Source: Sulfurimonas sp. (lineage in GTDB: Bacteria; Campylobacterota; Campylobacteria; Campylobacterales; Sulfurimonadaceae). From it: DNA of 64,000 bases. Position numbers and translations under genes: made by a program. The stretch is taken from contig NZ_JAQTLY010000010.1 in NCBI RefSeq assembly GCF_028714655.1, forward strand, positions 1 to 64,000. The letters run 5' to 3'. The notes under the pieces were generated by a model, which had not been told where the DNA came from, did no database searches, and worked only from the letters and a program-made list of their open reading frames with translations. Each line of letters starts with the position of its first letter. Within the stretch, counting starts at the first letter, position 1. Shown here piece after piece: positions 1-64,000 of this stretch.

Positions 1-233
1 ACGGTTGTTGTTATATTAGTTATTTCTAAGTAAACTTATTAGTGACTAATTAACTTTTTTTAAAGTTATATCGTCTATTTACTTGCTTAGTTTTCAATGA
101 TCTCAAACTCTCTAAAAACCTCTACTTAAGGCTTCTTCAGGTCCTAAACTTTAGGTCTCTGTGTTTGTGGATGGGAATTATAGACAAATGATTCTTAGGA
201 GAGGCTTAAATTTTAGGGGGATTTGGAAAGATT
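1..233. other. Left-edge stretch without a gene
   Basis: No ORF with a ribosome binding site is visible. The only structure is a short palindrome, CCTAAACTTTAGG, near 146-158. It could lie in the 3' region of the pilin-like gene that ends at 234, but it lacks a T-run and I do not call it a terminator. Confidence 0.4.
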
Positions 234-881
234 TTAAATACATCCTGTTCCCGCACTATTTAATATACAAGCATACCCTGTTTCAGGGTGAATTTTTATT
301 GTAACACTACCTTCTGTCTGACTCCCCAATATTATGGTACAGCCGCCATTATTATATGGTACTGGATTGGAATATGCTCCCGTATAAACATCTAGATACG
401 GGCGTCCTAAATAATCAAATGCTATAGTTTTGTACGCACCGCCGATAACACATGTTCCATTTACTGCATCAATTCCAAATTTTTTTGTTAAATTAGTCAC
501 AGCATCTTTAGGTATGGATCCTACAGCTGTCACCCCATCTCCCAAAGTTTTTCTTGTCAATGGATCAATAGCCTCTTCATTCGCATTGGAATTCCCTTGT
601 TTATTTTCATCTCTAAACACTTCATAATAGTGAATTGTTTCACCAGCGATAGTTGTATGTGGAAAACGAATTTGCCAGCGTTTCTCATACCAAGTATTGT
701 CATTTGCATCATATTTATCATCAACCATAGCCAAATGCTGTGTATACCTTATATGTGAGACTACTTGAATTGCGGCTTCTTGCAATCTGTTTGATCCTGT
801 TCTTGGAATTACGACTGCGGCTAAAATCCCGATTACAACGATTACAAATACAAATTCCAACATGGTAAAAGCTTTTTTCAT
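234..881 (-). CDS. Type IV pilin-like / pseudopilin protein
   Basis: The N-terminus is a class III (prepilin peptidase) signal: short basic leader MKKA, then FTMLEFVFVIVVIGILAA with Glu at mature position 5 and a hydrophobic alpha-1 helix. The residue before the cleavage site is Ala instead of the usual Gly. The rest (about 190 aa) is a variable globular domain with four Cys in the C-terminal half, possibly forming disulfides. The product would be a pilin or pseudopilin of a type II secretion / type IV pilus system exported through the inner membrane. I chose the ATG at 881; an in-frame TTG 15 bp upstream would put five extra residues before the basic leader. No other pilus genes are nearby, so the system it serves is unknown. 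Confidence 0.8.
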   Translation of the reverse strand: MKKAFTMLEFVFVIVVIGILAAVVIPRTGSNRLQEAAIQVVSHIRYTQHLAMVDDKYDANDNTWYEKRWQIRFPHTTIAGETIHYYEVFRDENKQGNSNANEEAIDPLTRKTLGDGVTAVGSIPKDAVTNLTKKFGIDAVNGTCVIGGAYKTIAFDYLGRPYLDVYTGAYSNPVPYNNGGCTIILGSQTEGSVTIKIHPETGYACILNSAGTGCI

Positions 882-995
882 AATAGTCCAATTCAATTTG
901 TTTACAATAAGTATATCAAAAAAGATGTGAAAATTAAAGAAGATTAGGAAAGGGGTTTCAAGGAGAAAATTCTCCCTGAAGTTTAAAACGATAGA

Positions 996-2810
996 TTATA
1001 TTTTTTCTGCTACTTGAACATCATATAATATATCATCCATCGGATGTCTATACATCGGCATAGCAAGTCTTTTTTCATCAAGTACATGACCGATAAAGCC
1101 TATGCTTCTTCCAACGATAAAGAATGCGTTTAGAGTTCCTGAAGTGATAAACTCATTTATCTCTTCTTCCGTATAACCGAGCGCTCTCCACATATCGACC
1201 ATTAAAATACCGATTGTTCCATCAACATTAAGAATTAGATTCTCTTTTTTAGATGTAGTTAATTGCTCAACAGTCAGTGCGTAATCAAGAAGCGGTGTTG
1301 CAGGAAAACATTTAGCAGCATACTTCTTAAGCCCTTCTACGCGTAAATCAGGATTTTTAAGAGATTTAATTCTATGCCCGATTCCCGGAATCGGAACACC
1401 CTCTTTTTTCATATGATTTAAGAACTCTGCCGGATTCATACCGTTATCGTTTGCATATTTAAAATATTTAGCAGCATCATCAATAGCACCGCCAAATCTT
1501 GGACCGATTGTAAGCAATCCCGTTACCAGTGACTCAACAACGCTTTTACCCGCTCTTGCCGTTACTTTTGCATTGTGAGCACCTGAAACCGCCGGACCAT
1601 GGTCTGCAACAGTTTTAATTACAGTCTCGATGAAATCAGTAGCCCATTTTGGATACTGTTTTTTGAACCATAACAGTGAAACAACATCACCGATTCCTTT
1701 GCCTGTATCCGGAGTTGCAAGAGAAGAGATTGGGAAACCTGCATAAGTAGCCTCATCACCTCTATCATCAGAAATCGTACAGATAAACTCTTTAGATTTT
1801 CTAACTTTTGGACATGTATTCATAGAAGGTTCAGCAATATCTTTAACTATACCCTCAGCATGAAGTTCATGGTAAACCGCACTAATTATTTCAGGTAAAT
1901 CATTGAACGATGCAGGAACACGAATACCTACCTCTTTCATAGCTCTGTTTTTAGCTTCAGCCGTTTCCATATCGCCGTTTGCAGATGCTCCTGCATGACC
2001 GAATTGTACACCGCTGTCATAATACTTGGCAATTGTACCGATACACCATGCAATAATCGGCTTAGTAATTCTGCCGTCTTTTACAGCTTCGATTACTTTA
2101 TACTCTTCAGTACCGCCTACTTCTCCTAGAAGCAACATATATTTTACTTCAGGATTTTCTTGCATTCTAAGTAAGTTGTCAATAAATACCGAACCGACAA
2201 ATCTATCTCCACCGATTGCAACACCCTCAGCGATACCGTCAGCATTTATTGCAATTATGTTTGACAGCTCATTGAAAAGACCGCCCGAACGAGTTACAAG
2301 ACCGCATGAACCTGCACGGTGAAGCTTAGACTGAACAATATTTTCAATCGTTCCGCCTATGTTTGCAATTTTAAAAGCTCCAGGTGCAATAGCACCGACA
2401 GTTGCAGGTCCGATTACGGTTACATTTTTTGCTCTAGCCGTTGCGTTCATCTTTCTAGCCAGTCTCTCAGGGATACCCTCGGCAGTAACCATAATAGAAC
2501 TAAAACCGCCCATTTCCAATGCTTCCATAGTTACATCATATGCAGTTCTAAATGATGCAAAGTTTAAAAGTGCATCAGCTTGCGGCTGTGCAGCTTTTGC
2601 TTCTGCAGTATTTTTATATAACGGAATCATAATTTCATCAGGACCATAAAAAAACTTATCAAATTTGCTATTGCTTGTAGGAGCAACAATACCCGCTACT
2701 GAAGGTTTTGCTCTTTTTATCGTATAGTCATAATCCAACATTCTTTGAATAGCCGTTGTGTTGTTATTCCAAAAAATTGCTTGTGTGTCTCTAGTAAATA
2801 ATTGTGACAT
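996..2810 (-). CDS. aclA: ATP-citrate lyase, alpha subunit (AclA)
   Basis: Cleaves citrate with ATP and CoA to acetyl-CoA and oxaloacetate, the step that lets the reductive TCA cycle fix CO2. The 604-aa chain has the expected two halves. Residues about 1-330 are succinyl-CoA-ligase alpha-like with the phosphohistidine loop FGHAGA (His272). Residues about 370-604 are citrate-synthase-like with GIGHR (His479) and LNVDGTIG (Asp530). Length matches the about 608 aa of green sulfur bacterial AclA. It lies 9 bp downstream of aclB and is surely co-transcribed with it. It marks the organism as an autotroph using the reverse TCA cycle. Confidence 0.95.
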   Translation of the reverse strand: MSQLFTRDTQAIFWNNNTTAIQRMLDYDYTIKRAKPSVAGIVAPTSNSKFDKFFYGPDEIMIPLYKNTAEAKAAQPQADALLNFASFRTAYDVTMEALEMGGFSSIMVTAEGIPERLARKMNATARAKNVTVIGPATVGAIAPGAFKIANIGGTIENIVQSKLHRAGSCGLVTRSGGLFNELSNIIAINADGIAEGVAIGGDRFVGSVFIDNLLRMQENPEVKYMLLLGEVGGTEEYKVIEAVKDGRITKPIIAWCIGTIAKYYDSGVQFGHAGASANGDMETAEAKNRAMKEVGIRVPASFNDLPEIISAVYHELHAEGIVKDIAEPSMNTCPKVRKSKEFICTISDDRGDEATYAGFPISSLATPDTGKGIGDVVSLLWFKKQYPKWATDFIETVIKTVADHGPAVSGAHNAKVTARAGKSVVESLVTGLLTIGPRFGGAIDDAAKYFKYANDNGMNPAEFLNHMKKEGVPIPGIGHRIKSLKNPDLRVEGLKKYAAKCFPATPLLDYALTVEQLTTSKKENLILNVDGTIGILMVDMWRALGYTEEEINEFITSGTLNAFFIVGRSIGFIGHVLDEKRLAMPMYRHPMDDILYDVQVAEKI

Positions 2811-2819
2811 ATCTTCCCC

Positions 2820-4154
2820 TTACTTTGTTAGTGCCATACGCACGATGTCGGTAACATGTGTTTCCGGTCCGTAAACTTCTATATAAAGACCAAGTCTATC
2901 AGCAGCTTCTTTAATATCTTTTAGACCTTTTTCATAATTTGGTCCACCGCGTCTAACATAAATTTTTATACCGACTTCTTTCATTTTATCGGCATAATTG
3001 TCAAACGCTTGAATAATACCCGTAAATGTTTTTGCAACATCCGTAAAGTTAGCAATAGCTCCACCGATGATTAAAACTTTATCTCTGCCTTTAGCATCTT
3101 TACTTCTTGTCATAAGATCTAAAATAGTTTCAGCATAAAATTTTGTCTCGCTTGTAGTCGGTCCGCCTGAATACTCGCCATAGTTAGCAAGATCTTCGAT
3201 ACCTGCTAAATCAGCAATAGTGTCGGCATAAACAACAGAAGCACCGCCGCCTGCAACCATCGTCCAGATTCTAGCTTCCGGTTTAAGGATAGTTAGTTTT
3301 AGTGAAGCACCTGATTTGCTGTCTGCATCTTCGATAGCTAAAACTTCAGGAGATTTTTCTTCCATACCGAAAGAAGTCGGATAATCTACATCACCCCACT
3401 CGTCTCTCATCATAAAACCTGCCGTATCGTCAAGTTTTGCCACCATATCTAAAAGTTCAATTTTCTTGCCTTGTAAAACAAATGGATTGATTTCAAGATA
3501 TGCAAAGTTTAATTCTCTGTATGCTTTAAAAAATCCTATTGCAAACTCTGCAAATGCATCTTTGTCTTTGGCAGCTACATCTTTTGGGATACTTTTTTTG
3601 ATTTTTTCTGCAATCTCTTCTTCTGTTGCCGTAATAGGAAATGCAACTTCTACTACTTTATCCCAATTTTCTTCAACTTCCATACCGCCCTCTGCAGACA
3701 TATATAGAACATCGTTGTCACCGACACAAGTAGCAGAAATATAGTATTCTTCTTCTTGAGAGTGTGGAGTAAACGGCTCAACGATAAAGTGAGTCAGCAT
3801 ATCAACTTTTGCTTCACCATGCGGCGTATCGCCTTCAAATGAGAAGTAAACTGATTGTTTTGAACTTGATTTTTCATCAATCCAAGATGACGCTTTTGCT
3901 AAAGATACATCACCCGGCTTAGAATCTTTAAATAAAACTAAACCGTTTTTTCCTCTTTTACCAAATAACATATCCGGTTTAGCAACTAATGTTTTCTTGC
4001 TTAACCAAGTTTTTTCTTTTGCAGCATTTGTTAGTTCTGTTCCATTTTGAACCATAACCGTTTCATATGCATAAGTAAAGTTTGGAAAATATTTATCCCA
4101 ATGCTTAGCCAAAATTGACTTTGCGTCAAATTCTCTAATCGCTTTTTGAGCCAT
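2820..4154 (-). CDS. aclB: ATP-citrate lyase, beta subunit (AclB)
   Basis: Partner of AclA; supplies the ATP-grasp / succinyl-CoA-ligase beta-like part that phosphorylates the catalytic histidine. Visible marks: an ATP-grasp-type N-terminal region, the metal-site stretch FAYLEINPFVL near residue 220, and a C-terminal flavodoxin-like CoA-ligase region with MVAGGGASVVYADTIADLAG and KVLIIGGAIANFTDVAKTF. The start ATG at 4154 is preceded by a good Shine-Dalgarno (ACAGGGAG) and an AT-rich upstream region containing ATGATAATATT as a possible -10. First gene of the aclB-aclA operon. At 444 aa it is somewhat longer than green sulfur bacterial AclB (about 398 aa). Confidence 0.95.
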   Translation of the reverse strand: MAQKAIREFDAKSILAKHWDKYFPNFTYAYETVMVQNGTELTNAAKEKTWLSKKTLVAKPDMLFGKRGKNGLVLFKDSKPGDVSLAKASSWIDEKSSSKQSVYFSFEGDTPHGEAKVDMLTHFIVEPFTPHSQEEEYYISATCVGDNDVLYMSAEGGMEVEENWDKVVEVAFPITATEEEIAEKIKKSIPKDVAAKDKDAFAEFAIGFFKAYRELNFAYLEINPFVLQGKKIELLDMVAKLDDTAGFMMRDEWGDVDYPTSFGMEEKSPEVLAIEDADSKSGASLKLTILKPEARIWTMVAGGGASVVYADTIADLAGIEDLANYGEYSGGPTTSETKFYAETILDLMTRSKDAKGRDKVLIIGGAIANFTDVAKTFTGIIQAFDNYADKMKEVGIKIYVRRGGPNYEKGLKDIKEAADRLGLYIEVYGPETHVTDIVRMALTK

Positions 4155-4241
4155 TGCAACTCCCTGTTTTTAATATTTACAAAATATTATCATATGTATA
4201 CCAATCTAGTGGCATTTGTGCGGATTAAGTGTTGCATAAAT

Positions 4242-5435
4242 TTAATTTATGTTTATTTTTGTAACATTAGCATTATAAACAGCTCTATTTATGTAACTTA
4301 TTGTTACATCGCTTGGTTTTGCAAAATTTAAAGAATTTTCTTTAAGTAAAAAATTGTTGCATTTGGTTACACCGTAAAATTCTAATCTTTTTTGCATTTT
4401 CATATCGGTGTCAACGCAATATATGCCTCTGTTTTTAAGCTCTTGTGAAAGTTCTTTGGCAATATGCATCTTATAGGAAAAGTGTTTTTTCGGTGCTTCT
4501 ACTACTTGATAAAGATATTTATTAAAAAATACGACCAAACTATTTACCAATAAAAACGATAAGGAGATGATAAACGCCCACCTGTATTTTTTTCTAAAAA
4601 TATTTAAACGAACCATATATGAGTGTTCAAAAGTTTGGGCGACAAGAGGAAGTGCAAGTATCACATAAGGTGCAAAATACTCTATATTAATGCGTTGTCT
4701 AAATGAGAGCAGCAGTGAAAAAATAAATGCCACGGTTGATATAAACCATAATATATCGAAATCTTTTGTTAAGAATCTTCTATATAGTGCATAAAAAAGA
4801 TAAATAAAGATTATTGGAGAAAAAATAGCTGCATATATCCCGATAGAGTCTATAAAGTAGCCTTTTGGAGAGCCATGAGTATCGATTCCGTAAATTAATA
4901 GCGAAACCAAAAAAAGCATCATGTTAAACAGAAAATAGTTTCTCTCTTTTTTATATAAAGAAAACAAAGCAAGCGTCATAAATAAAGTTGCAAAACTGCC
5001 GTCTATAAGCATATAAAAAACAAGTAAAATATAACTGAATTTTATAGGATAATTCTCATATACATACACAAACAACAGCAGTGCAAATAGGATTAAACCG
5101 GCACTATTTACTATAATAGCAGAACTCATAACCCCCGGTAAAAGGATAAAAACCAGCAGTAACCAGAGCCTATTTCTCTCAATTTTTAGATAATTCTTAG
5201 ATATTTCAAACAGCAGTATCGCACTTAATAGATGCATTGCTATCATAGGAAATCGCAGAGCAAAATCATTTTGCCCAAAAATAAAAATCGAAGATTTTAT
5301 CAAGACCTGTAAAAATGAAAAATCACCGTTTATCAGCAAGGTTTCACTGTAAGATATAGATAATTCACCGCTCTGAAATATAAGCGTCAGCGCATCTAAT
5401 CCTAAAATTAAGAATAAGATGTATCTAATACTCAT
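4242..5435 (-). CDS. Polytopic membrane protein, GT39/ArnT-like glycosyltransferase
   Basis: 397 aa with about ten hydrophobic segments through residue 310, then a short soluble C-terminal domain (about 320-397). The pattern (early loop after helix 1 containing GELSISYSETLL, then FGQNDFALRFPMIAMHLLSA) is typical of PMT/ArnT-family (GT39) polyprenyl-phosphate-sugar transferases, where this loop carries the catalytic acidic residue. Such enzymes move sugars onto lipids or proteins at the periplasmic face. The start overlaps the stop of the upstream trpG/pabA-like gene by 4 nt (ATGA), so the two are translationally coupled although their functions look unrelated. Substrate unknown. Ends 87 bp before aclB. 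Confidence 0.6.
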   Translation of the reverse strand: MSIRYILFLILGLDALTLIFQSGELSISYSETLLINGDFSFLQVLIKSSIFIFGQNDFALRFPMIAMHLLSAILLFEISKNYLKIERNRLWLLLVFILLPGVMSSAIIVNSAGLILFALLLFVYVYENYPIKFSYILLVFYMLIDGSFATLFMTLALFSLYKKERNYFLFNMMLFLVSLLIYGIDTHGSPKGYFIDSIGIYAAIFSPIIFIYLFYALYRRFLTKDFDILWFISTVAFIFSLLLSFRQRINIEYFAPYVILALPLVAQTFEHSYMVRLNIFRKKYRWAFIISLSFLLVNSLVVFFNKYLYQVVEAPKKHFSYKMHIAKELSQELKNRGIYCVDTDMKMQKRLEFYGVTKCNNFLLKENSLNFAKPSDVTISYINRAVYNANVTKININ

Positions 5436-6001
5436 ATTTTTAAAAAATTTCCAATCATCTCATGCCCGTACTGACTCATAATCGATTCCGGATGGAATTG
5501 AACACCGTAAATCTCTTTGTCTTTAATTTTTAAAGCCATTATTTCATCATCATCGCTGCTATATGCAGTCGGCTCTACTGCGTCAGGAAGGGACTCTTTA
5601 TCTACAATCAAAGAGTGATACCTTGTTGCAATAAACTCTTTTGGAATATCGTTAAACAGAGCACACTCTTTTGTTCGCTTCATAGTAGAAGTTTTGCCGT
5701 GCATCATATTTTTAGCTCGAATAACTTTTGCGCCAAACGCCTGTGCAATGCTTTGATGCCCCAAACATATCCCTAGAATCGGTACTTTATCTTTAAAGTG
5801 TTTTATCACTTCTAAAGTAACTCCTGCATCATCGGGAGTTGCCGGACCGGGTGAAATAATGATTTTTTCAGGCTTTAACGCCTCTATCTCTTCAACACTC
5901 ATCTCATCATTTCTAATAATTTTAAGGTCAGCCCCAAGCTCTCTGCAATACTGGACAATGTTATAAGTAAAACTGTCATAATTATCAATCATTAAAATCA
6001 T
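5432..6001 (-). CDS. trpG/pabA: Anthranilate / aminodeoxychorismate synthase glutaminase subunit
   Basis: Class I glutamine amidotransferase that channels ammonia to TrpE or PabB for tryptophan or folate synthesis. Typical opening MILMIDNYDSFTYN, oxyanion motif SPGPATPDDAG, nucleophile elbow GICLGHQ (Cys), and the C-terminal catalytic pair in VQFHPES (His, Glu). About 189 aa, the normal size. I start at the ATG at 6001 because family members begin here; the upstream in-frame extension to 6037 has no family counterpart. Sequence alone does not separate TrpG from PabA; many bacteria use one protein for both. No trpE or pabB is adjacent. Confidence 0.88.
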   Translation of the reverse strand: MILMIDNYDSFTYNIVQYCRELGADLKIIRNDEMSVEEIEALKPEKIIISPGPATPDDAGVTLEVIKHFKDKVPILGICLGHQSIAQAFGAKVIRAKNMMHGKTSTMKRTKECALFNDIPKEFIATRYHSLIVDKESLPDAVEPTAYSSDDDEIMALKIKDKEIYGVQFHPESIMSQYGHEMIGNFLKI

Positions 6002-6239
6002 ATTATTAATATCCTTTTGTACTACTATTTTAGCCACTCTTATTGAGATATTTTAAGTAATAACTATTTTTATATTATATCATCTATGTCTTGTATATTC
6101 TATTTATATCAAACGAACTACAAAAATTGTAAAAAGACATAAGTGGAGTCATTCCAATTTAATACTTACAATTATCTATACTAATTTATATAATTCAATA
6201 AGTTATTAGACGCATTATTATACTATTCGTTTAAAATTA
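6002..6239. other. AT-rich divergent intergenic region
   Basis: About 240 bp between divergently read genes. TATACT near 6220 could be the -10 of the protease gene. No repeat, hairpin or small ORF with a ribosome binding site was recognised. Confidence 0.35.
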
Positions 6240-7472
6240 ATGAAGGTATTTAACTCCATGATTGTATCTGCCAACTCATACAATAACATTATTTACAGAG
6301 TGAATAATGCTGGTAATTTAAATGGGATTGTGAAAATATCATCTAATGGCTATTATGGTACAGGAACATTACTATATGGCGGCATGGCTGTTTTAACAGC
6401 TGCGCATCTTTTTTTAAATGAAAATTCATCAGCAAATATAATTTTTGAAACATCAGAAGGAAGAACAACAATCGTATCTGATGATATACAAATTATGCCT
6501 CTATATGAAACTTTTAATGACAACAATGATTTAGCTATTGTTTGGCTTGCTGATGCTGCACCGTCTGACGCACAAAGATACGAACTTTATAGAGATAATG
6601 ATGAGATTGGTAGTAAATTTATTGCTGTTGGCTATGGTCATGCAGGAATTGGTTCCGTAGGAGAAACTAATTCAGAAGCTTCTGATATTTTACGATTACA
6701 AGTAACAAATAAGTTTGAACTACAAGCAAGTGTTTTAAAAGATACACTTCGAAGTGCTATGAGCTGGGAACCCCAAAACGACACTATTTTAGTAGCAGAT
6801 TTTGATGATGGAACTTATGCTCATGATGCCTTTGATTTGCTCATTGGCGAATCTGATTTGGGATATGGCGAAAATGAGGGGATGATTGCATCAGGAGACA
6901 GTGGAGGTCCTGCCTTGATTGATGGTTTGCTAGCCGGTGTTGCTAGTTATATCGCTAGTTTGCATAACTATACCTCAAATCCAGACATTAATACAAACAC
7001 TGATAGTAGCTTTGGTGAAGTTGGTTTTTGGCATCGAGTAAGTAGCTATCAGCAATGGATAGACCAAAGTTTACGCGAACATTACATAAATAGCCCACAT
7101 ACTCCTCAAGAAGTTGAAAAAGAGGTTGCAGAAGGTGCAGCTGGAACTATAAGTGTTAATTATTTTTTGGTAGAGGTTGTTGGCATGCGCAGCAATCCGG
7201 ATGAGTGGTTAAGTGTCAAATACACAACTAGAGACGGTAGCGCAATTTCACAAGAAGACTATATTCACGCAAGTGGAACTCTTATAATATACCCTAATGA
7301 AAATTATGCAGTAATCCCAGTTGAAATTATAGGGGACAATACCGCGGAAGCAGATGAGATATTTTATCTTGATATTTTTGATCCTATCGGAGCTAGCTTT
7401 GGCAACAACCAAACGATACTTACAGCCCAAAGAACTATTTTAAATGATGATGGGTTTTTTTTTCATAATTAA
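6240..7472 (+). CDS. Trypsin-like serine protease with one Calx-beta domain, probably 3'-truncated
   Basis: Residues about 25-280 form a chymotrypsin-fold protease: GTGTLLYGGMAVLTAAH (His56), NDNNDLAIVWL (Asp97) and ASGDSGGPAL (Ser221). Residues about 290-405 are a Calx-beta domain ending in the usual ILNDDG motif. There is no N-terminal signal peptide, which fits family members exported by type I secretion through a C-terminal signal. Here the protein stops seven residues after the first Calx-beta repeat, in a nine-T run directly followed by a remnant of the REP-like repeat (AAATGGCACACCC). Related proteins often continue into more Calx-beta or RTX repeats, so this looks like a gene whose 3' end was cut by the neighbouring repeat/RAYT island. 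An alternative ATG at 6258 has a better Shine-Dalgarno (AAGG). Confidence 0.8.
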   Translation: MKVFNSMIVSANSYNNIIYRVNNAGNLNGIVKISSNGYYGTGTLLYGGMAVLTAAHLFLNENSSANIIFETSEGRTTIVSDDIQIMPLYETFNDNNDLAIVWLADAAPSDAQRYELYRDNDEIGSKFIAVGYGHAGIGSVGETNSEASDILRLQVTNKFELQASVLKDTLRSAMSWEPQNDTILVADFDDGTYAHDAFDLLIGESDLGYGENEGMIASGDSGGPALIDGLLAGVASYIASLHNYTSNPDINTNTDSSFGEVGFWHRVSSYQQWIDQSLREHYINSPHTPQEVEKEVAEGAAGTISVNYFLVEVVGMRSNPDEWLSVKYTTRDGSAISQEDYIHASGTLIIYPNENYAVIPVEIIGDNTAEADEIFYLDIFDPIGASFGNNQTILTAQRTILNDDGFFFHN

Positions 7473-7474
7473 TA

Positions 7475-7493
7475 AAATGGCACACCCTTTTTC
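7475..7493 (+). repeat. Degenerate REP-like copy on the left side of the RAYT gene
   Basis: AAATGGCACACCCTTTTTC matches the array consensus (AAATGGTGCCTGACACCCTTTTT) with the middle GTGCCTGA shortened. It overlaps the 3' edge of the protease gene region. Confidence 0.55.
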
Positions 7494-7537
7494 GTTATGA
7501 TAAAATTTAGGAAAAGAAAAAGTAAGAAATATTTTTG

Positions 7538-8290
7538 TTATCTTAATTTTTCTAAAGCTGCATTTATAGTCTTGATACTAAAATTTAAAAAATCTGCTAT
7601 TTCTGTTTTTGTATATCCATATTCAAAAGCTTTTTTGATGTTTTCGTTTCTGTTAATATCTCTGTCAAAATCAAAAAAAGTTCCTAATCTTTTTTTGAGA
7701 ACTTTCAACTTATCATCTTTTATTATGAGTTTGGGAGATTTATAGACAATATCTATAGCATCAATGTCCATCTCACTGCTGACATAATCTGCGTACTCAT
7801 CGTAAGTCATCTCAAAAATCATAGAGTTGTTTAGAAGTTCAAAGTAGTTATGTTTATATTTCCACTGAAAAAATGATTGATATTTGTAGAACTCTACTTG
7901 TTTTACCATATTTGCTTTTATGGGGTTGCGTTCTATATACTTCGCTACTATCCAAAAATGGGCATCGTCAAAAAGAGGATAAGACTTGTACCTGCCCTGC
8001 CAGAGATGTCCGCTTCTTGTGTACTTTTTATTGAAATATTTTGCATATTTATCGTTGATGAATTGTATAGCTTTTGATAGGTTTGGTTGTTTAGTTTCTA
8101 AAAGAAGATGATAGTGGTTTGTCATAAGACAAAATGAATGAACTGTTATTTCGTAACCTTTTGAACACTTAAGCATAAGGTCTAAAAAGAATTCGTAATC
8201 TTCTGGCTCCTTATAGATGTCTCTCCGCTCTACTCCGCGATTTATAATATGATAAAGTCCCGCTTCGGTTAATCGTTCTTTTCTTGGCAT
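7538..8290 (-). CDS. REP-associated tyrosine transposase (RAYT, Y1_Tnp)
   Basis: 250 aa HUH-type single-strand transposase of the RAYT/TnpA-REP class. It has the HUH pair in MTNHYHLLLE (His59, His61), the RAYT signature GHLWQGRYKS (about 94-103), and the catalytic Tyr in AKYIERNPIKANMV (Tyr118). The C-terminal about 40 aa (NRNENIKKAFEYGYTKTEIA...) is a helix-turn-helix found in one RAYT subgroup. RAYTs nick and move REP hairpins; this one is flanked by degenerate copies (7475-7493 and 8347-8358) of the same repeat that fills 8.74-12.73 kb, so it is the likely source of that repeat family. It appears full length. RAYTs are often single-copy and domesticated rather than self-mobile. Confidence 0.9.
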   Translation of the reverse strand: MPRKERLTEAGLYHIINRGVERRDIYKEPEDYEFFLDLMLKCSKGYEITVHSFCLMTNHYHLLLETKQPNLSKAIQFINDKYAKYFNKKYTRSGHLWQGRYKSYPLFDDAHFWIVAKYIERNPIKANMVKQVEFYKYQSFFQWKYKHNYFELLNNSMIFEMTYDEYADYVSSEMDIDAIDIVYKSPKLIIKDDKLKVLKKRLGTFFDFDRDINRNENIKKAFEYGYTKTEIADFLNFSIKTINAALEKLR

Positions 8291-8344
8291 GTAGCATTGT
8301 AGCCTAGCGATAATTAAATTTGTTTTAAGTTTTACTTCTTAAAT

Positions 8345-8362
8345 AGTGCCTAACACCTTTTC
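8345..8362 (+). repeat. Degenerate REP-like copy on the right side of the RAYT gene
   Basis: GTGCCTAACACC followed by TTTT, one substitution from the array core. Together with 7475-7493 it brackets the RAYT gene. Confidence 0.6.
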
Positions 8363-8392
8363 TTTATATTTCTTTTTTTATTTATATTTATG

Positions 8393-8398
8393 TATAAT
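8393..8398 (+). promoter_or_regulatory. -10 box TATAAT, leaderless small-protein operon 1
   Basis: Perfect TATAAT ending 6 nt before the ATG at 8405, so transcription should start at or next to the start codon. The upstream stretch is T-rich with no clear -35. The ATG at 8390 lies upstream of this box and is rejected as start. Confidence 0.7.
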
Positions 8399-8404
8399 TG
8401 CCAA

Positions 8405-8638
8405 ATGCAAACAAAAGAAAAAATAGACAAGCTATCAAAAATTGCTGATATTGTAAATAAAAAATTGATAGTTCTTTTAGCTATAGATGGTGGAGTTGGT
8501 GCATACTCTATAAAATTTATAGAGCAAAATAATTATTTTGGTTATATGCTTGGAATAATATTTATAGTAGTTTCTATGGGGATTGCTTATAATTATAATG
8601 AATTAAACAATCTTAAACGAAATATAGAGGAGCTTTAA
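8405..8638 (+). CDS. Small two-helix membrane protein, array family B (unit 1)
   Basis: 77 aa: a polar N-terminal helix (MQTKEKIDKLSKIADIVNKK), two hydrophobic segments (about residues 21-40 and 47-66) and a charged tail (NELNNLKRNIEEL). Homologous by eye to the products at 10281-10532 and 11324-11566; shared features are an ADI/ADV-x-x-KKL opening, an AI/AV-x-GG/GA turn and a C-terminal L-K/R-x-L motif. Not recognised as any named family. Start chosen from the leaderless promoter. The stop codon directly abuts the next ATG, so translation is coupled. This is the only unit on the plus strand; all others face left. Confidence 0.7.
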   Translation: MQTKEKIDKLSKIADIVNKKLIVLLAIDGGVGAYSIKFIEQNNYFGYMLGIIFIVVSMGIAYNYNELNNLKRNIEEL

Positions 8639-8743
8639 ATGGAAAATATAGGATTATTTGTACTAGCAATTGGCTTTATTTTAGCTTGGGTCATAGGTAC
8701 TGTTGCTAATAAGAAACATTGGAAGATAGGTAATATTTTTTAA
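8639..8743 (+). CDS. 34-aa single-helix membrane peptide (unit 1, KKHW type)
   Basis: One hydrophobic helix and a basic end: MENIGLFVLAIGFILAW then ...NKKHWKIGNIF. The C-terminus is shared with the peptides at 10184-10288 (YKKHWKIADYF) and 11230-11331 (YKKHWRIADIF), all three paired with family B proteins, which argues for real coding. Preceded by AGGAG inside the end of the upstream gene. Its TAA runs into the REP-like repeat. Function unknown. Confidence 0.65.
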   Translation: MENIGLFVLAIGFILAWVIGTVANKKHWKIGNIF

Positions 8744-8812
8744 GCTAAAGATAAGAAAAGTTCTGAAATGGTGCCTGCACCCTTTTTTAGAAAACAAGCA
8801 AGAAGATGTTGT

Positions 8813-8840
8813 TTGATTATTTGGATTTGTGTGATATAAT
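8813..8840 (+). promoter_or_regulatory. Promoter facing into the 19-aa ORF locus (antisense RNA candidate)
   Basis: TTGATT (8813-8818), 16 bp spacer, perfect TATAAT (8835-8840). It points against the minus-strand toxin-like ORF at 8895-8954, as expected for the antitoxin RNA of a type I system. Confidence 0.5.
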
Positions 8841-8846
8841 TTTGAC

Positions 8847-8960
8847 CTAGTTGGGACAATATAGAAGAAGCTACCAACTTCTTCTATAAAGCTTTTAATA
8901 CAATCTTGTTGCTAAGAGCATCAAGATAATAACAATCAGAATGGCTGTTCGCATTGTTAT
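8847..8960 (+). ncRNA. Candidate antisense RNA to the 19-aa toxin-like ORF
   Basis: Inferred from the TATAAT at 8835-8840. The RNA would begin near 8847, form the perfect 10-bp stem 8861-8870 / 8878-8887 (ATAGAAGAAG / CTTCTTCTAT) at its 5' end, and cover the whole toxin-like ORF in antisense. The 3' end is a guess; no terminator is evident. Confidence 0.3.
8895..8954 (-). CDS. 19-aa hydrophobic peptide, candidate type I toxin (Ibs-like)
   Basis: The peptide MRTAILIVIILMLLATRLY is almost all hydrophobic, and in size and composition resembles the Ibs toxins of E. coli (also about 19 aa). The locus has type I hallmarks: a Shine-Dalgarno (AAAGGA) with good spacing that can pair with CCTTT just upstream (CCTTTTTGAAAGG hairpin); a strong 10-bp hairpin after the stop (8861-8887); a long-range 5'/3' complement TGTCCCA / TGGGACA (8983-8989 and 8852-8858); and a convergent promoter for antisense RNA. 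A minus-strand TATAAT at 9043-9048 could drive the mRNA. Alternative: the GGGACAGGGTCAGCC stretch could be part of another REP-like element and the ORF chance. Confidence 0.5.
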   Translation of the reverse strand: MRTAILIVIILMLLATRLY

Positions 8961-9176
8961 ATCCTTTCAAAAAGGCTGACCCTGTCCCACATTCTCATTC
9001 ACAATACAATCAAACCAATCATAACCGCCAACTAGAACTGTAATTATAGCTGATAATTTTTATTGTTCTGAAATAATGAAATGAAAAATTTATTGAATAG
9101 AATATGCATTATGTTAAGTAGGGAGAAATTAAGATAAAAATAAGAAATGTTCCTGAAATGGTGCCTGACACCCTTT

Positions 9177-9284
9177 TTAATGAATACTTTTCGTTAAGCG
9201 ATTTGTAAACCATATAACAAATGCACTGCCAATCAAAATTATTGTAAATCCAGCAATTATATTAATATCAAGAATATCAAGCAT
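9177..9284 (-). CDS. 35-aa single-helix membrane peptide (unit 2)
   Basis: Begins MLDILDINIIAGFTIILIG and ends with a basic tail (TNRLTKSIH). Overlaps the end of the upstream small gene by 8 nt (ATGCTTGA), so it is translationally coupled. Its TAA stop is formed at the T-run of the REP-like repeat, so the repeat starts exactly at the gene end. No KKHW motif. Confidence 0.6.
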   Translation of the reverse strand: MLDILDINIIAGFTIILIGSAFVIWFTNRLTKSIH

Positions 9285-9528
9285 TTTCCATTTCCTCATT
9301 TATTTTTTGCATTTTATACCAAAGATTTAAAGCATAAACACCAAGTAAAAACACAACAATTAAACCTAATCCAGCAACTAAAATCATATACACTGCAATC
9401 TCGTGAATCAATACTTTATACGCAATAGTTCCAATCGCAGTCAATATTCCAAGGATGAAATATAATAATGCTTTAAAAACCTCTTTTAAATCTGATTTTG
9501 TCTCTTTTAGTTTATCAATTTTGCTCAT
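9277..9528 (-). CDS. Small two-helix membrane protein, array family A-like (unit 2)
   Basis: 83 aa. Charged N-terminal helix (MSKIDKLKETKSDLKEV), two hydrophobic segments (about 19-39 and 45-68) and a charged tail (KMQKINEEMENA). The M-(A/S)-K-(I/L)-D-(E/K) opening is shared with products at 9769-9996, 10762-10995 and 12269-12499. No named family recognised. Leaderless promoter 6 nt upstream. Both ends are probably cytoplasmic, since they are polar and flank two membrane passes. Confidence 0.7.
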   Translation of the reverse strand: MSKIDKLKETKSDLKEVFKALLYFILGILTAIGTIAYKVLIHEIAVYMILVAGLGLIVVFLLGVYALNLWYKMQKINEEMENA

Positions 9529-9534
9529 AAGGAA

Positions 9535-9540
9535 ATTATA
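9535..9540 (-). promoter_or_regulatory. -10 box, leaderless small-protein operon 2
   Basis: TATAAT on the minus strand, 6 nt before the ATG at 9528; no Shine-Dalgarno fits between them. Confidence 0.7.
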
Positions 9541-9679
9541 CCAGAATATACAAAATAGAAGAAATTTATTTCGAGAGAATTGGTATTATGTTAAGCAGGA
9601 AGAAATTAAGATAAAAATAAGAAATGTTCCTGAAATGGTGCCTGACACCCTTTTTTATTGTATTGTATTGCACCCTTTT

Positions 9680-9769
9680 TTATTGGAATTTAAAATTAAT
9701 GGAAGTATAAACAATATAGCCAAGTACAATAAAAAATGATACCGCCATAAAAATAATTAATCCACTCAT
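9680..9769 (-). CDS. 29-aa single-helix membrane peptide (unit 3)
   Basis: MSGLIIFMAVSFFIVLGYIV, then a short polar end (YTSINFKFQ). The start overlaps the upstream stop by 1 nt (TAATG) and is preceded by GGGGAT as Shine-Dalgarno. The stop lies in the T-run of a partial REP copy (CACCCTTTTTTA). Confidence 0.6.
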   Translation of the reverse strand: MSGLIIFMAVSFFIVLGYIVYTSINFKFQ

Positions 9770-9996
9770 TATATATCCCCTAGCGATTTTATTTGTTTTA
9801 TTATTTTCTTATTTAGTAAAAGTATAAATAATAAATCCATCATAAATACAATCACTGTAATAATCTTATCTAGCAAAGATAATGTTTCATAATGATTGAA
9901 TATCCAAGCTATCAAAGATAAAGCGACTGCTATAGCAATACCAATCAAAACTTTTAAATAACCAATAAATTCTTTTATCTCATCTAATTTTGCCAT
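9769..9996 (-). CDS. Small two-helix membrane protein, array family A (unit 3)
   Basis: 75 aa. MAKLDEIKEFIGYLKVLIG opening, hydrophobic segments at about 15-33 and 43-61, and a basic tail (NKKIIKQIKSLGDI). Closest in the window to 12269-12499 and 10762-10995, which share MAK(L/I)DE(I/L)KE and a C-terminal (K)xIK(S/D)L. The upstream flank contains the GTTAACAGATTAAGC version of the repeat, as for the other two. Function unknown. Confidence 0.72.
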   Translation of the reverse strand: MAKLDEIKEFIGYLKVLIGIAIAVALSLIAWIFNHYETLSLLDKIITVIVFMMDLLFILLLNKKIIKQIKSLGDI

Positions 9997-10001
9997 GAGT
10001 A

Positions 10002-10007
10002 ATTATA
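10002..10007 (-). promoter_or_regulatory. -10 box, leaderless small-protein operon 3
   Basis: TATAAT on the minus strand, 5 nt before the ATG at 9996 (TATAATTACTCATG; the 12499 unit has the same spacer). Confidence 0.7.
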
Positions 10008-10183
10008 TACTAATAAAAGTAAAAAAATAATAATAGTTCAAAGAATTAGTTTTTAGAGAAGTAGCGTTATGTTAACAGATTAAGCTAAAAATAAGAAATG
10101 TTCCTGTTTTGGTGCCTGACACCCTTTTTAAGATAAAAATAAGAAATGTTCCTGAAATGGTGCCTGACACCCTTTTTTCTTTC

Positions 10184-10288
10184 TTAAAAGTAATCTGCGA
10201 TTTTCCAATGTTTTTTGTATGCCACAAGTGCTAATACCCCTGCTGCTATAAAACCGATTGCATAAATTAAAACACCTATACTACTCAT
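10184..10288 (-). CDS. 34-aa single-helix membrane peptide (unit 4, KKHW type)
   Basis: MSSIGVLIYAIGFIAAGVLA followed by ...AYKKHWKIADYF. Clear relative of the peptides at 8639-8743 and 11230-11331 with identical position after a family B gene. Overlaps the upstream stop by 8 nt (ATGAGTAG); the Shine-Dalgarno GGATTTAAGA lies in the upstream gene. Confidence 0.68.
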   Translation of the reverse strand: MSSIGVLIYAIGFIAAGVLALVAYKKHWKIADYF

Positions 10289-10532
10289 TTCTTAAATCCT
10301 TAATCATCATCTCTAGTCTATTTAATTTTAAATATGCCAATACAATTCCAAAAGATAAAAAAAGAAACGGCAAAAACAATATCAAACTAATAATAAAAGC
10401 TTTATCGAATATAGATAAACCAAAACCACCGATTGCACCGCTTACAGCCATAAGCACAAATAATTTTTTATATACTACATCTGCTTCTTTAGCAATAATA
10501 TCGGCGGTATCTTTTCGTTCTTGTAATGTCAT
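10281..10532 (-). CDS. Small two-helix membrane protein, array family B (unit 4)
   Basis: 83 aa from the ATG at 10532; the longer reading frame upstream would run through the promoter and is rejected. Opening MTLQERKDTADIIAKEADVV, then YKKLFVLMAVSGAIGG, two hydrophobic segments (about 25-44 and 50-70) and tail (LEMMIKDLRNE). Shares the KKL-x-x-(L/F)-x-A-(I/V)-x-G-(G/A) stretch with units 1 and 6. Confidence 0.72.
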   Translation of the reverse strand: MTLQERKDTADIIAKEADVVYKKLFVLMAVSGAIGGFGLSIFDKAFIISLILFLPFLFLSFGIVLAYLKLNRLEMMIKDLRNE

Positions 10533-10538
10533 ATTTGA

Positions 10539-10544
10539 ATTATA
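10539..10544 (-). promoter_or_regulatory. -10 box, leaderless small-protein operon 4
   Basis: TATAAT on the minus strand, 6 nt before the ATG at 10532. Confidence 0.7.
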
Positions 10545-10675
10545 GCAAAATATAAATAAAATAGATAATAGTAATAGAAGTGGCATTATGTTAAGTAGGG
10601 AGAAATTAAGCTAAAAATAAGAAATGTTCCTTAAAATGGTGCCTGACACCCTTTTTCCACCCTTTTTTTCTTTTT

Positions 10676-10765
10676 TTAATTTAAACTTAATTGATAAGCT
10701 CCATATGCTACTGAAACAATTACAGCAATGAATGCTACAACAATACCTATAGTAATTAAAGTCAT
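10676..10765 (-). CDS. 29-aa single-helix membrane peptide (unit 5)
   Basis: MTLITIGIVVAFIAVIVSVA then YGAYQLSLN. Four-nt ATGA overlap with the upstream family A gene; GGAT Shine-Dalgarno. Ends at the T-rich tail of the REP copy. Same length as the peptides of the other two strict family A units (9680-9769, 12180-12269). Confidence 0.6.
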   Translation of the reverse strand: MTLITIGIVVAFIAVIVSVAYGAYQLSLN

Positions 10766-10995
10766 TTTATATCCTTCAAAGATTTTATTTTATTGTGCAT
10801 TACTCTTGCTAAAAAAGCAAAAATGATTGCAAAAATTAAAATACCTAATACTCCAAGCACTAGTAATAATTCAGATGAATTGTCTAAAAATAATTTAGAC
10901 ACTCCAGCACCTATTGTAATGATAAATGCAACAATAAAACCCAAGTAAGTTTTAATTGCACCAATCTCTTCTTTTAATTCATCTATTTTAGCCAT
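10762..10995 (-). CDS. Small two-helix membrane protein, array family A (unit 5)
   Basis: 77 aa from the ATG at 10995. MAKIDELKEEIGAIKTYLGF, hydrophobic segments at about 19-37 and 43-64, tail VMHNKIKSLKDIK. The 12 codons upstream of this ATG in the same frame overlap the TATAAT box and are not part of the gene. Confidence 0.72.
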   Translation of the reverse strand: MAKIDELKEEIGAIKTYLGFIVAFIITIGAGVSKLFLDNSSELLLVLGVLGILIFAIIFAFLARVMHNKIKSLKDIK

Positions 10996-11001
10996 GCTAG
11001 A

Positions 11002-11007
11002 ATTATA
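11002..11007 (-). promoter_or_regulatory. -10 box, leaderless small-protein operon 5
   Basis: TATAAT on the minus strand, 6 nt before the ATG at 10995. Confidence 0.7.
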
Positions 11008-11229
11008 CACAAACAAAAATAAATAAATCATAAGAATTCAATATATAAAAATTAGTTTTTAGAGAAGTAGCGTTATGTTAACAGATTAAGCTAAAAATAA
11101 GAAATGTTCCTGTAATGGTGCCTGACACCCTTTTATGGGGAATGGTGTTAACAGATTAAGCTAAAAATAAGAAATGTTCCTGTAATGGTGCCTGACACCC
11201 TTTTTTTGACACCCTTTTTATTTTGTTTT

Positions 11230-11331
11230 TTAAAAAATATCAGCAATTCTCCAATGTTTTTTATATGCTATATAAGCAACTATGGGTGCAATTAAAAGTG
11301 CAAGCGGAAAAAGAAATTGTAAATCATTCAT
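11230..11331 (-). CDS. 33-aa single-helix membrane peptide (unit 6, KKHW type)
   Basis: MNDLQFLFPLALLIAPIVAY then IAYKKHWRIADIF. Third member of the KKHW group. Overlaps the upstream family B gene by 8 nt (ATGAATGA). Confidence 0.68.
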   Translation of the reverse strand: MNDLQFLFPLALLIAPIVAYIAYKKHWRIADIF

Positions 11332-11566
11332 TATATAAGTCCTTTAATTTTGTTTGCAGATCACCAAGTTTTATTAAATTGGTAGATATACCTAAAACAG
11401 CTACAAAGAAAGCTATTGACGATAAAATCGTAACAACCGGATTATTAACTGCTTCATTTACACCATAAACCCATGTACCTCCAGCTATTGCTAAAAATGC
11501 TATAAGCTTCTTATTTGCAATATCGGCTTTTTTGTTTATGATATCTATTTTATCTTTTATTTCCAT
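11324..11566 (-). CDS. Small two-helix membrane protein, array family B (unit 6)
   Basis: 80 aa from the ATG at 11566. Opening MEIKDKIDIINKKADIANKK, then LIAFLAIAGG, hydrophobic segments about 21-36 and 44-62, tail LGDLQTKLKDLYNE. Clear relative of unit 1 (ADI-x-NKKLI-x-x-LAI-x-GG). The 26-codon in-frame extension upstream contains the promoter and part of the repeat flank and is rejected. Confidence 0.72.
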   Translation of the reverse strand: MEIKDKIDIINKKADIANKKLIAFLAIAGGTWVYGVNEAVNNPVVTILSSIAFFVAVLGISTNLIKLGDLQTKLKDLYNE

Positions 11567-11573
11567 AGTCAAA

Positions 11574-11579
11574 ATTATA
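11574..11579 (-). promoter_or_regulatory. -10 box, leaderless small-protein operon 6
   Basis: TATAAT on the minus strand, 7 nt before the ATG at 11566. Confidence 0.7.
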
Positions 11580-11727
11580 TCATTTTTTTTGTAATTTGTT
11601 GGTTTTTTATAAAGTAGTACCATTTTTTTAAAGAGAATATGCATTATGTTAAGTAGGGAGAGATTAAGGAAAAAGTAAGTTTTGTTCCTGTAATGGTGCC
11701 TGACACCCTTTTTTTCATTTCTTTCTT

Positions 11728-11829
11728 TTAGTGTGTATGAGGTGTGTGTTTCTCTTGGTATTTGATAATAGCGATAAATACAAAACCTAATATAACAATA
11801 CTTAGTGCACCAACTTCTAAACTACTCAT
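11728..11829 (-). CDS. 33-aa single-helix membrane peptide (unit 7, His-rich tail)
   Basis: MSSLEVGALSIVILGFVFIA then a hydrophilic tail IIKYQEKHTPHTH with three His. Overlaps the upstream gene by 8 nt (ATGAGTAG), the same arrangement as unit 4. Confidence 0.6.
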   Translation of the reverse strand: MSSLEVGALSIVILGFVFIAIIKYQEKHTPHTH

Positions 11830-12007
11830 CTTTAGCTCCTTTATTTATTGTATAAGTACCTATGGCAACTATAACAACAGTAAGCAAAATAACGGTTACA
11901 GAGATACTGTCACCTTTTATCGCCGGAGTTATTAGTGCGATAGCAAATATAATTTTTGCAAAATCATAAAACAATTTTCCAAACTCTTTAAGTGTATCTT
12001 TTTTCAT
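11822..12007 (-). CDS. Small two-helix membrane protein, array family C (unit 7)
   Basis: 61 aa, the shortest first gene. MKKDTLKEFGKLFYDFAKII, hydrophobic segments at about 16-29 and 35-52, tail INKGAKDE. It does not share the family A or B motifs but has the same layout, promoter spacing and coupled second peptide, so it is a different cargo in the same kind of cassette. Confidence 0.65.
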   Translation of the reverse strand: MKKDTLKEFGKLFYDFAKIIFAIALITPAIKGDSISVTVILLTVVIVAIGTYTINKGAKDE

Positions 12008-12013
12008 AAGGCT

Positions 12014-12019
12014 ATTATA
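12014..12019 (-). promoter_or_regulatory. -10 box, leaderless small-protein operon 7
   Basis: TATAAT on the minus strand, 6 nt before the ATG at 12007. Confidence 0.7.
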
Positions 12020-12179
12020 TCAAACGAGATAGGATAAAGCAAGGGTAGAAATGAAAGGAGATTTATTTGAATAGAATGAGTATTATGTTAAGTAGGGAGA
12101 AATTAAGATAGAAATAAGAAATGTTCCTGTAATGGTGCCTGACACCCTTTTTCTGACACCCTTTTTCTTTTTGCTTTTT

Positions 12180-12269
12180 TTACTCTTGAGATAACTTGTT
12201 AATGCTATAGTATATAACTGTTAAAAAAAACATGCTGAGCGCTAAAATTGCTAAAATTGCTAAATTCAT
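12180..12269 (-). CDS. 29-aa single-helix membrane peptide (unit 8)
   Basis: MNLAILAILALSMFFLTVIY then YSINKLSQE. The start overlaps the upstream stop by 1 nt (TAATG), as in unit 3. The stop sits at a T-rich stretch after a partial REP copy. Confidence 0.6.
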   Translation of the reverse strand: MNLAILAILALSMFFLTVIYYSINKLSQE

Positions 12270-12499
12270 TATAAATCCTTTATTTCTTTTGTTTTTTTAG
12301 AAAGCTTATTGACAATAACAAGTACAAAAAATATTAATACAAAACACACTGATACAGCCGTCCAAAATATTTCATCAACTCTACCCAAGTCATAGCGATT
12401 TATGATACTACCAATAAGAACTACTATAATACCCACTGTTATACTTAGAGCTATTCTGAGAGTATTTAATATTTCTTTTATTTCATCTAATTTTGCCAT
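12269..12499 (-). CDS. Small two-helix membrane protein, array family A (unit 8)
   Basis: 76 aa. MAKLDEIKEILNTLRIALSI, hydrophobic segments about 15-33 and 43-63, tail KLSKKTKEIKDL. Close relative of unit 3, including promoter, spacer and the GTTAACAGATTAAGC flank upstream. It is the array member nearest the S-layer gene. Confidence 0.72.
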   Translation of the reverse strand: MAKLDEIKEILNTLRIALSITVGIIVVLIGSIINRYDLGRVDEIFWTAVSVCFVLIFFVLVIVNKLSKKTKEIKDL

Positions 12500-12504
12500 G
12501 AGTA

Positions 12505-12510
12505 ATTATA
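12505..12510 (-). promoter_or_regulatory. -10 box, leaderless small-protein operon 8
   Basis: TATAAT on the minus strand, 5 nt before the ATG at 12499; sequence up to the ATG is identical to operon 3. Confidence 0.7.
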
Positions 12511-12729
12511 TACAAATAAAAGTAAAAAAATCATAAGAGTTCAAAAAATTAGTTTTTAAAGAGAAGTAGCGTTATGTTAACAGATTAAGCTAAAAATAAG
12601 AAATGTTCCTGAAATGGTGCCTGACACCCTTTTTTTTTTATGACACCCTTTTTTAGGGAGAAATTAAGATAGAAATAAGAAATGTTCCTGAAATGGTGCC
12701 TGACACCCTTTTTTTGACACCCTTTTTTT

Positions 12730-12763
12730 CTGCATTACACCTCGGGAGAGGTGGAACGAGAAA
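12730..12763. repeat. 34-bp direct repeat, copy 1, with ACCTCGGGAGAGGT hairpin
   Basis: Identical over 34 bp to 12817-12850. Contains a 5-bp stem (ACCTC / GAGGT) around GGGA. Directly adjoins the last REP tail. The two copies bracket the presumed terminator of the S-layer gene. Confidence 0.75.
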
Positions 12764-12800
12764 AAGCCCCACCAACTCCTTAGAGAAAGTGAGGCTTTAG
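12762..12800 (-). terminator. Rho-independent terminator of the S-layer gene
   Basis: Read on the minus strand: AAAGCCTCAC, loop, then GTGGGGCTTTTT. The arms pair (AAAGCC-CAC / GTG-GGCTTT) and end in a T-run, about 60 nt after the S-layer stop codon. Confidence 0.65.
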
Positions 12801-12816
12801 TTTAACTAGCTTTTAT

Positions 12817-12850
12817 CTGCATTACACCTCGGGAGAGGTGGAACGAGAAA
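12817..12850. repeat. 34-bp direct repeat, copy 2
   Basis: Second copy of 12730-12763, ending 7 bp before the S-layer stop codon at 12858. In the S-layer mRNA the ACCTC / GAGGT hairpin would lie just behind the stop. Confidence 0.75.
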
Positions 12851-12857
12851 CGAGAAA

Positions 12858-15800
12858 TTAAGCAATATCTCCAGCAACAAGAGCAGCAGAAGCTACTTCG
12901 TTTACTATACCAATTAATGCTAAATCAGTTGAATTAATAGTTGATGCACCAGCAGTTTGCTCATCGAATAGATACACATATGTTTTATGTGCAACTAAGT
13001 CATTGATAAGGAATACAGCAGCATCGTCATTAGCAGTTGAAGTATAACCTTCATTTAAGTAAGCAGCAACATCAGCTAAATCAGTATAACTAGCAATTGT
13101 TTCTGAACCAGTAGCAGTAAGAGCAACAGCACCGTTAGAGATAACATAAATTGTATCATCAGTTAATGCACCAGCAGTTACTGAACCAGCAGTAGCAGCA
13201 GTACCAGCAACAGCAGCTATTGCACCACCACCTGTAATAGTAATAGCATCAAAAGATAATTTATCACTAGTTGTTTTAAAACCTGTAATAGTGTCAGCAT
13301 TTGCAGTAGCAGCTAATGCACCCGGAACAGTAAAGTTAACAGTATCTGCAGCAGCAGTAGTTTCCGTTAATATAATATTATCCGCACCACTTTTACCATC
13401 AATCGTATCTGCACCTTCTCCACCAGTGATAGTATCAATATTTACCGCAGCAGTAGAACCTGTCAATGTATCGTTACCAGCTCCACCTTTGATTGTTACA
13501 GCAGCAGAAGCCGTTGCATTTAAAGAAGCATATGTTACAGCCAAGTTAGCAGCAGTATCCGTAGTTGCAGCAGCTGTTGCAGTTGCAGCAGTGTTATTTG
13601 CTACGATAGCAGAAGCATCAAAGTTTGTTACTGCAACACTTCCTGAAGCAGTTAAAGTAAGACCATTGTTACCAGTTACAACAATTGAAGTTGCAGCAGC
13701 AGCAGTAAGCGTCATTGTGTGAATTACAGCATCAGCACCAGTTGTTGCACTTGCAGCCGTAGCAGCATCTGCAACGCTAATGTTAATAGTTTCAACATTT
13801 GCAACCGTAACTGTACCAGCAGCTAACACACCGCTTGATTTATTTAATGTATAATTCAACACATCTGTTGCACCTACAAGTGCACTTTTAACATTAATTG
13901 TAGTTGCACCAGCATTAGTAGCGTTTGTTTGAACCGTACCACCACTTACAAGATTACCAATAGTACCAGCAGTTGAACCAGCAGCTAAAATAACTTTTGA
14001 TACAGCATTGATACCATCTAAGTCAATTGATGTAGTATGAGCATCTGAAATTTGTAGAGTTTCAAAACCAGTAAATTTAGTATTGAATGTTGAGTTAGCA
14101 TCAACAGCATCAGCTTGTGCCGTTGTCATAATGATTTTATCCGTACCGTCACCAGCAGCCATAGAACCGCCTGTTCCAGCAGCACCAGCATAAGTTACCG
14201 TATCGTTACCAGCACCCATTGTGTTTGCTTTTGTAAATCCAGTAGTCATAATCATCGAATCATTACCAGCACCACCAGTAAATGTAACAGCTGCACCAAT
14301 AGCAGTAGTTCCGAATGAAGCACCCGCTGTATTAGTTACATTAATTGCAGTTACAGAAGTAAGTGTAGCATCAGTAAGTGTTAATAACGCATTACCAGCA
14401 ACATTAACAGTTGTAGCATCAACAGCAACTAAAGAAGCAATCGTAGAAGCCGCAGTAGATGAGTCAATGTTTAAAGTTGTAAAACCATCATCAGCTGCTG
14501 CTTCAGAATCTGTAATTGCGCCAGTTGTTGTAAGACCATTAACATTCAAAGCAAGTGTATTCGCAGTTGGAGTTGCAGTTAATGCACCTCTACCCATACC
14601 AAGTGATGTACCTGTACCAGAAAGATTAACAGTTGTTAATGCACTTGAATCAATTGTTGCAGCTGCAAAACTTCCAAGAGTTACAGTAGTAAGTGTACCA
14701 GCAGCAGTTGCAGAAGCAGCATTTGCATCAGCGATTGCAACAGCGCCATTTGTATGACCTTTTACACCAGCAATAGCAGTAGTTGCAGTGAAACCAGCTT
14801 GCGCTTGAGTATCAGTAACTGTAACAGCCGTTGTAGAAGCATTACCAGTTACTGTTACAGCACCAGCGATAGTAGCGATACCAGTTGCAGCTTGGTTAGC
14901 AGCAGTTTGAGTTACAGTAATCGTCGTACCACCAGTTACAGCGATAGCACCCATAGTGTCACCGTTAGCAGCTGTTGTAATACTGCTTGAATTTACAGTT
15001 ACAGCACCAGCAGCAGCTGTTGTAGCGCCAACAGCAATAGTATCAAGTTTGTTATTTGTAGATGTTACAGAAACAGTTGAACCACCATTAACAGCGATTG
15101 CTTCAGCAGTAGCAGCAGCATCTGCATTTGTTACAGAAACAGCTGTTGTTGCAGCAGCAGTAACAGTAGCTCCGCCAACACCAGTTGTGTTAAGTGCAGT
15201 TAAACCTGCAAATCCTGTGGTTGTGTTAAGTGTTACAGTTGCACCACTTGTTGCATTTACTGTTTCAACATTTGTTACAGTAGCAGCTGTTGGCAATGTA
15301 ATAGCAGCAGCACGGATAATATTAAATGTATCTGTACCAGCTCCACCGTCAATAGCATCACCAACTGTCCAAGTTGTTGCAGTTGTATCTCCTGCAGTGA
15401 ATGTATCATTATTTGCTGTACCAGTAAAAGTATCTGTACCTATAGTCAATGCAAATGTTGAACCTGTTGTATTACCAGCTATAGCCGCAGTAACAGTAGC
15501 AACATCAGAAGTAACTGAACTAACAACAGATTGTAATGCAGCGAATGTAGCACCAGAAAGCTGCTTAGTTACAGAGTAGTCATATGCTACCGTAGTTTTG
15601 TTAGCAAGTGTTGCTGCTGCATCGTTGAACATTGCATCGTGTGTACCAGTCAGGTAATCATTTGCAGCTTTCATGATAGTAGCTTTTGATTTACCAGCAA
15701 CTAGTTCTTGTACAAAATAGTTATACGCGTTTGTGTAAGCAGTACCTGAAGTAAGACCAAAGTTTGCTGCCATTTTATTTGCTACTGCTTCGTTTGTAAC

Positions 15801-15986
15801 CAATCCAGCGAACTGGTCATTAAATGCCGAACTCATAGCCAAGTTGTTAGCCAATGTAGTTAAGCTTCTTCCGTTTGCTTCAAAAGAAGCAGCTATCGAA
15901 GTTAGGTTTGCAGCACCCGGAGCTGCGTTAAACATACTAACTACTAAGTTAAGTATGCTTGTTTGTTCTGTTGACGTAATTGCCAT
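12858..15986 (-). CDS. RsaA-like S-layer / RTX surface protein (type I secretion)
   Basis: 1042 aa, extremely rich in Ala, Thr, Val, Asn and Gly, with almost no Cys and no N-terminal signal peptide. N-terminal about 150 aa are a separate helical domain (SILNLVVSMFNAAPG...), possibly the lipopolysaccharide-anchoring part. Calcium-binding RTX-type turns appear at about 182-218 (FTGTANNDTFTAGD, GGAGTDTF) and about 830-865 (GGAGNDTLTGS, GGEGADTIDG). Residues about 440-530 (NLSGTGTSLGMGRGALTATP ... TTTGAITDSEAAADDGFTTL) look nearly identical, from memory, to Caulobacter RsaA. Start at the ATG at 15986 with AAAGGAT as Shine-Dalgarno; the upstream 25 codons are noncoding. Followed by a terminator. 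Adjacent to the polysaccharide locus, as expected if the layer is anchored to LPS, but no type I exporter genes are in the window. Confidence 0.88.
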   Translation of the reverse strand: MAITSTEQTSILNLVVSMFNAAPGAANLTSIAASFEANGRSLTTLANNLAMSSAFNDQFAGLVTNEAVANKMAANFGLTSGTAYTNAYNYFVQELVAGKSKATIMKAANDYLTGTHDAMFNDAAATLANKTTVAYDYSVTKQLSGATFAALQSVVSSVTSDVATVTAAIAGNTTGSTFALTIGTDTFTGTANNDTFTAGDTTATTWTVGDAIDGGAGTDTFNIIRAAAITLPTAATVTNVETVNATSGATVTLNTTTGFAGLTALNTTGVGGATVTAAATTAVSVTNADAAATAEAIAVNGGSTVSVTSTNNKLDTIAVGATTAAAGAVTVNSSSITTAANGDTMGAIAVTGGTTITVTQTAANQAATGIATIAGAVTVTGNASTTAVTVTDTQAQAGFTATTAIAGVKGHTNGAVAIADANAASATAAGTLTTVTLGSFAAATIDSSALTTVNLSGTGTSLGMGRGALTATPTANTLALNVNGLTTTGAITDSEAAADDGFTTLNIDSSTAASTIASLVAVDATTVNVAGNALLTLTDATLTSVTAINVTNTAGASFGTTAIGAAVTFTGGAGNDSMIMTTGFTKANTMGAGNDTVTYAGAAGTGGSMAAGDGTDKIIMTTAQADAVDANSTFNTKFTGFETLQISDAHTTSIDLDGINAVSKVILAAGSTAGTIGNLVSGGTVQTNATNAGATTINVKSALVGATDVLNYTLNKSSGVLAAGTVTVANVETINISVADAATAASATTGADAVIHTMTLTAAAATSIVVTGNNGLTLTASGSVAVTNFDASAIVANNTAATATAAATTDTAANLAVTYASLNATASAAVTIKGGAGNDTLTGSTAAVNIDTITGGEGADTIDGKSGADNIILTETTAAADTVNFTVPGALAATANADTITGFKTTSDKLSFDAITITGGGAIAAVAGTAATAGSVTAGALTDDTIYVISNGAVALTATGSETIASYTDLADVAAYLNEGYTSTANDDAAVFLINDLVAHKTYVYLFDEQTAGASTINSTDLALIGIVNEVASAALVAGDIA

Positions 15987-16373
15987 ATGTATATCCTTTA
16001 TACGGTTTATTAAGATTTGGTATGTGCGCACATCGAGTATCTCGTCTCGATGATGTCGCATTATCTTATAAAAATCTTTACAGTATCCTTAATCGATAAG
16101 TTGTTTAATAAAAAACGCTTTTTTAAATACTTTTTTGCTATTATTTTGATAATTTTAGTGGGATGGGATAGACTTTTTGGTGTCACTTAGATCCTGAATC
16201 AAGTTCAGGATGACGATGTTGAATCAAGTTCAGGATGACGATGTTGAATCAAGTTCAGGATGACGATGTTGAATCAAGTTCAGGATGACGATGTTGAATC
16301 AAGTTCAGGATGACGATGTTGAATCAAGTTCAGGATGACGATTAGGATGACAAAGAAGTCTAAAGTATAAATT
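15987..16373. other. Divergent region between the S-layer gene and the polysaccharide operon
   Basis: Holds the S-layer 5' leader (Shine-Dalgarno near 15995), AT-rich promoter sequence and, at 16196-16342, a 25-bp tandem repeat. A small inverted sequence, ATCGAGTATCTCGTCTCGAT, lies at 16032-16051 in the S-layer leader. Confidence 0.5.
16196..16342. repeat. 25-bp tandem repeat, about 6 copies, of a palindromic element
   Basis: The unit GAATCAAGTTCAGGATGACG plus ATGTT starts at 16196, 16221, 16246, 16271, 16296 and 16321 (last copy partial). The first copy is preceded by ATCCT, giving the full dispersed palindrome CCTGAATCAAGTTCAGG. The same element occurs singly at 27332, 36296 and 39424, so a dispersed repeat has been amplified here just before the Wzm start. 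Confidence 0.9.
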
Positions 16374-17168
16374 ATGATAAAAAAAAAGATACAAACTTAC
16401 GGTTATTTGATAAAAGAGTTGAGTGTTCGGGAGATATATAGTAAATATAAAGGTTCTTTGCTGGGGATTTTTTGGGCGGTGCTTACGCCTTTGGCTATGC
16501 TTTTTGTTTTTTCTTTCGTGTTTGGGGAGATATTTAGAGCGAAGTGGCCCGGGAGTGAGTCGGGCAGCAAGGCGGAGTTTGCCATAAACTTATATATAGG
16601 GCTTAGCGTGTTTTGGTTTTTTGCAGATGTGTTGGGCAAGGCTCCAAGTTTGATAGTGTCCGTGCCGAACTTTGTGAAGAAAGTCGTTTTTCCTTTGGAG
16701 ATACTTCCCGTGGTATCTCTTTTGTCTGCTTTGTTTCATCTTTGCATAAATATAGTTATCATAACGGCAGCGGTTCTTATAACCAAAGGGGGGATTCCTC
16801 TTAGCGTGGTTGTCTTGCCGATAGTTATGGTTGTGACTTTTCCTCTTTTAGCGGGGGCGGGTTTGCTTTTTGGTGCTTTGGGTGTTTATGCCAGAGATAT
16901 AGCAACCGTTATGGGGGTGGTTATAAATATGTTGATGTTTCTTTCTCCTGTTTTTTATCCACTGAGTGCCATACCTCAAAACTTGCAGTGGCTTTTTGAG
17001 CTTAACCCTGTAACACTCATCATAGAGAGCTGCAGAGGTGCATTTATGTATGGTGTTTATCCTGAGTGGGGGAAGCTGGGGGTTTATCTGGTTTGTTCTT
17101 TGCTTGTGTGGTTTTTGGGATATAAAGTTTTTAATGCTACAAGAGGAGGGTTTGGGGATGTCATCTAA
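16374..17168 (+). CDS. wzm: ABC-2 type polysaccharide export permease (Wzm)
   Basis: 264 aa with six predicted membrane segments and the typical N-terminus (LIKELSVREIYSKYKGSLLGIFWAVL), where the cytoplasmic amphipathic helix precedes helix 1. Forms the inner-membrane channel for O-antigen or capsule chains, powered by the Wzt protein encoded next. Overlaps wzt by 11 nt. The start has no obvious Shine-Dalgarno. It is the first gene of a seven-gene operon (16374-24735). Confidence 0.87.
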   Translation: MIKKKIQTYGYLIKELSVREIYSKYKGSLLGIFWAVLTPLAMLFVFSFVFGEIFRAKWPGSESGSKAEFAINLYIGLSVFWFFADVLGKAPSLIVSVPNFVKKVVFPLEILPVVSLLSALFHLCINIVIITAAVLITKGGIPLSVVVLPIVMVVTFPLLAGAGLLFGALGVYARDIATVMGVVINMLMFLSPVFYPLSAIPQNLQWLFELNPVTLIIESCRGAFMYGVYPEWGKLGVYLVCSLLVWFLGYKVFNATRGGFGDVI

Positions 17169-18363
17169 AATAGCTATAAATCTAACAAATATTTCAAAAA
17201 GATATAAGATATATGAAAAGCCTATAGATAGACTTTTACAGATGCTTCCTTGGAACAGAAACAAAATGCTCGGCGAAGAGTTTTGGGCTTTGAAAAATAT
17301 AGATATGCAAGTTCTTCATGGAGAGGTTATAGGCATCATCGGTAAAAACGGCGCAGGAAAGTCGACTCTGCTTCAGCTCGTGTGTCAAACGCTTGAACCG
17401 ACGAGCGGAGAGAGAGATATAGACGGAAAGATTGCAGCACTGCTTGAGCTTGGGAGCGGTTTTAATCCTGAGTTTAGCGGGAGGGAGAATGTTTATATGT
17501 CTGCGGCTATTGCCGGTCTTAGCAGAGAAGAGACAGATAGAAAGTATGATGCGATTGTGGAGTTTTCGGGTATAGGCGAGTTTATCCATAGTCCCGTGAA
17601 AACTTACTCCAGCGGGATGATGGTGCGACTTGCTTTTGCAGTTGCTACTAGCGTTGAGCCTGATATACTTGTGATAGATGAGGCTTTATCCGTCGGAGAC
17701 GGTGCATTTGCCAGAAAGTCTTTTGATAGAATCATGCAGCTTAAAGAGAGCGGATGTACGATACTTTTTTGTTCGCATGCACTTTATCAGGTAGAGGTTT
17801 TGTGTCAAAAGGTTATGTGGATAGACAAGGGAGAGATAAAAGCTTTTGGGGAGCCTTCCGGCGTGGTCAATATGTACCAAAAATATCTTGACGGTATGGA
17901 TGGAGACTTTTTAGAGGTTCAAAATACGACAAGCAGTCATGCCAGAATCAAGAAGATTCGAGTTTTTAGCGATGATGGACAAGAGGGTGACTTGAAGCTT
18001 ATGAGCGAAGTGTCTACGCTAAGCGTTGCCGTTTCATTTGTTAGTGATGTTTCTTTGCCGATCCCGAGTGTTGCAATCGTCATTACGGATGATGTCGGGA
18101 AAAATATAACTAGCTGCGGCACTTTTTATGACGGCGTGAAGCTGGAGCTTGATGCAAACGGTGAGGGAAATGTAAGCCTGACATTTGCAAAAATCGGACT
18201 GAGAAAAGGAAGACACTATCTGCATGTGCTTTTGATGTGTGAAAATGCTATACATATATATGAGTCTGTTCAATGTGCCAGTTTGGATGTTACGCAAAAA
18301 GGCTCTGAGGTTGGAGTTGTTGCTTTGCCGAGAGAGTGGAAACCATCTGATGTTACACATTAA
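17158..18363 (+). CDS. wzt: ABC transporter ATPase with carbohydrate-binding tail (Wzt)
   Basis: 401 aa from the ATG at 17158; a longer in-frame ORF starts inside wzm but is not expected. Walker A IGKNGAGKST (about 61-70), signature TYSSGMM (about 149-155) and Walker B DILVIDEA (about 169-176). The C-terminal about 140 aa are a beta-sandwich of the Wzt type that recognises the capped end of the glycan before export. This implies an O-antigen finished by a terminal modification; the methyltransferase at 19461 is a candidate capping enzyme. Confidence 0.9.
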   Translation: MSSKIAINLTNISKRYKIYEKPIDRLLQMLPWNRNKMLGEEFWALKNIDMQVLHGEVIGIIGKNGAGKSTLLQLVCQTLEPTSGERDIDGKIAALLELGSGFNPEFSGRENVYMSAAIAGLSREETDRKYDAIVEFSGIGEFIHSPVKTYSSGMMVRLAFAVATSVEPDILVIDEALSVGDGAFARKSFDRIMQLKESGCTILFCSHALYQVEVLCQKVMWIDKGEIKAFGEPSGVVNMYQKYLDGMDGDFLEVQNTTSSHARIKKIRVFSDDGQEGDLKLMSEVSTLSVAVSFVSDVSLPIPSVAIVITDDVGKNITSCGTFYDGVKLELDANGEGNVSLTFAKIGLRKGRHYLHVLLMCENAIHIYESVQCASLDVTQKGSEVGVVALPREWKPSDVTH

Positions 18364-18383
18364 AACGAATACATCCGCTTTAA

Positions 18384-18410
18384 TGGCAGGGACAAAATGT
18401 CCCTACAACC
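18384..18410. repeat. Short palindromic element AGGGACA-AAA-TGTCCCT
   Basis: Perfect 7-bp inverted repeat (18388-18394 / 18398-18404) between wzt and the acyltransferase. It creates a misleading ATG at 18397, upstream of the likely true GTG start at 18460. Confidence 0.6.
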
Positions 18411-18459
18411 CCCTAAAGCTACGAAAACAGTGTTTTCGAGATTTACAAGGTTGGTCACT

Positions 18460-19464
18460 GTGAAAAATTTATGGATATGGTTTGATTATGGCGTGCTTTT
18501 GCCATCTTTGACTTTTTTGCCTTACAAGTGGGGGCGAAGTGTTGCATCTTTTAGAGGGTACCTGTATAGTTTGATAAAGAGGGACTGGAGAAGCTTTACT
18601 TTTGGCGATAATGCTTTGTGGGAGAGAACTTACAAGGCGTATGAAGAGATATGTCCTAATTTGAGTCGTGATGAGCGGCTTGAGCTTGTTAAGAGAAGAT
18701 ATATGAATCAGTCTGTTGAAGAGTTTGAGGGTGCGCTTTTGGATAGAGACAGATCAGACTTCTTGCAAAACTTAAAGAGTAGATTCCAAATCAAGTTTGG
18801 AATGACGAAATATTTTGGAATGACGAAGAAGTTTGGAATGACGAAGAAGTTTGGAATGACGAAGAAGTTTGGAATGACGAAGTATATCGGGATAGAGAGT
18901 GTGGAAGAACGAATAGCAAAAAACCCTCATGCGGTTTTTGTTACTTCTCACTTTGGAAGCAGCATACTTGGCATCACTCTTTTAAAGAGGCTTAATATTC
19001 CTCTCTTAGTGATGAGTTCCAATGTGGTTGAACATGAAAAAGTACACCCTGCTCTTACAAAGTTTTTTTTGAAAAAATATAGAGGAATAGACAGATATAT
19101 GAACGGCGGCGAGGTTTTGGATATAGAGGGAAACGGTAAAAGGTTTTTGAGTTTTTTGAAAAAAACCGGCAGTTTGGTTATCATCGCTGATTTGCCGCCT
19201 AACAACCCTAACGAAATACCTGCGTGGAAGATGTTTTTTGGGCAGACAAGAGGGTTTGCTTCGGGGGCTGAGAAACTTGCTCAATCGACGAAAAGCGAGA
19301 TAATTCCGTTTGTGTGTTACTTTGAAGATGATAATTATGTGGTAAAATTTGGAGATTTTAACAAAGAACCGTATAGTTTTTTAGAACAAGAGATACAAAA
19401 AAGACCAGAAATGTGGTGGGCTGCGGATATACTTGGACTGCTTCATAAAAAAGAGAAAGAATGA
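18460..19464 (+). CDS. LpxL/HtrB-like lysophospholipid acyltransferase with in-frame repeat insertion
   Basis: About 334 aa from GTG 18460 (VKNLWIWFDYG...). The longer ATG at 18397 starts within a palindromic repeat and is unlikely. The C-terminal two thirds match the lipid A acyltransferase fold (AVFVTSHFGSSILG, then VIIADLPP and SEIIPFVCY). The usual HX4(D/E) catalytic pair reads His-Phe-Gly-Ser-Ser-Ile here, so the acidic residue is missing and activity is uncertain. Residues about 108-142 come from a dispersed palindromic repeat followed by four direct copies of an 18-bp unit (FGMTKK repeated); the reading frame stays open. Stop overlaps the next ATG by 4 nt. Confidence 0.72.
   Translation: MKNLWIWFDYGVLLPSLTFLPYKWGRSVASFRGYLYSLIKRDWRSFTFGDNALWERTYKAYEEICPNLSRDERLELVKRRYMNQSVEEFEGALLDRDRSDFLQNLKSRFQIKFGMTKYFGMTKKFGMTKKFGMTKKFGMTKYIGIESVEERIAKNPHAVFVTSHFGSSILGITLLKRLNIPLLVMSSNVVEHEKVHPALTKFFLKKYRGIDRYMNGGEVLDIEGNGKRFLSFLKKTGSLVIIADLPPNNPNEIPAWKMFFGQTRGFASGAEKLAQSTKSEIIPFVCYFEDDNYVVKFGDFNKEPYSFLEQEIQKRPEMWWAADILGLLHKKEKE
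18781..18884 (+). repeat. Dispersed palindromic repeat plus 18-bp tandem units inside a CDS
   Basis: AGATTCCAAATCAAGTTTGG then AATGACG, the same element as at 27291 and (inverted) 36332, followed by tandem TTTGGAATGACGAAGAAG units (18 bp, in frame). Confidence 0.9.
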
Positions 19465-20702
19465 ATAGATATGATATAGATCTTGATTTGACAAATCGTA
19501 ATTCGCTTAGTGTTTTACTCAAACATATAAAAAAAAATAGCACTGTTTTGGAGTTTGGTCCTGCGAACGGAAGACTTACACGGTATCTTAAAAATGAGTT
19601 GGGCTGCAGTGTATATGCGGTTGAGATAGATGAAGAGGCGGCTTCGCATCTTGGGCAGTATTGTGAAGTGTTGGTTGTCGGAGATATAGAGAGTTATGCG
19701 TGGATGGAGAGATTTAAAGATATAAAGTTTGACACCATCGTTTTTGCCGATGTGTTGGAACATCTTTACTCTCCCGATAAAGTTTTGATAGCGAGTAAAG
19801 AGTTTTTGAAAGAGGATGGGAACATCTTGGTGTCTTTGCCGAATATTGCCCATAATGCAATAGTGATGGAGCTGCTTAGAGATAAGTTTACCTATAGTAA
19901 AACCGGTTTGCTTGATAATACGCATATACGATTTTTTACAAACTCATCTTTTTTGGAGCTGGCGAAAAGATGCGGTTTGCACTGCAGCTATGAGAGCGGA
20001 ATCTATGCCAGAGCGGATGAGACGGAGTTTGGTTATGCGTATGAAAATTTTGAGATGGGGCATAGCTTAGAGCAAAGAGAGTTTGGAGAGGTATATCAGT
20101 TCGTATATGAGTTGAAAAAAAATCCTCTTGATGAAAGAGTCTCAGAGTTTGGCGATATGTACAAAAGAGAGAAGATTTTAGGTATAGCAAAACTTTATGT
20201 CGATGTGGGAGAGGGGTTTAGTGAAGAAAATAGCATAGAGATAAAGAATCCTCAAACAAAAGAGAGTTTAGAGTTTGATGTGTCTGGGTTTAGGGGTATA
20301 AAAAATCTAAGGTTTGATCCGTTTGATAAGACTGTAAGCGTGAAAGCAGATGCAATCTTAGCAACTTTTGAGGATAAAACTACACAAAAGATTGAACCGC
20401 ATAACAATAACAGCTGCTATGTAAATTTGGATGTTGAGTACTTTGTTACAGATGATAGCCACTACTTGTATACCATAGACGAAGAGATGCAAGGCGGTAT
20501 TGAAAAAATCGTGATTGGGTGTGAGTACAAACTTACGGGTAAAGAAGTTTGTAATGAAGTTGTGAGGTTGTTTTCTTTAGAGTCCAAAACTAGCAACGAG
20601 GCTATCAGGCTGTTATCTTTGGAGTTGTCTGAAATGAAAAACTCAAGAGGATGGAAGTTTATTTTGTTTGTTAGAAAATTAAAAAGGTTTTTCAATGCAT
20701 AG
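19461..20702 (+). CDS. SAM-dependent methyltransferase in the polysaccharide operon
   Basis: 413 aa. Residues about 25-190 are a class I methyltransferase: motif I VLEFGPANGRLTRYL, motif II-like DTIVFADVLEHLYSP and NTHIRFFTNSSFLELAKRCG, the pattern of the Methyltransf_23 group common in glycan clusters. Residues about 200-400 are an extra acidic domain without a recognised motif, ending in a coiled segment (SLESKTSNEAIRLLSLELSEM) of the type often found between fused glycan enzymes. Overlaps both neighbours (4 and 8 nt). May methylate a sugar or cap the chain end. Confidence 0.78.
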   Translation: MNRYDIDLDLTNRNSLSVLLKHIKKNSTVLEFGPANGRLTRYLKNELGCSVYAVEIDEEAASHLGQYCEVLVVGDIESYAWMERFKDIKFDTIVFADVLEHLYSPDKVLIASKEFLKEDGNILVSLPNIAHNAIVMELLRDKFTYSKTGLLDNTHIRFFTNSSFLELAKRCGLHCSYESGIYARADETEFGYAYENFEMGHSLEQREFGEVYQFVYELKKNPLDERVSEFGDMYKREKILGIAKLYVDVGEGFSEENSIEIKNPQTKESLEFDVSGFRGIKNLRFDPFDKTVSVKADAILATFEDKTTQKIEPHNNNSCYVNLDVEYFVTDDSHYLYTIDEEMQGGIEKIVIGCEYKLTGKEVCNEVVRLFSLESKTSNEAIRLLSLELSEMKNSRGWKFILFVRKLKRFFNA

Positions 20703-22830
20703 ATATAAAAAATATTTATCTCTTATAAAGTCAAACCCTAAGTTGGTCGTGTTGTTTGCCAAAGATATGTTTAGACACGGGGTAAGGTCTTCGATAAGAA
20801 AGGCTAAAAGAAAAGCGAATGAGAAAAAAGCAGATGAACATAAGGCTTTAGAAAACTTTAGCGATATCATAGAGAAGTTTGATACGCAGATGAAGCATAA
20901 AAACATTTGCTTTGATGAAACTATAGATATCTTGATACCTGTTTATAACGGGTTTGAGTTTTTAGAACCTTTGTTTGAGAGTATAGTTAAAAACAGCAGT
21001 TTAAAGTATAGACTTATCATCATAAACGACTGTAGTCCCGATAAAAGAGTAGATGATTTTTTACAAAAATTTATAGAAAAAAATAGAGATTTGATAGAGA
21101 TAATATATATACAAAATGAAGAGAATTTAGGATTTTTAAAAAGTGTAAACAGGGCTGCAAAAAAAGTGCAAAATCATTTTGTGCTTCTAAATACCGATAC
21201 GGAAGTTCCTCCGTTTTGGTTAGAGAGACTTATGAATCCTATAATTAACGGTGAGAATATTGCGACAACGACTCCGATGACCAACTCCGGAGAGATTTGC
21301 AGTTTTCCAAGATGGCTAAGTGACAATAAGATTTATCGCGGCTTGGATGTCGCCGTTGTTGATAAGCAGTTCTCTTATGTTTCATTTGAAAAAAACAGTA
21401 TTAGCGTTCCTACGGGAGTCGGTTTTTGCATGGGAGTCAATAAAAATGTATATGATAAGATAGGTATGTTTGATGAGATTTTCGGTAAAGGGTACGGTGA
21501 AGAGAATGACTGGTGTATGAGGGCGATAGAGGTTGGGTATAAAAATATCATCGTGCCAAATCTGTTTGTTTATCATAAGCATGGGGGTTCTTTTTTAAGC
21601 AGTGAAAAAAAAGAGCTTATCGGAAGAAATTTACAAATCTTATGCAAAAAACACCCTTCTTATAATGGACTTGTTCAAGATTTGATTGAAAAGAACCCTT
21701 TGAAAGAGGTGAGAGAATTTTTAGAAATTTTAATAACTTTTAATACATCAAAAAAAAATATTTTAATCATAGACCATGAGCTTGGCGGCGGGACTTCAAT
21801 ATATAGAAATGAAAGAGTCAATCAATACTTGAAAAATGAAGAGAATGTTGTCTTGTTTTCATATAATTTTTTGTTGAATAGTTATAAAATATCTTTTTAT
21901 TTATCTGAAAATGAGGTGTTTTTTTATACATCTTGCGGTTTTGACGACATAAGAAAGATAAATGATTTTATAAAGATAGATGAGATTTTTGTTAATTCAC
22001 TCGTTTCTTTTAAATCTACATACGGGATGTTAAAGGAGATAATAGAGTTTAAAGAAAAAAGCGGCGCTAAGTTGGTGTTGCCGATTCATGATTTTTACTG
22101 TATATGTCCGAGCTATACACTTTTGAATGATAAAAACAGATATTGTCATACTCCGAAAGATTTTAATGTCTGTAACCAATGTTTACAGAATAACAGTGGG
22201 GATTTTAGAACTTTTAACAGCTCTCGTGTCAATATGAACGAGTGGAGAGAAGAGTGGGAAAAAATTATAAATGCGGCAGATACAATTTTGTGTTTTTCAA
22301 ACTCTTCAGCTCAAATCATACAAAATGTTTATGATGTTAGGGAAAAAATAGAAATCATCCCGCATACTGTAGGGAATTTACCTAAAGTCGAGATACCTAA
22401 AATCATAGATAATGGAATAAATATAGCTGTTATCGGCGGAATCAATTTGGCTAAAGGGTCTTTAATCATAAAAGATATGATTGGAATCATAGAGAAAAAT
22501 AAATATAATATAAATGTTACAGTTATAGGCGAACTTGATTTGAATTTGAAATCCGGACATCTTAAAGTACATGGCAGATACCAAAGAGATGATTTGGCGG
22601 AGCTGATGGGTAAGTACAATATAAATGCATGTTTGATACCCTCAATCTGGCCTGAAACATTTAGTTATACTACCGAAGAGATTATGATGATGGATATGCC
22701 TCTGTTTATTTTTGATTTGGGAGCACCTGCTGAGAGAGTAAAGAAATACTCCAAAGGTTATGTTATCGACAAAATCGATGCTTATGCTACTTTGGATGCA
22801 ATAAAAAAGTTTTTTGGAAGTAAAGATTGA
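20695..22830 (+). CDS. Two-domain glycosyltransferase (GT2 plus GT4-like)
   Basis: 711 aa. Residues about 75-330 are a GT2 (GT-A fold) domain: DILIPVYNGFEFLEPLFESI, nucleotide-site Asp in IIINDCSPD, LLNTDTEVPP as DXD, and NDWCMRA as the catalytic ED-like loop. Residues about 355-705 are GT4-like (GT-B): start HELGGGTSIYRNERV and the acceptor/donor loop PSIWPETFSYTTEEIMMMD. Such fusions add two consecutive sugars to a surface polysaccharide at the inner face of the cytoplasmic membrane. The short Lys-rich N-terminus (about 30-60) may bind membrane. Confidence 0.85.
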   Translation: MHRYKKYLSLIKSNPKLVVLFAKDMFRHGVRSSIRKAKRKANEKKADEHKALENFSDIIEKFDTQMKHKNICFDETIDILIPVYNGFEFLEPLFESIVKNSSLKYRLIIINDCSPDKRVDDFLQKFIEKNRDLIEIIYIQNEENLGFLKSVNRAAKKVQNHFVLLNTDTEVPPFWLERLMNPIINGENIATTTPMTNSGEICSFPRWLSDNKIYRGLDVAVVDKQFSYVSFEKNSISVPTGVGFCMGVNKNVYDKIGMFDEIFGKGYGEENDWCMRAIEVGYKNIIVPNLFVYHKHGGSFLSSEKKELIGRNLQILCKKHPSYNGLVQDLIEKNPLKEVREFLEILITFNTSKKNILIIDHELGGGTSIYRNERVNQYLKNEENVVLFSYNFLLNSYKISFYLSENEVFFYTSCGFDDIRKINDFIKIDEIFVNSLVSFKSTYGMLKEIIEFKEKSGAKLVLPIHDFYCICPSYTLLNDKNRYCHTPKDFNVCNQCLQNNSGDFRTFNSSRVNMNEWREEWEKIINAADTILCFSNSSAQIIQNVYDVREKIEIIPHTVGNLPKVEIPKIIDNGINIAVIGGINLAKGSLIIKDMIGIIEKNKYNINVTVIGELDLNLKSGHLKVHGRYQRDDLAELMGKYNINACLIPSIWPETFSYTTEEIMMMDMPLFIFDLGAPAERVKKYSKGYVIDKIDAYATLDAIKKFFGSKD

Positions 22831-23669
22831 AACAAAGTGTGCTTATCGTTATACCTGTACTAAATCCTGAGAGTACATTTTTTACTGCTGTTATACCTAT
22901 GCTGCTTAAACAGAGTATAAAGTCTAGTATACTTTTGATAAGTTCAAGCGGGATAATGCCTGATGGAGATTATGAGTCGATTGTTATAGACGGAAAAGAT
23001 TTTAACCATGCAAATACAAGGAATATGGCTCTTTTGTATGATAGTGATTTTTACCTTTTTATGACTCAAGATGCTACTCCTTGTGATGAATATCTGGTAG
23101 AGAAACTTTTAGAGCCTTTTATGGATGAAGAAGTCGTGGTTTCATACGCAAGACAAGTTCCTTATGAAAATGCACATATAACCGAGAGATTTTCTAGAAA
23201 TAAAAACTATCCTAATGAGTCTATGATAAAATCAAAAGATGATATAAGCAGACTTGGTATAAAAACATTTTTTTCTTCGGATTCGTGTGCTTTATACAGG
23301 GCTGATTATTTTAAGAAGGCGGGTGGATTTAAGAGAGATTTGAATGTTAGCGAAGATATGGAGTTTGCGGCAAGAGCGATATTTGATGATAAAAAAGTTG
23401 CATATTGCGCTGAGGCTAGAGTGTACCATTCTCATATATATAATGTGTTTGGGTTGTATGCAAGATATGTTGCGATAGGAAGATTTTTTAAAGAAAACGG
23501 GTGGATTCAAGAGTCGATAAAGGGTAATACCTCAACAGAGAGGACGGGAAGCAAACAAGTGATGGAAGAGCTTAAATACATTGCATCTAAAGAACCGTCT
23601 GCACTTGCAAAATCTTTTTTTTATAATTTGGTTAAGTTTTTTGCGTATAGTGTCGGTAAAAAATTTTAA
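22827..23669 (+). CDS. Family 2 glycosyltransferase
   Basis: 280 aa, opens QSVLIVIPVLNPESTFFTAV; FMTQDATP replaces the DXD region, as in rhamnosyltransferase-like GT2 enzymes, and NVSEDMEFAARAI carries the catalytic ED. The start is TTG in a TTGA overlap with the upstream gene. Given the rfbA and rfbC genes nearby, a rhamnosyl or other dTDP-sugar donor is plausible but not proven. Confidence 0.82.
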   Translation: MKQSVLIVIPVLNPESTFFTAVIPMLLKQSIKSSILLISSSGIMPDGDYESIVIDGKDFNHANTRNMALLYDSDFYLFMTQDATPCDEYLVEKLLEPFMDEEVVVSYARQVPYENAHITERFSRNKNYPNESMIKSKDDISRLGIKTFFSSDSCALYRADYFKKAGGFKRDLNVSEDMEFAARAIFDDKKVAYCAEARVYHSHIYNVFGLYARYVAIGRFFKENGWIQESIKGNTSTERTGSKQVMEELKYIASKEPSALAKSFFYNLVKFFAYSVGKKF

Positions 23670-23673
23670 GCCT

Positions 23674-24735
23674 ATGAAACATTATGAAGGAATAGATTTT
23701 TTAAGAGGAACTGCGGTGTTGGGCGTGGTCGTGTACCATTTTTTTGTTATTTTAAATCTTGGAAATCTTCCCCTTTTTCCATATATACACTACTTGGGTT
23801 TATTTGGCGTGTCACTGTTTTTTGTTATAAGCGGGTTTTTAGTATATTCGTCATTTTCGGCTCTTTATAAAAAATATAATCAAGATATCAAGCTTTCGCT
23901 AAAAAAATACTTTATAAACAGAGCTTTTAGAATATTGCCTGCGTATTATTTTAGTTTTTTAATAGTTTTACTGCTTGCTTCATTTACAATTGATGCTAAT
24001 TATCTGTACTCTTTATCTTTTATGAAGCAGATACTTTCACATCTGTCGCTAACTTCGTATTTTATATATAAAGATTCGGGGCTTGGGTTTAACGGAGCCT
24101 ATTGGACTTTAAATATTGAAATGCTTTGGTACTTGGTTGTTCCGATTATCGTATTGTATGCTGATAAAACAAGGCTGATAGTTATAGCGATAATCGTCTC
24201 ATTTTTTATGTTTTACTTTTTAGATGTTATATATGAAAATGAGTTGTTTAACTTTACAAAATCAAAAGTTTCACATCTTTTTTATTACTCATTTCAGCTG
24301 TTTCCGCAATTTGTATTTTTTGGGTTGGGGGTGTTGATATATAAGTACAATATAAAATTAGCATATAAAAAACAGTCTTTAAACTTTATAGCATCTTTTT
24401 TTACGATGTTTGTTTTTATATTGCTTTCAAAAATAGGTATTGATACTTTTTTGATGAGAAATATAGTTCTGTTTTTTGTTGCTTTTATACTTTTTACACT
24501 ACTTTATAATCAGAAATTCGGTAAGTTCTGCTTTATATCTTGGCTTGGAAAAATCTCATATTCTATTTATCTGTGGCATTTTATAATTTTAGTCATTATG
24601 AACAAAAGCGGTATTTTAAATTTAGTATCTCTGTGGTCAACAGTAGTTTTATATACCGTTTTTCTTCTAACAATCTCTTCTATGAGTTACTATTTTATAG
24701 AAGAGAAGGGTTTAGATATGAAAAACAAGCTTTGA
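23674..24735 (+). CDS. Membrane O-acyltransferase (acyltransferase family 3, OafA-like)
   Basis: 353 aa from the ATG at 23674 (MKHYEGIDFLRGTAVLGVVV), about ten membrane segments. The R-x10-H-type signature of the family is visible as FLRGTAVLGVVVYHFF, and GFNGAYWTLNIEMLWYLVVP is the second conserved block. Adds acetyl or other acyl groups to O-antigen sugars. Last gene of the plus-strand operon, convergent with rfbC. Confidence 0.87.
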   Translation: MKHYEGIDFLRGTAVLGVVVYHFFVILNLGNLPLFPYIHYLGLFGVSLFFVISGFLVYSSFSALYKKYNQDIKLSLKKYFINRAFRILPAYYFSFLIVLLLASFTIDANYLYSLSFMKQILSHLSLTSYFIYKDSGLGFNGAYWTLNIEMLWYLVVPIIVLYADKTRLIVIAIIVSFFMFYFLDVIYENELFNFTKSKVSHLFYYSFQLFPQFVFFGLGVLIYKYNIKLAYKKQSLNFIASFFTMFVFILLSKIGIDTFLMRNIVLFFVAFILFTLLYNQKFGKFCFISWLGKISYSIYLWHFIILVIMNKSGILNLVSLWSTVVLYTVFLLTISSMSYYFIEEKGLDMKNKL

Positions 24736-24742
24736 GAGTCCG

Positions 24743-25314
24743 CTAAGCGTAGTAGTTTACTCCATACTCAAACAAATCACTTGTTTCTTTTATGGTTGGC
24801 TGCATGGTATCTTTTTTTGAGAGTTGCAGTTTGGATGCATCTATTTTCCAGTCTATGTTGAGCGCTTTATCGTCGTAAGCTAATCCTCTGTCACTTTTTT
24901 GGCTATAGTAGTTATCGACCTTGTATGCAAAGATGGTGTCATTTTCTAGAACTACAAACCCATGGGCAAATCCTCTTGGGATAAGAAGCTGCTTTTTGTT
25001 TTGAGACGAGAGTTCAACGGCTATGTGTTCTCCAAAAGTCGGACTTCCCACTCTGATATCTACGGCAACATCAAGAACTTTACCTTGAATAACTCTAACC
25101 AATTTTGTTTGAGCATGGGGAGCAAGCTGATAGTGCAAACCTCTTAATACTCCATATGAACTTTTTGATTCATTGTCTTGAGAAAAGTTTATCTTATAGC
25201 CTAAGAACTTCTCTAGTTTATCAGCTCTAAATGTTTCTACAAAGTATCCTCTGCTATCACCATGAATAACCGGTTCACATATTACTACATCAGGAATTTT
25301 TGTTCTTGTAAATT

Positions 25315-25318
<4 letters not shown>
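24743..25318 (-). CDS. rfbC: dTDP-4-dehydrorhamnose 3,5-epimerase
   Basis: 191 aa cupin-fold epimerase, third step of dTDP-L-rhamnose synthesis. Motifs: [20 protein letters not shown] (catalytic His), [11 protein letters not shown] and the Tyr-containing [14 protein letters not shown]. Coupled by a 4-nt ATGA overlap to rfbA upstream. rfbB and rfbD are not in the window. Confidence 0.93.
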
Positions 25319-26205
<887 letters not shown>

Positions 26206-26319
26206 TTGCATCCTAGTTTTAAAATGATATGCGATTCTATCTAAGTCTTAATTAATAATAATTGATATTTTATTTTTTATAGATAAAATCGTTTTAACAA
26301 CTCCTCAGCACTATTTTTG

Positions 26320-26325
26320 TATAAT
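26320..26325 (+). promoter_or_regulatory. -10 box of prs
   Basis: TATAAT preceded by a T-rich stretch without a clear -35, 28 nt before the prs ATG; AAAAGG Shine-Dalgarno follows. Confidence 0.6.
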
Positions 26326-26353
26326 CTCACTTAAATTTTCCAAAAGGTATCCC

Positions 26354-27280
26354 ATGCGCGGTTATAAAATTTTTGCCGGTTCTGCCAGCATAGAATTTGC
26401 TAAAGAGGTTTGTCAAATCTTAGATGTTCCATTGGCTAAAGCCGATATTAAAAAATTTAGCGACGGTGAAATTTCGGTTCAAATTGCCGAGAGCGTTCGC
26501 GGTCGTGATGTATTTATCGTCCAATCGACGGGTGCACCCTCAAATGACAACCTAATGGAACTTCTTATTATGACGGATGCTCTTCGCAGATCCAGCTCTT
26601 CTACTATAACGGCAGTCGTTCCCTACTACGGATATGCAAGACAAGACCGCAAAGCTGCTCCTCGCGTTCCCATAACTGCAAGACTTGTTGCAGATATGTA
26701 TGAGGCGGCGGGAATCGACAGAGTTGTAACCATCGACTTACACGCGGGACAGATTCAAGGTTTTTTCAATATTCCGGTTGATAACCTTTACGGCTCTGTA
26801 ACTTTTGAAAACTACATAAGAAGTAAAAATCTTAAAAATCCCGTTATAGCTTCTCCCGATATCGGCGGTGTTGCGCGCGCTAGATACTTTGCTTCACGCA
26901 TGGGGCTTGAGATGGTAATCGTCGATAAACGCCGCGAAAAAGCAAATGAGAGCGAAGTTATGAATATCATCGGCAATGTCGAGGGCAAAGATGTCATTAT
27001 GATTGACGATATGGTTGATACTGCCGGAACGATGGTAAAAGCGGCAACTGCTCTTAAAAACAAAGGAGCCGCTTCCGTTATGGCATGCGCAACTCACGCC
27101 GTTTTAAGCGGAAAAGCGTATGACAATATAGAAAACGGCGAGTTGGATGAGCTAATCGTTACAAATACTTTAGAGTCAAAACCGCACGATAAAATCATAG
27201 TTTTAACTGTTGCACCTCTTTTTGCAGAGGTTATAAGAAGAGTTTACCATAACGAGAGTGTTAATTCGCTTTTTGCGTAA
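26354..27280 (+). CDS. prs: Ribose-phosphate pyrophosphokinase (PRPP synthetase)
   Basis: 308 aa, full length. Makes PRPP from ribose 5-phosphate and ATP for nucleotide, His and Trp synthesis. Motifs: FSDGEISVQIAESVRG, YYGYARQDRK (ATP loop), TIDLHAGQIQGFFNIPVDNLY and the PRPP loop VIMIDDMVDTAGT. Monocistronic by context, followed by repeats. Confidence 0.97.
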   Translation: MRGYKIFAGSASIEFAKEVCQILDVPLAKADIKKFSDGEISVQIAESVRGRDVFIVQSTGAPSNDNLMELLIMTDALRRSSSSTITAVVPYYGYARQDRKAAPRVPITARLVADMYEAAGIDRVVTIDLHAGQIQGFFNIPVDNLYGSVTFENYIRSKNLKNPVIASPDIGGVARARYFASRMGLEMVIVDKRREKANESEVMNIIGNVEGKDVIMIDDMVDTAGTMVKAATALKNKGAASVMACATHAVLSGKAYDNIENGELDELIVTNTLESKPHDKIIVLTVAPLFAEVIRRVYHNESVNSLFA

Positions 27281-27290
27281 CTAAAAAAAT

Positions 27291-27358
27291 AGATTCCAAA
27301 TCAAGTTTGGAATGACGCGGCTTTTAGATTCCGTCATCCTGAACTTGATTCAGGATCT
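27291..27358. repeat. Pair of dispersed palindromic elements between prs and lepA
   Basis: Copy 27291-27317 is the TTTGGAATGACG type (CCAAATCAAGTTTGG palindrome). Copy 27332-27358 is the CCTGAACTTGATTCAGG type in the opposite orientation. Similar head-to-head pairs occur at 36296-36359 and 39424-39492. They may serve as terminators. Confidence 0.88.
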
Positions 27359-27409
27359 AAGTTATGAAAAATCTATTACTTTAAATTATAAATTTCAAGA
27401 GGAATCTTA

Positions 27410-29200
27410 TTGAAAAACATTAGAAATTTTTCTATCATAGCACATATCGACCACGGGAAGAGTACTTTGGCAGACCGTATCATACAAGAGTGCGGAGCAG
27501 TAAGCGATCGAGAGCTTGGCAAGCAGATGATGGATACGATGGACATTGAAAAAGAGCGCGGCATCACCATCAAAGCTCAAAGCGTTAGACTTGACTATGT
27601 CAAAGACGGCGAGCATTACATACTTAATCTTATCGACACTCCGGGGCATGTCGACTTCTCTTACGAAGTCAGCAAATCTTTGGCTTCAAGCGACGGTGCG
27701 CTTCTTATCGTGGATGCGGCTCAAGGCGTTGAAGCTCAAACAATCGCAAATGTTTATCTGGCTATGGAGAACAATTTAGAGCTTATCCCCGTTATCAACA
27801 AGATAGATTTACCCGCAGCCGACCCTATAAAAGTTGCCGAAGAGATAGAAACAAGCATAGGGATAGATGCAACGGACGCCGTGCTTGTATCTGCAAAAAC
27901 CGGTATCGGGATTCGTGAACTCATCGACGCTATCGTAGACAGGATTCCCGCACCTGTGGGAAACCCAAACGCAACTACAAAAGCTATCATTTATGACTCT
28001 TGGTTTGACTCATATCTCGGCGCTTTGGCTCTTGTTCGCGTATTTGACGGCGAGATAAAAACAGGGCAAAAAGTAAGACTTATGAGCAACGGCGAAGAGC
28101 ATGAAGTGCTTGATTTGATGTACCCTCATCCGCTTAAACGCAAAAAAACTTCCGTTATAAAAACAGGTGAAATCGGCATCGTGGTTCTCGGTCTAAAAGA
28201 GGTGCATGTCGTAAATGTAGGCGATACTATAACCGATGCCAAAAATCCGACGGCAGAACCGGTTTTAAAATATGAACCGGCTAAGCCGTTTGTTTTTGCA
28301 GGAATCTACCCGATAGACACCGATAAATTTGAAGACTTAAGAGATGCGCTTGATAAACTAAAACTAAATGACTCTTCACTCTCTTATGAGCCTGAAACTT
28401 CCATTGCACTTGGGTTTGGTTTTCGTGTCGGCTTTCTCGGTATGCTTCATATGGAAGTTATCAAAGAGCGGCTTGAGAGAGAGTTTGATCTTGACCTCAT
28501 CGCTACTGCTCCGTCCGTTGTCTACAATGTTTATCTTACAAACGGCGATATGGTCGAAGTTCAAAACCCCTCAGAGTTACCGCCAGTAAACTATATAGAC
28601 AGAATCGAAGAGCCTTATGTAAAAGCTACGGTTATCACACCTACGGACTATCTTGGAAATATCATCAACCTTTTGGTTAGCAAAAGAGGCGCGCAAGACA
28701 AGATGACATATCTCAATGAAAACAGAGTTATGCTTGAGTACTCTCTTCCTATGAATGAAATCGTAGTCGATTTTTACGACAAACTAAAGTCAATCTCCAA
28801 AGGTTACGCTAGTTTTGACTATGAGCCTATCGGCTTTAGAGAGGGCGATCTTGTCAAACTTGATGTCGTTGTAGCAGGTGATGTAGTAGATGCGCTTAGC
28901 ATTATCGTTCATCGCTCGGCAGCCGAGTATCGCGGTCGCGCGCTTGTTAAAAATATGAAAGAGATAGTTCCGAGACAACTTTTTGAAGTGGCTATCCAAG
29001 CATCTCTTGGAAACAGGGTTATTGCAAGAGAAACCGTTAAGAGCATGGGAAAAAATGTTACCGCTAAGTGTTACGGCGGGGATATTACCAGAAAGCGAAA
29101 ACTGCTAGAGAAACAAAAAGCAGGTAAAAAGAGAATGAAGTCCATAGGAAAAGTTCAGCTTCCGCAAGAAGCGTTTATGTCTGTGTTGAAGATGGACTGA
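27410..29200 (+). CDS. lepA: Elongation factor 4 (LepA)
   Basis: 596 aa ribosomal GTPase that remodels stalled or mistranslocated ribosomes. G1 [10 protein letters not shown]2 [10 protein letters not shown]3 DTPGHVDF, G4 NKIDL, and the LepA-specific C-terminal domain (ANSELPP-like region and [16 protein letters not shown]). The start codon is TTG with AGAGGA as Shine-Dalgarno. Its TGA overlaps the next gene's ATG by one base. Confidence 0.97.
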
Positions 29201-29775
29201 TGAGATGTTTGCTTTGTGAGAGCCTGTCACTCTCACATATCTGCCGCAACTGCCAAAACACATTTCTAACTCCCTCTATCTACAAAAGAAAAATCCTTAA
29301 GGACATTGAAGTCATCTCTTTTTACAAATATAACGACATAAAAAATCTGCTTCATACCAAACATACCGATTTGGGGTATTATATCTACACTATTTTGGCG
29401 AAAAACTCATTTAAAAAATTTGCTGCCGAATTCGACTATGGGCATACGGTTGCTTCCGTTGCGATTGACGACATGGTGCAAGATGCTTACTCGCATACGG
29501 CAATCCTCAACAAAGCACTCAAGAGCAGATACATAAAACCGGAGTTCAACAAACTAAGAGCAAAAAACAGAGTGACTTACTCCGGAAAAAGCAGAGAGTT
29601 TAGGATGTTAAATCCAAGGGATTTTGAAGTAAAAAATATCAAAGCAAAAGAGCTGATTTTAGTCGATGACATAGTTACTACGGGTTTGACTTTTACTCAA
29701 GCGATTGGGACTCTGCAAAAAAACAGTCATAATGTTATTTTTTGTCTATCTTTAGCCGATGCAAGTATAAAATAA
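29200..29775 (+). CDS. ComF-family phosphoribosyltransferase-like protein
   Basis: 191 aa. Starts with a zinc-finger-like CLLC ... CRNCQ pair and ends with the PRPP-binding motif ELILVDDIVTTGLTFTQA. ComF proteins act in natural transformation at the inner side of the DNA-uptake machinery in several bacteria; dprA, another transformation gene, is at 52161. Coupled to lepA by a TGATG overlap. Confidence 0.85.
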   Translation: MRCLLCESLSLSHICRNCQNTFLTPSIYKRKILKDIEVISFYKYNDIKNLLHTKHTDLGYYIYTILAKNSFKKFAAEFDYGHTVASVAIDDMVQDAYSHTAILNKALKSRYIKPEFNKLRAKNRVTYSGKSREFRMLNPRDFEVKNIKAKELILVDDIVTTGLTFTQAIGTLQKNSHNVIFCLSLADASIK

Positions 29776-29827
29776 GGTGTTATTCTATATACTTTTTACC
29801 TATTTTTTAACATATTGGAATCTATAA

Positions 29828-31693
29828 TTGAAAATATCCCTCGTTTTAATACTTTTAACAGCTCTACTATTTGGTGAAGAAAAAAATCTCAATGAACTGC
29901 TATCCGAGTACAGGGAAGCGGGAGAGCTATACAATGAGACAAAAGAGGAAAATTCAGGGAATGTTATAGTATATTCCCGCTCAGATCTTGACAGAATGCA
30001 GGCTTATACGCTCAATGATATTTTAAAAACCATAAGACTCTTTACACTTAAAAATACAAAAATCGGGATGAATACACTTGTTAAAAGCCCCTACTCTGAA
30101 GCGACAACCTCTTCTGTTCGAGTATTTATAAATTCGCATGAGCTAAAATCCATAACTGCCGGAACTGCAATGGCTCAGTACGGAAAAATGGGACTAAATT
30201 TTATAGACCATATCGAAGTGTACCAAGCTTCAAACTCTATCTCCTTTGGCGGCGAACCCGGCAATATGACCATAAGAATGTATACAAAAGACCCCTCAAG
30301 AGAGGATGCTACAATTATACAAACTTCCATAAACTCAGAAGACGGCGGCGGTAGAGCTCAGCTTATAGAGGCAAAAAAGCTTGATGAGTACTCATATCTG
30401 GCAAATATAGATGTCGGGAAAAGTAACTATGATAAGCATAACGCTGCAAACGGTGCCAAGCTATCAAGAGACGGCAAAAGAATTCAAGCCTATGTCAGTC
30501 TGCAAAAAGAGGATAACTTTTTAGTAGAGCTCGGTGCCGGAGGAGAGAATAGTGATATTTTTGCCGGTTTCGGTCCATCGGTTAGAGGCGGTTCTTTTGA
30601 CTCAAAAAGTATGTATGTAAACTTTACAAAATATTTTGATAATGACCTTAAGCTTATTTTGGGAAGTGATTATGAAGAAATCAAGGTAAGAAACTTGGAC
30701 AGTATGGGCATAACTCTTCAAGATAGAACAAAGGCTTATGACCTATCTATAGAAAACGGCGCACAAACAAACAACGCCATTTTGGAAAAAAAAGCTATCT
30801 ACGGAGACAACTATATTTTAGTCGGTGCAGAAACTAGGTTTAAAAAGTTTTTTCTTAATGAGCTAAAGAGCAACGGTGTAGATAAACCCGTAATAGTCGG
30901 TCCAAGGGACCTTGATATTTATATGCTCTATATAGAAGATGAGTATAAGTTTAATAAAAATCATTCTGCAACACTCGGTGCAAAAGTTGATTACTACAAA
31001 AACTATATGAGCGAATCAGCCACCCAAAAGCTGATTCGTTTTGCTTATAATGGGCAACTTAGAGATGATTTTTCACTTAAATTTTTTACTCAAAAAAATT
31101 ACACCTACCCTATATTTGCACAAACAACTTTCTCACCGCTCTACTACCCAAATCCAAACCTAAAAGCTACTACCGGTAATCTAGTAAAGATTGAGGGTGA
31201 GTACAAAAAAGATGCTCTAACCCTTACTCTTGGAGTGGGTGGGTCTAAAAGCAAAAACGGTATCGCATTCGACAGGGTCAGCAACAGATATATAAATAAT
31301 CCTGACACTGCCGATTTTAGACAACTCTTTATAAACACAAAATATAAATTTAATGAAGACAACAAACTATTTGTGGAATACTTTATTGCCGATAAAGACA
31401 AAACTCATCTTGGTTCTGACAACGGTGCGTTAGTGCAGCTATTTAACAAAGTCGGTAGATTTGACTTCTATAATGAGCTTGTATATAGATCTGCATACAT
31501 AGATATGATGGGGTACGAAATAGACGCGGGATACGACTATACGGCAGGTGCTATATACCATTACAGCAAAAATCTTGACTTAAAAGTAAAAGGTGAAAAC
31601 ATCTTTGACAGAGCAAGCCAGTCAAATATAAACGGTGTATTTACCTCAGCGATAGAGAGAAGAGCCATTTTCACGCTGGAGTATACTTTTTAG
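29828..31693 (+). CDS. TonB-dependent outer-membrane receptor
   Basis: 621 aa, TTG start, signal peptide about 1-16 (MKISLVLILLTALLFG). Plug domain about 45-160 (NVIVYSRSDLDRMQAYTLND ... SVRVFINSHEL); beta-barrel to the C-terminal Phe (AIFTLEYTF). No clear TonB box was seen. Ligand unknown. Its stop abuts the next gene, and it is followed by a periplasmic protein and a GGDEF-EAL protein, so the operon could couple outer-membrane binding to cyclic-di-GMP. Confidence 0.8.
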   Translation: MKISLVLILLTALLFGEEKNLNELLSEYREAGELYNETKEENSGNVIVYSRSDLDRMQAYTLNDILKTIRLFTLKNTKIGMNTLVKSPYSEATTSSVRVFINSHELKSITAGTAMAQYGKMGLNFIDHIEVYQASNSISFGGEPGNMTIRMYTKDPSREDATIIQTSINSEDGGGRAQLIEAKKLDEYSYLANIDVGKSNYDKHNAANGAKLSRDGKRIQAYVSLQKEDNFLVELGAGGENSDIFAGFGPSVRGGSFDSKSMYVNFTKYFDNDLKLILGSDYEEIKVRNLDSMGITLQDRTKAYDLSIENGAQTNNAILEKKAIYGDNYILVGAETRFKKFFLNELKSNGVDKPVIVGPRDLDIYMLYIEDEYKFNKNHSATLGAKVDYYKNYMSESATQKLIRFAYNGQLRDDFSLKFFTQKNYTYPIFAQTTFSPLYYPNPNLKATTGNLVKIEGEYKKDALTLTLGVGGSKSKNGIAFDRVSNRYINNPDTADFRQLFINTKYKFNEDNKLFVEYFIADKDKTHLGSDNGALVQLFNKVGRFDFYNELVYRSAYIDMMGYEIDAGYDYTAGAIYHYSKNLDLKVKGENIFDRASQSNINGVFTSAIERRAIFTLEYTF

Positions 31694-32125
31694 ATGAAAG
31701 CAATAATCGGGGTATTTTTTTTAATCACTTTAGCTTTTGCAGCTGATAATACGCATGCCATAAAAGCGGAGATACTAGAAAAAATATTTGCAAATATCTC
31801 TATGAAAAAAGAGCTGATTATCTGGTCTGACGATAAAGAACTGATTGGAGAGTTTGATAAAAAAGGAACTTTTACAACAACGACTCATTGCAAAGATGCC
31901 ACACTCCTTATCCTGGAAAATAAAAAAAATATAGAGAAAGTATGCCATGAGAAAGCTGTTTTTGTACTTGACTATGCCCTCTTAAAAGAGATTCCGCAAA
32001 GCTTCGGTGCCATTTTTTGGAAAAAAGGCAGACCCAATATTGTTATTTTAGCACCCAGAGCAAAAGCGCAATCAATAATAGTCTCAGATAAATTGGATGA
32101 TTATGTTGAGGATAAGATATGGTAA
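31694..32125 (+). CDS. Small periplasmic protein of unknown function
   Basis: 143 aa with a signal peptide (MKAIIGVFFLITLAFA, cut near AFA-AD). Mature part is about 127 aa with two Cys (HCKDA and KVCHEK) that could pair. Begins one base after the receptor stop and overlaps the GGDEF-EAL start by 7 nt. The position is like YfiR-type periplasmic regulators of diguanylate cyclases, but I do not see enough sequence similarity to call it one. Confidence 0.6.
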   Translation: MKAIIGVFFLITLAFAADNTHAIKAEILEKIFANISMKKELIIWSDDKELIGEFDKKGTFTTTTHCKDATLLILENKKNIEKVCHEKAVFVLDYALLKEIPQSFGAIFWKKGRPNIVILAPRAKAQSIIVSDKLDDYVEDKIW

Positions 32126-34020
32126 AGAGCAAAGATTTTTTTATCTTTTTTCTTCTTCTGGTTTTAGGTATATTTTTCATCTACATTTACAGCAATATCA
32201 AAACAACAAAAGAGGATGTTTACAATCGCATCGAAACAGATCAGATAGAGCAGATCTCAACCATACTAAATGCAGTGCAGAAAGATTTTACGACATCTCT
32301 AAAGATTAAAAATTCCGACGAACTGCTAAATGCGTTTATGGAAGAAGGGAACGCAAAAAAGTATGAAGAGATAATCTCTTTGATTATGACGGCAAATATA
32401 AAATATGCTTATATACTCTATAAAGACGAGAAAAATAAATTTAGATTTATCTTAGATGCTTCAAAAACGGACAAAGCGAGTTTTTACCAAAAGTTTGATG
32501 TTAGTAGAAACGAGTATTTTGATGTATATAGTACTAAAAAACCCGTGATTTTAAAACAAAAGGATATAGAAAATCTCTATATAACTCTACTTCATCCCAT
32601 AATAATAAACAATGAAGTAGCCGCTCTTTTTAGTGTCGATATCACAACAAAAATCCAAGATATAATTCTGCAATCAATTAAACCCTTGGAGAATTTTTTT
32701 ATCATTTTGATAATCGTCGTAGCTCTCTTTATGGCTATGATAGCGATGCAGCTATTTCACTATTTTGCTACAAGAAAAAGAGTATTTACGGATCCGCTTA
32801 CAAACACATTTAACAGAAACTATCTCGAAGAGCTGCAAAATGTCATAAATCTAAATAATTACAGTATTGCTATGTTAGACCTTGATAAGTTTAAATCCAT
32901 AAACGACATTTACGGGCATCAAGCAGGTGACTTTATACTTGTTCAAGCTAGTAAAATATTTAAAACTTCCATCAGAGCAAGCGACATACTTGTCAGATAC
33001 GGCGGAGAGGAGTTTTTACTGCTCATCCATAACAGAAACGGCTCTGCACTGCAAGTGTGCGAAAGGATTAAGGATAGCATCTCCTCAGGAAACTATTTTT
33101 ATGACGGCAATGAGATTAAGTTAAGCGTCTCCATCGGTCTGCATAAACATCCGGCATTGGAAAAAAATCTACATGAGGCTATTAAAATAGCAGATAAAAT
33201 GCTCTACAATGCAAAGAAAAACGGAAGAAACAGGATAGAGATTTATGATGAAAAATCACTCTCTGAAAAAAATGACAGCTCCAAAGATATAAGTTTTGTT
33301 AAAGAGGCTCTTGATGAAGATAGAGTTACCTGCTACTATCAGCCGATATATGATTATAAAAAATGTGAGATTTACAAATATGAGGCACTGGTTAGAATAC
33401 TAGCAACCGATGGCAGAGTCGTTACCCCTTTTGAGTTTTTGCCTCAGATAAAAGGGACAAATATGCACTATAAACTCACTCAGAGAATTTTACAAATTGT
33501 TTTTGACAAAATAAAAGAGAGCAAAAAAAATATCAGCGTAAATATAAATTTTTCAGACCTTACAAATCCAGACATTCAAGAGACAATTATCAAGCATCTC
33601 AAAAGCAATCCTGAGTTGGCACATAAAATTACTTTTGAGATACTTGAGAGTGATGAGATAGATGATGTAGAGCTCTTTAAAGCCAAAACAAATCTGATTC
33701 ACTCCCTAGGAGCAAAAGTCTCTATAGACGACTTTGGAAGCGGCTACTCAAACTTCAAGACTATCATCGACATAGAGGCAAATTACCTTAAAATAGACGG
33801 CTCATTAATCAAAAATATAGATAAAAATATCAAAGATTACAAGGTTGCAAAGAGCATCATACACTTTGCTTCGCAGAGCAATATGCAAACAGTCGCAGAG
33901 TTTGTCCACTCAAAAAATGTTTTTGACAAGTTGGTTGAGTTAAATGTCGACTTTATGCAAGGCTACTATATCTCCCAGCCAAAAGCTGCTTTGATTGAGA
34001 AAGAAGAGCTTTTTAGATAA
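32119..34020 (+). CDS. Membrane GGDEF-EAL cyclic-di-GMP enzyme
   Basis: 633 aa. TM1 about 7-26, periplasmic sensor region about 27-190, TM2 about 191-215, GGDEF about 225-375 with GGEEF and an RASD I-site five residues ahead, EAL about 390-630. EAL residues look intact: EALVRI, NINFSDL, EILES, DDFGSGYS, KIDGS, QGYY. So both synthesis and breakdown of c-di-GMP are possible. Third gene of the receptor operon; its sensor domain could read the periplasmic protein encoded just before. Confidence 0.88.
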   Translation: MVKSKDFFIFFLLLVLGIFFIYIYSNIKTTKEDVYNRIETDQIEQISTILNAVQKDFTTSLKIKNSDELLNAFMEEGNAKKYEEIISLIMTANIKYAYILYKDEKNKFRFILDASKTDKASFYQKFDVSRNEYFDVYSTKKPVILKQKDIENLYITLLHPIIINNEVAALFSVDITTKIQDIILQSIKPLENFFIILIIVVALFMAMIAMQLFHYFATRKRVFTDPLTNTFNRNYLEELQNVINLNNYSIAMLDLDKFKSINDIYGHQAGDFILVQASKIFKTSIRASDILVRYGGEEFLLLIHNRNGSALQVCERIKDSISSGNYFYDGNEIKLSVSIGLHKHPALEKNLHEAIKIADKMLYNAKKNGRNRIEIYDEKSLSEKNDSSKDISFVKEALDEDRVTCYYQPIYDYKKCEIYKYEALVRILATDGRVVTPFEFLPQIKGTNMHYKLTQRILQIVFDKIKESKKNISVNINFSDLTNPDIQETIIKHLKSNPELAHKITFEILESDEIDDVELFKAKTNLIHSLGAKVSIDDFGSGYSNFKTIIDIEANYLKIDGSLIKNIDKNIKDYKVAKSIIHFASQSNMQTVAEFVHSKNVFDKLVELNVDFMQGYYISQPKAALIEKEELFR

Positions 34021-35526
34021 CTACTTCAAGAGCTTTTGTAAGAGCTTGTCTACCTCTTTGTTTATCTTCTCTTGAACTTCTTTTCCTGCTTCCGTTTTCA
34101 TAAACTCTTCCAAATTTATCGATACTCTCGGGGCGTCTATATCTCCATTTAGAGCTGCACTTAAGACATTTTTTTTCGCCTGCAAAGTTATGTCGCTGTC
34201 TATCTGCTTGGTTTTTGTGTTGATTTTAGCCTCTTTTATCTTTATAGAAGCCTCTGCCGAGCGGAGGTTAAGCGAGGCTAAGATATTGTCTTTATATACT
34301 TTTGCATTTATATCGCCGTTAAAAAATTCTTTATACATATCAAATTTTGCAAACTCTTTTACGCCATCAAAAATTTGATTTTTTTCAAACCTTGCATTGG
34401 CAACTTGTCCGTTAAGAGCAGCTCCGTTTTGGGTAAAATCTTTTGCGTTGCCGATCTCTACATTCATAAAAAGCAGTCCATCCATATAGTGCGGTTGTTT
34501 TAACATAAAGAGCAGTTTTTCTATCTTTAAAGTTTCGATTTTGGCACGAAGCGATGCAAGTTCAAAATCTTTTAAAATCGCCTCAAATACCGTGTCTGAT
34601 GAAGCCAAATCGCTTATACCGCTTACCGTGAGCCTCTCTTTGTCTCCTTTTGCCTCTCCCTCAAGCTTCAATGAACCTCTGATATCTGTACCGGTAATAG
34701 GTTTTAAAGCTTCTAGTTCTTGGATATTTAGCGAATATTTTATATCGGCTTTAAGAGGCTCCGGAACTACCCTGCCCGAAGTGGCAATCTTAAATAGATT
34801 TGAAGCAAAATTATAATTATAATCTACATTATCGCCTTTTAGTTTTGCATCAAGATTCATAGAAAAAGAGGTTTTCGGAATAGTTACATTAAAATCGCTT
34901 TTCATATATTTGGGATCTATTATTCCGTTTTTGCTCTTTAAAACTATATCTCCGTCCATAGTATGAGGATTTATATTTTTAAAATTTATTTCCAAATCCA
35001 TGTCTGCCGTCGCGTATGGATTTTTTGCAACCGTGTAAAGCAAAGATGAGAGTTTTGCATCTTTCATTTTTGCGACGATAGAAGTCGGATTCAGATCGGT
35101 CAGCTCAACATAATAAGCAGTATGACTATCCCCGATATCGCTTTTGCCGTCTACTTTCATAAATGCCATGTTGCCTTTTACGGTTCCGTTTGTATATAGC
35201 GTTCCTCTAAGCGCAGTTAGCGTAAACGGTTCCAAACTCTCCAATTTTTGAAAACCTGCTTCATAGGAGAGTTCAAATGCCCGCGAAAAGAGAGAGTAAT
35301 CCCCTTCTATCTTTATGGTGTTATTGCTATTTAACTCTAAAATTATCTCAAAATTTCTTGAGGTGAGTGAAAATTTGGTGAGTTTGCTATCTAATTTTGT
35401 CTGCTCTCTTATTTTGCTCTCTGCTATCGGCTTTATCAAACCATTGCCAAACGGCGTAAAAAGAACTCCATATACGGTTGCTGTAAATATTAGTAAAATT
35501 CCGCCTATCCAAGCTAAATACTTCAC
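34021..35526 (-). CDS. AsmA-like / DUF748-type envelope protein
   Basis: About 501 aa from a GTG at 35526 preceded by GAGGAG. One N-terminal membrane anchor (about 2-24, KYLAWIGGILLIFTATVYG), then a long beta-rich region with repeated SLKLEGEAKGDKE-like and DITLQAKKNVL-like strands, ending in a charged helix. This is the layout of AsmA-family bridge-like lipid transport proteins spanning the periplasm. The family assignment is by layout only. Convergent with the GGDEF-EAL gene with no gap. Confidence 0.5.
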   Translation of the reverse strand: MKYLAWIGGILLIFTATVYGVLFTPFGNGLIKPIAESKIREQTKLDSKLTKFSLTSRNFEIILELNSNNTIKIEGDYSLFSRAFELSYEAGFQKLESLEPFTLTALRGTLYTNGTVKGNMAFMKVDGKSDIGDSHTAYYVELTDLNPTSIVAKMKDAKLSSLLYTVAKNPYATADMDLEINFKNINPHTMDGDIVLKSKNGIIDPKYMKSDFNVTIPKTSFSMNLDAKLKGDNVDYNYNFASNLFKIATSGRVVPEPLKADIKYSLNIQELEALKPITGTDIRGSLKLEGEAKGDKERLTVSGISDLASSDTVFEAILKDFELASLRAKIETLKIEKLLFMLKQPHYMDGLLFMNVEIGNAKDFTQNGAALNGQVANARFEKNQIFDGVKEFAKFDMYKEFFNGDINAKVYKDNILASLNLRSAEASIKIKEAKINTKTKQIDSDITLQAKKNVLSAALNGDIDAPRVSINLEEFMKTEAGKEVQEKINKEVDKLLQKLLK

Positions 35527-35659
35527 GCCGTCTCCTCTGCTGCTAAATTTGATATCAAAACTTCTTCTATAATGATACAATATTAATGATTTTTTTTGTA
35601 AACCATATAGTTGATACAAGCAGACTAAAGTTAGTTGACAAAAAATATTTAACTTACCC

Positions 35660-35688
35660 TTGACATTATTACGCTCAATATGTATAAT
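35660..35688 (+). promoter_or_regulatory. Strong sigma70 promoter of grpE-dnaK
   Basis: TTGACA (35660-35665), 17 bp, TATAAT (35683-35688). It has an exact -35, unlike the other promoters noted in the window. No CIRCE (TTAGCACTC-N9-GAGTGCTAA) or HAIR-like element is visible here and hrcA is not adjacent. Confidence 0.8.
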
Positions 35689-35725
35689 TCTGTCATCTTT
35701 TTAGAAAAGGAGTGATTTAACAACT

Positions 35726-36271
35726 ATGTCAAAAGAAAATAATGAAGAGGTTCAAAGCGAAACTCTTGAAAAGGTTGAACTAGATGATGCGGCGGCAGAA
35801 GCAGCAGCCGTTGAAAATGAGTTTAATCTTTTACAAGCCGAGATGGCTGAGCTAAAAGACAAATATGCTCGCGTTCATGCTGATTTTGATAACATCAAAA
35901 AGAGATTGGAAAGAGAGAAGTATACGGCAGTCGAATATTCAAACGAAAAGTTTGCCAAAGATATGATTCCCGTTATGGATGCGCTTCAAATGGCTCTCTC
36001 ATCTACCGCAAGCGTAGCAGATCCCGTAGAACACTTGGAAAAATTAAAAGAGGGGATTGAACTTACTCTAAAGCAGCTCACGACCGCTTTGGAAAAACAC
36101 GGCGTCAAGATGGTTTCCCACGACGAACCTTTTGATCCGAATATTCACAATGCCATACAAAGCGTAGACAGCGACACGGTAGAGAGCGGGCAGATAGTTC
36201 AAACATTTCAAACAGGCTATAAATATAAAGAGAGACCGTTGCGTGAGGCAATGGTAGTTGTGGCGAATTAA
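35726..36271 (+). CDS. grpE: Nucleotide exchange factor GrpE
   Basis: 181 aa. Acidic N-terminus, long coiled coil (about 30-90, with ADFDNIKKRLEREK), then the beta domain with HEPFDPNIHNAIQ-type motif (HDEPFDPNIHNAIQ) and YKYKERPLREAMVVV end. Releases ADP from DnaK. Shine-Dalgarno AAAAGGAG. Confidence 0.95.
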   Translation: MSKENNEEVQSETLEKVELDDAAAEAAAVENEFNLLQAEMAELKDKYARVHADFDNIKKRLEREKYTAVEYSNEKFAKDMIPVMDALQMALSSTASVADPVEHLEKLKEGIELTLKQLTTALEKHGVKMVSHDEPFDPNIHNAIQSVDSDTVESGQIVQTFQTGYKYKERPLREAMVVVAN

Positions 36272-36295
36272 TTCGTAAACAAAAAGATAGACCAT

Positions 36296-36359
36296 GAATC
36301 AAGTTCAGGGTGACGAAAACTTCTATAAGTTCGTCATTCCAAACTTGATTTGGAATCTA
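36296..36359. repeat. Pair of dispersed palindromic elements between grpE and dnaK
   Basis: 36296-36315 (GAATCAAGTTCAGGGTGACG) and 36332-36359 (CGTCATTCCAAACTTGATTT then GGAATCTA). Located inside the presumed operon, where the hairpins could lower or protect part of the transcript. dnaK has its own AT-rich leader (TAAGGA Shine-Dalgarno). Confidence 0.88.
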
Positions 36360-36428
36360 GCTTTTAACTTTTATAAAAAGTTTAAAAATAAAATTATTGA
36401 AATAAAATCAAATTAAGGAATAAAAAAG

Positions 36429-38309
36429 ATGTCAAAAGTAATAGGTATAGATTTAGGAACGACAAATTCATGTGTTGCTGTTTATGAGGGCGGTGAGGCA
36501 AAAATCATCCCAAATAAAGAGGGTAAAAATACGACTCCTTCGGTAGTTGCATTTACGGATAAAGGTGAAGTTTTAGTAGGAGATCCTGCAAAACGCCAAG
36601 CGATAACAAACCCGAACAAAACTATCTCTTCAATCAAGAGAATTATGGGTCTTATGATGAGCGAGGAGAATGCAAAAGCCGCTCACGACAAAGTAACTTA
36701 TAACATAGTTAACAAAGACGGTATGGCTGCGGTTGATGTAGCAGGCAAGATTTACACTCCGCAAGAGATTTCGGCTAAGATTTTAAGCAAACTAAAAGAG
36801 GATGCGGAGGCTTACTTGGGTTCTACCGTAACCGACGCGGTTATTACGGTTCCTGCATACTTTAACGATGCACAAAGAAAAGCTACAAAAGATGCGGGAA
36901 CTATCGCGGGTCTTAATGTTCTTCGTATCATCAACGAGCCTACTGCTTCTGCACTTGCGTACGGACTAGACAGCAAGGGTGACGAGAATGTACTTGTTTA
37001 CGACTTGGGGGGCGGAACATTCGATGTTACGGTTTTAGAGATAAGCGAGGGTACTTTTGAGGTTCTCTCAACTGACGGTAACGCATTTTTGGGCGGTGAC
37101 GACTTTGACAACAAAATCGTCGACTATCTAAACAGCGAGTTCAAAAATACGCACGGTGTAGATCTTAAAAACGACAAAATGGCGTTGCAAAGATTAAAAG
37201 ATGCAGCCGAGAACGCTAAAAAAGAGCTAAGTTCATCTACCGAAACAGAGATTAACCTGCCGTTTATCACGATGACGCAGGCGGGTCCTCAACACTTGGT
37301 TATAAAACTTACTCGCGCTAAATTTGAGAGTATGATTGAAAAACTTGTTGAAGAGACTATCGAGCATATCAAAACTGCTATGAAAGAGTCAGGTTTATCA
37401 AACAGCGATATCAAAGAGATTATCATGGTCGGCGGTTCAATCCGTGTTCCATTGGCACAAAAAATGGTCTCTGACTACTTCGGCGGCAAAACTTTAAATA
37501 AAAGCGTAAACCCTGATGAAGTTGTAGCAGCGGGTGCAGCTATCCAAGGGGGAGTTTTAAGAGGAGATGTTAAAGATGTACTTCTTTTAGATGTTACTCC
37601 TCTTTCCCTTGGAATCGAGACTTTAGGCGGCGTTGCTACTAAAATCATTGAAAAAGGTACGACGATTCCGGTTAAAAAATCTCAAATCTTCTCAACTGCA
37701 GAAGACAACCAGCCAGCCGTCAGTATCTCGGTTGTTCAAGGCGAGAGAGAGTTTGCAAGGGACAACAAATCTTTAGGTCTGTTTGAACTGGGCAACATTG
37801 CAGCGGCTCCAAGAGGCGTGCCTCAAATCGAAGTAACTTTTGACATCGATGCAAACGGTATTTTGACTGTTAGCTCAACCGACAAAGGTACAGGCAAATC
37901 TCAATCAATCACAATCAGCGGTTCTTCAGGACTTAGCGAAGAAGAGATTAACAAAATGGTTCAAGATGCAGAAGCTCACAAAGCTGAAGACTCAAAAAGA
38001 AGAGAGTTGGTTGACCTTAAAAATCAAGCCGATGCACTAATCGCACAAACTGAAAAATCGTTAGGCGAGATTGGTACTAAAATCGATGCAAGCGAAAAAG
38101 CTAAGATAGAGGGTGCTATATCGGAACTAAAAGATGTTCTTAAAGATACAAACTCTACTAAAGAACAGATTGAAACGAAAGTAAAAACTTTAACGGAAGC
38201 AAGTCATAAAATGGCAGAGCAGATGTACAAAAAAGATGATACTGCAGCTCACGCAGATAGTTCAAAGAAGAAGAAAGATGACGATGTCATCGATGCTGAA
38301 ATAGAGTAA
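36429..38309 (+). CDS. dnaK: Chaperone DnaK (Hsp70)
   Basis: 626 aa, complete. ATPase domain opens [13 protein letters not shown], with [11 protein letters not shown] and [12 protein letters not shown]; linker [16 protein letters not shown]; substrate-binding domain and lid; C-terminus ends [10 protein letters not shown], the normal acidic tail. Works with GrpE encoded upstream; dnaJ is not in the window. Confidence 0.98.
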
Positions 38310-38329
38310 AATTAGATTGCTACTCTTGA

Positions 38330-38372
38330 GAGATTGCCACGCTTGTCATTGCGAGCGAAGCGTGGCAATCTC
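38330..38372. repeat. GATTGCCACG-type palindrome downstream of dnaK
   Basis: Perfect 15-bp inverted repeat: 38330-38344 (GAGATTGCCACGCTT) and 38358-38372 (AAGCGTGGCAATCTC). Related degenerate copies at 52053-52150. It can fold as a terminator-like hairpin and supplies a spurious N-terminus to the following ORF. Confidence 0.88.
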
Positions 38373-38399
38373 AGCTACTTAAACCTTAAAAGGAATTAT

Positions 38400-39383
38400 G
38401 TGTTTTACAAAAATATCATTTATACTCTTACTTTATCTATCTTATTTTTTGGATGCAGTACCTCAAATCAGGCTTTAAATACAAAACCTGCATCTAAAAG
38501 CAGCTATGTCAGTCAAAGCGGCTACTACTATGCATTGATTGAAAAAAATAACTCCGGTTGGAAAATAGTCGATATAAAAGATACAGAAATAGAAAAAAGA
38601 GCAAAAACAAATCAAGAGATTCTTAAAGTAAATGAGGCAAATAGCCAAGTCAACCCAAATTTTGCAATGAACTCTTCAAATGTATATGTATGCCGTGACT
38701 CAAACAATAGCAGCGGGTACACTCCGTGCACGAGCAACTTAACAAGTGCTGTTGCTCCGGAAAATATCGTCGGTCTTATAAAAAATCTTGATGCAAAATC
38801 TCCTAAACAGAAGTATGTCGATAAAGAGCTGATTGATGAAGCCGTAATACAAACAAACCTGTTTAAAGCTATTGAGAGTAAAAAAATTGTGTTTGAGCGT
38901 GCACAATGCGACCGCCTATTTCTTGCAGCCAAAACAGCAGATGAGCTTGATGCATTTATAGAAAAATATTCATCTTATGCGTATGCCTCTACTTTAATTC
39001 CCATTGCCGTAAAAAATCGCGATAATATAAAACTTCAAGAGCAAAATAAAAAGCTAGAAGAGGAGCGATTGGCAAAGGCAAGCGAACAAAAGATACTAAA
39101 GAGCGAAAAACAGCTTGAAAAAGAGAATATAAACTTAGCAAAAACAGAGCAAAGAGCTATAGACAACTATACTAGAAATATTGAAAATTTTAGAAAAAAT
39201 ATCAAAAAAGGCGTAGAGACGAATTGCGGTTTGGTTGTCGATGTAAAAGAGTCTCAGGCAAAAATCGACTTTACCCATAAAGACAGTGTAAACGAGCTAT
39301 GGATTGATGCAAAAAAACTCTTTCCAAAAGGTCACGGCTGCCGTTTTGTCAACGGAAAGTATATAGCGCCGGCTACTTTTTAA
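38400..39383 (+). CDS. Predicted lipoprotein of unknown function
   Basis: About 327 aa from GTG 38400, which has AAAGGA at the right distance. The longer in-frame ATG at 38334 would translate the palindromic repeat (RLSLRAKRGNLS) and is rejected. Signal peptide ending in a lipobox LFFG-C (Cys at about 19), then a region with four Cys, a charged coiled coil (about 215-265, NKKLEEERLAKASEQ...) and a C-terminal domain (ETNCGLVVDVKESQAKIDFT). Not recognised as a named family. Confidence 0.65.
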   Translation: MFYKNIIYTLTLSILFFGCSTSNQALNTKPASKSSYVSQSGYYYALIEKNNSGWKIVDIKDTEIEKRAKTNQEILKVNEANSQVNPNFAMNSSNVYVCRDSNNSSGYTPCTSNLTSAVAPENIVGLIKNLDAKSPKQKYVDKELIDEAVIQTNLFKAIESKKIVFERAQCDRLFLAAKTADELDAFIEKYSSYAYASTLIPIAVKNRDNIKLQEQNKKLEEERLAKASEQKILKSEKQLEKENINLAKTEQRAIDNYTRNIENFRKNIKKGVETNCGLVVDVKESQAKIDFTHKDSVNELWIDAKKLFPKGHGCRFVNGKYIAPATF

Positions 39384-39638
39384 AAATGTTGAGGTATTAT
39401 GATAGACTTCTTTTCAAACCAAGAATCCTGAATCAAGTTCAGGATGACGGAAGCTCATAAATCTCGTCATTCCAAGCTTGACTTGGAATCTAATTTTTGG
39501 GTTATGAAAGAGGTCAAATATAAAAACTTAGTTTGTTTTCAATCATTCCTACTTGGGAGAAGCTGAGAAAACTTTTATAAATCTGCTAAAGCAGCTATAA
39601 ATTTTTTGGCAATTCACAGGAAACAAAGGCAATAAAAA
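39384..39638. other. Intergenic region with repeats before the Cache-GGDEF gene
   Basis: Contains a palindrome pair at 39424-39449 (CCTGAATCAAGTTCAGG) and 39465-39492 (TTCCAAGCTTGACTTGGAA). No other gene is seen. Confidence 0.7.
39424..39492. repeat. Head-to-head pair of dispersed palindromic elements
   Basis: Same two types and same arrangement as at 27291-27358 and 36296-36359. Confidence 0.88.
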
Positions 39639-41747
39639 ATGAGCAGACGCTTCAATTTGCATATAAGAGATGAAATTCTGTTTTGGTTTATCGTAGTTTC
39701 TGTTATTCCAATTGTTACTCTCTTTAGCATAAATTATTTCTTTAACAATAACCAATTTAAATCCCAAGCAAAAGAGCATCTTGAGCTTATCTTAAATGAA
39801 AAAATATCAAAAATAGAACATCAGATAGAGGATATAGAAAAAAGTGCAAAACTTATCGCCTCTTTTCCGTGTATGGTTAACGGTTTTTTAAAACATAAAG
39901 ATTATTTTGAGCAAAACAATCATCTAGTTAGCGATGACGAAAAACTTAACAAAATACTAAACAACTTTATAGATAAAGATAAATTTTATGATATCTTTTT
40001 TATAGATATGGACGGAAATATAGTCTATTCACTAAAAAAAGAGTCGGACTTGGGTACAAATCTTCTAACAGGCATCTATAAAAATACAAACTTGGCTTCT
40101 GTATACAAAGATGCAAAAATATTTTTAAACACTAAAATAAGCAGTTTTGAGTATTATCAGCCTTCTGACGCCCACGCGGCTTTTGTTGCCCATCCGATTT
40201 ACAATGAAGATAAAATTATCGGGGTTATTGCTATCCAATTGGCAAAAGACAGACTCTCTAAAATCTTTGATGACCAAAAAGGGTTGGGTGAGAGCGGTGA
40301 ATTTTTTGCATCTACCATAAATGCCCAAAATAAATTAATCTCAACTACTCCTTTAAAATATATAAAAGACTCGATAGAAAACGAATTTCAATTTAACGAA
40401 ACCAAAGAATTAGCATCTGCAAAAGTTGCAAAAGGAGGATACGGAAGCGGCTATGGTCTTGACTATAGAGGAGTTGAAGTTATCACTGCATGGGGGTATA
40501 TTCCCGCGCTTAATTGGGGAGTCATAGCAAAAATAGACCTTGATGAAGTTTTAAAACCTATACACAAAACAGAATTATTCTCAATTGCGATTATCCTTGT
40601 TGTCTTAGTTTTTATTGCTATTGCAATCATTATGGCAACGAAACATATAGTTTTTCCGATAGATGCTCTTATAAAAAAAGTAAAAGAGTTCTCTTTGGAA
40701 AATCAAGAGAAAAACATAGTAGATGTTTATGTGGATAACGAGATAGGAATATTGGCACGCAACTTCAATAAAATGGCTAAAAAACTTAAAAATTCGCAAA
40801 ATATCATTAAAAAGCATGCTACCGGTCTTGAAGACAAAGTAAGAGAGAGAACCAAAGAGCTTGAAGAAGCAAAAAATGAACTCAGCAAAACAAACGCTTC
40901 TATGAAAAGATATCTTGATATCGTGGATAGATATATTATCTCCTCTTCAACGGATCTAAAAGGAGTTATTACGGAGGTAAGCAGTGCATTTTGTCATTTT
41001 ACCGGTTACTCAGAGGATGAACTGATAGGTAAAAAACATAATATAATGAGGCATCCTAACACTCCAAAAGAACTCTATAAAGAGATGTGGGGAGCCTTGA
41101 AGAGAGATGAAACTTGGAGGGGCGAGATAAGAAATACTACAAAAGAGGGTAAATCCTATTGGACACACGCAACTATCTCTCCCATATACAATTCTGCAGG
41201 GGAGAAAATCGGCTATACCTCTTTAAGATACGATATAACCGGTCAAAAGATTACCGAAGAGCTTTCTGTGACGGATCAATTAACCCAATTGTACAATAGA
41301 CTAAAACTTAAGTCTGTTTTCAATAACGAGATAGAGAGAGCTTTAAGATACAGACAAATCTTTAGCGTCATTATGTTGGACATCGACCATTTCAAATCAG
41401 TAAATGACACTTACGGACACGGCATAGGCGATAAAACACTTATCGATATTGCAAAAATATTAAAAGAGAACTCAAGGGTAACGGACATAGTCGGTCGCTG
41501 GGGCGGAGAAGAGTTTATGATTGTGCTTCCGCAAACAGATATAAAAGCAGCTGCCGAACATGCAGAGGTACTAAGAGAAAAAATAGAACAGCACCGATTT
41601 GAAGCCGTAGGAAGAAAAACATCAAGTTTCGGCGTAAGCAGCTTTATCGAGGGCGATACATATGAAACAATAGTAAAAAGAGCGGATGATGCTCTTTATG
41701 AGGCAAAAAACAGCGGAAGAAACAGAGTCTGCATAAGAGAAGATTAA
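39639..41747 (+). CDS. dCache-HAMP-PAS-GGDEF diguanylate cyclase
   Basis: 702 aa. TM1 about 13-30, periplasmic double-Cache sensor about 31-308 (FYDIFFIDMDGNIVYSLKKE, GVEVITAWGYIPALNWGVIAKID), TM2 about 311-334, HAMP about 335-390, coiled coil, PAS about 430-535, GGDEF about 540-700 with GGEEF and an RVTD I-site. The PAS block (HNIMRHPNTPKELYKEMW) closely resembles the PAS of the CetB-like protein at 47187 (HNIVRHPDMPKAAFKNLW), suggesting a similar, perhaps flavin-binding, redox sensor. Senses a small external ligand and makes c-di-GMP. Confidence 0.9.
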   Translation: MSRRFNLHIRDEILFWFIVVSVIPIVTLFSINYFFNNNQFKSQAKEHLELILNEKISKIEHQIEDIEKSAKLIASFPCMVNGFLKHKDYFEQNNHLVSDDEKLNKILNNFIDKDKFYDIFFIDMDGNIVYSLKKESDLGTNLLTGIYKNTNLASVYKDAKIFLNTKISSFEYYQPSDAHAAFVAHPIYNEDKIIGVIAIQLAKDRLSKIFDDQKGLGESGEFFASTINAQNKLISTTPLKYIKDSIENEFQFNETKELASAKVAKGGYGSGYGLDYRGVEVITAWGYIPALNWGVIAKIDLDEVLKPIHKTELFSIAIILVVLVFIAIAIIMATKHIVFPIDALIKKVKEFSLENQEKNIVDVYVDNEIGILARNFNKMAKKLKNSQNIIKKHATGLEDKVRERTKELEEAKNELSKTNASMKRYLDIVDRYIISSSTDLKGVITEVSSAFCHFTGYSEDELIGKKHNIMRHPNTPKELYKEMWGALKRDETWRGEIRNTTKEGKSYWTHATISPIYNSAGEKIGYTSLRYDITGQKITEELSVTDQLTQLYNRLKLKSVFNNEIERALRYRQIFSVIMLDIDHFKSVNDTYGHGIGDKTLIDIAKILKENSRVTDIVGRWGGEEFMIVLPQTDIKAAAEHAEVLREKIEQHRFEAVGRKTSSFGVSSFIEGDTYETIVKRADDALYEAKNSGRNRVCIRED

Positions 41748-43072
41748 AAACTTGCCTTAACGCAGTTTCTGCCTGAGGCTTTTGCTTCATAGAGAGCTTT
41801 GTCGGCTCTCTCGATGATGCTTCTTAAGTCATCGTCTTTTACTACTCTTGTAACTCCGAAGCTTGCGGTTACCCTGCCTATCTTATCTATATTCAATTCC
41901 TCTATATGGACTCTTAGCTTTTCGGCTAAAAAGAGTGCATTGTCTATATCGGTAGCAGGAAGAAGTATAACAAACTCTTCTCCTCCCCATCTGCATACAA
42001 TATCTATGTTTCTTAGGGTCTTTTGCAGCTCTTGAGAAATTTTTACAAGAACCTCATCTCCGACATTATGCCCGTACGCATCGTTTATCTTTTTAAAATA
42101 GTCTATATCTATTATGATCAACGACATACTATTGTCTCTCTCTGCCATAGTTTTATACGACGATAGATAGAGTTCCAAAAATTTATTGCGGTTATAAAGA
42201 CCCGTAAGAGGGTCTGTCGAAGCCATCGCCTCATACTTTTTACTCTTGTTTAAAAGAGAAGCGTTGATTTGACAAAGCTCGTCATGATGCTCTTTCATCA
42301 GCATTGCCCATCTTGAATACGAGAGGGAAATAAGCTCTTTTTGCGTAATAATCCCCGACATATCTCCGTTATCGTCAACAACTACGACTCTTTTATAATG
42401 CTTCTCTTTTAAAAATGCCAGAGCCTCTTTTATAGAACAATTTTTACTTATCGTATCGACCGGAGATGACATATAGTTGCTAACGGGCAACTCCAAGTCT
42501 TCATTATGTTTGATTATCTTTACGACATCTTTTGTAGTAAAAATCCCTATTGGCTTGAAGTTTTCTACAATCATTACGCTCTCATAACGATTTTTTATCA
42601 TCTCTTCAAGCAAATCAAGCGTTTTCATCTCTTTATTTACCCATTTGGCTCTTCTGCTAAGCTTTAAAAAATCCTGCAGACAAAAATTATCCATCAGCGT
42701 CTCAGGATCTATACTGCTTGTGACATCCGTATGCGAAACTAGCCCGTGAAGCGAACCGTCACTATTAGTTACGCAAATATACTCTATTTCGCAATTTAGA
42801 TAATCAACTATCTCTAAAATATTTTTATCTTTATGTGCTACCGAAACGGTACTAAGTCTTAAACTCTTAAGTGAATTATTCAAATCTACATTTTGAATTT
42901 TAATATTTAAGATGTCGTTTACGGTTAAGATGCGAAAAACATTTTCATCTATAACTATAATATTTCTATGTACGCTCTCAAACATCATTTTTATAGCATC
43001 TGAAATTGTCTTGTTTATATCTATCGAGACGACGGAAGTTGTCGCTATATTGCCTATTGTCGGGAATTTCAT
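41744..43072 (-). CDS. CBS-domain GGDEF diguanylate cyclase
   Basis: 442 aa, soluble. Two CBS pairs (about 1-125 and 140-262; e.g. PVSNYMSSPVDTISKNCSIKEA, VDDNGDMSGIITQKEL), short helix, GGDEF about 275-440 with GGEEF and an RNID I-site. CBS pairs usually bind adenine nucleotides, so this enzyme may tie c-di-GMP to energy state. Its stop overlaps the stop of the convergent Cache-GGDEF gene by 4 bp. Confidence 0.9.
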   Translation of the reverse strand: MKFPTIGNIATTSVVSIDINKTISDAIKMMFESVHRNIIVIDENVFRILTVNDILNIKIQNVDLNNSLKSLRLSTVSVAHKDKNILEIVDYLNCEIEYICVTNSDGSLHGLVSHTDVTSSIDPETLMDNFCLQDFLKLSRRAKWVNKEMKTLDLLEEMIKNRYESVMIVENFKPIGIFTTKDVVKIIKHNEDLELPVSNYMSSPVDTISKNCSIKEALAFLKEKHYKRVVVVDDNGDMSGIITQKELISLSYSRWAMLMKEHHDELCQINASLLNKSKKYEAMASTDPLTGLYNRNKFLELYLSSYKTMAERDNSMSLIIIDIDYFKKINDAYGHNVGDEVLVKISQELQKTLRNIDIVCRWGGEEFVILLPATDIDNALFLAEKLRVHIEELNIDKIGRVTASFGVTRVVKDDDLRSIIERADKALYEAKASGRNCVKASF

Positions 43073-43083
43073 AACTTTAACCT

Positions 43084-44226
43084 CTAAATGTCATTTAATG
43101 CTTGTTGAATTTTTAACGCTTGAATATGTTCTCTCACATCATGAACGCGGATGATAGAAGCTCCGTTTCTTACAGCTTCAAGGTGCAGAGCTATAGTTCC
43201 CCCAAGTCTATCTTTTGGCAGAGAGGATGAGATTTTATCTATTATCGACTTTCTTGAAGCACCTATGAGCAAAGGTTTACCGAGTGTCAAAAAGTGCTCA
43301 TGATGTTTTATAAGCATCAAATTATGCTCCGGCGTTTTGCCAAACCCTATTCCGACATCCAGTACAATATCTTTAACGCCCATCGCTTTGGCCTCTTTGA
43401 TTCTTTGCTCAAAAAATGAGTAGATATCGCTTAGTATATGCTCATACTCCGGTTTTTCCTGCATAGTTTGCGGTGTTTTTTGCATATGCATAATTACTGC
43501 AGCAGCATCGTAGCTTGCGCAAAGCCTGCAAACTTCTTTATCCGCCAAACCCGTTATATCGTTTACCATTTTAAATCCGCTATCAAGTGCGTAAGAGATA
43601 ACGGCAGGCTCATAACTATCTATGCTGAATTTTACTTTATCATAGAGTTTTTCGGCTTGTATTGCGTCAAGAATCGGCTTTACTCTTCTTAGCTCTTCAT
43701 ATTTATCTACATATGCAGAGTTAGGAGCGGATGAAACTCCGCCGATATCTATGATGTGGGCTCCTTCTGCAATCATCCGCTCTATGGCTTCTATGGCACT
43801 GCCCTCACAAAATCTCGACTCGCTAAAAAAACTGTCGTCATTCGCATTTATAACGCCCATGACTTCTACATCTTTTGGTTTTTTGATTTTTAAAATTTCT
43901 TGGAATTTTTTTGCCGCATCTTTTAGTCCAAAGGGTTGAAGCAGCTCTTTTTTGCTAAGAAGTTCTAGCTGTTTTAAAGTTGCGATGAGTATGCAATCCA
44001 CATGCGGAGTTTTTGCCACAACCGTCCCGCGAGGTACCGCCAAATCGGCACCCACGCTTAGAGCATCCTGCTTTAGGATATTTGCTCCGCCTACATGCAA
44101 ATCTCTGATATAGATAGTGTATTGTGCCGCTTTTGCCGACATAATGCCTACTCCGCCGCTCTCTACTCCGAGTTCTTTTAGATATTTTTTTATATTGATA
44201 CTATTTGATAAAAGTTCAATTTGCAT
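43084..44226 (-). CDS. folP: Dihydropteroate synthase with N-terminal extension
   Basis: 380 aa. The core from about 118 has VMGVINANDDSFFSE, IDIGGVSSAP, VNDITG, IMHMQKTPQTMQ, DVGIGFGKT, LIGASRKS and GGTIALHLEAV. GVINANDDSF and GGVSSAP replace the common GILNVTPDSF and GGESTRPG, a divergence typical of this phylum. The first about 110 aa are an extra domain also present in Helicobacter/Campylobacter FolP. Folate synthesis in the cytosol. Overlaps holB by 11 nt. Confidence 0.92.
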   Translation of the reverse strand: MQIELLSNSINIKKYLKELGVESGGVGIMSAKAAQYTIYIRDLHVGGANILKQDALSVGADLAVPRGTVVAKTPHVDCILIATLKQLELLSKKELLQPFGLKDAAKKFQEILKIKKPKDVEVMGVINANDDSFFSESRFCEGSAIEAIERMIAEGAHIIDIGGVSSAPNSAYVDKYEELRRVKPILDAIQAEKLYDKVKFSIDSYEPAVISYALDSGFKMVNDITGLADKEVCRLCASYDAAAVIMHMQKTPQTMQEKPEYEHILSDIYSFFEQRIKEAKAMGVKDIVLDVGIGFGKTPEHNLMLIKHHEHFLTLGKPLLIGASRKSIIDKISSSLPKDRLGGTIALHLEAVRNGASIIRVHDVREHIQALKIQQALNDI

Positions 44227-44839
44227 TTTTTTCTCCCGAAAAACTCATAAGAAGCATAGCCAAAACACTCTGTGGTCTTGAGTTTAACTCCAAAAGCCTA
44301 TACGCTCTGTCAAAATTTTGAAGCTGTGAAGCACTAAGTGCAATCCTCTCTTTGACTGCTCTGTTAAAAAGCGCTTCAACAAGACTCTTTGCTTCGTTTT
44401 TTTTAACCCTCTCGTTTGCTTTTAAAAATTCGAAAACTTCCGCATAGTCTATTTTGGATAGATTAAGGTTAATCTCTTGCGCAGTATGCTCTGTTTCGCC
44501 TTTTAAAATCGGCATTCTTGAACGAACGGTAGGAAGCAGGTTTGATTTTGTGGAGGATATGATGATGTACTCTATGTTTCTAGGCGGCTCTTCCAGTAGT
44601 TTTAGAAGTGAATTTTGCGAAACAGTGTTAAAATTGTTAGCACCCAAAACAATATATTTCGTTTCGGATTCGCTGATGTACGACTCTGCAAGAACCGCTT
44701 TTGCATGTTCTATTTTAAACTCATCTTCTATAAAACCGATGACTCTGTTTGGTTTTAACTCCTCTTTTAGTCTCTCAAACTCCGCTTGGATATTCGTAGA
44801 GATTAAAATATACCCTTTTTTGGAGTTATGAGTTGACAT
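44216..44839 (-). CDS. holB: DNA polymerase III delta-prime subunit, short form
   Basis: About 207 aa from MSTHNSKKG at 44839; longer upstream frame overlaps hobA. Contains NSLLKLLEEPPRNIEYIIIS and LLPTVRSRM, the sensor 1 / SRC-like region of clamp-loader subunits; Walker A is absent, as is usual in delta-prime. Shorter than E. coli HolB (334 aa). Order hobA-holB-folP matches H. pylori. Confidence 0.85.
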   Translation of the reverse strand: MSTHNSKKGYILISTNIQAEFERLKEELKPNRVIGFIEDEFKIEHAKAVLAESYISESETKYIVLGANNFNTVSQNSLLKLLEEPPRNIEYIIISSTKSNLLPTVRSRMPILKGETEHTAQEINLNLSKIDYAEVFEFLKANERVKKNEAKSLVEALFNRAVKERIALSASQLQNFDRAYRLLELNSRPQSVLAMLLMSFSGEKNAN

Positions 44840-45374
44840 CAACTTCTCCAAACATTGCAGCATTAAGAGATGCATTAAAAAGTCGGTAAAGTTGCAGTAA
44901 TTTTATATCGAGCAGTTTATCGTAAGATTTTAGGGTAAAAGCATTGATATAGTCTTCATCAAAAATCCAAAAATAGCTTGTATCTTTTCTTTTTGCAATA
45001 TCGGCTCTTTTATCATCGCCCCTGCCGATATACCAAAAAAAGTAATCATCTTTATGAGCCAAAGATATCATATCTTCAACCATATCAATCATCTCGCCGC
45101 CGCTTACGCTGTTGTAGTGTTTATATATACTGTCTATGCTGAGTATAGGAAGAAGCGGACGGTCAAGTTGAACACCGTTTAAAAAATCAAGAATGTAGGT
45201 TTCAAGCCATTTTCTCTTCTCATCGGTAATGAGGATGACCGTCTTGCCGCTAAGAATCTGCTCAAGTGCCTGTGAAGTCGTAGTCGTCCAGTCAAACCGC
45301 TGCTCTTCCAACCAACTAAAACAACCGCCCTCTTCTCTGATAGCGTCTAGGCTCCATTGAGCAAAATCCGACAT
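44826..45374 (-). CDS. hobA: DnaA-associating replication regulator HobA
   Basis: 182 aa (MSDFAQWSLDAIREEGGCFS). HobA tetramers bind the N-terminal domain of DnaA and promote orisome assembly in Helicobacter; it is a structural counterpart of DiaA but found only in Campylobacterota. Recognised by the conserved start, WLEEQRFDWTT, GGEMIDMVEDMI and FNASLNAAMFGEVD and by its place between lysC and holB. Overlaps holB by 14 nt. Strong taxonomic marker. Confidence 0.92.
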   Translation of the reverse strand: MSDFAQWSLDAIREEGGCFSWLEEQRFDWTTTTSQALEQILSGKTVILITDEKRKWLETYILDFLNGVQLDRPLLPILSIDSIYKHYNSVSGGEMIDMVEDMISLAHKDDYFFWYIGRGDDKRADIAKRKDTSYFWIFDEDYINAFTLKSYDKLLDIKLLQLYRLFNASLNAAMFGEVDVNS

Positions 45375-45378
45375 AAAG

Positions 45379-46590
45379 TTACTTATCTAGTTCGTAAGCG
45401 CTATGAAGAGCTCTAACTGCAAGTTCCGCATACTTCTCGGCGATAACCATAGAGATTTTTATCTCTGAAGTTGAAATCATATTTATATTGATATTTTCAG
45501 CCGCCATAGTAGAGAATGCTTTTGCGGCAACGCCGGTGTGAGATTTCATACCTACACCGACAATAGAGACTTTACAGATATTTTCGTCATAAGTTACTTC
45601 ATCAACTTCAGACTCTTTTACAAATGTATCCATTACCGATTTAGCATCGTTTAGGTCGCCCACAGGAACCGTAAAATCAATATTTGCTTTGCCGTCATGC
45701 CCGACATTTTGGATAATCATATCGATATTTACATTGCTTTTTGAGAGTTTGGTAAAGATATCGGATGCGATTCCCGGTCTGTCTTTTACGCCTATTAACG
45801 ATACTCTAGCTTGATTTTTGTCTAATGCGATTCCGCTTACTAACGGTTTTTCCATAATATTTTCTTCCTTAGTTATTAATGTTCCCTCTTCATCTGAAAA
45901 GCTTGTTCTTGTTACTAGATTTACATTTAATTTTTTTGCCAGTTCAACCGAGCGGTTTTGAAGCACTTTTGCACCCAGAGATGCCAACTCCAGCATCTCA
46001 TCGTATGAAATTTTCTCTAATTTTTTTGCTTTTGGCTCGATTCTCGGATCAGTCGTGAAAATCCCGCTGACATCGGTGTATATCTCGCACAGATCGGCTT
46101 TAACCGCTCCGGCAATCGCAACGGCACTTAAATCACTTCCTCCGCGCCCAAGAGTCGTTACATCGCCACTCTCGTTTACACCCTGAAAGCCTGCGACGAC
46201 AACGATTTTACCCTCTTTAATAGCCTTATTCATAGCAGTCGGGTCTATATTTTGGATACGCGCTTTTGTATGGTGGGTATCCGTTACTATTCCCGCCTTT
46301 CGCCCGCTCATTGCAACTGCAGGAAATCCCATCTCATTTAGAGCTATCGAGAGAAGCGATGCCGTAACCCGCTCTCCTGAGCTAAGAAGCATATCCATAT
46401 CGGCACGAGAAGCATTTTTTGAGAAATGCTCTGCATAATCGACAAGCTTATTTGTCTCCCCGCTCATAGCCGAGACAACAACGACAACATCATTTCCGGC
46501 TTTTTTTGTTTTACTTACGCGATTAGCCACATTCTGGATACGGCTCAGATCGCCGACACTAGTTCCGCCAAATTTTTGAACTATCAACAT
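45379..46590 (-). CDS. lysC: Aspartate kinase
   Basis: 403 aa. VQKFGGTSVGDLSRI, kinase core (TLGRGGSDLSAVAIA, EIYTDVSGIFTTDPR), two ACT domains in the C-terminal 140 aa (VSLIGVKDRPGIASDIF; VSIVGVGMKSHTGVA) that bind lysine or threonine for feedback control. First step of Lys/Thr/Met synthesis and diaminopimelate supply. Part of the rppH-lysC-hobA-holB-folP cluster with gaps of 0-4 bp. Confidence 0.96.
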   Translation of the reverse strand: MLIVQKFGGTSVGDLSRIQNVANRVSKTKKAGNDVVVVVSAMSGETNKLVDYAEHFSKNASRADMDMLLSSGERVTASLLSIALNEMGFPAVAMSGRKAGIVTDTHHTKARIQNIDPTAMNKAIKEGKIVVVAGFQGVNESGDVTTLGRGGSDLSAVAIAGAVKADLCEIYTDVSGIFTTDPRIEPKAKKLEKISYDEMLELASLGAKVLQNRSVELAKKLNVNLVTRTSFSDEEGTLITKEENIMEKPLVSGIALDKNQARVSLIGVKDRPGIASDIFTKLSKSNVNIDMIIQNVGHDGKANIDFTVPVGDLNDAKSVMDTFVKESEVDEVTYDENICKVSIVGVGMKSHTGVAAKAFSTMAAENININMISTSEIKISMVIAEKYAELAVRALHSAYELDK

Positions 46591-47061
46591 CTACAATAAT
46601 CCCTCTTGTTTGAAATAATTTATTACACTCTCATAAACATCTTTTTTAAAACTGGCACTAAGATTTAAAGCCTCATCGGCAGTTACAAATTTATAATCAC
46701 AAAATTCAGGATGCTCCGTATTGATATTTATTGTCGCATCTTCTTGCAATTTAACCAAAAAATATCTCTGCGTCTGCCCGATAAACGGCTTCATGCTTTG
46801 TGCTATTCTTGGAGGAAAATCGTATGAAATCCACTCAGGAAACTCAGCGATTACCTCAACTCTGTCAGTGCCTATCTCCTCTTGAAGTTCACGAAAAAGA
46901 GCTTCTACAATCTCTTCTCCCTCATCAATCCCGCCTTGAGGAAATTGCCAGACATCAAGCAAATCATTTCTTTGAGCTAAAAAAATCTCTTTTTTATGCG
47001 GATAGCTGTCTGATACTATTATCATAGCAACATTAGGGCGATATAAATCTTTTTTGCTCAT
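46591..47061 (-). CDS. rppH: RNA pyrophosphohydrolase (Nudix)
   Basis: 156 aa. Nudix box GGIDEGEEIVEALFRELQEEIG, opening YRPNVAMIIVSDSYP, and the RppH-type QFPQGG. Removes pyrophosphate from 5'-triphosphate RNA ends to start decay. Stop abuts the lysC start. First gene of the lysC-folP cluster. Confidence 0.92.
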   Translation of the reverse strand: MSKKDLYRPNVAMIIVSDSYPHKKEIFLAQRNDLLDVWQFPQGGIDEGEEIVEALFRELQEEIGTDRVEVIAEFPEWISYDFPPRIAQSMKPFIGQTQRYFLVKLQEDATININTEHPEFCDYKFVTADEALNLSASFKKDVYESVINYFKQEGLL

Positions 47062-47186
47062 AGCTTCACTTCAATATTTAAGTTTTGAATTTGGAATTAT
47101 ACAAAATTAGCATTTAAAATCAACCATTTTTTTATTTTATTATTGTAAACTTTTGTAATTAAAGATACAAAAAGAGAGGAATTTGA

Positions 47187-47570
47187 GTGAAAGAGTATGT
47201 TTTAAAAAAGAACGATTTTTTAGTATCGCAAACAGACGCAAAAGGCATAATACTGTTTGCCAATGATGACTTTTGCAATGTTGCAGGTTATACGCTTGAG
47301 GAGTTAGTCGGAAAACCTCACAACATCGTTCGCCATCCAGATATGCCAAAAGCAGCATTTAAAAATTTATGGGAGACTATAAAGAGTGATAAAGTTTGGA
47401 ACGGCTATGTAAAAAACAGAACCAAAGACGGCGGATTTTACTGGGTTTATGCAACCGTTTATCCGATGTATGATGAAACAAGAAAAGAGAAAACTTATCT
47501 TTCATGCCGAAGAAAACCATCCGAGCAAGAGATTCAAGAAGCTATAGAGCTATATAAAACACTAAGATAG
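47187..47570 (+). CDS. cetB: CetB/Aer-like PAS sensor protein
   Basis: 127 aa, a single PAS domain (FLVSQTDAKGIILFANDDF, GYTLEELVGKPHNIVRHPDM, GFYWVYATVYPMYD). Cytoplasmic; in Campylobacter CetB binds FAD and passes redox state to CetA for energy taxis. GTG start with AGAGGAA Shine-Dalgarno. The chemoreceptor partner starts 9 bp downstream. Symbol given by architecture and context. Confidence 0.82.
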   Translation: MKEYVLKKNDFLVSQTDAKGIILFANDDFCNVAGYTLEELVGKPHNIVRHPDMPKAAFKNLWETIKSDKVWNGYVKNRTKDGGFYWVYATVYPMYDETRKEKTYLSCRRKPSEQEIQEAIELYKTLR

Positions 47571-47579
47571 GAAATTCAG

Positions 47580-48692
47580 ATGAACGCTACACAAAAAAAT
47601 ATAATCATTTCCATAGCATTTGCGATTCTTTTGGCATCGCTATTTTTGGTAGAGTCTGCTATTGTTCATGCAGCTCTTGGGGTAGTGACTTTTGCAATTA
47701 CAATTGCACTCGGATTGCTAAAAGCTCCTAGCAACTCCTATATAAACTCAAAAAGAGCCGAGCTAATCGATATGATGGAGTTTAACAGAAACAAAATCGA
47801 GCTTAATAACAACACTCAAGACGAAGCGGAGATAAACTTCAACAAAATTGTAAACAGTTACCAAAATTCAGTGCTTGAAGATACGAAAGTTGCAGGCGAG
47901 ATGGTTCTTTTGGCAGATAAAGTTTCAAAAGGACACTACTCATGCAGAATTTCATCCGATTCTAAAACCCCTTATGTGCATGTACTTAAAAACAGCCTAA
48001 ATAATATGCTAAACCATTCCGAAAAAGATATCGACAACGCTATATCTACGCTTAAAAAATTTTCAAACGGAGAGTTTGCAACAAGAAGCACAATCAATGT
48101 TGAAGCAAAAATGGCAGAACTGCTTACAAACATCAACAATCTCGGTCAAGCACTTCAAGATATGGAACAAAAAAACAAAGAGAGTCAAAATACTATAGTC
48201 GAATCTTCAAATATGCTAAACCAAACCATCTCAAAAATTACTAACAGCACGATTAGAGACTTAAAAGAGATGATTAACGAGACTGTAAATAGAATCCACA
48301 CCGTTGCTCAAAAAGAGAATGATATGGTTGATAACCTCCAAACTCTCGTAGCAAACGCAAATGAGACAAAAAGTATTTTAGCTACCATCGGCGATATAGC
48401 CGAACAGACAAATCTTTTAGCGCTTAATGCTGCAATTGAAGCGGCTCGTGCAGGTGAACACGGAAGAGGATTTGCCGTTGTTGCGGACGAGGTGCGAAAA
48501 CTTGCGGAGAGAACTCAAAAAAGTTTGGCGGAGAGTTCGGCAACAACAAATGTTCTAATCCAATCAATCTCGGAGAGTTCGGATGCGCTAAACAGAAATG
48601 CCGATGAAGTCAACGATATCTCAAATGAAGTCGGACTCATTAGCGATAAAATGGATGAGATTATAGATACGCTAAGCAATCTTTCAAGATAG
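47580..48692 (+). CDS. cetA: CetA-like methyl-accepting chemotaxis signal transducer
   Basis: 370 aa. Two adjacent membrane helices (about 8-24 and 28-46) with no periplasmic sensor, linker about 60-170, and the MCP tip [20 protein letters not shown] ... [20 protein letters not shown] near 260-305, which contacts CheA/CheW. Lack of its own sensor fits signalling through the PAS protein encoded before it. C-terminal pentapeptide for CheR/CheB binding is absent. Confidence 0.85.
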
Positions 48693-48695
48693 GAA

Positions 48696-49748
48696 ATGTT
48701 ACTCTACATACATATACCGTTTTGTGATTCAAAGTGCTCTTACTGCGCTTTTAACTCCTATGTAGACAAGTTTCACCTCAAAGAGCACTACATGGAGGCT
48801 CTTTGCACTCAGCTAAAATTTGAGCTAAAAAGATTTAGCGTCACGCCAAAAGCGATAGAATCACTATTTATAGGCGGCGGAACACCATCTACCGTTGCAC
48901 CGAAATTTTATGAAAAAATCTTTGAGATATTAAAACCCTATTTGCGCGATAATATTGAGATAACAAGCGAAGCAAATCCAAACAGCGCAACTTTTGAGTG
49001 GCTTGAGGGAATGTTTGAACTTGGAGTAAACCGCATAAGTTTTGGAGTACAAAGTTTTAACAAAGAGAAACTAAAGCTTCTTAACCGCGCGCACAGCGAT
49101 ATTCAAGCAAAAGAGGCGATTTTAAATGCCCAAAAAGTCGGGTTTGAAAATATCTCATTGGATTTAATCTATGCAACGCTGGGAGATACAAAAGAGCTTT
49201 TGGAAAACGACCTTCTCACGGCTTTTTCTCTGCCGATAAATCATATTAGCGCTTATGCCCTAACCATTGAAGAGGGTACGCCTTTTGAGTCAAAACCTCA
49301 TATGTCAAAAGAGAGGCTAAAACTAACCTCTTGGCTTTTAAAAAAAATAGGCGACACCGGATTTGAGCAGTATGAGATAAGCAACTTCGGTTCTTACAGA
49401 AGCACTCACAATCTAGGATATTGGGAGTACAAAGATTATATAGGTCTTGGAAGCGGAGCCGTAGGCAAACTGGACTTAGAGAGATACTATCCGACTCCCG
49501 GCGTTGAAGAGTATATTAAAAATCCGCTAAATATAAGAACTGAAACATTAACCCTAGAAGATAAAAAAACAGAACAAATTTTTTTAGGTCTTCGCTCATG
49601 CGTCGGGGTACCAAAAAATATTTTAAACAAAGAAGAGCTGCAAAAAGCCAATCTTTTGGTTGATGAAAAAAAACTTATATTTCAAAATGATACTTTTTAC
49701 AACAGTGACTACCTTTTAGCAGATGAGATTGCACTCTTTATATATTAG
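48696..49748 (+). CDS. hemW: HemW-like radical SAM protein
   Basis: 350 aa. Radical SAM motif CDSKCSYCAF near the N-terminus (Cys10, 14, 17). The residue two after the last Cys is Phe rather than the Cys of true HemN, which marks HemW, a heme chaperone, rather than coproporphyrinogen dehydrogenase. Also IGGGTPS, ITSEANPNS, NRISFGVQSFN, YEISNF. Begins 3 bp after cetA. Confidence 0.88.
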   Translation: MLLYIHIPFCDSKCSYCAFNSYVDKFHLKEHYMEALCTQLKFELKRFSVTPKAIESLFIGGGTPSTVAPKFYEKIFEILKPYLRDNIEITSEANPNSATFEWLEGMFELGVNRISFGVQSFNKEKLKLLNRAHSDIQAKEAILNAQKVGFENISLDLIYATLGDTKELLENDLLTAFSLPINHISAYALTIEEGTPFESKPHMSKERLKLTSWLLKKIGDTGFEQYEISNFGSYRSTHNLGYWEYKDYIGLGSGAVGKLDLERYYPTPGVEEYIKNPLNIRTETLTLEDKKTEQIFLGLRSCVGVPKNILNKEELQKANLLVDEKKLIFQNDTFYNSDYLLADEIALFIY

Positions 49749-49803
49749 TTTAATCATTCTTTAGATAGAATCTTGCCCTATTATATAATTTAAGGATTTT
49801 TTT

Positions 49804-50226
49804 ATGTTTGGTATGGATTTGGGAGAGATACTCGTCATCGCTGTTGTTGCTATTTTATTTCTTGGTCCGGATAAACTGCCGGGTGCAATGGTAGAGTTAG
49901 CTAAATTTTTTAAAAGTACTAAAAATACTATCAGTTCTATAAAAGATAGTTTTGAAGAAGAATTGAATGTTAAAAGCATGAAAGATGAAGCTTTGGCATA
50001 CAAAAAAGAGCTGCTTGATGTTTCAGATCAAGTAAAAAGCTCTACGGATATTAAAGCAATGGCGGCAAAGTTAACAACGCTTGAGGATGATTCTTATATT
50101 ATGGGTGACAGTCTTAAAGAGCCGGAAAAAAAAGCTGCTCCTGCTCAGCCGCAAGAGGTAACACTCAAAAAGAGCGATACTGCACAAGCAACAAATAAAG
50201 TAGAAGAAGATAAAAAAAATGTTTGA
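49804..50226 (+). CDS. tatB: Sec-independent translocase protein TatB
   Basis: 140 aa. N-terminal membrane helix MFGMDLGEILVIAVVAILFL, hinge GPDKLPGAM, amphipathic helix and charged tail. Recognises twin-arginine signal peptides with TatC, encoded with 8-nt overlap downstream. Length over 100 aa favours TatB over TatA. Confidence 0.9.
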   Translation: MFGMDLGEILVIAVVAILFLGPDKLPGAMVELAKFFKSTKNTISSIKDSFEEELNVKSMKDEALAYKKELLDVSDQVKSSTDIKAMAAKLTTLEDDSYIMGDSLKEPEKKAAPAQPQEVTLKKSDTAQATNKVEEDKKNV

Positions 50227-51022
50227 TGAGATAAGACCGCATTTAATTGAGCTAAGAAAGAGATTGGCAATATCTATTGCCACCCTATTTGTAATGTTTT
50301 TTGTAATGTTCTCTTTTCATGAAGAGATTTTAGAATGGATAGTTGCACCGCTGAATAATGCACTTATAGAAGTCGGTAAAACATCCATACATGCAGCTGA
50401 CGGAATGGTTACTACGACTCAAGTAGGCGGAACATTTTTTGTTGCTCTTAAAGTGTCGTTTTTTGCGGCTATTTTAGGTTCTCTGCCTATAATTTTGGCT
50501 CAAATATGGGCATTTGTGGCACCGGCACTCTATGCAAATGAAAAAAAACTGGTACTTCCGTTTATATTCGGCGGAACGACAATGTTTATAGTCGGAGTTT
50601 TATTTTCTTATTATGTAGTTACCCCGTTAGGCTTTGATTTTCTTATAGAATTCGGTAGTTTTAAATTTACTCCGCTTATAAACATAGAAGATTATGTAGG
50701 ATTCTTTACAAAAATTATGTTTGGTTTTGGAATTGCTTTTGAATTGCCTATTTTTGCATACTCTTTAGCACTTCTTGGCATGATAAACGACAGACATATG
50801 ATAGAGTTTTTTAGATATGCGATAGTACTTATTTTTATAGTTGCTGCCGTTCTTACTCCGCCGGATGTTTTAACTCAACTTCTTATGGCAATTCCGTTAA
50901 CCATTTTATACGGTATCTCTATTTTAATAGTTAAAGCGGTAAATCCTGCACCTCCTCTTGAAGAAGAAGAAAAAGAAGATGAAGACGAGATTGATGCCGA
51001 TATGAAAAAATTAGAGAGATAA
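50219..51022 (+). CDS. tatC: Sec-independent translocase protein TatC
   Basis: 267 aa with six membrane helices. Conserved start FDEIRPHLIELRKRL (receptor site for twin-arginine peptides), FAPAL-like FVAPALYANEK, and FGIAFELPIF with the buried Glu. Tail is acidic (EEEEKEDEDEIDADMKK). queA follows after 1 bp. Confidence 0.96.
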   Translation: MFDEIRPHLIELRKRLAISIATLFVMFFVMFSFHEEILEWIVAPLNNALIEVGKTSIHAADGMVTTTQVGGTFFVALKVSFFAAILGSLPIILAQIWAFVAPALYANEKKLVLPFIFGGTTMFIVGVLFSYYVVTPLGFDFLIEFGSFKFTPLINIEDYVGFFTKIMFGFGIAFELPIFAYSLALLGMINDRHMIEFFRYAIVLIFIVAAVLTPPDVLTQLLMAIPLTILYGISILIVKAVNPAPPLEEEEKEDEDEIDADMKKLER

Positions 51023-51023
51023 A

Positions 51024-52052
51024 GTGAGTAGCAAAGAGCTACTCACCTCTAGCTATGATTTTGACCTCCCAAAAGAACTCATAGCGACCTACCCAGCCTC
51101 TCCCAGAGACAGCGCAAAACTTTTAGTTTACGACAGAACAACCGACAAAATTTTCCATGTTAATTTTTATGATTTAGAAAATTTTATCCCTAAAAATTGC
51201 GCTCTTGTCTTTAACGATACAAAAGTAATAAAAGCAAGACTTTTCGGCGAAAAACCAAGCGGCGGGAAAATCGAACTTCTTATAAACAGAGCCTTAAATG
51301 CGCATGATATAAGTGTATATATCAGAGGCAAGGTAAAAGTCGGCACCAAAATCATCTTTAATGAAAATTTGATTGCAGATGTAAAAGAGTTGCTTGAAGA
51401 GGGAAGCAGAATTGTAAACTTTTATCAAGATGAAAAAGCTCTACGCTTTGAAGATATACTCCCTATTATAGATAAAATCGGTCATGTTCCCCTGCCTCCG
51501 TATATACAAAGAAAAGACAATAAAGAAGATGAAAATGAGTACCAGAGTGTCTTTGCCAAAGAGGAAGGTGCAGTTGCTGCTCCAACCGCATCACTTCATT
51601 TTACAAAAGAGCAGCATGAGAGAGTCTGTTCAAAATTTCCTCACGCTTTTATAACTCTGCATGTAGGAAGCGGAACATTTAAGCCCGTAGAGTGCGATAC
51701 GATAACAGAACATCCGATGCACTCCGAGTATTATGATATCTCCGATGAAGCCAAAGAACTTCTTGATTCCGAGATCCCTATTTTAAGCGTAGGAACAACT
51801 TCTACAAGAACAGTAGAGTTTTATGTAAGAAACAAAGAGCTTCAAAGAGGTGAAGCAAACCTATTTTTACATCCAAACAACAAACCCTTAAGAGTAAACT
51901 ATCTGCTTACAAATTTTCACCTGCCAAAATCGACTCTACTTATGCTTGTTGCCTCTTTTGTAGGTTTAGAAAAAGCCATGGAACTCTACGACATAGCCAT
52001 AAAAGAAAGATACAGATTCTACTCCTACGGTGATGCTATGTTAATATTATAG
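51024..52052 (+). CDS. queA: tRNA ribosyltransferase-isomerase QueA
   Basis: 342 aa. Transfers the ribosyl part of SAM to 7-aminomethyl-7-deazaguanine in tRNA, giving epoxyqueuosine. Motifs YDFDLPKELIATYPA, LVFNDTKVIKARLFG, HVPLPPYI, EEGAVAAPTASLHFT, HVGSGTFKPV and NFHLPKSTLLMLV. GTG start. Last gene of tatB-tatC-queA. Confidence 0.96.
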   Translation: MSSKELLTSSYDFDLPKELIATYPASPRDSAKLLVYDRTTDKIFHVNFYDLENFIPKNCALVFNDTKVIKARLFGEKPSGGKIELLINRALNAHDISVYIRGKVKVGTKIIFNENLIADVKELLEEGSRIVNFYQDEKALRFEDILPIIDKIGHVPLPPYIQRKDNKEDENEYQSVFAKEEGAVAAPTASLHFTKEQHERVCSKFPHAFITLHVGSGTFKPVECDTITEHPMHSEYYDISDEAKELLDSEIPILSVGTTSTRTVEFYVRNKELQRGEANLFLHPNNKPLRVNYLLTNFHLPKSTLLMLVASFVGLEKAMELYDIAIKERYRFYSYGDAMLIL

Positions 52053-52150
52053 ATTGCCCCGTCATTATGACGCAGCAATCTCAATGACAAAAGTAGTCAC
52101 TGCGAGGAACGAAGTGACGCGGCAGTCTCAATGACAAGTGCGGCAGTCTA
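52053..52150. repeat. Degenerate GATTGCC-type palindromes between queA and dprA
   Basis: Two or three imperfect copies: GATTGCCCCGTCATTATGAC..GCAATCTCAATGAC, then CACTGCGAGGAACGAAGTGA and GCAGTCTCAATGACA. Between convergent genes, so they may act as a two-way terminator. Confidence 0.75.
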
Positions 52151-52160
52151 AAAACAGCCT

Positions 52161-52937
52161 CTACAACACAAAAATTTTACCGCCGATTATCTCTATCTCA
52201 CCGCTAAGTTCAGCTTCAAAAACCTTTTGCGGGTACTTAGCCAAAGCCTCATCGTAAGTTGGATTTGCCGTGCAGAATTCTATAAAATCATCCATCTTTG
52301 GCGATTGCAGATTTTTATTTGCAGAAAATTTTGTAACAAACTCGTCTATATCGTAAATAACTTTTGCTCTCTGCTCTTTAACAAGCAGGTTTGTGCCGCT
52401 GCTCTCACCCAAACGCTGCGGAAGTACAAAAATCTCCTTTTTCATTTTTAACGCGAACTCCACACTTCTCATAGTTCCGCTATCTATCTCAGCTTCACCA
52501 ACGACTAAAACATCTCCGAGTGCTACGACAAGCTCATTTCTCACTACAAAACTCCAAGGAGTGGCACAAAATCCCTCTTCAAACTGACTAAGCAAAAGCC
52601 CGTTTTTTTGTATATCGTTTAACAAGTTTTTATTTACGGCAGGATAACGGATATCTATTCCGCACGGCAAAACGGCGATAGTATTTGAGCTTCCGGCGCC
52701 CGCGTGAGCCACCGCATCTATACCCATTGCACCGCCGCTTACGATGCAAACTCCGTTTTTAGAGAGTGCGGATGAGAGTTTTTGAATAATTTCCCGTGAA
52801 TATTTTGTCGGTTTTCTGCTTCCGACTATTGAGATTTTTGTTCTTTTTAAGAGTTCAAGATTTCCGTCATAAAAAAGCCGAGAGGGGTAGCTTTTCATAG
52901 ATAGCAGTTCTGGAATCTCATTTTTAACTATATGCAT
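52161..52937 (-). CDS. dprA: DNA processing protein DprA
   Basis: 258 aa Rossmann-like DprA: ISIVGSRKPTKYS, GVCIVSGGAMGIDAVAHAGA, IAVLPCGIDIRYPAVN, LLSQFEEG, NELVVALGDVLVVGEAEIDS. Loads RecA on incoming single strands during natural transformation. Lacks the N-terminal SAM domain of longer homologues. Overall context with a ComF-like gene suggests competence. Confidence 0.93.
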   Translation of the reverse strand: MHIVKNEIPELLSMKSYPSRLFYDGNLELLKRTKISIVGSRKPTKYSREIIQKLSSALSKNGVCIVSGGAMGIDAVAHAGAGSSNTIAVLPCGIDIRYPAVNKNLLNDIQKNGLLLSQFEEGFCATPWSFVVRNELVVALGDVLVVGEAEIDSGTMRSVEFALKMKKEIFVLPQRLGESSGTNLLVKEQRAKVIYDIDEFVTKFSANKNLQSPKMDDFIEFCTANPTYDEALAKYPQKVFEAELSGEIEIIGGKIFVL

Positions 52938-52938
52938 T

Positions 52939-54030
52939 TTAGTAAAGCTTATCTACCAAAACCAACTCAACATCTTTAAAAAGGTGTTTTGATTCATCAA
53001 TTGCCAAAATGGTATTTGCGTGCGGATGTCCTATCGCTATTGCGCTTCCGTGCATTTTAGCCACTTCTATTGCTTTTTTTATTTGTGATTTTATATAATT
53101 CTTATCAACCTGATGATCCAAAAAAACATCTCTGCCTACATACTGTTTTTTATAACTCTTCATCACAATCGGTACTTTTGATTCTCCGATAGTTCGGCTA
53201 TCTATAAAACTAATATTTTGCTCATTTAGAGAATGAATCAATCTTCTTACAGCTGCTTCATCAGATGTAAACTTGCTGCCCGCATGATTGTTTATATATT
53301 TCACTCTTGGAAAAAGTTTTTTTATCTCTATAATTCTTTGTAATATCTTATCCTCAGAGTCTTCTACTTTAAGCGTAAACGGCTCCTCTCTTTTAAAATT
53401 TTGAGCTTCCATGGGTAAGTGAACCATATAAAATTTCTCTTTTGATGCAAGAACATGAGAATTCGGTCTAAGTTCGCTCGGCGGCAAAAAAGACATTGTT
53501 ATAGGAAGGTTAAGACTCTCTACGGCACTTATATGCGACTTTACGCTTACATCATCTATGATAATTGCTAACTTCGGTTTAGTAGAAATCTTTACGATTT
53601 CACGCTTCGGCGGTGCCGGCAATACCGTACCCTCAACCTCATGCGAAGCATCCTCATACTCTTTTACCGCCTCTTTTGTTTTTTCTATTTTTGTTTGATT
53701 TGCATCTTTGGCTTTAACTTCTTTTTCCTCTTTTGCCTCTTTATCTTCGGTTATAGTTTTGCTCTCTTTTTTCAACACCTCTTTGAGTCTGTTGTTTACA
53801 TCAGATTCCTCTTTTTTAGCACTTGAATCTTCAAGTTTTTTGAGCACGGAGAATCTTTTTTCTTCTTTTATCTGCTCTTTTTTCACTGCTTCTTTTTTTG
53901 CATCGTCATATCCGAAATAGTATCCCGCGACAATCGAACTTAATGCAACCGCTATAAAAGTTAAAATCCATGCTACATATACTAAAGTTTTTGATTGCTG
54001 CTTGGAACCACTTTTTTTCCTTCTCGGCAT
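52939..54030 (-). CDS. Divergent polysaccharide deacetylase (YibQ/DUF610)
   Basis: 363 aa. One N-terminal membrane anchor (about 16-38), a charged Lys/Glu-rich linker (about 40-130) and the catalytic-like domain from about 150: KLAIIIDDVSVKSHISAVES, MSFLPPSELRPN, VHLPMEAQNF, YINNHAGSKFTSDEAAV, AIAIGHPHANTI. Periplasmic. Exact substrate unknown. Ends 1 bp before dprA and shares its direction. Confidence 0.85.
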   Translation of the reverse strand: MPRRKKSGSKQQSKTLVYVAWILTFIAVALSSIVAGYYFGYDDAKKEAVKKEQIKEEKRFSVLKKLEDSSAKKEESDVNNRLKEVLKKESKTITEDKEAKEEKEVKAKDANQTKIEKTKEAVKEYEDASHEVEGTVLPAPPKREIVKISTKPKLAIIIDDVSVKSHISAVESLNLPITMSFLPPSELRPNSHVLASKEKFYMVHLPMEAQNFKREEPFTLKVEDSEDKILQRIIEIKKLFPRVKYINNHAGSKFTSDEAAVRRLIHSLNEQNISFIDSRTIGESKVPIVMKSYKKQYVGRDVFLDHQVDKNYIKSQIKKAIEVAKMHGSAIAIGHPHANTILAIDESKHLFKDVELVLVDKLY

Positions 54031-54149
54031 TCATTCTCCGTTTAAAAATCTTTAGAAACAATTGTTTTCTTAAAACTATATCCTAAAAACCTAAAATAGT
54101 TTATTTTTTAAGTATAATTTTTGTATAATCCCGCGTTCCTTTCTCTTTG

Positions 54150-54233
54150 TATCGAATTTTTTCGATATATATACATCCGAAAGGGAAACAAAAGCCTATT
54201 TTTAGGCGAAATACCAAAGGGAGATTATACTCT
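54150..54233 (+). promoter_or_regulatory. Structured leader of the rpsF operon
   Basis: Contains CCGAAAGGG, a hairpin AGCCTATTTTTAGGC and CCAAAGGGAG ahead of the rpsF ATG. Many bacterial rpsF leaders bind the S6:S18 complex for feedback control. The hairpin here may do so, but I cannot confirm the consensus. The -10 TATAAT at 54122-54127 lies just upstream. Confidence 0.35.
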
Positions 54234-54644
54234 ATGAGAAATTACGAAAACTTAGTAATCGTAAAACCGACATTAACGGCTGAAGAGATTCAAGCCAATA
54301 TCAACGCAATTGAAGAAGTTATCACTTCTAACGGCGGCGAAATTGCTGCAAGAGATGCAATGGGTATGAGAAAATTAGCATACCCTCTTAACAAAAATGA
54401 GCGTGGTTATTTCCATGTTATCTACTATTCGGTTGCTCCGTCGGCAATTAATGAAATTGAGAGACGCTTCCGTATCAACGAAAATCTTCTTCGTTTTGTT
54501 ACTATCAAATACGATACAAATCGTGAAGTAACGGCTTGGAATCAGTTAGTGCAAAAAGCAAATAAAAAAGCAACTCAACCTGCCGGTGAAGCTAAAGTAG
54601 AAGAAGTTCTAATACCTGCGGCGCTTGAAGAAGAAGCTGAATAA
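54234..54644 (+). CDS. rpsF: 30S ribosomal protein S6
   Basis: 136 aa from MRNYENLVIVKPTLTAEEI at 54234; an upstream in-frame ATG at 54147 lies in the leader. Conserved RKLAYPLNKNERGYFHVIYY and FRINENLLRFVTIKY; extended acidic C-terminus. Binds S18 in the 30S platform. First gene of the conserved rpsF-ssb-rpsR operon. Confidence 0.96.
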   Translation: MRNYENLVIVKPTLTAEEIQANINAIEEVITSNGGEIAARDAMGMRKLAYPLNKNERGYFHVIYYSVAPSAINEIERRFRINENLLRFVTIKYDTNREVTAWNQLVQKANKKATQPAGEAKVEEVLIPAALEEEAE

Positions 54645-54688
54645 ACAACAGAGTAATTGGCTAACGCCTAAACAAATAAGGAAGATTC

Positions 54689-55210
54689 ATGTATAACAAA
54701 GTTATTTTGGTTGGAAACTTAACTAGAGATATTGAACTTAGATACTCTCAAGGCGGAATGGCTATAGCAAATACAAGTTTAGCTACAAGCCGCAAGTTCA
54801 CCGTAAACGGTGAAAAAAAAGAGGAAGTTTGTTTTATAGATATTACATTCTTTGCCAGAAGTGCGGAGATTGCCAATCAATACCTTAGAAAAGGGAGTAA
54901 AATCCTAGTAGAAGGTAGACTTAACTTTGATCAATGGGTAGATCAAAACGGACAGAAACGCTCAAAGCACTCCGTTGTTGTTGAAACTATGCAGATGTTG
55001 GACTCTAAAGGCGATAACCAAAGCAGTAACGATTACCAACCTCAACAGGCGGGAAATCAACAAGGTTATCAACAGCCTAACTACCAACAACAGCAGCCGC
55101 AAAGCTATCAACAGCCGAGCGCTCAGCAAGCTTACTCACAAAGCAGACAGATGCCGAGTAGCAACTCTATTCCGGAAATAGACATTGATGAAGATGAAAT
55201 TCCATTTTAG
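54689..55210 (+). CDS. ssb: Single-stranded DNA-binding protein
   Basis: 173 aa. OB-fold about 1-110 (MYNKVILVGNLTRDIELRYS, EGRLNFDQWVDQNGQKRSKH), a Gln/Tyr/Asn-rich flexible linker and the acidic tip DIDEDEIPF that recruits replication and repair proteins. Confidence 0.97.
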   Translation: MYNKVILVGNLTRDIELRYSQGGMAIANTSLATSRKFTVNGEKKEEVCFIDITFFARSAEIANQYLRKGSKILVEGRLNFDQWVDQNGQKRSKHSVVVETMQMLDSKGDNQSSNDYQPQQAGNQQGYQQPNYQQQQPQSYQQPSAQQAYSQSRQMPSSNSIPEIDIDEDEIPF

Positions 55211-55237
55211 AAAACATAGATAACAAAAGGAAATAAC

Positions 55238-55501
55238 ATGGCAGAAAGAAGAAAATACAAAAAAAGATTTTGTAAGTATTGTGAAGCAAAAGTTGATTTT
55301 ATGGACTATAAAGATGTAGGAGCACTTCGTTTCTCTCTTTCAGAAAGATATAAAATTATGCCTCGTCGTTTAACAGGCAACTGTAAACGCCACCAAGATA
55401 TGATATCAACAGTTATCAAAAGAGCTCGTGCAGCAGCATTAGTTCCATACACTGTAACTAGAAAAACAGTTGTAACTGCTCCGTTTGAGAATTTAAAATA
55501 G
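55238..55501 (+). CDS. rpsR: 30S ribosomal protein S18
   Basis: 87 aa. [53 protein letters not shown]. Ends the rpsF operon. Confidence 0.97.
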
Positions 55502-55506
55502 TTCTC

Positions 55507-55530
55507 TTAAGTCCCTATATTGGGGCTTAA
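55507..55530 (+). terminator. Hairpin downstream of rpsR
   Basis: TTAAGTCCC, TATATT loop, GGGGCTTAA (9 bp with one G-U). The T-tail is weak (TTCAC). Confidence 0.5.
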
Positions 55531-55632
55531 TTCACTGCTTTCTCACATCTAGTTTAACCGTTCATTTTCACAAATACTCAATTTATCATCGCTATAACAA
55601 TACATAGTTCATTTCTAAACTATACAACTTTT

Positions 55633-55679
55633 ATGTACCATTTGTGTACCTTTTTGTGTACCTTTTTGTGTATCCGGTT
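55633..55679. repeat. 12-bp tandem repeat GTGTACCTTTTT
   Basis: Units at 55644-55655 and 55656-55667 are exact, with degenerate units on each side (ATGTACCATTT, GTGTATCCGGTTT). It lies between rpsR and the end of the toxin gene. Confidence 0.7.
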
Positions 55680-55934
55680 TTAAATATAAATATCTTTTCT
55701 ATGAGCAATTTTAGAGATGAGCATCAAGTCGTTTTCCTGATAAAATATAACTCTATAGTCGCCTATTCTCAACCTATACGCACCGTCAAAGGGAGTTTTT
55801 AGCTTCTTGATTTTCGTTAGAACCGGATTGGATGCAAACTCTTCAATGCCCTCAAGCAAAAGTGCAGCCACTGATTTATCTAGTTTTTTGAGCTGCTTTA
55901 GAGCTTTTGGGTCATACTCAATATTATAATCCAA
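55680..55934 (-). CDS. ParE/RelE-superfamily toxin
   Basis: 84 aa. Typical fold pattern: YDPKALKQLKKLD, AYRLRIGDYRVIFYQ and ISKIAHRKDIY (C-terminal HR-x-x-x-Y of RelE types, which cleave mRNA on the ribosome). The R-x-R-x-G-x-Y-R core and HR..Y end favour RelE over ParE. Start overlaps the antitoxin end by 11 nt. Confidence 0.87.
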   Translation of the reverse strand: MDYNIEYDPKALKQLKKLDKSVAALLLEGIEEFASNPVLTKIKKLKTPFDGAYRLRIGDYRVIFYQENDLMLISKIAHRKDIYI

Positions 55935-56139
55935 GTTCTGCTCTTACATCTTTGTGAGAAATAGTTTTGAGTGTTCCCATCTTATAATCTTGAACAGTTT
56001 TTGTAACAGAGAGTGTGTCAAAGTATTCCTGCAATGCTTCTCTGATAACTTGTGCTTTCTTCTTGCCTGTTTCAAAGGCAACCAAGCCCAGCTCTTCGAT
56101 AAGATTTTCTTCAAGCGTTATGGTTACTTTTTTAGTCAT
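55924..56139 (-). CDS. Ribbon-helix-helix antitoxin
   Basis: 71 aa from MTKKVTITLEENLIEELGLV at 56139; the longer frame to 56193 lacks support. N-terminal RHH DNA-binding domain (VTITLEENLIEEL ... KKAQVIREALQEYF), C-terminal toxin-binding tail. Expected to repress its own promoter. Confidence 0.83.
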   Translation of the reverse strand: MTKKVTITLEENLIEELGLVAFETGKKKAQVIREALQEYFDTLSVTKTVQDYKMGTLKTISHKDVRAELGL

Positions 56140-56250
56140 ATAAACAACCTTTTTAGATATTTGGCGTATTTTACCATACTTTTTATATACCATCCACGCT
56201 TTTTAATTTAGGAATATTTTTTGCTACATATAAAGTAAAAAAGTAGTAAT

Positions 56251-57507
56251 ATGCACTATATTTTAACCCTTATTTTACTGACATCTTTTCTCTATGCAAA
56301 AAACGGTGACTTCTCGATTGTAATAAACGAACCCTTTAGCAATGCTTTGGTTGATATAACCGAGGATTATGACCGAGATATAAGTGCCGTAGGCTTTATT
56401 AAAAAATATAAAAGCAATCAAGCAAAGCAGGACACGACTTATACAAATGCCTTTGATTATCTTGCATCTCTTTCAAATGGCAACAACGGTTCCCAGACTC
56501 ATTTAGTAAAAGTAAACAACCAAGCGGATATTACACTTAGAAAATCAACAAATCTCCCATATTTTAATGAAGCAGTTTCAATTATTAAAACTCCGCAAAA
56601 CGGTTATTTCATAGGCGGACATACGCTTGAGGGTTCGCTTTTAGTTTTAAAAATGGATTCAAATGCCCAGACGATATTTCATAAAACATTCGGAACCGCA
56701 AATCAAGATAAAATGAGCAAAATGATTCCGCTTCGAGACGGCGGAGTTTTAGCAATCGGCTCATCCGTAGTTTCAAGATCTCCAAACGACAATCTTTTTG
56801 AGAGCGGGCTTGGTCTAAGCGATATATATCTAACCAGATTATCAAAAGAGGGAGAGATTTTATGGAGCAAAAAATACGGAACCACAAAAGATGACACAGG
56901 AGTAGATGCAGCTGAAGCGGACGACGGCTCTATTATGCTAATCGGTCAAGTAAGTGAAAAAAAATCTAAAAGCGTCACTATTTTAAGAATTACGCAAAAC
57001 GGCGATAAAATCTGGATAAAAGAGTATAAAAATGAGAAAAATTTAACTCCGCATAAAATAATCAAACTAAGAGATAACAATTTCGTTATTTCGCTTTCTC
57101 AAAATGATGATACAAACAAAGAGCAGATAAGGCTTATTAAAATAGATTTGCAAAAAAATATTTTACAAGATAAGATGATTCAGACAACATACGCAAGTGC
57201 TTTAAAGGACATAAAAGAGTTTAGCGATACCAAGATTGCAGGCGTAGGATATGTCCGTGACGGTCATAATACAGACGGGCTTGCAATGCTGCTTGATAAT
57301 AAATTTTCAATGCTCAATCAGGAACATTACGGCTCTGACGAATACGACTCCTTTAATGCCCTTACCATCCTTAACAACTCCCAGATTGCCGCTGCAGGGA
57401 TTTACACAAACAAAGACTCTCAGGAGTCTAATATGTGGATAGTAAAGCTAAACAAAGATCTCTCTATGGCTAAAATACCTACAAAATCTATAGAATCAAA
57501 AAGGTGA
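56251..57507 (+). CDS. Exported beta-propeller-like protein
   Basis: 418 aa with a signal peptide (MHYILTLILLTSFLYA). The mature part has about six repeats of the type GGYFIGGHT...LVLKMDSNAQTIFHKTFG, GGVLAIGSS...LTRLSKEGEILWSKKYG, GSIMLIGQV...ILRITQNGDKIWIKEY, each about 50 aa. The pattern resembles beta-propeller blades in secreted bacterial proteins. No catalytic motif seen; function unknown. Confidence 0.6.
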   Translation: MHYILTLILLTSFLYAKNGDFSIVINEPFSNALVDITEDYDRDISAVGFIKKYKSNQAKQDTTYTNAFDYLASLSNGNNGSQTHLVKVNNQADITLRKSTNLPYFNEAVSIIKTPQNGYFIGGHTLEGSLLVLKMDSNAQTIFHKTFGTANQDKMSKMIPLRDGGVLAIGSSVVSRSPNDNLFESGLGLSDIYLTRLSKEGEILWSKKYGTTKDDTGVDAAEADDGSIMLIGQVSEKKSKSVTILRITQNGDKIWIKEYKNEKNLTPHKIIKLRDNNFVISLSQNDDTNKEQIRLIKIDLQKNILQDKMIQTTYASALKDIKEFSDTKIAGVGYVRDGHNTDGLAMLLDNKFSMLNQEHYGSDEYDSFNALTILNNSQIAAAGIYTNKDSQESNMWIVKLNKDLSMAKIPTKSIESKR

Positions 57508-57517
57508 GATAGAAAAT

Positions 57518-57847
57518 CTAGTCCTCATACCCTTGCGTATCTTCGCTACCCGCTCTAAAACTGAATCTTACTTTATCCTGTTTTAGTTTTTTATAGAGTT
57601 TAAATTTTGCTTTTTCTAACTCTTCATCATTATATAAAAATTCAGATTTTATCGCTTCATCGCTCTCGTTTGCACTATCCATTGCAAAAAGTTTCAGCTC
57701 TTTTTTTGTCAATTTAGCCTTAAGCACATTATAGAGAGCTTTATCGTCTTCAATCAAATCAACTTCGCTTAATCTGCAAAATTTAGCCAATAACCCTCTA
57801 AAACTGTTCTCGCTGTTATACTGTCTCCAAATACTATTTTTTAGCAT
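57518..57847 (-). CDS. Conserved small protein of unknown function
   Basis: 109 aa, soluble, charged, mostly helical (LTKKELKLFAMDSANESDEA, NDEELEKAKFKLYKKLKQDK). Its ATG overlaps the serB stop by one base (TAATG), so the two are coupled. Confidence 0.6.
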   Translation of the reverse strand: MLKNSIWRQYNSENSFRGLLAKFCRLSEVDLIEDDKALYNVLKAKLTKKELKLFAMDSANESDEAIKSEFLYNDEELEKAKFKLYKKLKQDKVRFSFRAGSEDTQGYED

Positions 57848-58470
57848 TATATTTTCTCCAAAATTTGCGTTAAATCTTTTGTCTCAACCACTATATTTGC
57901 CTCTTTTCGCAGTATTTCTCTTGCACAAAAAGCGACTCTTGTTCCTGCATGGGCAAACATTGAGAGATCATTTGCTCCGTCTCCGCATACCAGCGTCTCT
58001 TCAGGAGTAACCTTTAATAAACCCTGTAAGCGAATCAGCATATCGCCTTTTGAGTAGTTAAACATCATATCTCCGCCGACAAGACCCGTAAGTATCTGGT
58101 TTTTATGATGCAGTACATTTGAAAAATCCGCATCATATCCTAAGATGTTTTTTGCATATCCGGTTGCACTTCTAAATCCGCCGCTAAAACAGACTACTTT
58201 CATACCCCTGCCCTTTAACTCGGCGATTGTTTCACGCGCGCCTTTCATATACGGTAAATTGTGGCTAATCTTCTCGACTACGCTATACTCCAATCCCTTT
58301 AAAAGCCCTACTCTTTGCTGAAGCGATTCAAAAAAATCAAGCTCCCCGCTCATTGCAGCCTCGGTTATTTTACTTACCTGTTCGCCAAGCCCTAGTTCTT
58401 CTGCAAAAAAATCTATCGTCTCGCCATCCATAAGCGTAGAATCGAAATCAAAAACAGCCAATTTCAACAT
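57847..58470 (-). CDS. serB: Phosphoserine phosphatase
   Basis: 207 aa HAD phosphatase, last step of serine synthesis. Nucleophile motif FDFDSTLMDGE (Asp8, Asp10), CFSGGFRSATGYA, and VCGDGANDLSMFAHAG. No N-terminal ACT domain, short form common in this phylum. Confidence 0.92.
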   Translation of the reverse strand: MLKLAVFDFDSTLMDGETIDFFAEELGLGEQVSKITEAAMSGELDFFESLQQRVGLLKGLEYSVVEKISHNLPYMKGARETIAELKGRGMKVVCFSGGFRSATGYAKNILGYDADFSNVLHHKNQILTGLVGGDMMFNYSKGDMLIRLQGLLKVTPEETLVCGDGANDLSMFAHAGTRVAFCAREILRKEANIVVETKDLTQILEKI

Positions 58471-58524
58471 ATATTATTTCCCTATCTGTTATAATTGCGC
58501 AATTATACCCATTTAGGATGCTTT

Positions 58525-59436
58525 TTGTTTGATGAACTCATAAATAAACTAAAAAACGATACATACATAACGCTTGAAACTACGCCTAGTCACTCTCCTA
58601 TCTTTTCTCCTATCATTGAGACGATAGCCGAGTTAGGGCTTGATAAACTCGTAGACGGCTTTACGACAACAGACAATCCGCTTGCAAAGCTAAAGTACAA
58701 CTCGCTGTTTGCCGCGAAAATGCTTCAGGACAGATTTAACAAACCTGCTATTGCAACTATGAGTATGCGCGATAGAAACAAGATTGCACTTCAATCCGAT
58801 CTTCTTGGAGCAAATGAGGCAAATATCAGAGCCATTTTAGCACTAACGGGAGATCCTGCGACAATATCCGACCAACCGCATACCAAAGGGGTTTTTGAAT
58901 CGGACAGTTCCCTTTTGTTAGATATTATCTCTTGTTTTAACAGCGGAATAAATTATGCAGGCAAGCCCTTGGCTCATAAGCCAAAAGAGTTATACCCTTT
59001 TGCAGTCGTAAACTCTTATGCCAAAAATCCGAAAACTCTTCAAAAAAAGATGCAAAAAAAGATAAAGCACGGGGCACTGGGGATTATAACACAGCCAGTC
59101 TATGACATAGAAAACGCAAAACTTCTGCTTGAACTAAAAGATGCCGCAAATGCAGAGTGCGATAACGAGAACAAAAAGGCAGAGCTTATTTTAGGAATTT
59201 TTCCTATCACAAAGCTTAGAACCGCGCAGTTTTTATCTGCCCATGTTCCGGGTATAAATGTGCCGGATGATTGGATAGAAGCACTAAGAGAGGCAAACGA
59301 AAAAGGGAGCGAAGAAGAGTATAGAGTCGGATTTGAGCTTAGCAGAAATCTCTTTTTAGATTTAAAAAAGCTTCATCCGAAAATTCATCTTATGACGGCA
59401 AATCAGTTCCAACTTGCCAAAGATATACTCTCTTAA
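58525..59436 (+). CDS. Methylenetetrahydrofolate reductase family protein
   Basis: About 303 aa. Start TTG 58525 with AGGA at 6 nt spacing; an upstream TTG at 58495 overlaps the promoter (TATAAT 58488-58493). TIM-barrel type: YITLETTPSHSP, DGFTTTDNP, ANIRAILALTGDP, GALGIITQPVYDIE and LILGIFPI. GDP and TQP motifs fit flavin and folate binding of MetF, but the sequence is divergent, so substrate is less sure. Confidence 0.7.
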   Translation: MFDELINKLKNDTYITLETTPSHSPIFSPIIETIAELGLDKLVDGFTTTDNPLAKLKYNSLFAAKMLQDRFNKPAIATMSMRDRNKIALQSDLLGANEANIRAILALTGDPATISDQPHTKGVFESDSSLLLDIISCFNSGINYAGKPLAHKPKELYPFAVVNSYAKNPKTLQKKMQKKIKHGALGIITQPVYDIENAKLLLELKDAANAECDNENKKAELILGIFPITKLRTAQFLSAHVPGINVPDDWIEALREANEKGSEEEYRVGFELSRNLFLDLKKLHPKIHLMTANQFQLAKDILS

Positions 59437-59446
59437 TGGCATTTCA

Positions 59447-61564
59447 CTAGACTGATTTACCCTCGCCTTTAAAATCATAGACAAACTCTCTAAATTTATC
59501 TATTTTTAGAGGTTTGCTAAAGTAATACCCCTGTATCTGATTGCAGCTTAAAAATTTCAAAGTATCAACATGCCCTTTTGTTTCTGAGCCCTCGGCAATA
59601 ACATCTTTTCCCAAAGATCTAGTCATTGCGATAATTGCCGAAACGATTGAGCGGTCATCCTCGTTTTTATCAATATCAAGCACAAAACTGCGGTCTATTT
59701 TTATAGTTTTAGCAGGCAGTTTTTTAAGATAACTTAGCGATGAGTACCCTGTTCCAAAATCATCTATGGAGAGTTTAAAGCCTTTTGAATGCAACAAATT
59801 TAAAATAATAAGCGCTTTGTCGACATTTTTCATAATATGACTCTCGGTAATCTCTAGTTCTACATAACTATTATCAAGCCCTATATCATCTACGATACTG
59901 CAAATATCCTCCACAAAAGAGAGATCATTTAATTGTTTGCTTGAAACATTTATGGATACCGTAAGTTTGTTACCCTCGTTATGAAGCATCTTCGTATCGC
60001 TGATTGCCTGTTTTGCTACCCATAATCCGATTTCTAAAATTTGACCCGTCTCTTCGGATATACCTATAAATCTGTCAGGTCGAATAAGACCTATTTCCGA
60101 ATGATTCCAACGAATTAACGCTTCCATCCCATAGACGCTTTTCGTCTCTAAATTTACCTTTGGCTGATACTCTAAAAATAGTTCGTTTTTATTTATAGCG
60201 TTACGCAAATCATTCTCTATAAGCATTCTTTCGGTTATTTTTTCATTCATTGATTGCGTATAAAACTGATAACCGTTTTTCCCGCTCTCTTTTACATGAT
60301 ACATTGCCGTATCTGCCGCTCTCATAAGTTCTTCGTAACTCTGTGCATCATCAGGATAGATACTAATACCCATACTCGCACCCGTAAAAAATTCTCTATC
60401 CTCTATCATAACCGGATTTTTAAATCTATCAATTATCTTATCGGCGACTGAAGCGATATCTACAATCGACTTTACATCGTCCAATATTACGGTAAACTCA
60501 TCACCGCCAAGCCGTGCAAAAGTATCTTGTTCGCGAAGAAGAGATTTTATTGATTTTGCTACTTCGATTAAAAATTTATCACCCGTTAAATGCCCGAATG
60601 TATCATTTATATTTTTAAAATTATCCATATCGATAAAAAGCAGAGCCATTTTTTTAGAGTCTCGTTTTAGTGCAGGTATTTTACTAATAACGCGTTCTTG
60701 AAACAGCACCCTGTTTGGAAGGTTTGTTAGCGAATCAAAATAGGCGAGATTGTGAATCAGGCTCTCTTTTTGTTTCTTTTCGCTTATGTCGTTTACTATT
60801 GATATGTAGTTTGTCAATATGCCGTTTTTATTATGCAGCGCGATAATATTTAGCTCTGCCGTATATAGCTCTCCATTTTTTCTGCGATCAATTACCTCTC
60901 CGTTCCATTGACCTTTTTTATTTATATCGCTCCATAGCTTTTGATAAAAAGCGTTATCGTGCCAACCTGAACTAAATGCATTCGGGGTTTTTCCTTTTAT
61001 CTCTTCAAAAGCATATCCCGATATTTTGCTAAATGCACTATTTATCGTGATTATTTTTTGATTTGAGTCGGTAATAAGAACGCCGTCGCTCATTTTTTCA
61101 AAGACGGCAGATGCCAAAATAAGCTCGTTTTCTGCATTTTTTCGTCTTGTTATATCATGAACCGTGCCGATAGATCTTATCGGTTTTCCGCTAGCGTCAA
61201 ATTCATGCTCACATCTCTCTTCAACAAATCCGATTTCACCGTTTTTACGAATAATGCGATGTTCGACAAAATATCCATGCTTCTCTTTTAGCGATGTGCT
61301 ATAAGCTTCATTTACCATATATGCATCATCAGGATGAACATATTTTAAAAATGCTTCATAAGTCGCATCGAACTCTTGAGGTTCTAAACCGAAAATACGA
61401 TAAACCTCATCAGACCAATAAAGAGTGTTATTGGCTAAATCAAGTTCCCAATGACCGATATTTGCCAAAGCTTGTGCCTGCATAAGACCCGAATAAAGCC
61501 TTTTACGGTAAAGTTCTTGCTCTGATAAATCAACAGTTTCAGCGCCGATAAACGGTAATTGCAT
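59447..61564 (-). CDS. PAS-PAS-GGDEF-EAL cyclic-di-GMP protein
   Basis: 705 aa, no membrane helix. PAS about 25-140 (WELDLANNTLYWSDEVYRIF), PAS about 150-265, GGDEF about 275-430 with intact GGDEF and an REQD I-site, EAL about 445-695 with EALIRW, NVSSKQL, ITES, DDFGTGYSS, KIDRSF and EGSET. Both activities seem possible; many such proteins act mainly as phosphodiesterases. Convergent with the MetF-like gene, gap 10 bp. Confidence 0.92.
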   Translation of the reverse strand: MQLPFIGAETVDLSEQELYRKRLYSGLMQAQALANIGHWELDLANNTLYWSDEVYRIFGLEPQEFDATYEAFLKYVHPDDAYMVNEAYSTSLKEKHGYFVEHRIIRKNGEIGFVEERCEHEFDASGKPIRSIGTVHDITRRKNAENELILASAVFEKMSDGVLITDSNQKIITINSAFSKISGYAFEEIKGKTPNAFSSGWHDNAFYQKLWSDINKKGQWNGEVIDRRKNGELYTAELNIIALHNKNGILTNYISIVNDISEKKQKESLIHNLAYFDSLTNLPNRVLFQERVISKIPALKRDSKKMALLFIDMDNFKNINDTFGHLTGDKFLIEVAKSIKSLLREQDTFARLGGDEFTVILDDVKSIVDIASVADKIIDRFKNPVMIEDREFFTGASMGISIYPDDAQSYEELMRAADTAMYHVKESGKNGYQFYTQSMNEKITERMLIENDLRNAINKNELFLEYQPKVNLETKSVYGMEALIRWNHSEIGLIRPDRFIGISEETGQILEIGLWVAKQAISDTKMLHNEGNKLTVSINVSSKQLNDLSFVEDICSIVDDIGLDNSYVELEITESHIMKNVDKALIILNLLHSKGFKLSIDDFGTGYSSLSYLKKLPAKTIKIDRSFVLDIDKNEDDRSIVSAIIAMTRSLGKDVIAEGSETKGHVDTLKFLSCNQIQGYYFSKPLKIDKFREFVYDFKGEGKSV

Positions 61565-61699
61565 ACTTGCTTTCCTATAATTATTTCTAAAGTGTTGTAT
61601 TTTATCACATAGATGTAACAGTATGGTTTATTTTGATATAATTTCACTAAAGTTCTTGCAGTTTTGCAAGAAGTCTATTACTTATTTTTTAGGACAACA

Positions 61700-62947
61700 A
61701 TGATTGATTTAAAATTACTACAAAAAGATTTTCAGAGCGTTAGCGATAAACTTATCCGCAAAGGCGTGAGTATTGAACTTCTTGATTCTTTAAAGAGAAA
61801 AAACGAAGAGTTGAAAGTTGCAAAAATTGAGTATGAGACTCTTCAAGCTGCTCAAAATACTATGAGTAAAGAGTTCGGTATCTACAAAAAAGAGGGCAAA
61901 GACACTAGTGAACTAAAAGAGAGGGTCGATGCAAATAAGATAAAAATAGCCGAAGCTCTTGAAGTTCAAAGAATAAAGCAAGAGGAGTTGGAAGTTCTTG
62001 CTATGTCTATTCCAAATATTCCGGATGATGATGTACCGGAGGGTAAAGACGATAGCGACAATGTCGAGATTAAAAAAATTCTGACTCCAAGAGAGTTTGG
62101 CTTTACTCCAAAAGAGCATTGGGAATTGGCGGAACAAAACGGATGGATAGATTTTGAGCGAGGCGTAAAACTAGCGACCAGCCGTTTTAGCGTCTCATTC
62201 GGCATGGGTGCAAAATTAGAGCGCGCGCTTATCAACTTTATGCTGAACTTTAACTCCAAAAGAGGATTTGAGGAAGTAAGCGTACCTTCTTTGGTAAACA
62301 GAGCGGCACTAGAGGGAACGGGTCAGCTTCCGAAATTTGAAGATGACCTATATAAAGTACAAGACCAAGAACTGTTTTTGATTCCGACTGCGGAAGTTCC
62401 CGTGACAAATCTTTATCAAGACGAGATTTTGGCACCCGATAAACTGCCTATAAAAATGACGGCTTATACGGCATGCTTTAGAAAAGAAGCAGGTGCGGCA
62501 GGAAGAGATACGAGAGGTATGATACGACAGCATCAGTTTCATAAAGTTGAACTTGTAAGCATTACTAAACCTCAAGACAGCGATAAAATTTTTGATGAGA
62601 TGGTTCAAACCGCTTCAGATCTGCTAAGTGCATTAGAGCTTCCTCACCGTCTTATGACTCTTTGCAGCGGAGACTTAGGATTTGGTGCGGCAAAAACCGT
62701 AGACTTGGAAGTTTGGCTGCCGGGACAAAACTGCTACAGAGAGATAAGTTCAGTATCAAATACCAGAGATTTTCAAGCAAGACGCGCAAAAATTAGATAT
62801 AAAGACGGAGACAAAAACTCTTTTGTACACACTCTTAACGGTTCGTCTTTAGCAGTAGGCAGAACAATGGTCGCTATAATGGAAAACTTTCAAAATGAAG
62901 ATGGAACTATTACGATTCCAAAGGCGCTTGAGCCATATATAAATTAA
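61700..62947 (+). CDS. serS: Seryl-tRNA synthetase
   Basis: 415 aa from [12 protein letters not shown] at 61700 (AGGACAACA before it); the frame to 61664 is not used. N-terminal coiled-coil arm for tRNA-Ser (about 25-105), class II core with motif 2 [20 protein letters not shown] and motif 3 [18 protein letters not shown]. Confidence 0.97.
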
Positions 62948-62997
62948 CTTTATGGTACCTTTTTTGCTTTAAAAAAGAAACGATGGCAAGGTAGAGA

Positions 62998-64000
62998 ATG
63001 GCTGATGGATTAGAAGAAGAGATAATAATTATTGAAGACAGTGATGCTGTAAATGATAATACATCTTCGGGCAAATCGGCAGGCGGGGAAGATTCGTCAT
63101 CCGAGAAGAAAAAAAAGCTTATATATATAGGTGTCGGCGTCGGGGTTCTCTTAATAATAGCAATCGGCGCTTTTATACTCATTAAAGTTAAAGCAAAAAA
63201 GCATGCGAATATTCCTGCAGCTCAAATAGAAGAAAAACTCTCTCAAGAGATTACTGAACCGATTGAACCGAGCAAAATAGAAAATATGATAGCAAAAGCA
63301 GACTATCTCTACTCTACCGGCTCAAAAAATGAAGCTCTATCTCTTTATGAAAAAATTGCATACTACAGTGAAGCTGTTTCAGCCTACAATCTGGGAGTAG
63401 CTCAACTAAAAGATGCCCAGTATGAAACAGCTCTTAACTCATTTCAAAAAGCTATACAAAACAATGAAAAAAGATGTGTAAGTGCCATAAATGCTGCCGT
63501 TTGTTCACTATATCTGGAAAATGAGAAGAATTTTAAATACTACATTGATTTGGCATACGCTTATCTGCCGCAGGAAAGGCAGTCCCCTTTATATTCATAC
63601 TACTATGCGCTTATCAGCTACTATAACGGTAACTACCTAGAAGCTCTAAGTGCACTTAAAAACCCGACTACAAACGAGTATATAAAAACTCAAAACAATC
63701 TAAGCTCAAAGATTAACGCTTTATTTAATAATGACATTAGCGCTATCGAGAGTATGGAAAAAAACAATTCACCGTCCGACTATTTTAGCTTAGGACTGTT
63801 ATATGCCAGAGTAGGTGATTTGACGCTTGCAAAAAAATATTTACAAAACGCTATCAAAAATAACATCGAACCGATGAAAGCTCAGCTTGCTCTTGGCTAT
63901 ATAGACTTAAAAGCGGGTCAAGTTCAAGAAGCGGCAAAAGAGATAGAAAATGCTACCGATATGTTTAGAGAAGAAGTTTATAAACCCTATCCGATTAAAG
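62998..64000 (+). CDS. TPR-repeat membrane protein (cut by window end)
   Basis: Open from ATG 62998 to the end of the window (about 334 codons). Acidic cytoplasmic N-terminus (MADGLEEEIIIIEDSDAVND), one membrane helix (about 41-62, LIYIGVGVGVLLIIAIGAFI) and several TPR units (YNLGVAQLKDAQYETALNSF, YFSLGLLYARVGDLTLAKKY). Probably a periplasmic scaffold. Lies 50 bp after serS. Confidence 0.8.
   Translation, partial: MADGLEEEIIIIEDSDAVNDNTSSGKSAGGEDSSSEKKKKLIYIGVGVGVLLIIAIGAFILIKVKAKKHANIPAAQIEEKLSQEITEPIEPSKIENMIAKADYLYSTGSKNEALSLYEKIAYYSEAVSAYNLGVAQLKDAQYETALNSFQKAIQNNEKRCVSAINAAVCSLYLENEKNFKYYIDLAYAYLPQERQSPLYSYYYALISYYNGNYLEALSALKNPTTNEYIKTQNNLSSKINALFNNDISAIESMEKNNSPSDYFSLGLLYARVGDLTLAKKYLQNAIKNNIEPMKAQLALGYIDLKAGQVQEAAKEIENATDMFREEVYKPYPIK

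Follow-up and report, generated by a model that had tools for sequence, protein, structure and literature searches.

To our knowledge, little has been established about how a signal from outside passes through the outer membrane to c-di-GMP. YfiBNR offers one worked-out case; what signal it responds to is uncertain. In YfiBNR a periplasmic protein binds and represses a DGC, and an outer-membrane protein sequesters the periplasmic protein. These systems (YfiBNR and HmsCDE in P. aeruginosa and Y. pestis, YfiR-DgcN-YfiB in E. coli) combine an outer-membrane part, a small periplasmic protein and a transmembrane DGC in one operon. YfiR has two cysteine pairs and a fold resembling one subdomain of ABC substrate-binding proteins (PMC4655355), and in distant systems GGDEF-EAL, HPT or kinase modules take the place of the YfiN output domains (PMC3375315). 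Two other systems offer partial likenesses to the locus described here. In the FecA-type TonB-dependent transducers (FecIRA) a receptor barrel signals inward with a periplasmic partner, and in WalK-YycHI an extracytoplasmic Cache/PAS domain does the sensing; the WalK sensor presumably works with a partner protein, as the title of 9a5d also implies. The Caulobacter Hmr pathway was also examined and proved different. In the literature searched, we found no description of a TonB-type receptor within a YfiBNR-like trio.

Results

We analysed a 64,000-nucleotide stretch of a Sulfurimonas sp. contig (NZ_JAQTLY010000010.1, positions 1 to 64,000; the window), in which an earlier note had read a receptor, a small exported protein and a membrane GGDEF-EAL enzyme encoded back to back. 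All three open reading frames are where they had been placed (Table 1), and we refer to the first two products as REC and SMALL and to the third as the transducer. The gap between REC and SMALL, given as 1 bp, is in fact 0 bp, since the SMALL ATG comes directly after the REC TAG; the 7-nt overlap of SMALL and the transducer had been given correctly and likely reflects translational coupling. Among the 111 strong loci of the SMALL family described below, this spacing is again a 7-nt overlap in 15, -4 in 42 and -1 in 15. A promoter and terminator scan returned no more sites than were found in shuffles.

Table 1. Features of the receptor-adaptor-transducer locus, in coordinates of the window.
Feature	Position	Strand	Basis
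REC, TonB-dependent-receptor-like outer-membrane protein, 621 aa, signal peptide, TTG start	29828..31693	+	Pfam barrel/Plug, relatives
REC residues 21-44, pre-plug segment, candidate SMALL contact site	29888..29959	+	Conservation in 103 receptors; contact putative
REC plug domain, residues 39-142	29942..30253	+	Pfam PF07715
SMALL, 143 aa, exported, with two Cys and the motif GAxFWxKGRPNIV; candidate periplasmic adaptor	31694..32125	+	Alignment of 39 relatives
7-nt overlap, SMALL stop / DGC start	32119..32125	+	Sequence
DGC/PDE transducer, 633 aa: TM, periplasmic Cache-like domain, TM, GGDEF, EAL	32119..34020	+	Pfam; AlphaFold2
Sensor domain of the transducer (residues 27-190), periplasmic, with an extracytoplasmic type of Cache/PAS-like fold	32197..32688	+	Structural matches, sensor profile
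GGDEF domain with intact GGEEF motif and RxxD I-site	32785..33234	+	Pfam, motif check
EAL domain with intact EALVR and DDFGSG catalytic motifs	33301..33981	+	Pfam, motif check

REC, a predicted outer-membrane protein, has the plug and the receptor-type beta-barrel of a TonB-dependent receptor, with a plug score that lies around the cut-off: the barrel (Pfam TonB_dep_Rec_b-barrel) scored 28.5 bits against a cut-off of 27, and the plug 23.6 bits, just below its cut-off of 23.9, and 27 bits in the genome scan. A search of 100 genomes of the order placed relatives of REC in 36, with matches at 1e-57 to 1e-249. By eye, no TonB box was evident ahead of the plug in 103 receptors; where one would be expected there is instead a conserved LLxEY...TK segment (consensus LDxLLxEYxxxSdLSxxTKxEsaG), and a comparable segment stands ahead of the plug in the receptors of a second class of trios (see below). 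The genome encodes TonB, and its two conventional receptors have TonB-box-like motifs. The Pfam scan found no STN signalling domain of the FecA type in REC, in which about 25 residues precede the plug.

SMALL, described in the earlier note as an exported protein with two cysteines, does begin with a stretch resembling a signal peptide and contains exactly two Cys, and its mature form of about 125 residues is predicted to be periplasmic; we propose that it is a small soluble periplasmic adaptor. Within the family, 73 of 111 proteins have exactly two cysteines and 20 have none. No family in Pfam, NCBIfam, PHROG or PDB was matched by sequence, and weak Pfam matches to RnaseA and Ribosomal_L1 were taken as chance. 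The YfiR/HmsC-like family PF13689 (DUF4154) gave no match at E-values up to 1 for SMALL or its 39 relatives, and none in the genome. Profile comparison of SMALL with YfiR by hhalign gave colinear alignments at a probability of 1-25%. Neither 60 shuffles of the columns nor reversed profiles scored as high, which is no more than suggestive of SMALL being a divergent YfiR; HMMER cross-matches were barely above decoys. The predicted model of SMALL is poor (pLDDT 52, with only 4 sequences satisfying the rule for model input) and its Foldseek matches are meaningless. A single-sequence search of genome contigs gave only four close relatives. There is no evidence of mobile spread, since no relatives were found on plasmids or viral contigs.

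The third product is, as had been read, a membrane GGDEF-EAL enzyme with a periplasmic sensor between transmembrane helices (Pfam GGDEF E 1.4e-34, EAL E 4.7e-56), and the LKIDG motif is present along with those listed in Table 1. An AlphaFold2 model of residues 1-222 (pLDDT 81.5) predicts a Cache/PAS fold between the two helices, whose best structural matches are the sensor domains of WalK and KinD (VIA-align Z 11 to 12.8). Cache folds usually bind small molecules; one of the matches is a WalK-YycH model, in which a protein partner accompanies the Cache domain.

The earlier note had staked its reading on the three genes co-occurring in relatives, and they do so far beyond chance. Of 397 Campylobacterota genomes, 89 encode a member of the SMALL family, and 24 of 68 genera are represented. 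Of the 111 strong SMALL loci, 107 are preceded by REC, 105 are followed by a transducer that has the same sensor, and 103 show both; the neighbours nearly always overlap or abut, and the gap is at most 20 nt in 105/107 REC-SMALL pairs and in 105/105 SMALL-transducer pairs. In the reverse direction, 29 of 30 REC loci carry SMALL. Distance matrices correlate (r 0.87-0.91), and where a genome has paralogs the true within-genome pairing scores best of the pairings drawn. The gene order is not absolute, since at two loci (L166 and L174) SMALL is not followed by a transducer; that of L174 precedes REC. In 13 Sulfurimonas-type loci the trio shares one conserved neighbourhood with lepA, prs and dnaK, whereas in other families the neighbourhood differs and the trio is kept, down to 21-30% identity. 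No recurrent transporter was found near the trios. Because the genes travel together almost without exception across the phylum, a relay of three proteins is probable.

The same sensor domain is joined to four outputs, namely GGDEF-EAL, GGDEF, EAL with a dead GGDEF, and histidine kinase, with at least 9 changes of output on the tree of REC and SMALL. Of the 11 kinase-type transducers, 9 are matched (1e-40 to 1e-54) by a sensor profile built from GGDEF-type proteins only; the other two (L077 and L135) have a different periplasmic domain. Next to nine of the 11 kinase-type trios stands a receiver protein that includes a GGDEF/EAL-like part. Five of these receivers were scanned with Pfam and all five have Response_reg and EAL, two of them GGDEF as well, so the output of the kinase versions appears to return to c-di-GMP.

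The same genome holds a second trio (G000 C2:200056-204724), of a class made up of a receptor, a protein of about 180 aa and a DGC or kinase, whose small protein matches PF13689 in 9 of 10 members. Trios of this kind in Campylobacterota (receptor, YfiR/HmsC-like protein and DGC; classes A and B), for which we found no paper in the literature searched, have the same architecture and position as the present trio and also come in kinase versions, but their middle protein is recognised by PF13689 and their receptors and sensors belong to other families.

Discussion

The reading that we favour, and consider fairly probable, is that the trio is a tripartite trans-envelope signalling module with the logic of YfiBNR, in which a receptor barrel replaces the outer-membrane lipoprotein YfiB. 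REC would bind an extracellular ligand, upon which its periplasmic pre-plug segment would alter its hold on SMALL; SMALL, when free or released, would then bind the GGDEF-EAL transducer of the inner membrane at its Cache-like domain and shift the balance between synthesis and breakdown of c-di-GMP. By analogy with YfiR, SMALL is assumed to be inhibitory. As in YfiBNR, a small exported protein is encoded beside a transmembrane DGC with a periplasmic domain (105 of 111 loci), and the swapping of outputs parallels that of YfiN in distant systems (PMC3375315). The trio differs from YfiBNR in having a TonB-type receptor and not an OmpA/Pal-like lipoprotein as its outer-membrane part (Pfam gave no match in the trio to the peptidoglycan-binding OmpA-like domain of a YfiB-type lipoprotein), in its gene order REC-SMALL-DGC, in a small protein that scores in no YfiR model, and in a transducer whose sensor is Cache-like and which gave no HAMP match. 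In contrast to FecIRA, Pfam found no STN domain in the receptor, and the module acts through c-di-GMP instead of a sigma factor. WalK-YycHI, the closest structural match of the sensor, involves a Gram-positive kinase with no outer membrane and unrelated partners. The earlier note had proposed a trans-envelope route from substrate uptake to c-di-GMP, similar to YfiBNR but with a TonB receptor. The module itself is strongly supported, since the trio is conserved in both directions, one sensor stands under swapped outputs, the kinase versions adjoin receivers and a parallel trio class has a YfiR/HmsC-like middle protein; substrate uptake is unsupported, with no recurrent transporter near the trios and receptors without an evident TonB box.

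These last two observations also bear on another account, in which SMALL is a solute-binding protein that presents a compound imported by REC to the Cache domain, the carried ligand being the signal as in LuxP/LuxQ. The likeness of the YfiR fold to a subdomain of ABC substrate-binding proteins (PMC4655355) would suit it, as would the strongly conserved GAxFWxKGRPNIV stretch, which could be a binding site, and a sensor fold that is usually a small-molecule binder. However, mature SMALL has the size of one subdomain and not of the two-lobed form, and together with the lack of a recurrent transporter and of an evident TonB box this leads us to regard the account as unlikely. It is still less probable that the trio is a self-regulated uptake operon, where REC imports a nutrient that the Cache domain senses directly and SMALL is an uptake accessory (a chaperone or scavenger) outside the signal path. 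REC does keep plug and barrel, and TonB is present, but SMALL follows REC in 29/30 loci and is itself followed, whatever the output, by the same sensor in 105/111, again with no recurrent inner-membrane transporter. That the genes are co-transcribed without functional coupling, kept by chance or local synteny, could be entertained for the 13 loci in the lepA, prs and dnaK neighbourhood, but it is hardly credible for families that change neighbourhood and keep the trio to 21-30% identity through repeated output swaps, and it is mainly refuted by the reverse linkage (29/30) and the 103/111 complete loci.

Within the signalling-module reading, we tentatively raise a further possibility, itself rather doubtful, that a class of TonB-type receptors spread across the phylum gave up TonB-driven import to become pure outer-membrane sensors, linked to c-di-GMP by an adaptor family with an origin independent of YfiR, so that YfiBNR-like logic would have evolved more than once. 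The module predicts that the pre-plug segment, SMALL and the Cache domain touch. SMALL would then represent an adaptor family that is not yet catalogued and that about one Campylobacterota genome in five carries. The trio is probably an undescribed relay that reports outer-membrane encounters to the cell interior, and it would put a potentially ligand-specific receptor atop a path that leads through the envelope to c-di-GMP. Campylobacterota include chemolithotrophs of vents and sediments as well as host-associated relatives.

Trio conservation

The window encodes a TonB-dependent-receptor-like outer membrane protein (REC), a 143-aa exported protein (SMALL) and a 633-aa transducer in which a Cache-like domain between two transmembrane helices precedes GGDEF and EAL. 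The back-to-back layout described in the earlier note holds, including the 7-nt overlap of the transducer start with the end of SMALL, but the first gap is 0 bp and not 1 bp, the ATG of SMALL directly following the TAG stop of REC. A genome scan found 43 GGDEF matches in this 2.19-Mb Sulfurimonas-type genome and four plug-bearing receptors, REC among them.

Coordinates of the trio genes, neighbouring genes and related loci
Feature	Position	Strand or orientation	Remark
REC	29828-31693	+	ORF in window sequence
SMALL	31694-32125	+	ORF in window sequence
Transducer	32119-34020	+	ORF in window sequence
AsmA-like ORF (by eye)	ends 34021	convergent to trio	3' neighbour
comF-like gene	end 52 nt upstream of REC		5' neighbour
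Pair of GGDEF-domain genes	41268-42223	convergent	close together
Another c-di-GMP gene	60275-60745
Second trio, same genome	C2:200056-204724 (L211:1057-5725)		order as in window trio
DUF4154 fused straight to GGDEF or histidine kinase	L199:1429-2973 and L200:1-2013		Campylobacterota

The single SMALL sequence found relatives in 39 of the 121 family genomes, and a profile found them in 89 of 397 Campylobacterota genomes (24 of 68 genera). Flanking DNA retrieved for 115 matches gave 111 strong loci, window included: 107 have REC upstream, 105 are followed by a transducer whose periplasmic sensor is the same, and 103 have both. Gaps are at most 20 nt at 105/107 REC-SMALL junctions and at 105/105 SMALL-transducer junctions, the latter mostly overlaps (-4, -7, -13 or -28 nt). 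Among the exceptions, L075 and L184 are near contig ends, at L174 the gene for the GGDEF-EAL transducer precedes REC, and L077 and L135 carry kinases with a different periplasmic domain. In the reverse search, SMALL was immediately downstream of REC at 29 of 30 retrieved loci. Rare co-occurrence in relatives, which the earlier note had set against its own reading, is therefore ruled out from either gene.

Trio-to-trio distances show correlations of r 0.87-0.91. For the five genomes that carry several trios, no shuffled pairing drawn gave a higher correlation than the true one, whose value recurred in 14-23 of 2000 shuffles, close to the frequency with which the true pairing itself is drawn (1 in 96). 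At L076, where the transducer remains intact, REC is split over two frames and an in-frame stop interrupts SMALL, which suggests joint decay of receptor and adaptor. L064, L071 and L077 have tandem receptor genes ahead of one SMALL gene, as if input specificity had been duplicated.

One sensor under exchanged outputs

Most transducers retain an intact GGDEF motif: 67 have intact GGDEF and EAL, and 15 are GGDEF-only. Five, all of one clade (L143, L162, L164, L168, L170), keep an intact EAL with the GGDEF motif lost (GGSEF, GGGEF, GGAEF or none), and their output is apparently pure phosphodiesterase. Another 11 are histidine kinases, nine with the same sensor, matched at 1e-40 to 1e-54 by a profile built from GGDEF-type proteins only. 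Because receiver proteins with a GGDEF/EAL-like part adjoin 9/11 kinase trios (L073, L077, L169, L172, L177, L178, L179, L180, L183; Pfam on five gave Response_reg and EAL in all and GGDEF in two), these trios appear to form a two-step phosphorelay leading back to c-di-GMP. On the REC+SMALL tree, output class requires 12 changes, below the count for shuffled labels; at least nine are forced for the GGDEF/GGDEF-EAL switch, and the kinase and EAL-only types need one each. Since one sensor is kept under swapped outputs, the sensor domain is the predicted partner of the input side, with c-di-GMP again as the endpoint.

AlphaFold2, given five sequences, modelled transducer residues 1-222 well (pLDDT 81.5) as a long first helix, a Cache/PAS-like domain and a second transmembrane helix. 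In structure comparison, WalK/YycG and KinD come closest with their extracytoplasmic domains (VIA-align Z 11 to 12.8); the WalK likeness is of interest because WalK has protein partners, YycH/I.

Probable sensing rather than uptake

The earlier note began its route with substrate uptake, for which we find no support. Across 103 receptors, 'LDxLLxEYxxxSdLSxxTKxEsaG' is conserved between signal peptide and plug, and receptors of a second trio class (class B) have a similar 'LL...ATxTKxN', whereas the two other receptors of the genome show TonB-box-like stretches there by eye (L212 'ELKPLDITST', L213 'VKLPEVSVEST'). No inner-membrane transporter gene recurs in the neighbour survey, and the genes that do recur either encode other signalling proteins or are housekeeping genes specific to a lineage. 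Because of this differing stretch and the lack of a recurrent transporter, we lean towards a sensor role for REC over uptake.

Relation to YfiBNR

In the second trio the receptor has 699 aa, the exported protein 185 aa and the TM-GGDEF(degenerate)-EAL protein 656 aa. The 185-aa protein has relatives in 22 of 249 genomes, most of them encoded between a receptor and a diguanylate cyclase or kinase; 9/10 members of its family match PF13689 (YfiR/HmsC-like) in Pfam, the copy in this genome giving no match. These trios form a parallel class in Campylobacterota. At L195 a canonical YfiR of the phylum, with weak matches to P. aeruginosa YfiR structures, is flanked by a receptor part and a GGDEF protein. 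The L199 DUF4154 fusion follows a receptor gene part. As the receptor/YfiR-type/cyclase arrangement is real in the phylum, it speaks for the function proposed for the window trio, and with it the YfiBNR-like logic proposed earlier minus its uptake step, whether or not SMALL is a YfiR.

Kinship of SMALL with YfiR is itself, we judge, about an even matter. No family in Pfam, NCBIfam, PHROG or PDB sequences recognises SMALL; its relatives share a signal-peptide-like N-terminus, 'C..A..iil', 'YxLL', 'GAxFWxKGRPNIV' and 'YxE', with exactly two Cys in 73/111. The second half resembles YfiR by eye, and same-phylum YfiR/DUF4154 profiles align colinearly at scores of 17-25 against at most 16 for 60 column shuffles and reversed profiles; profile-profile probability is 1-25%, varying with subset, and HMMER cross-matches scarcely exceed decoys.

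According to Malone et al. (PMC3375315), whose main text does not mention TonB, YfiB is missing from most distant YfiN/YfiR systems, and the outputs of these systems are often exchanged; our literature search found no paper describing a receptor version. The mechanism we propose is inferred from YfiBNR (PMC3375315, PMC4655355), the trio itself showing genes, linkage, motif integrity and modular outputs. SMALL would move back and forth between the periplasmic segment of the receptor and the Cache domain, and ligand binding by the receptor would shift its balance between the two.
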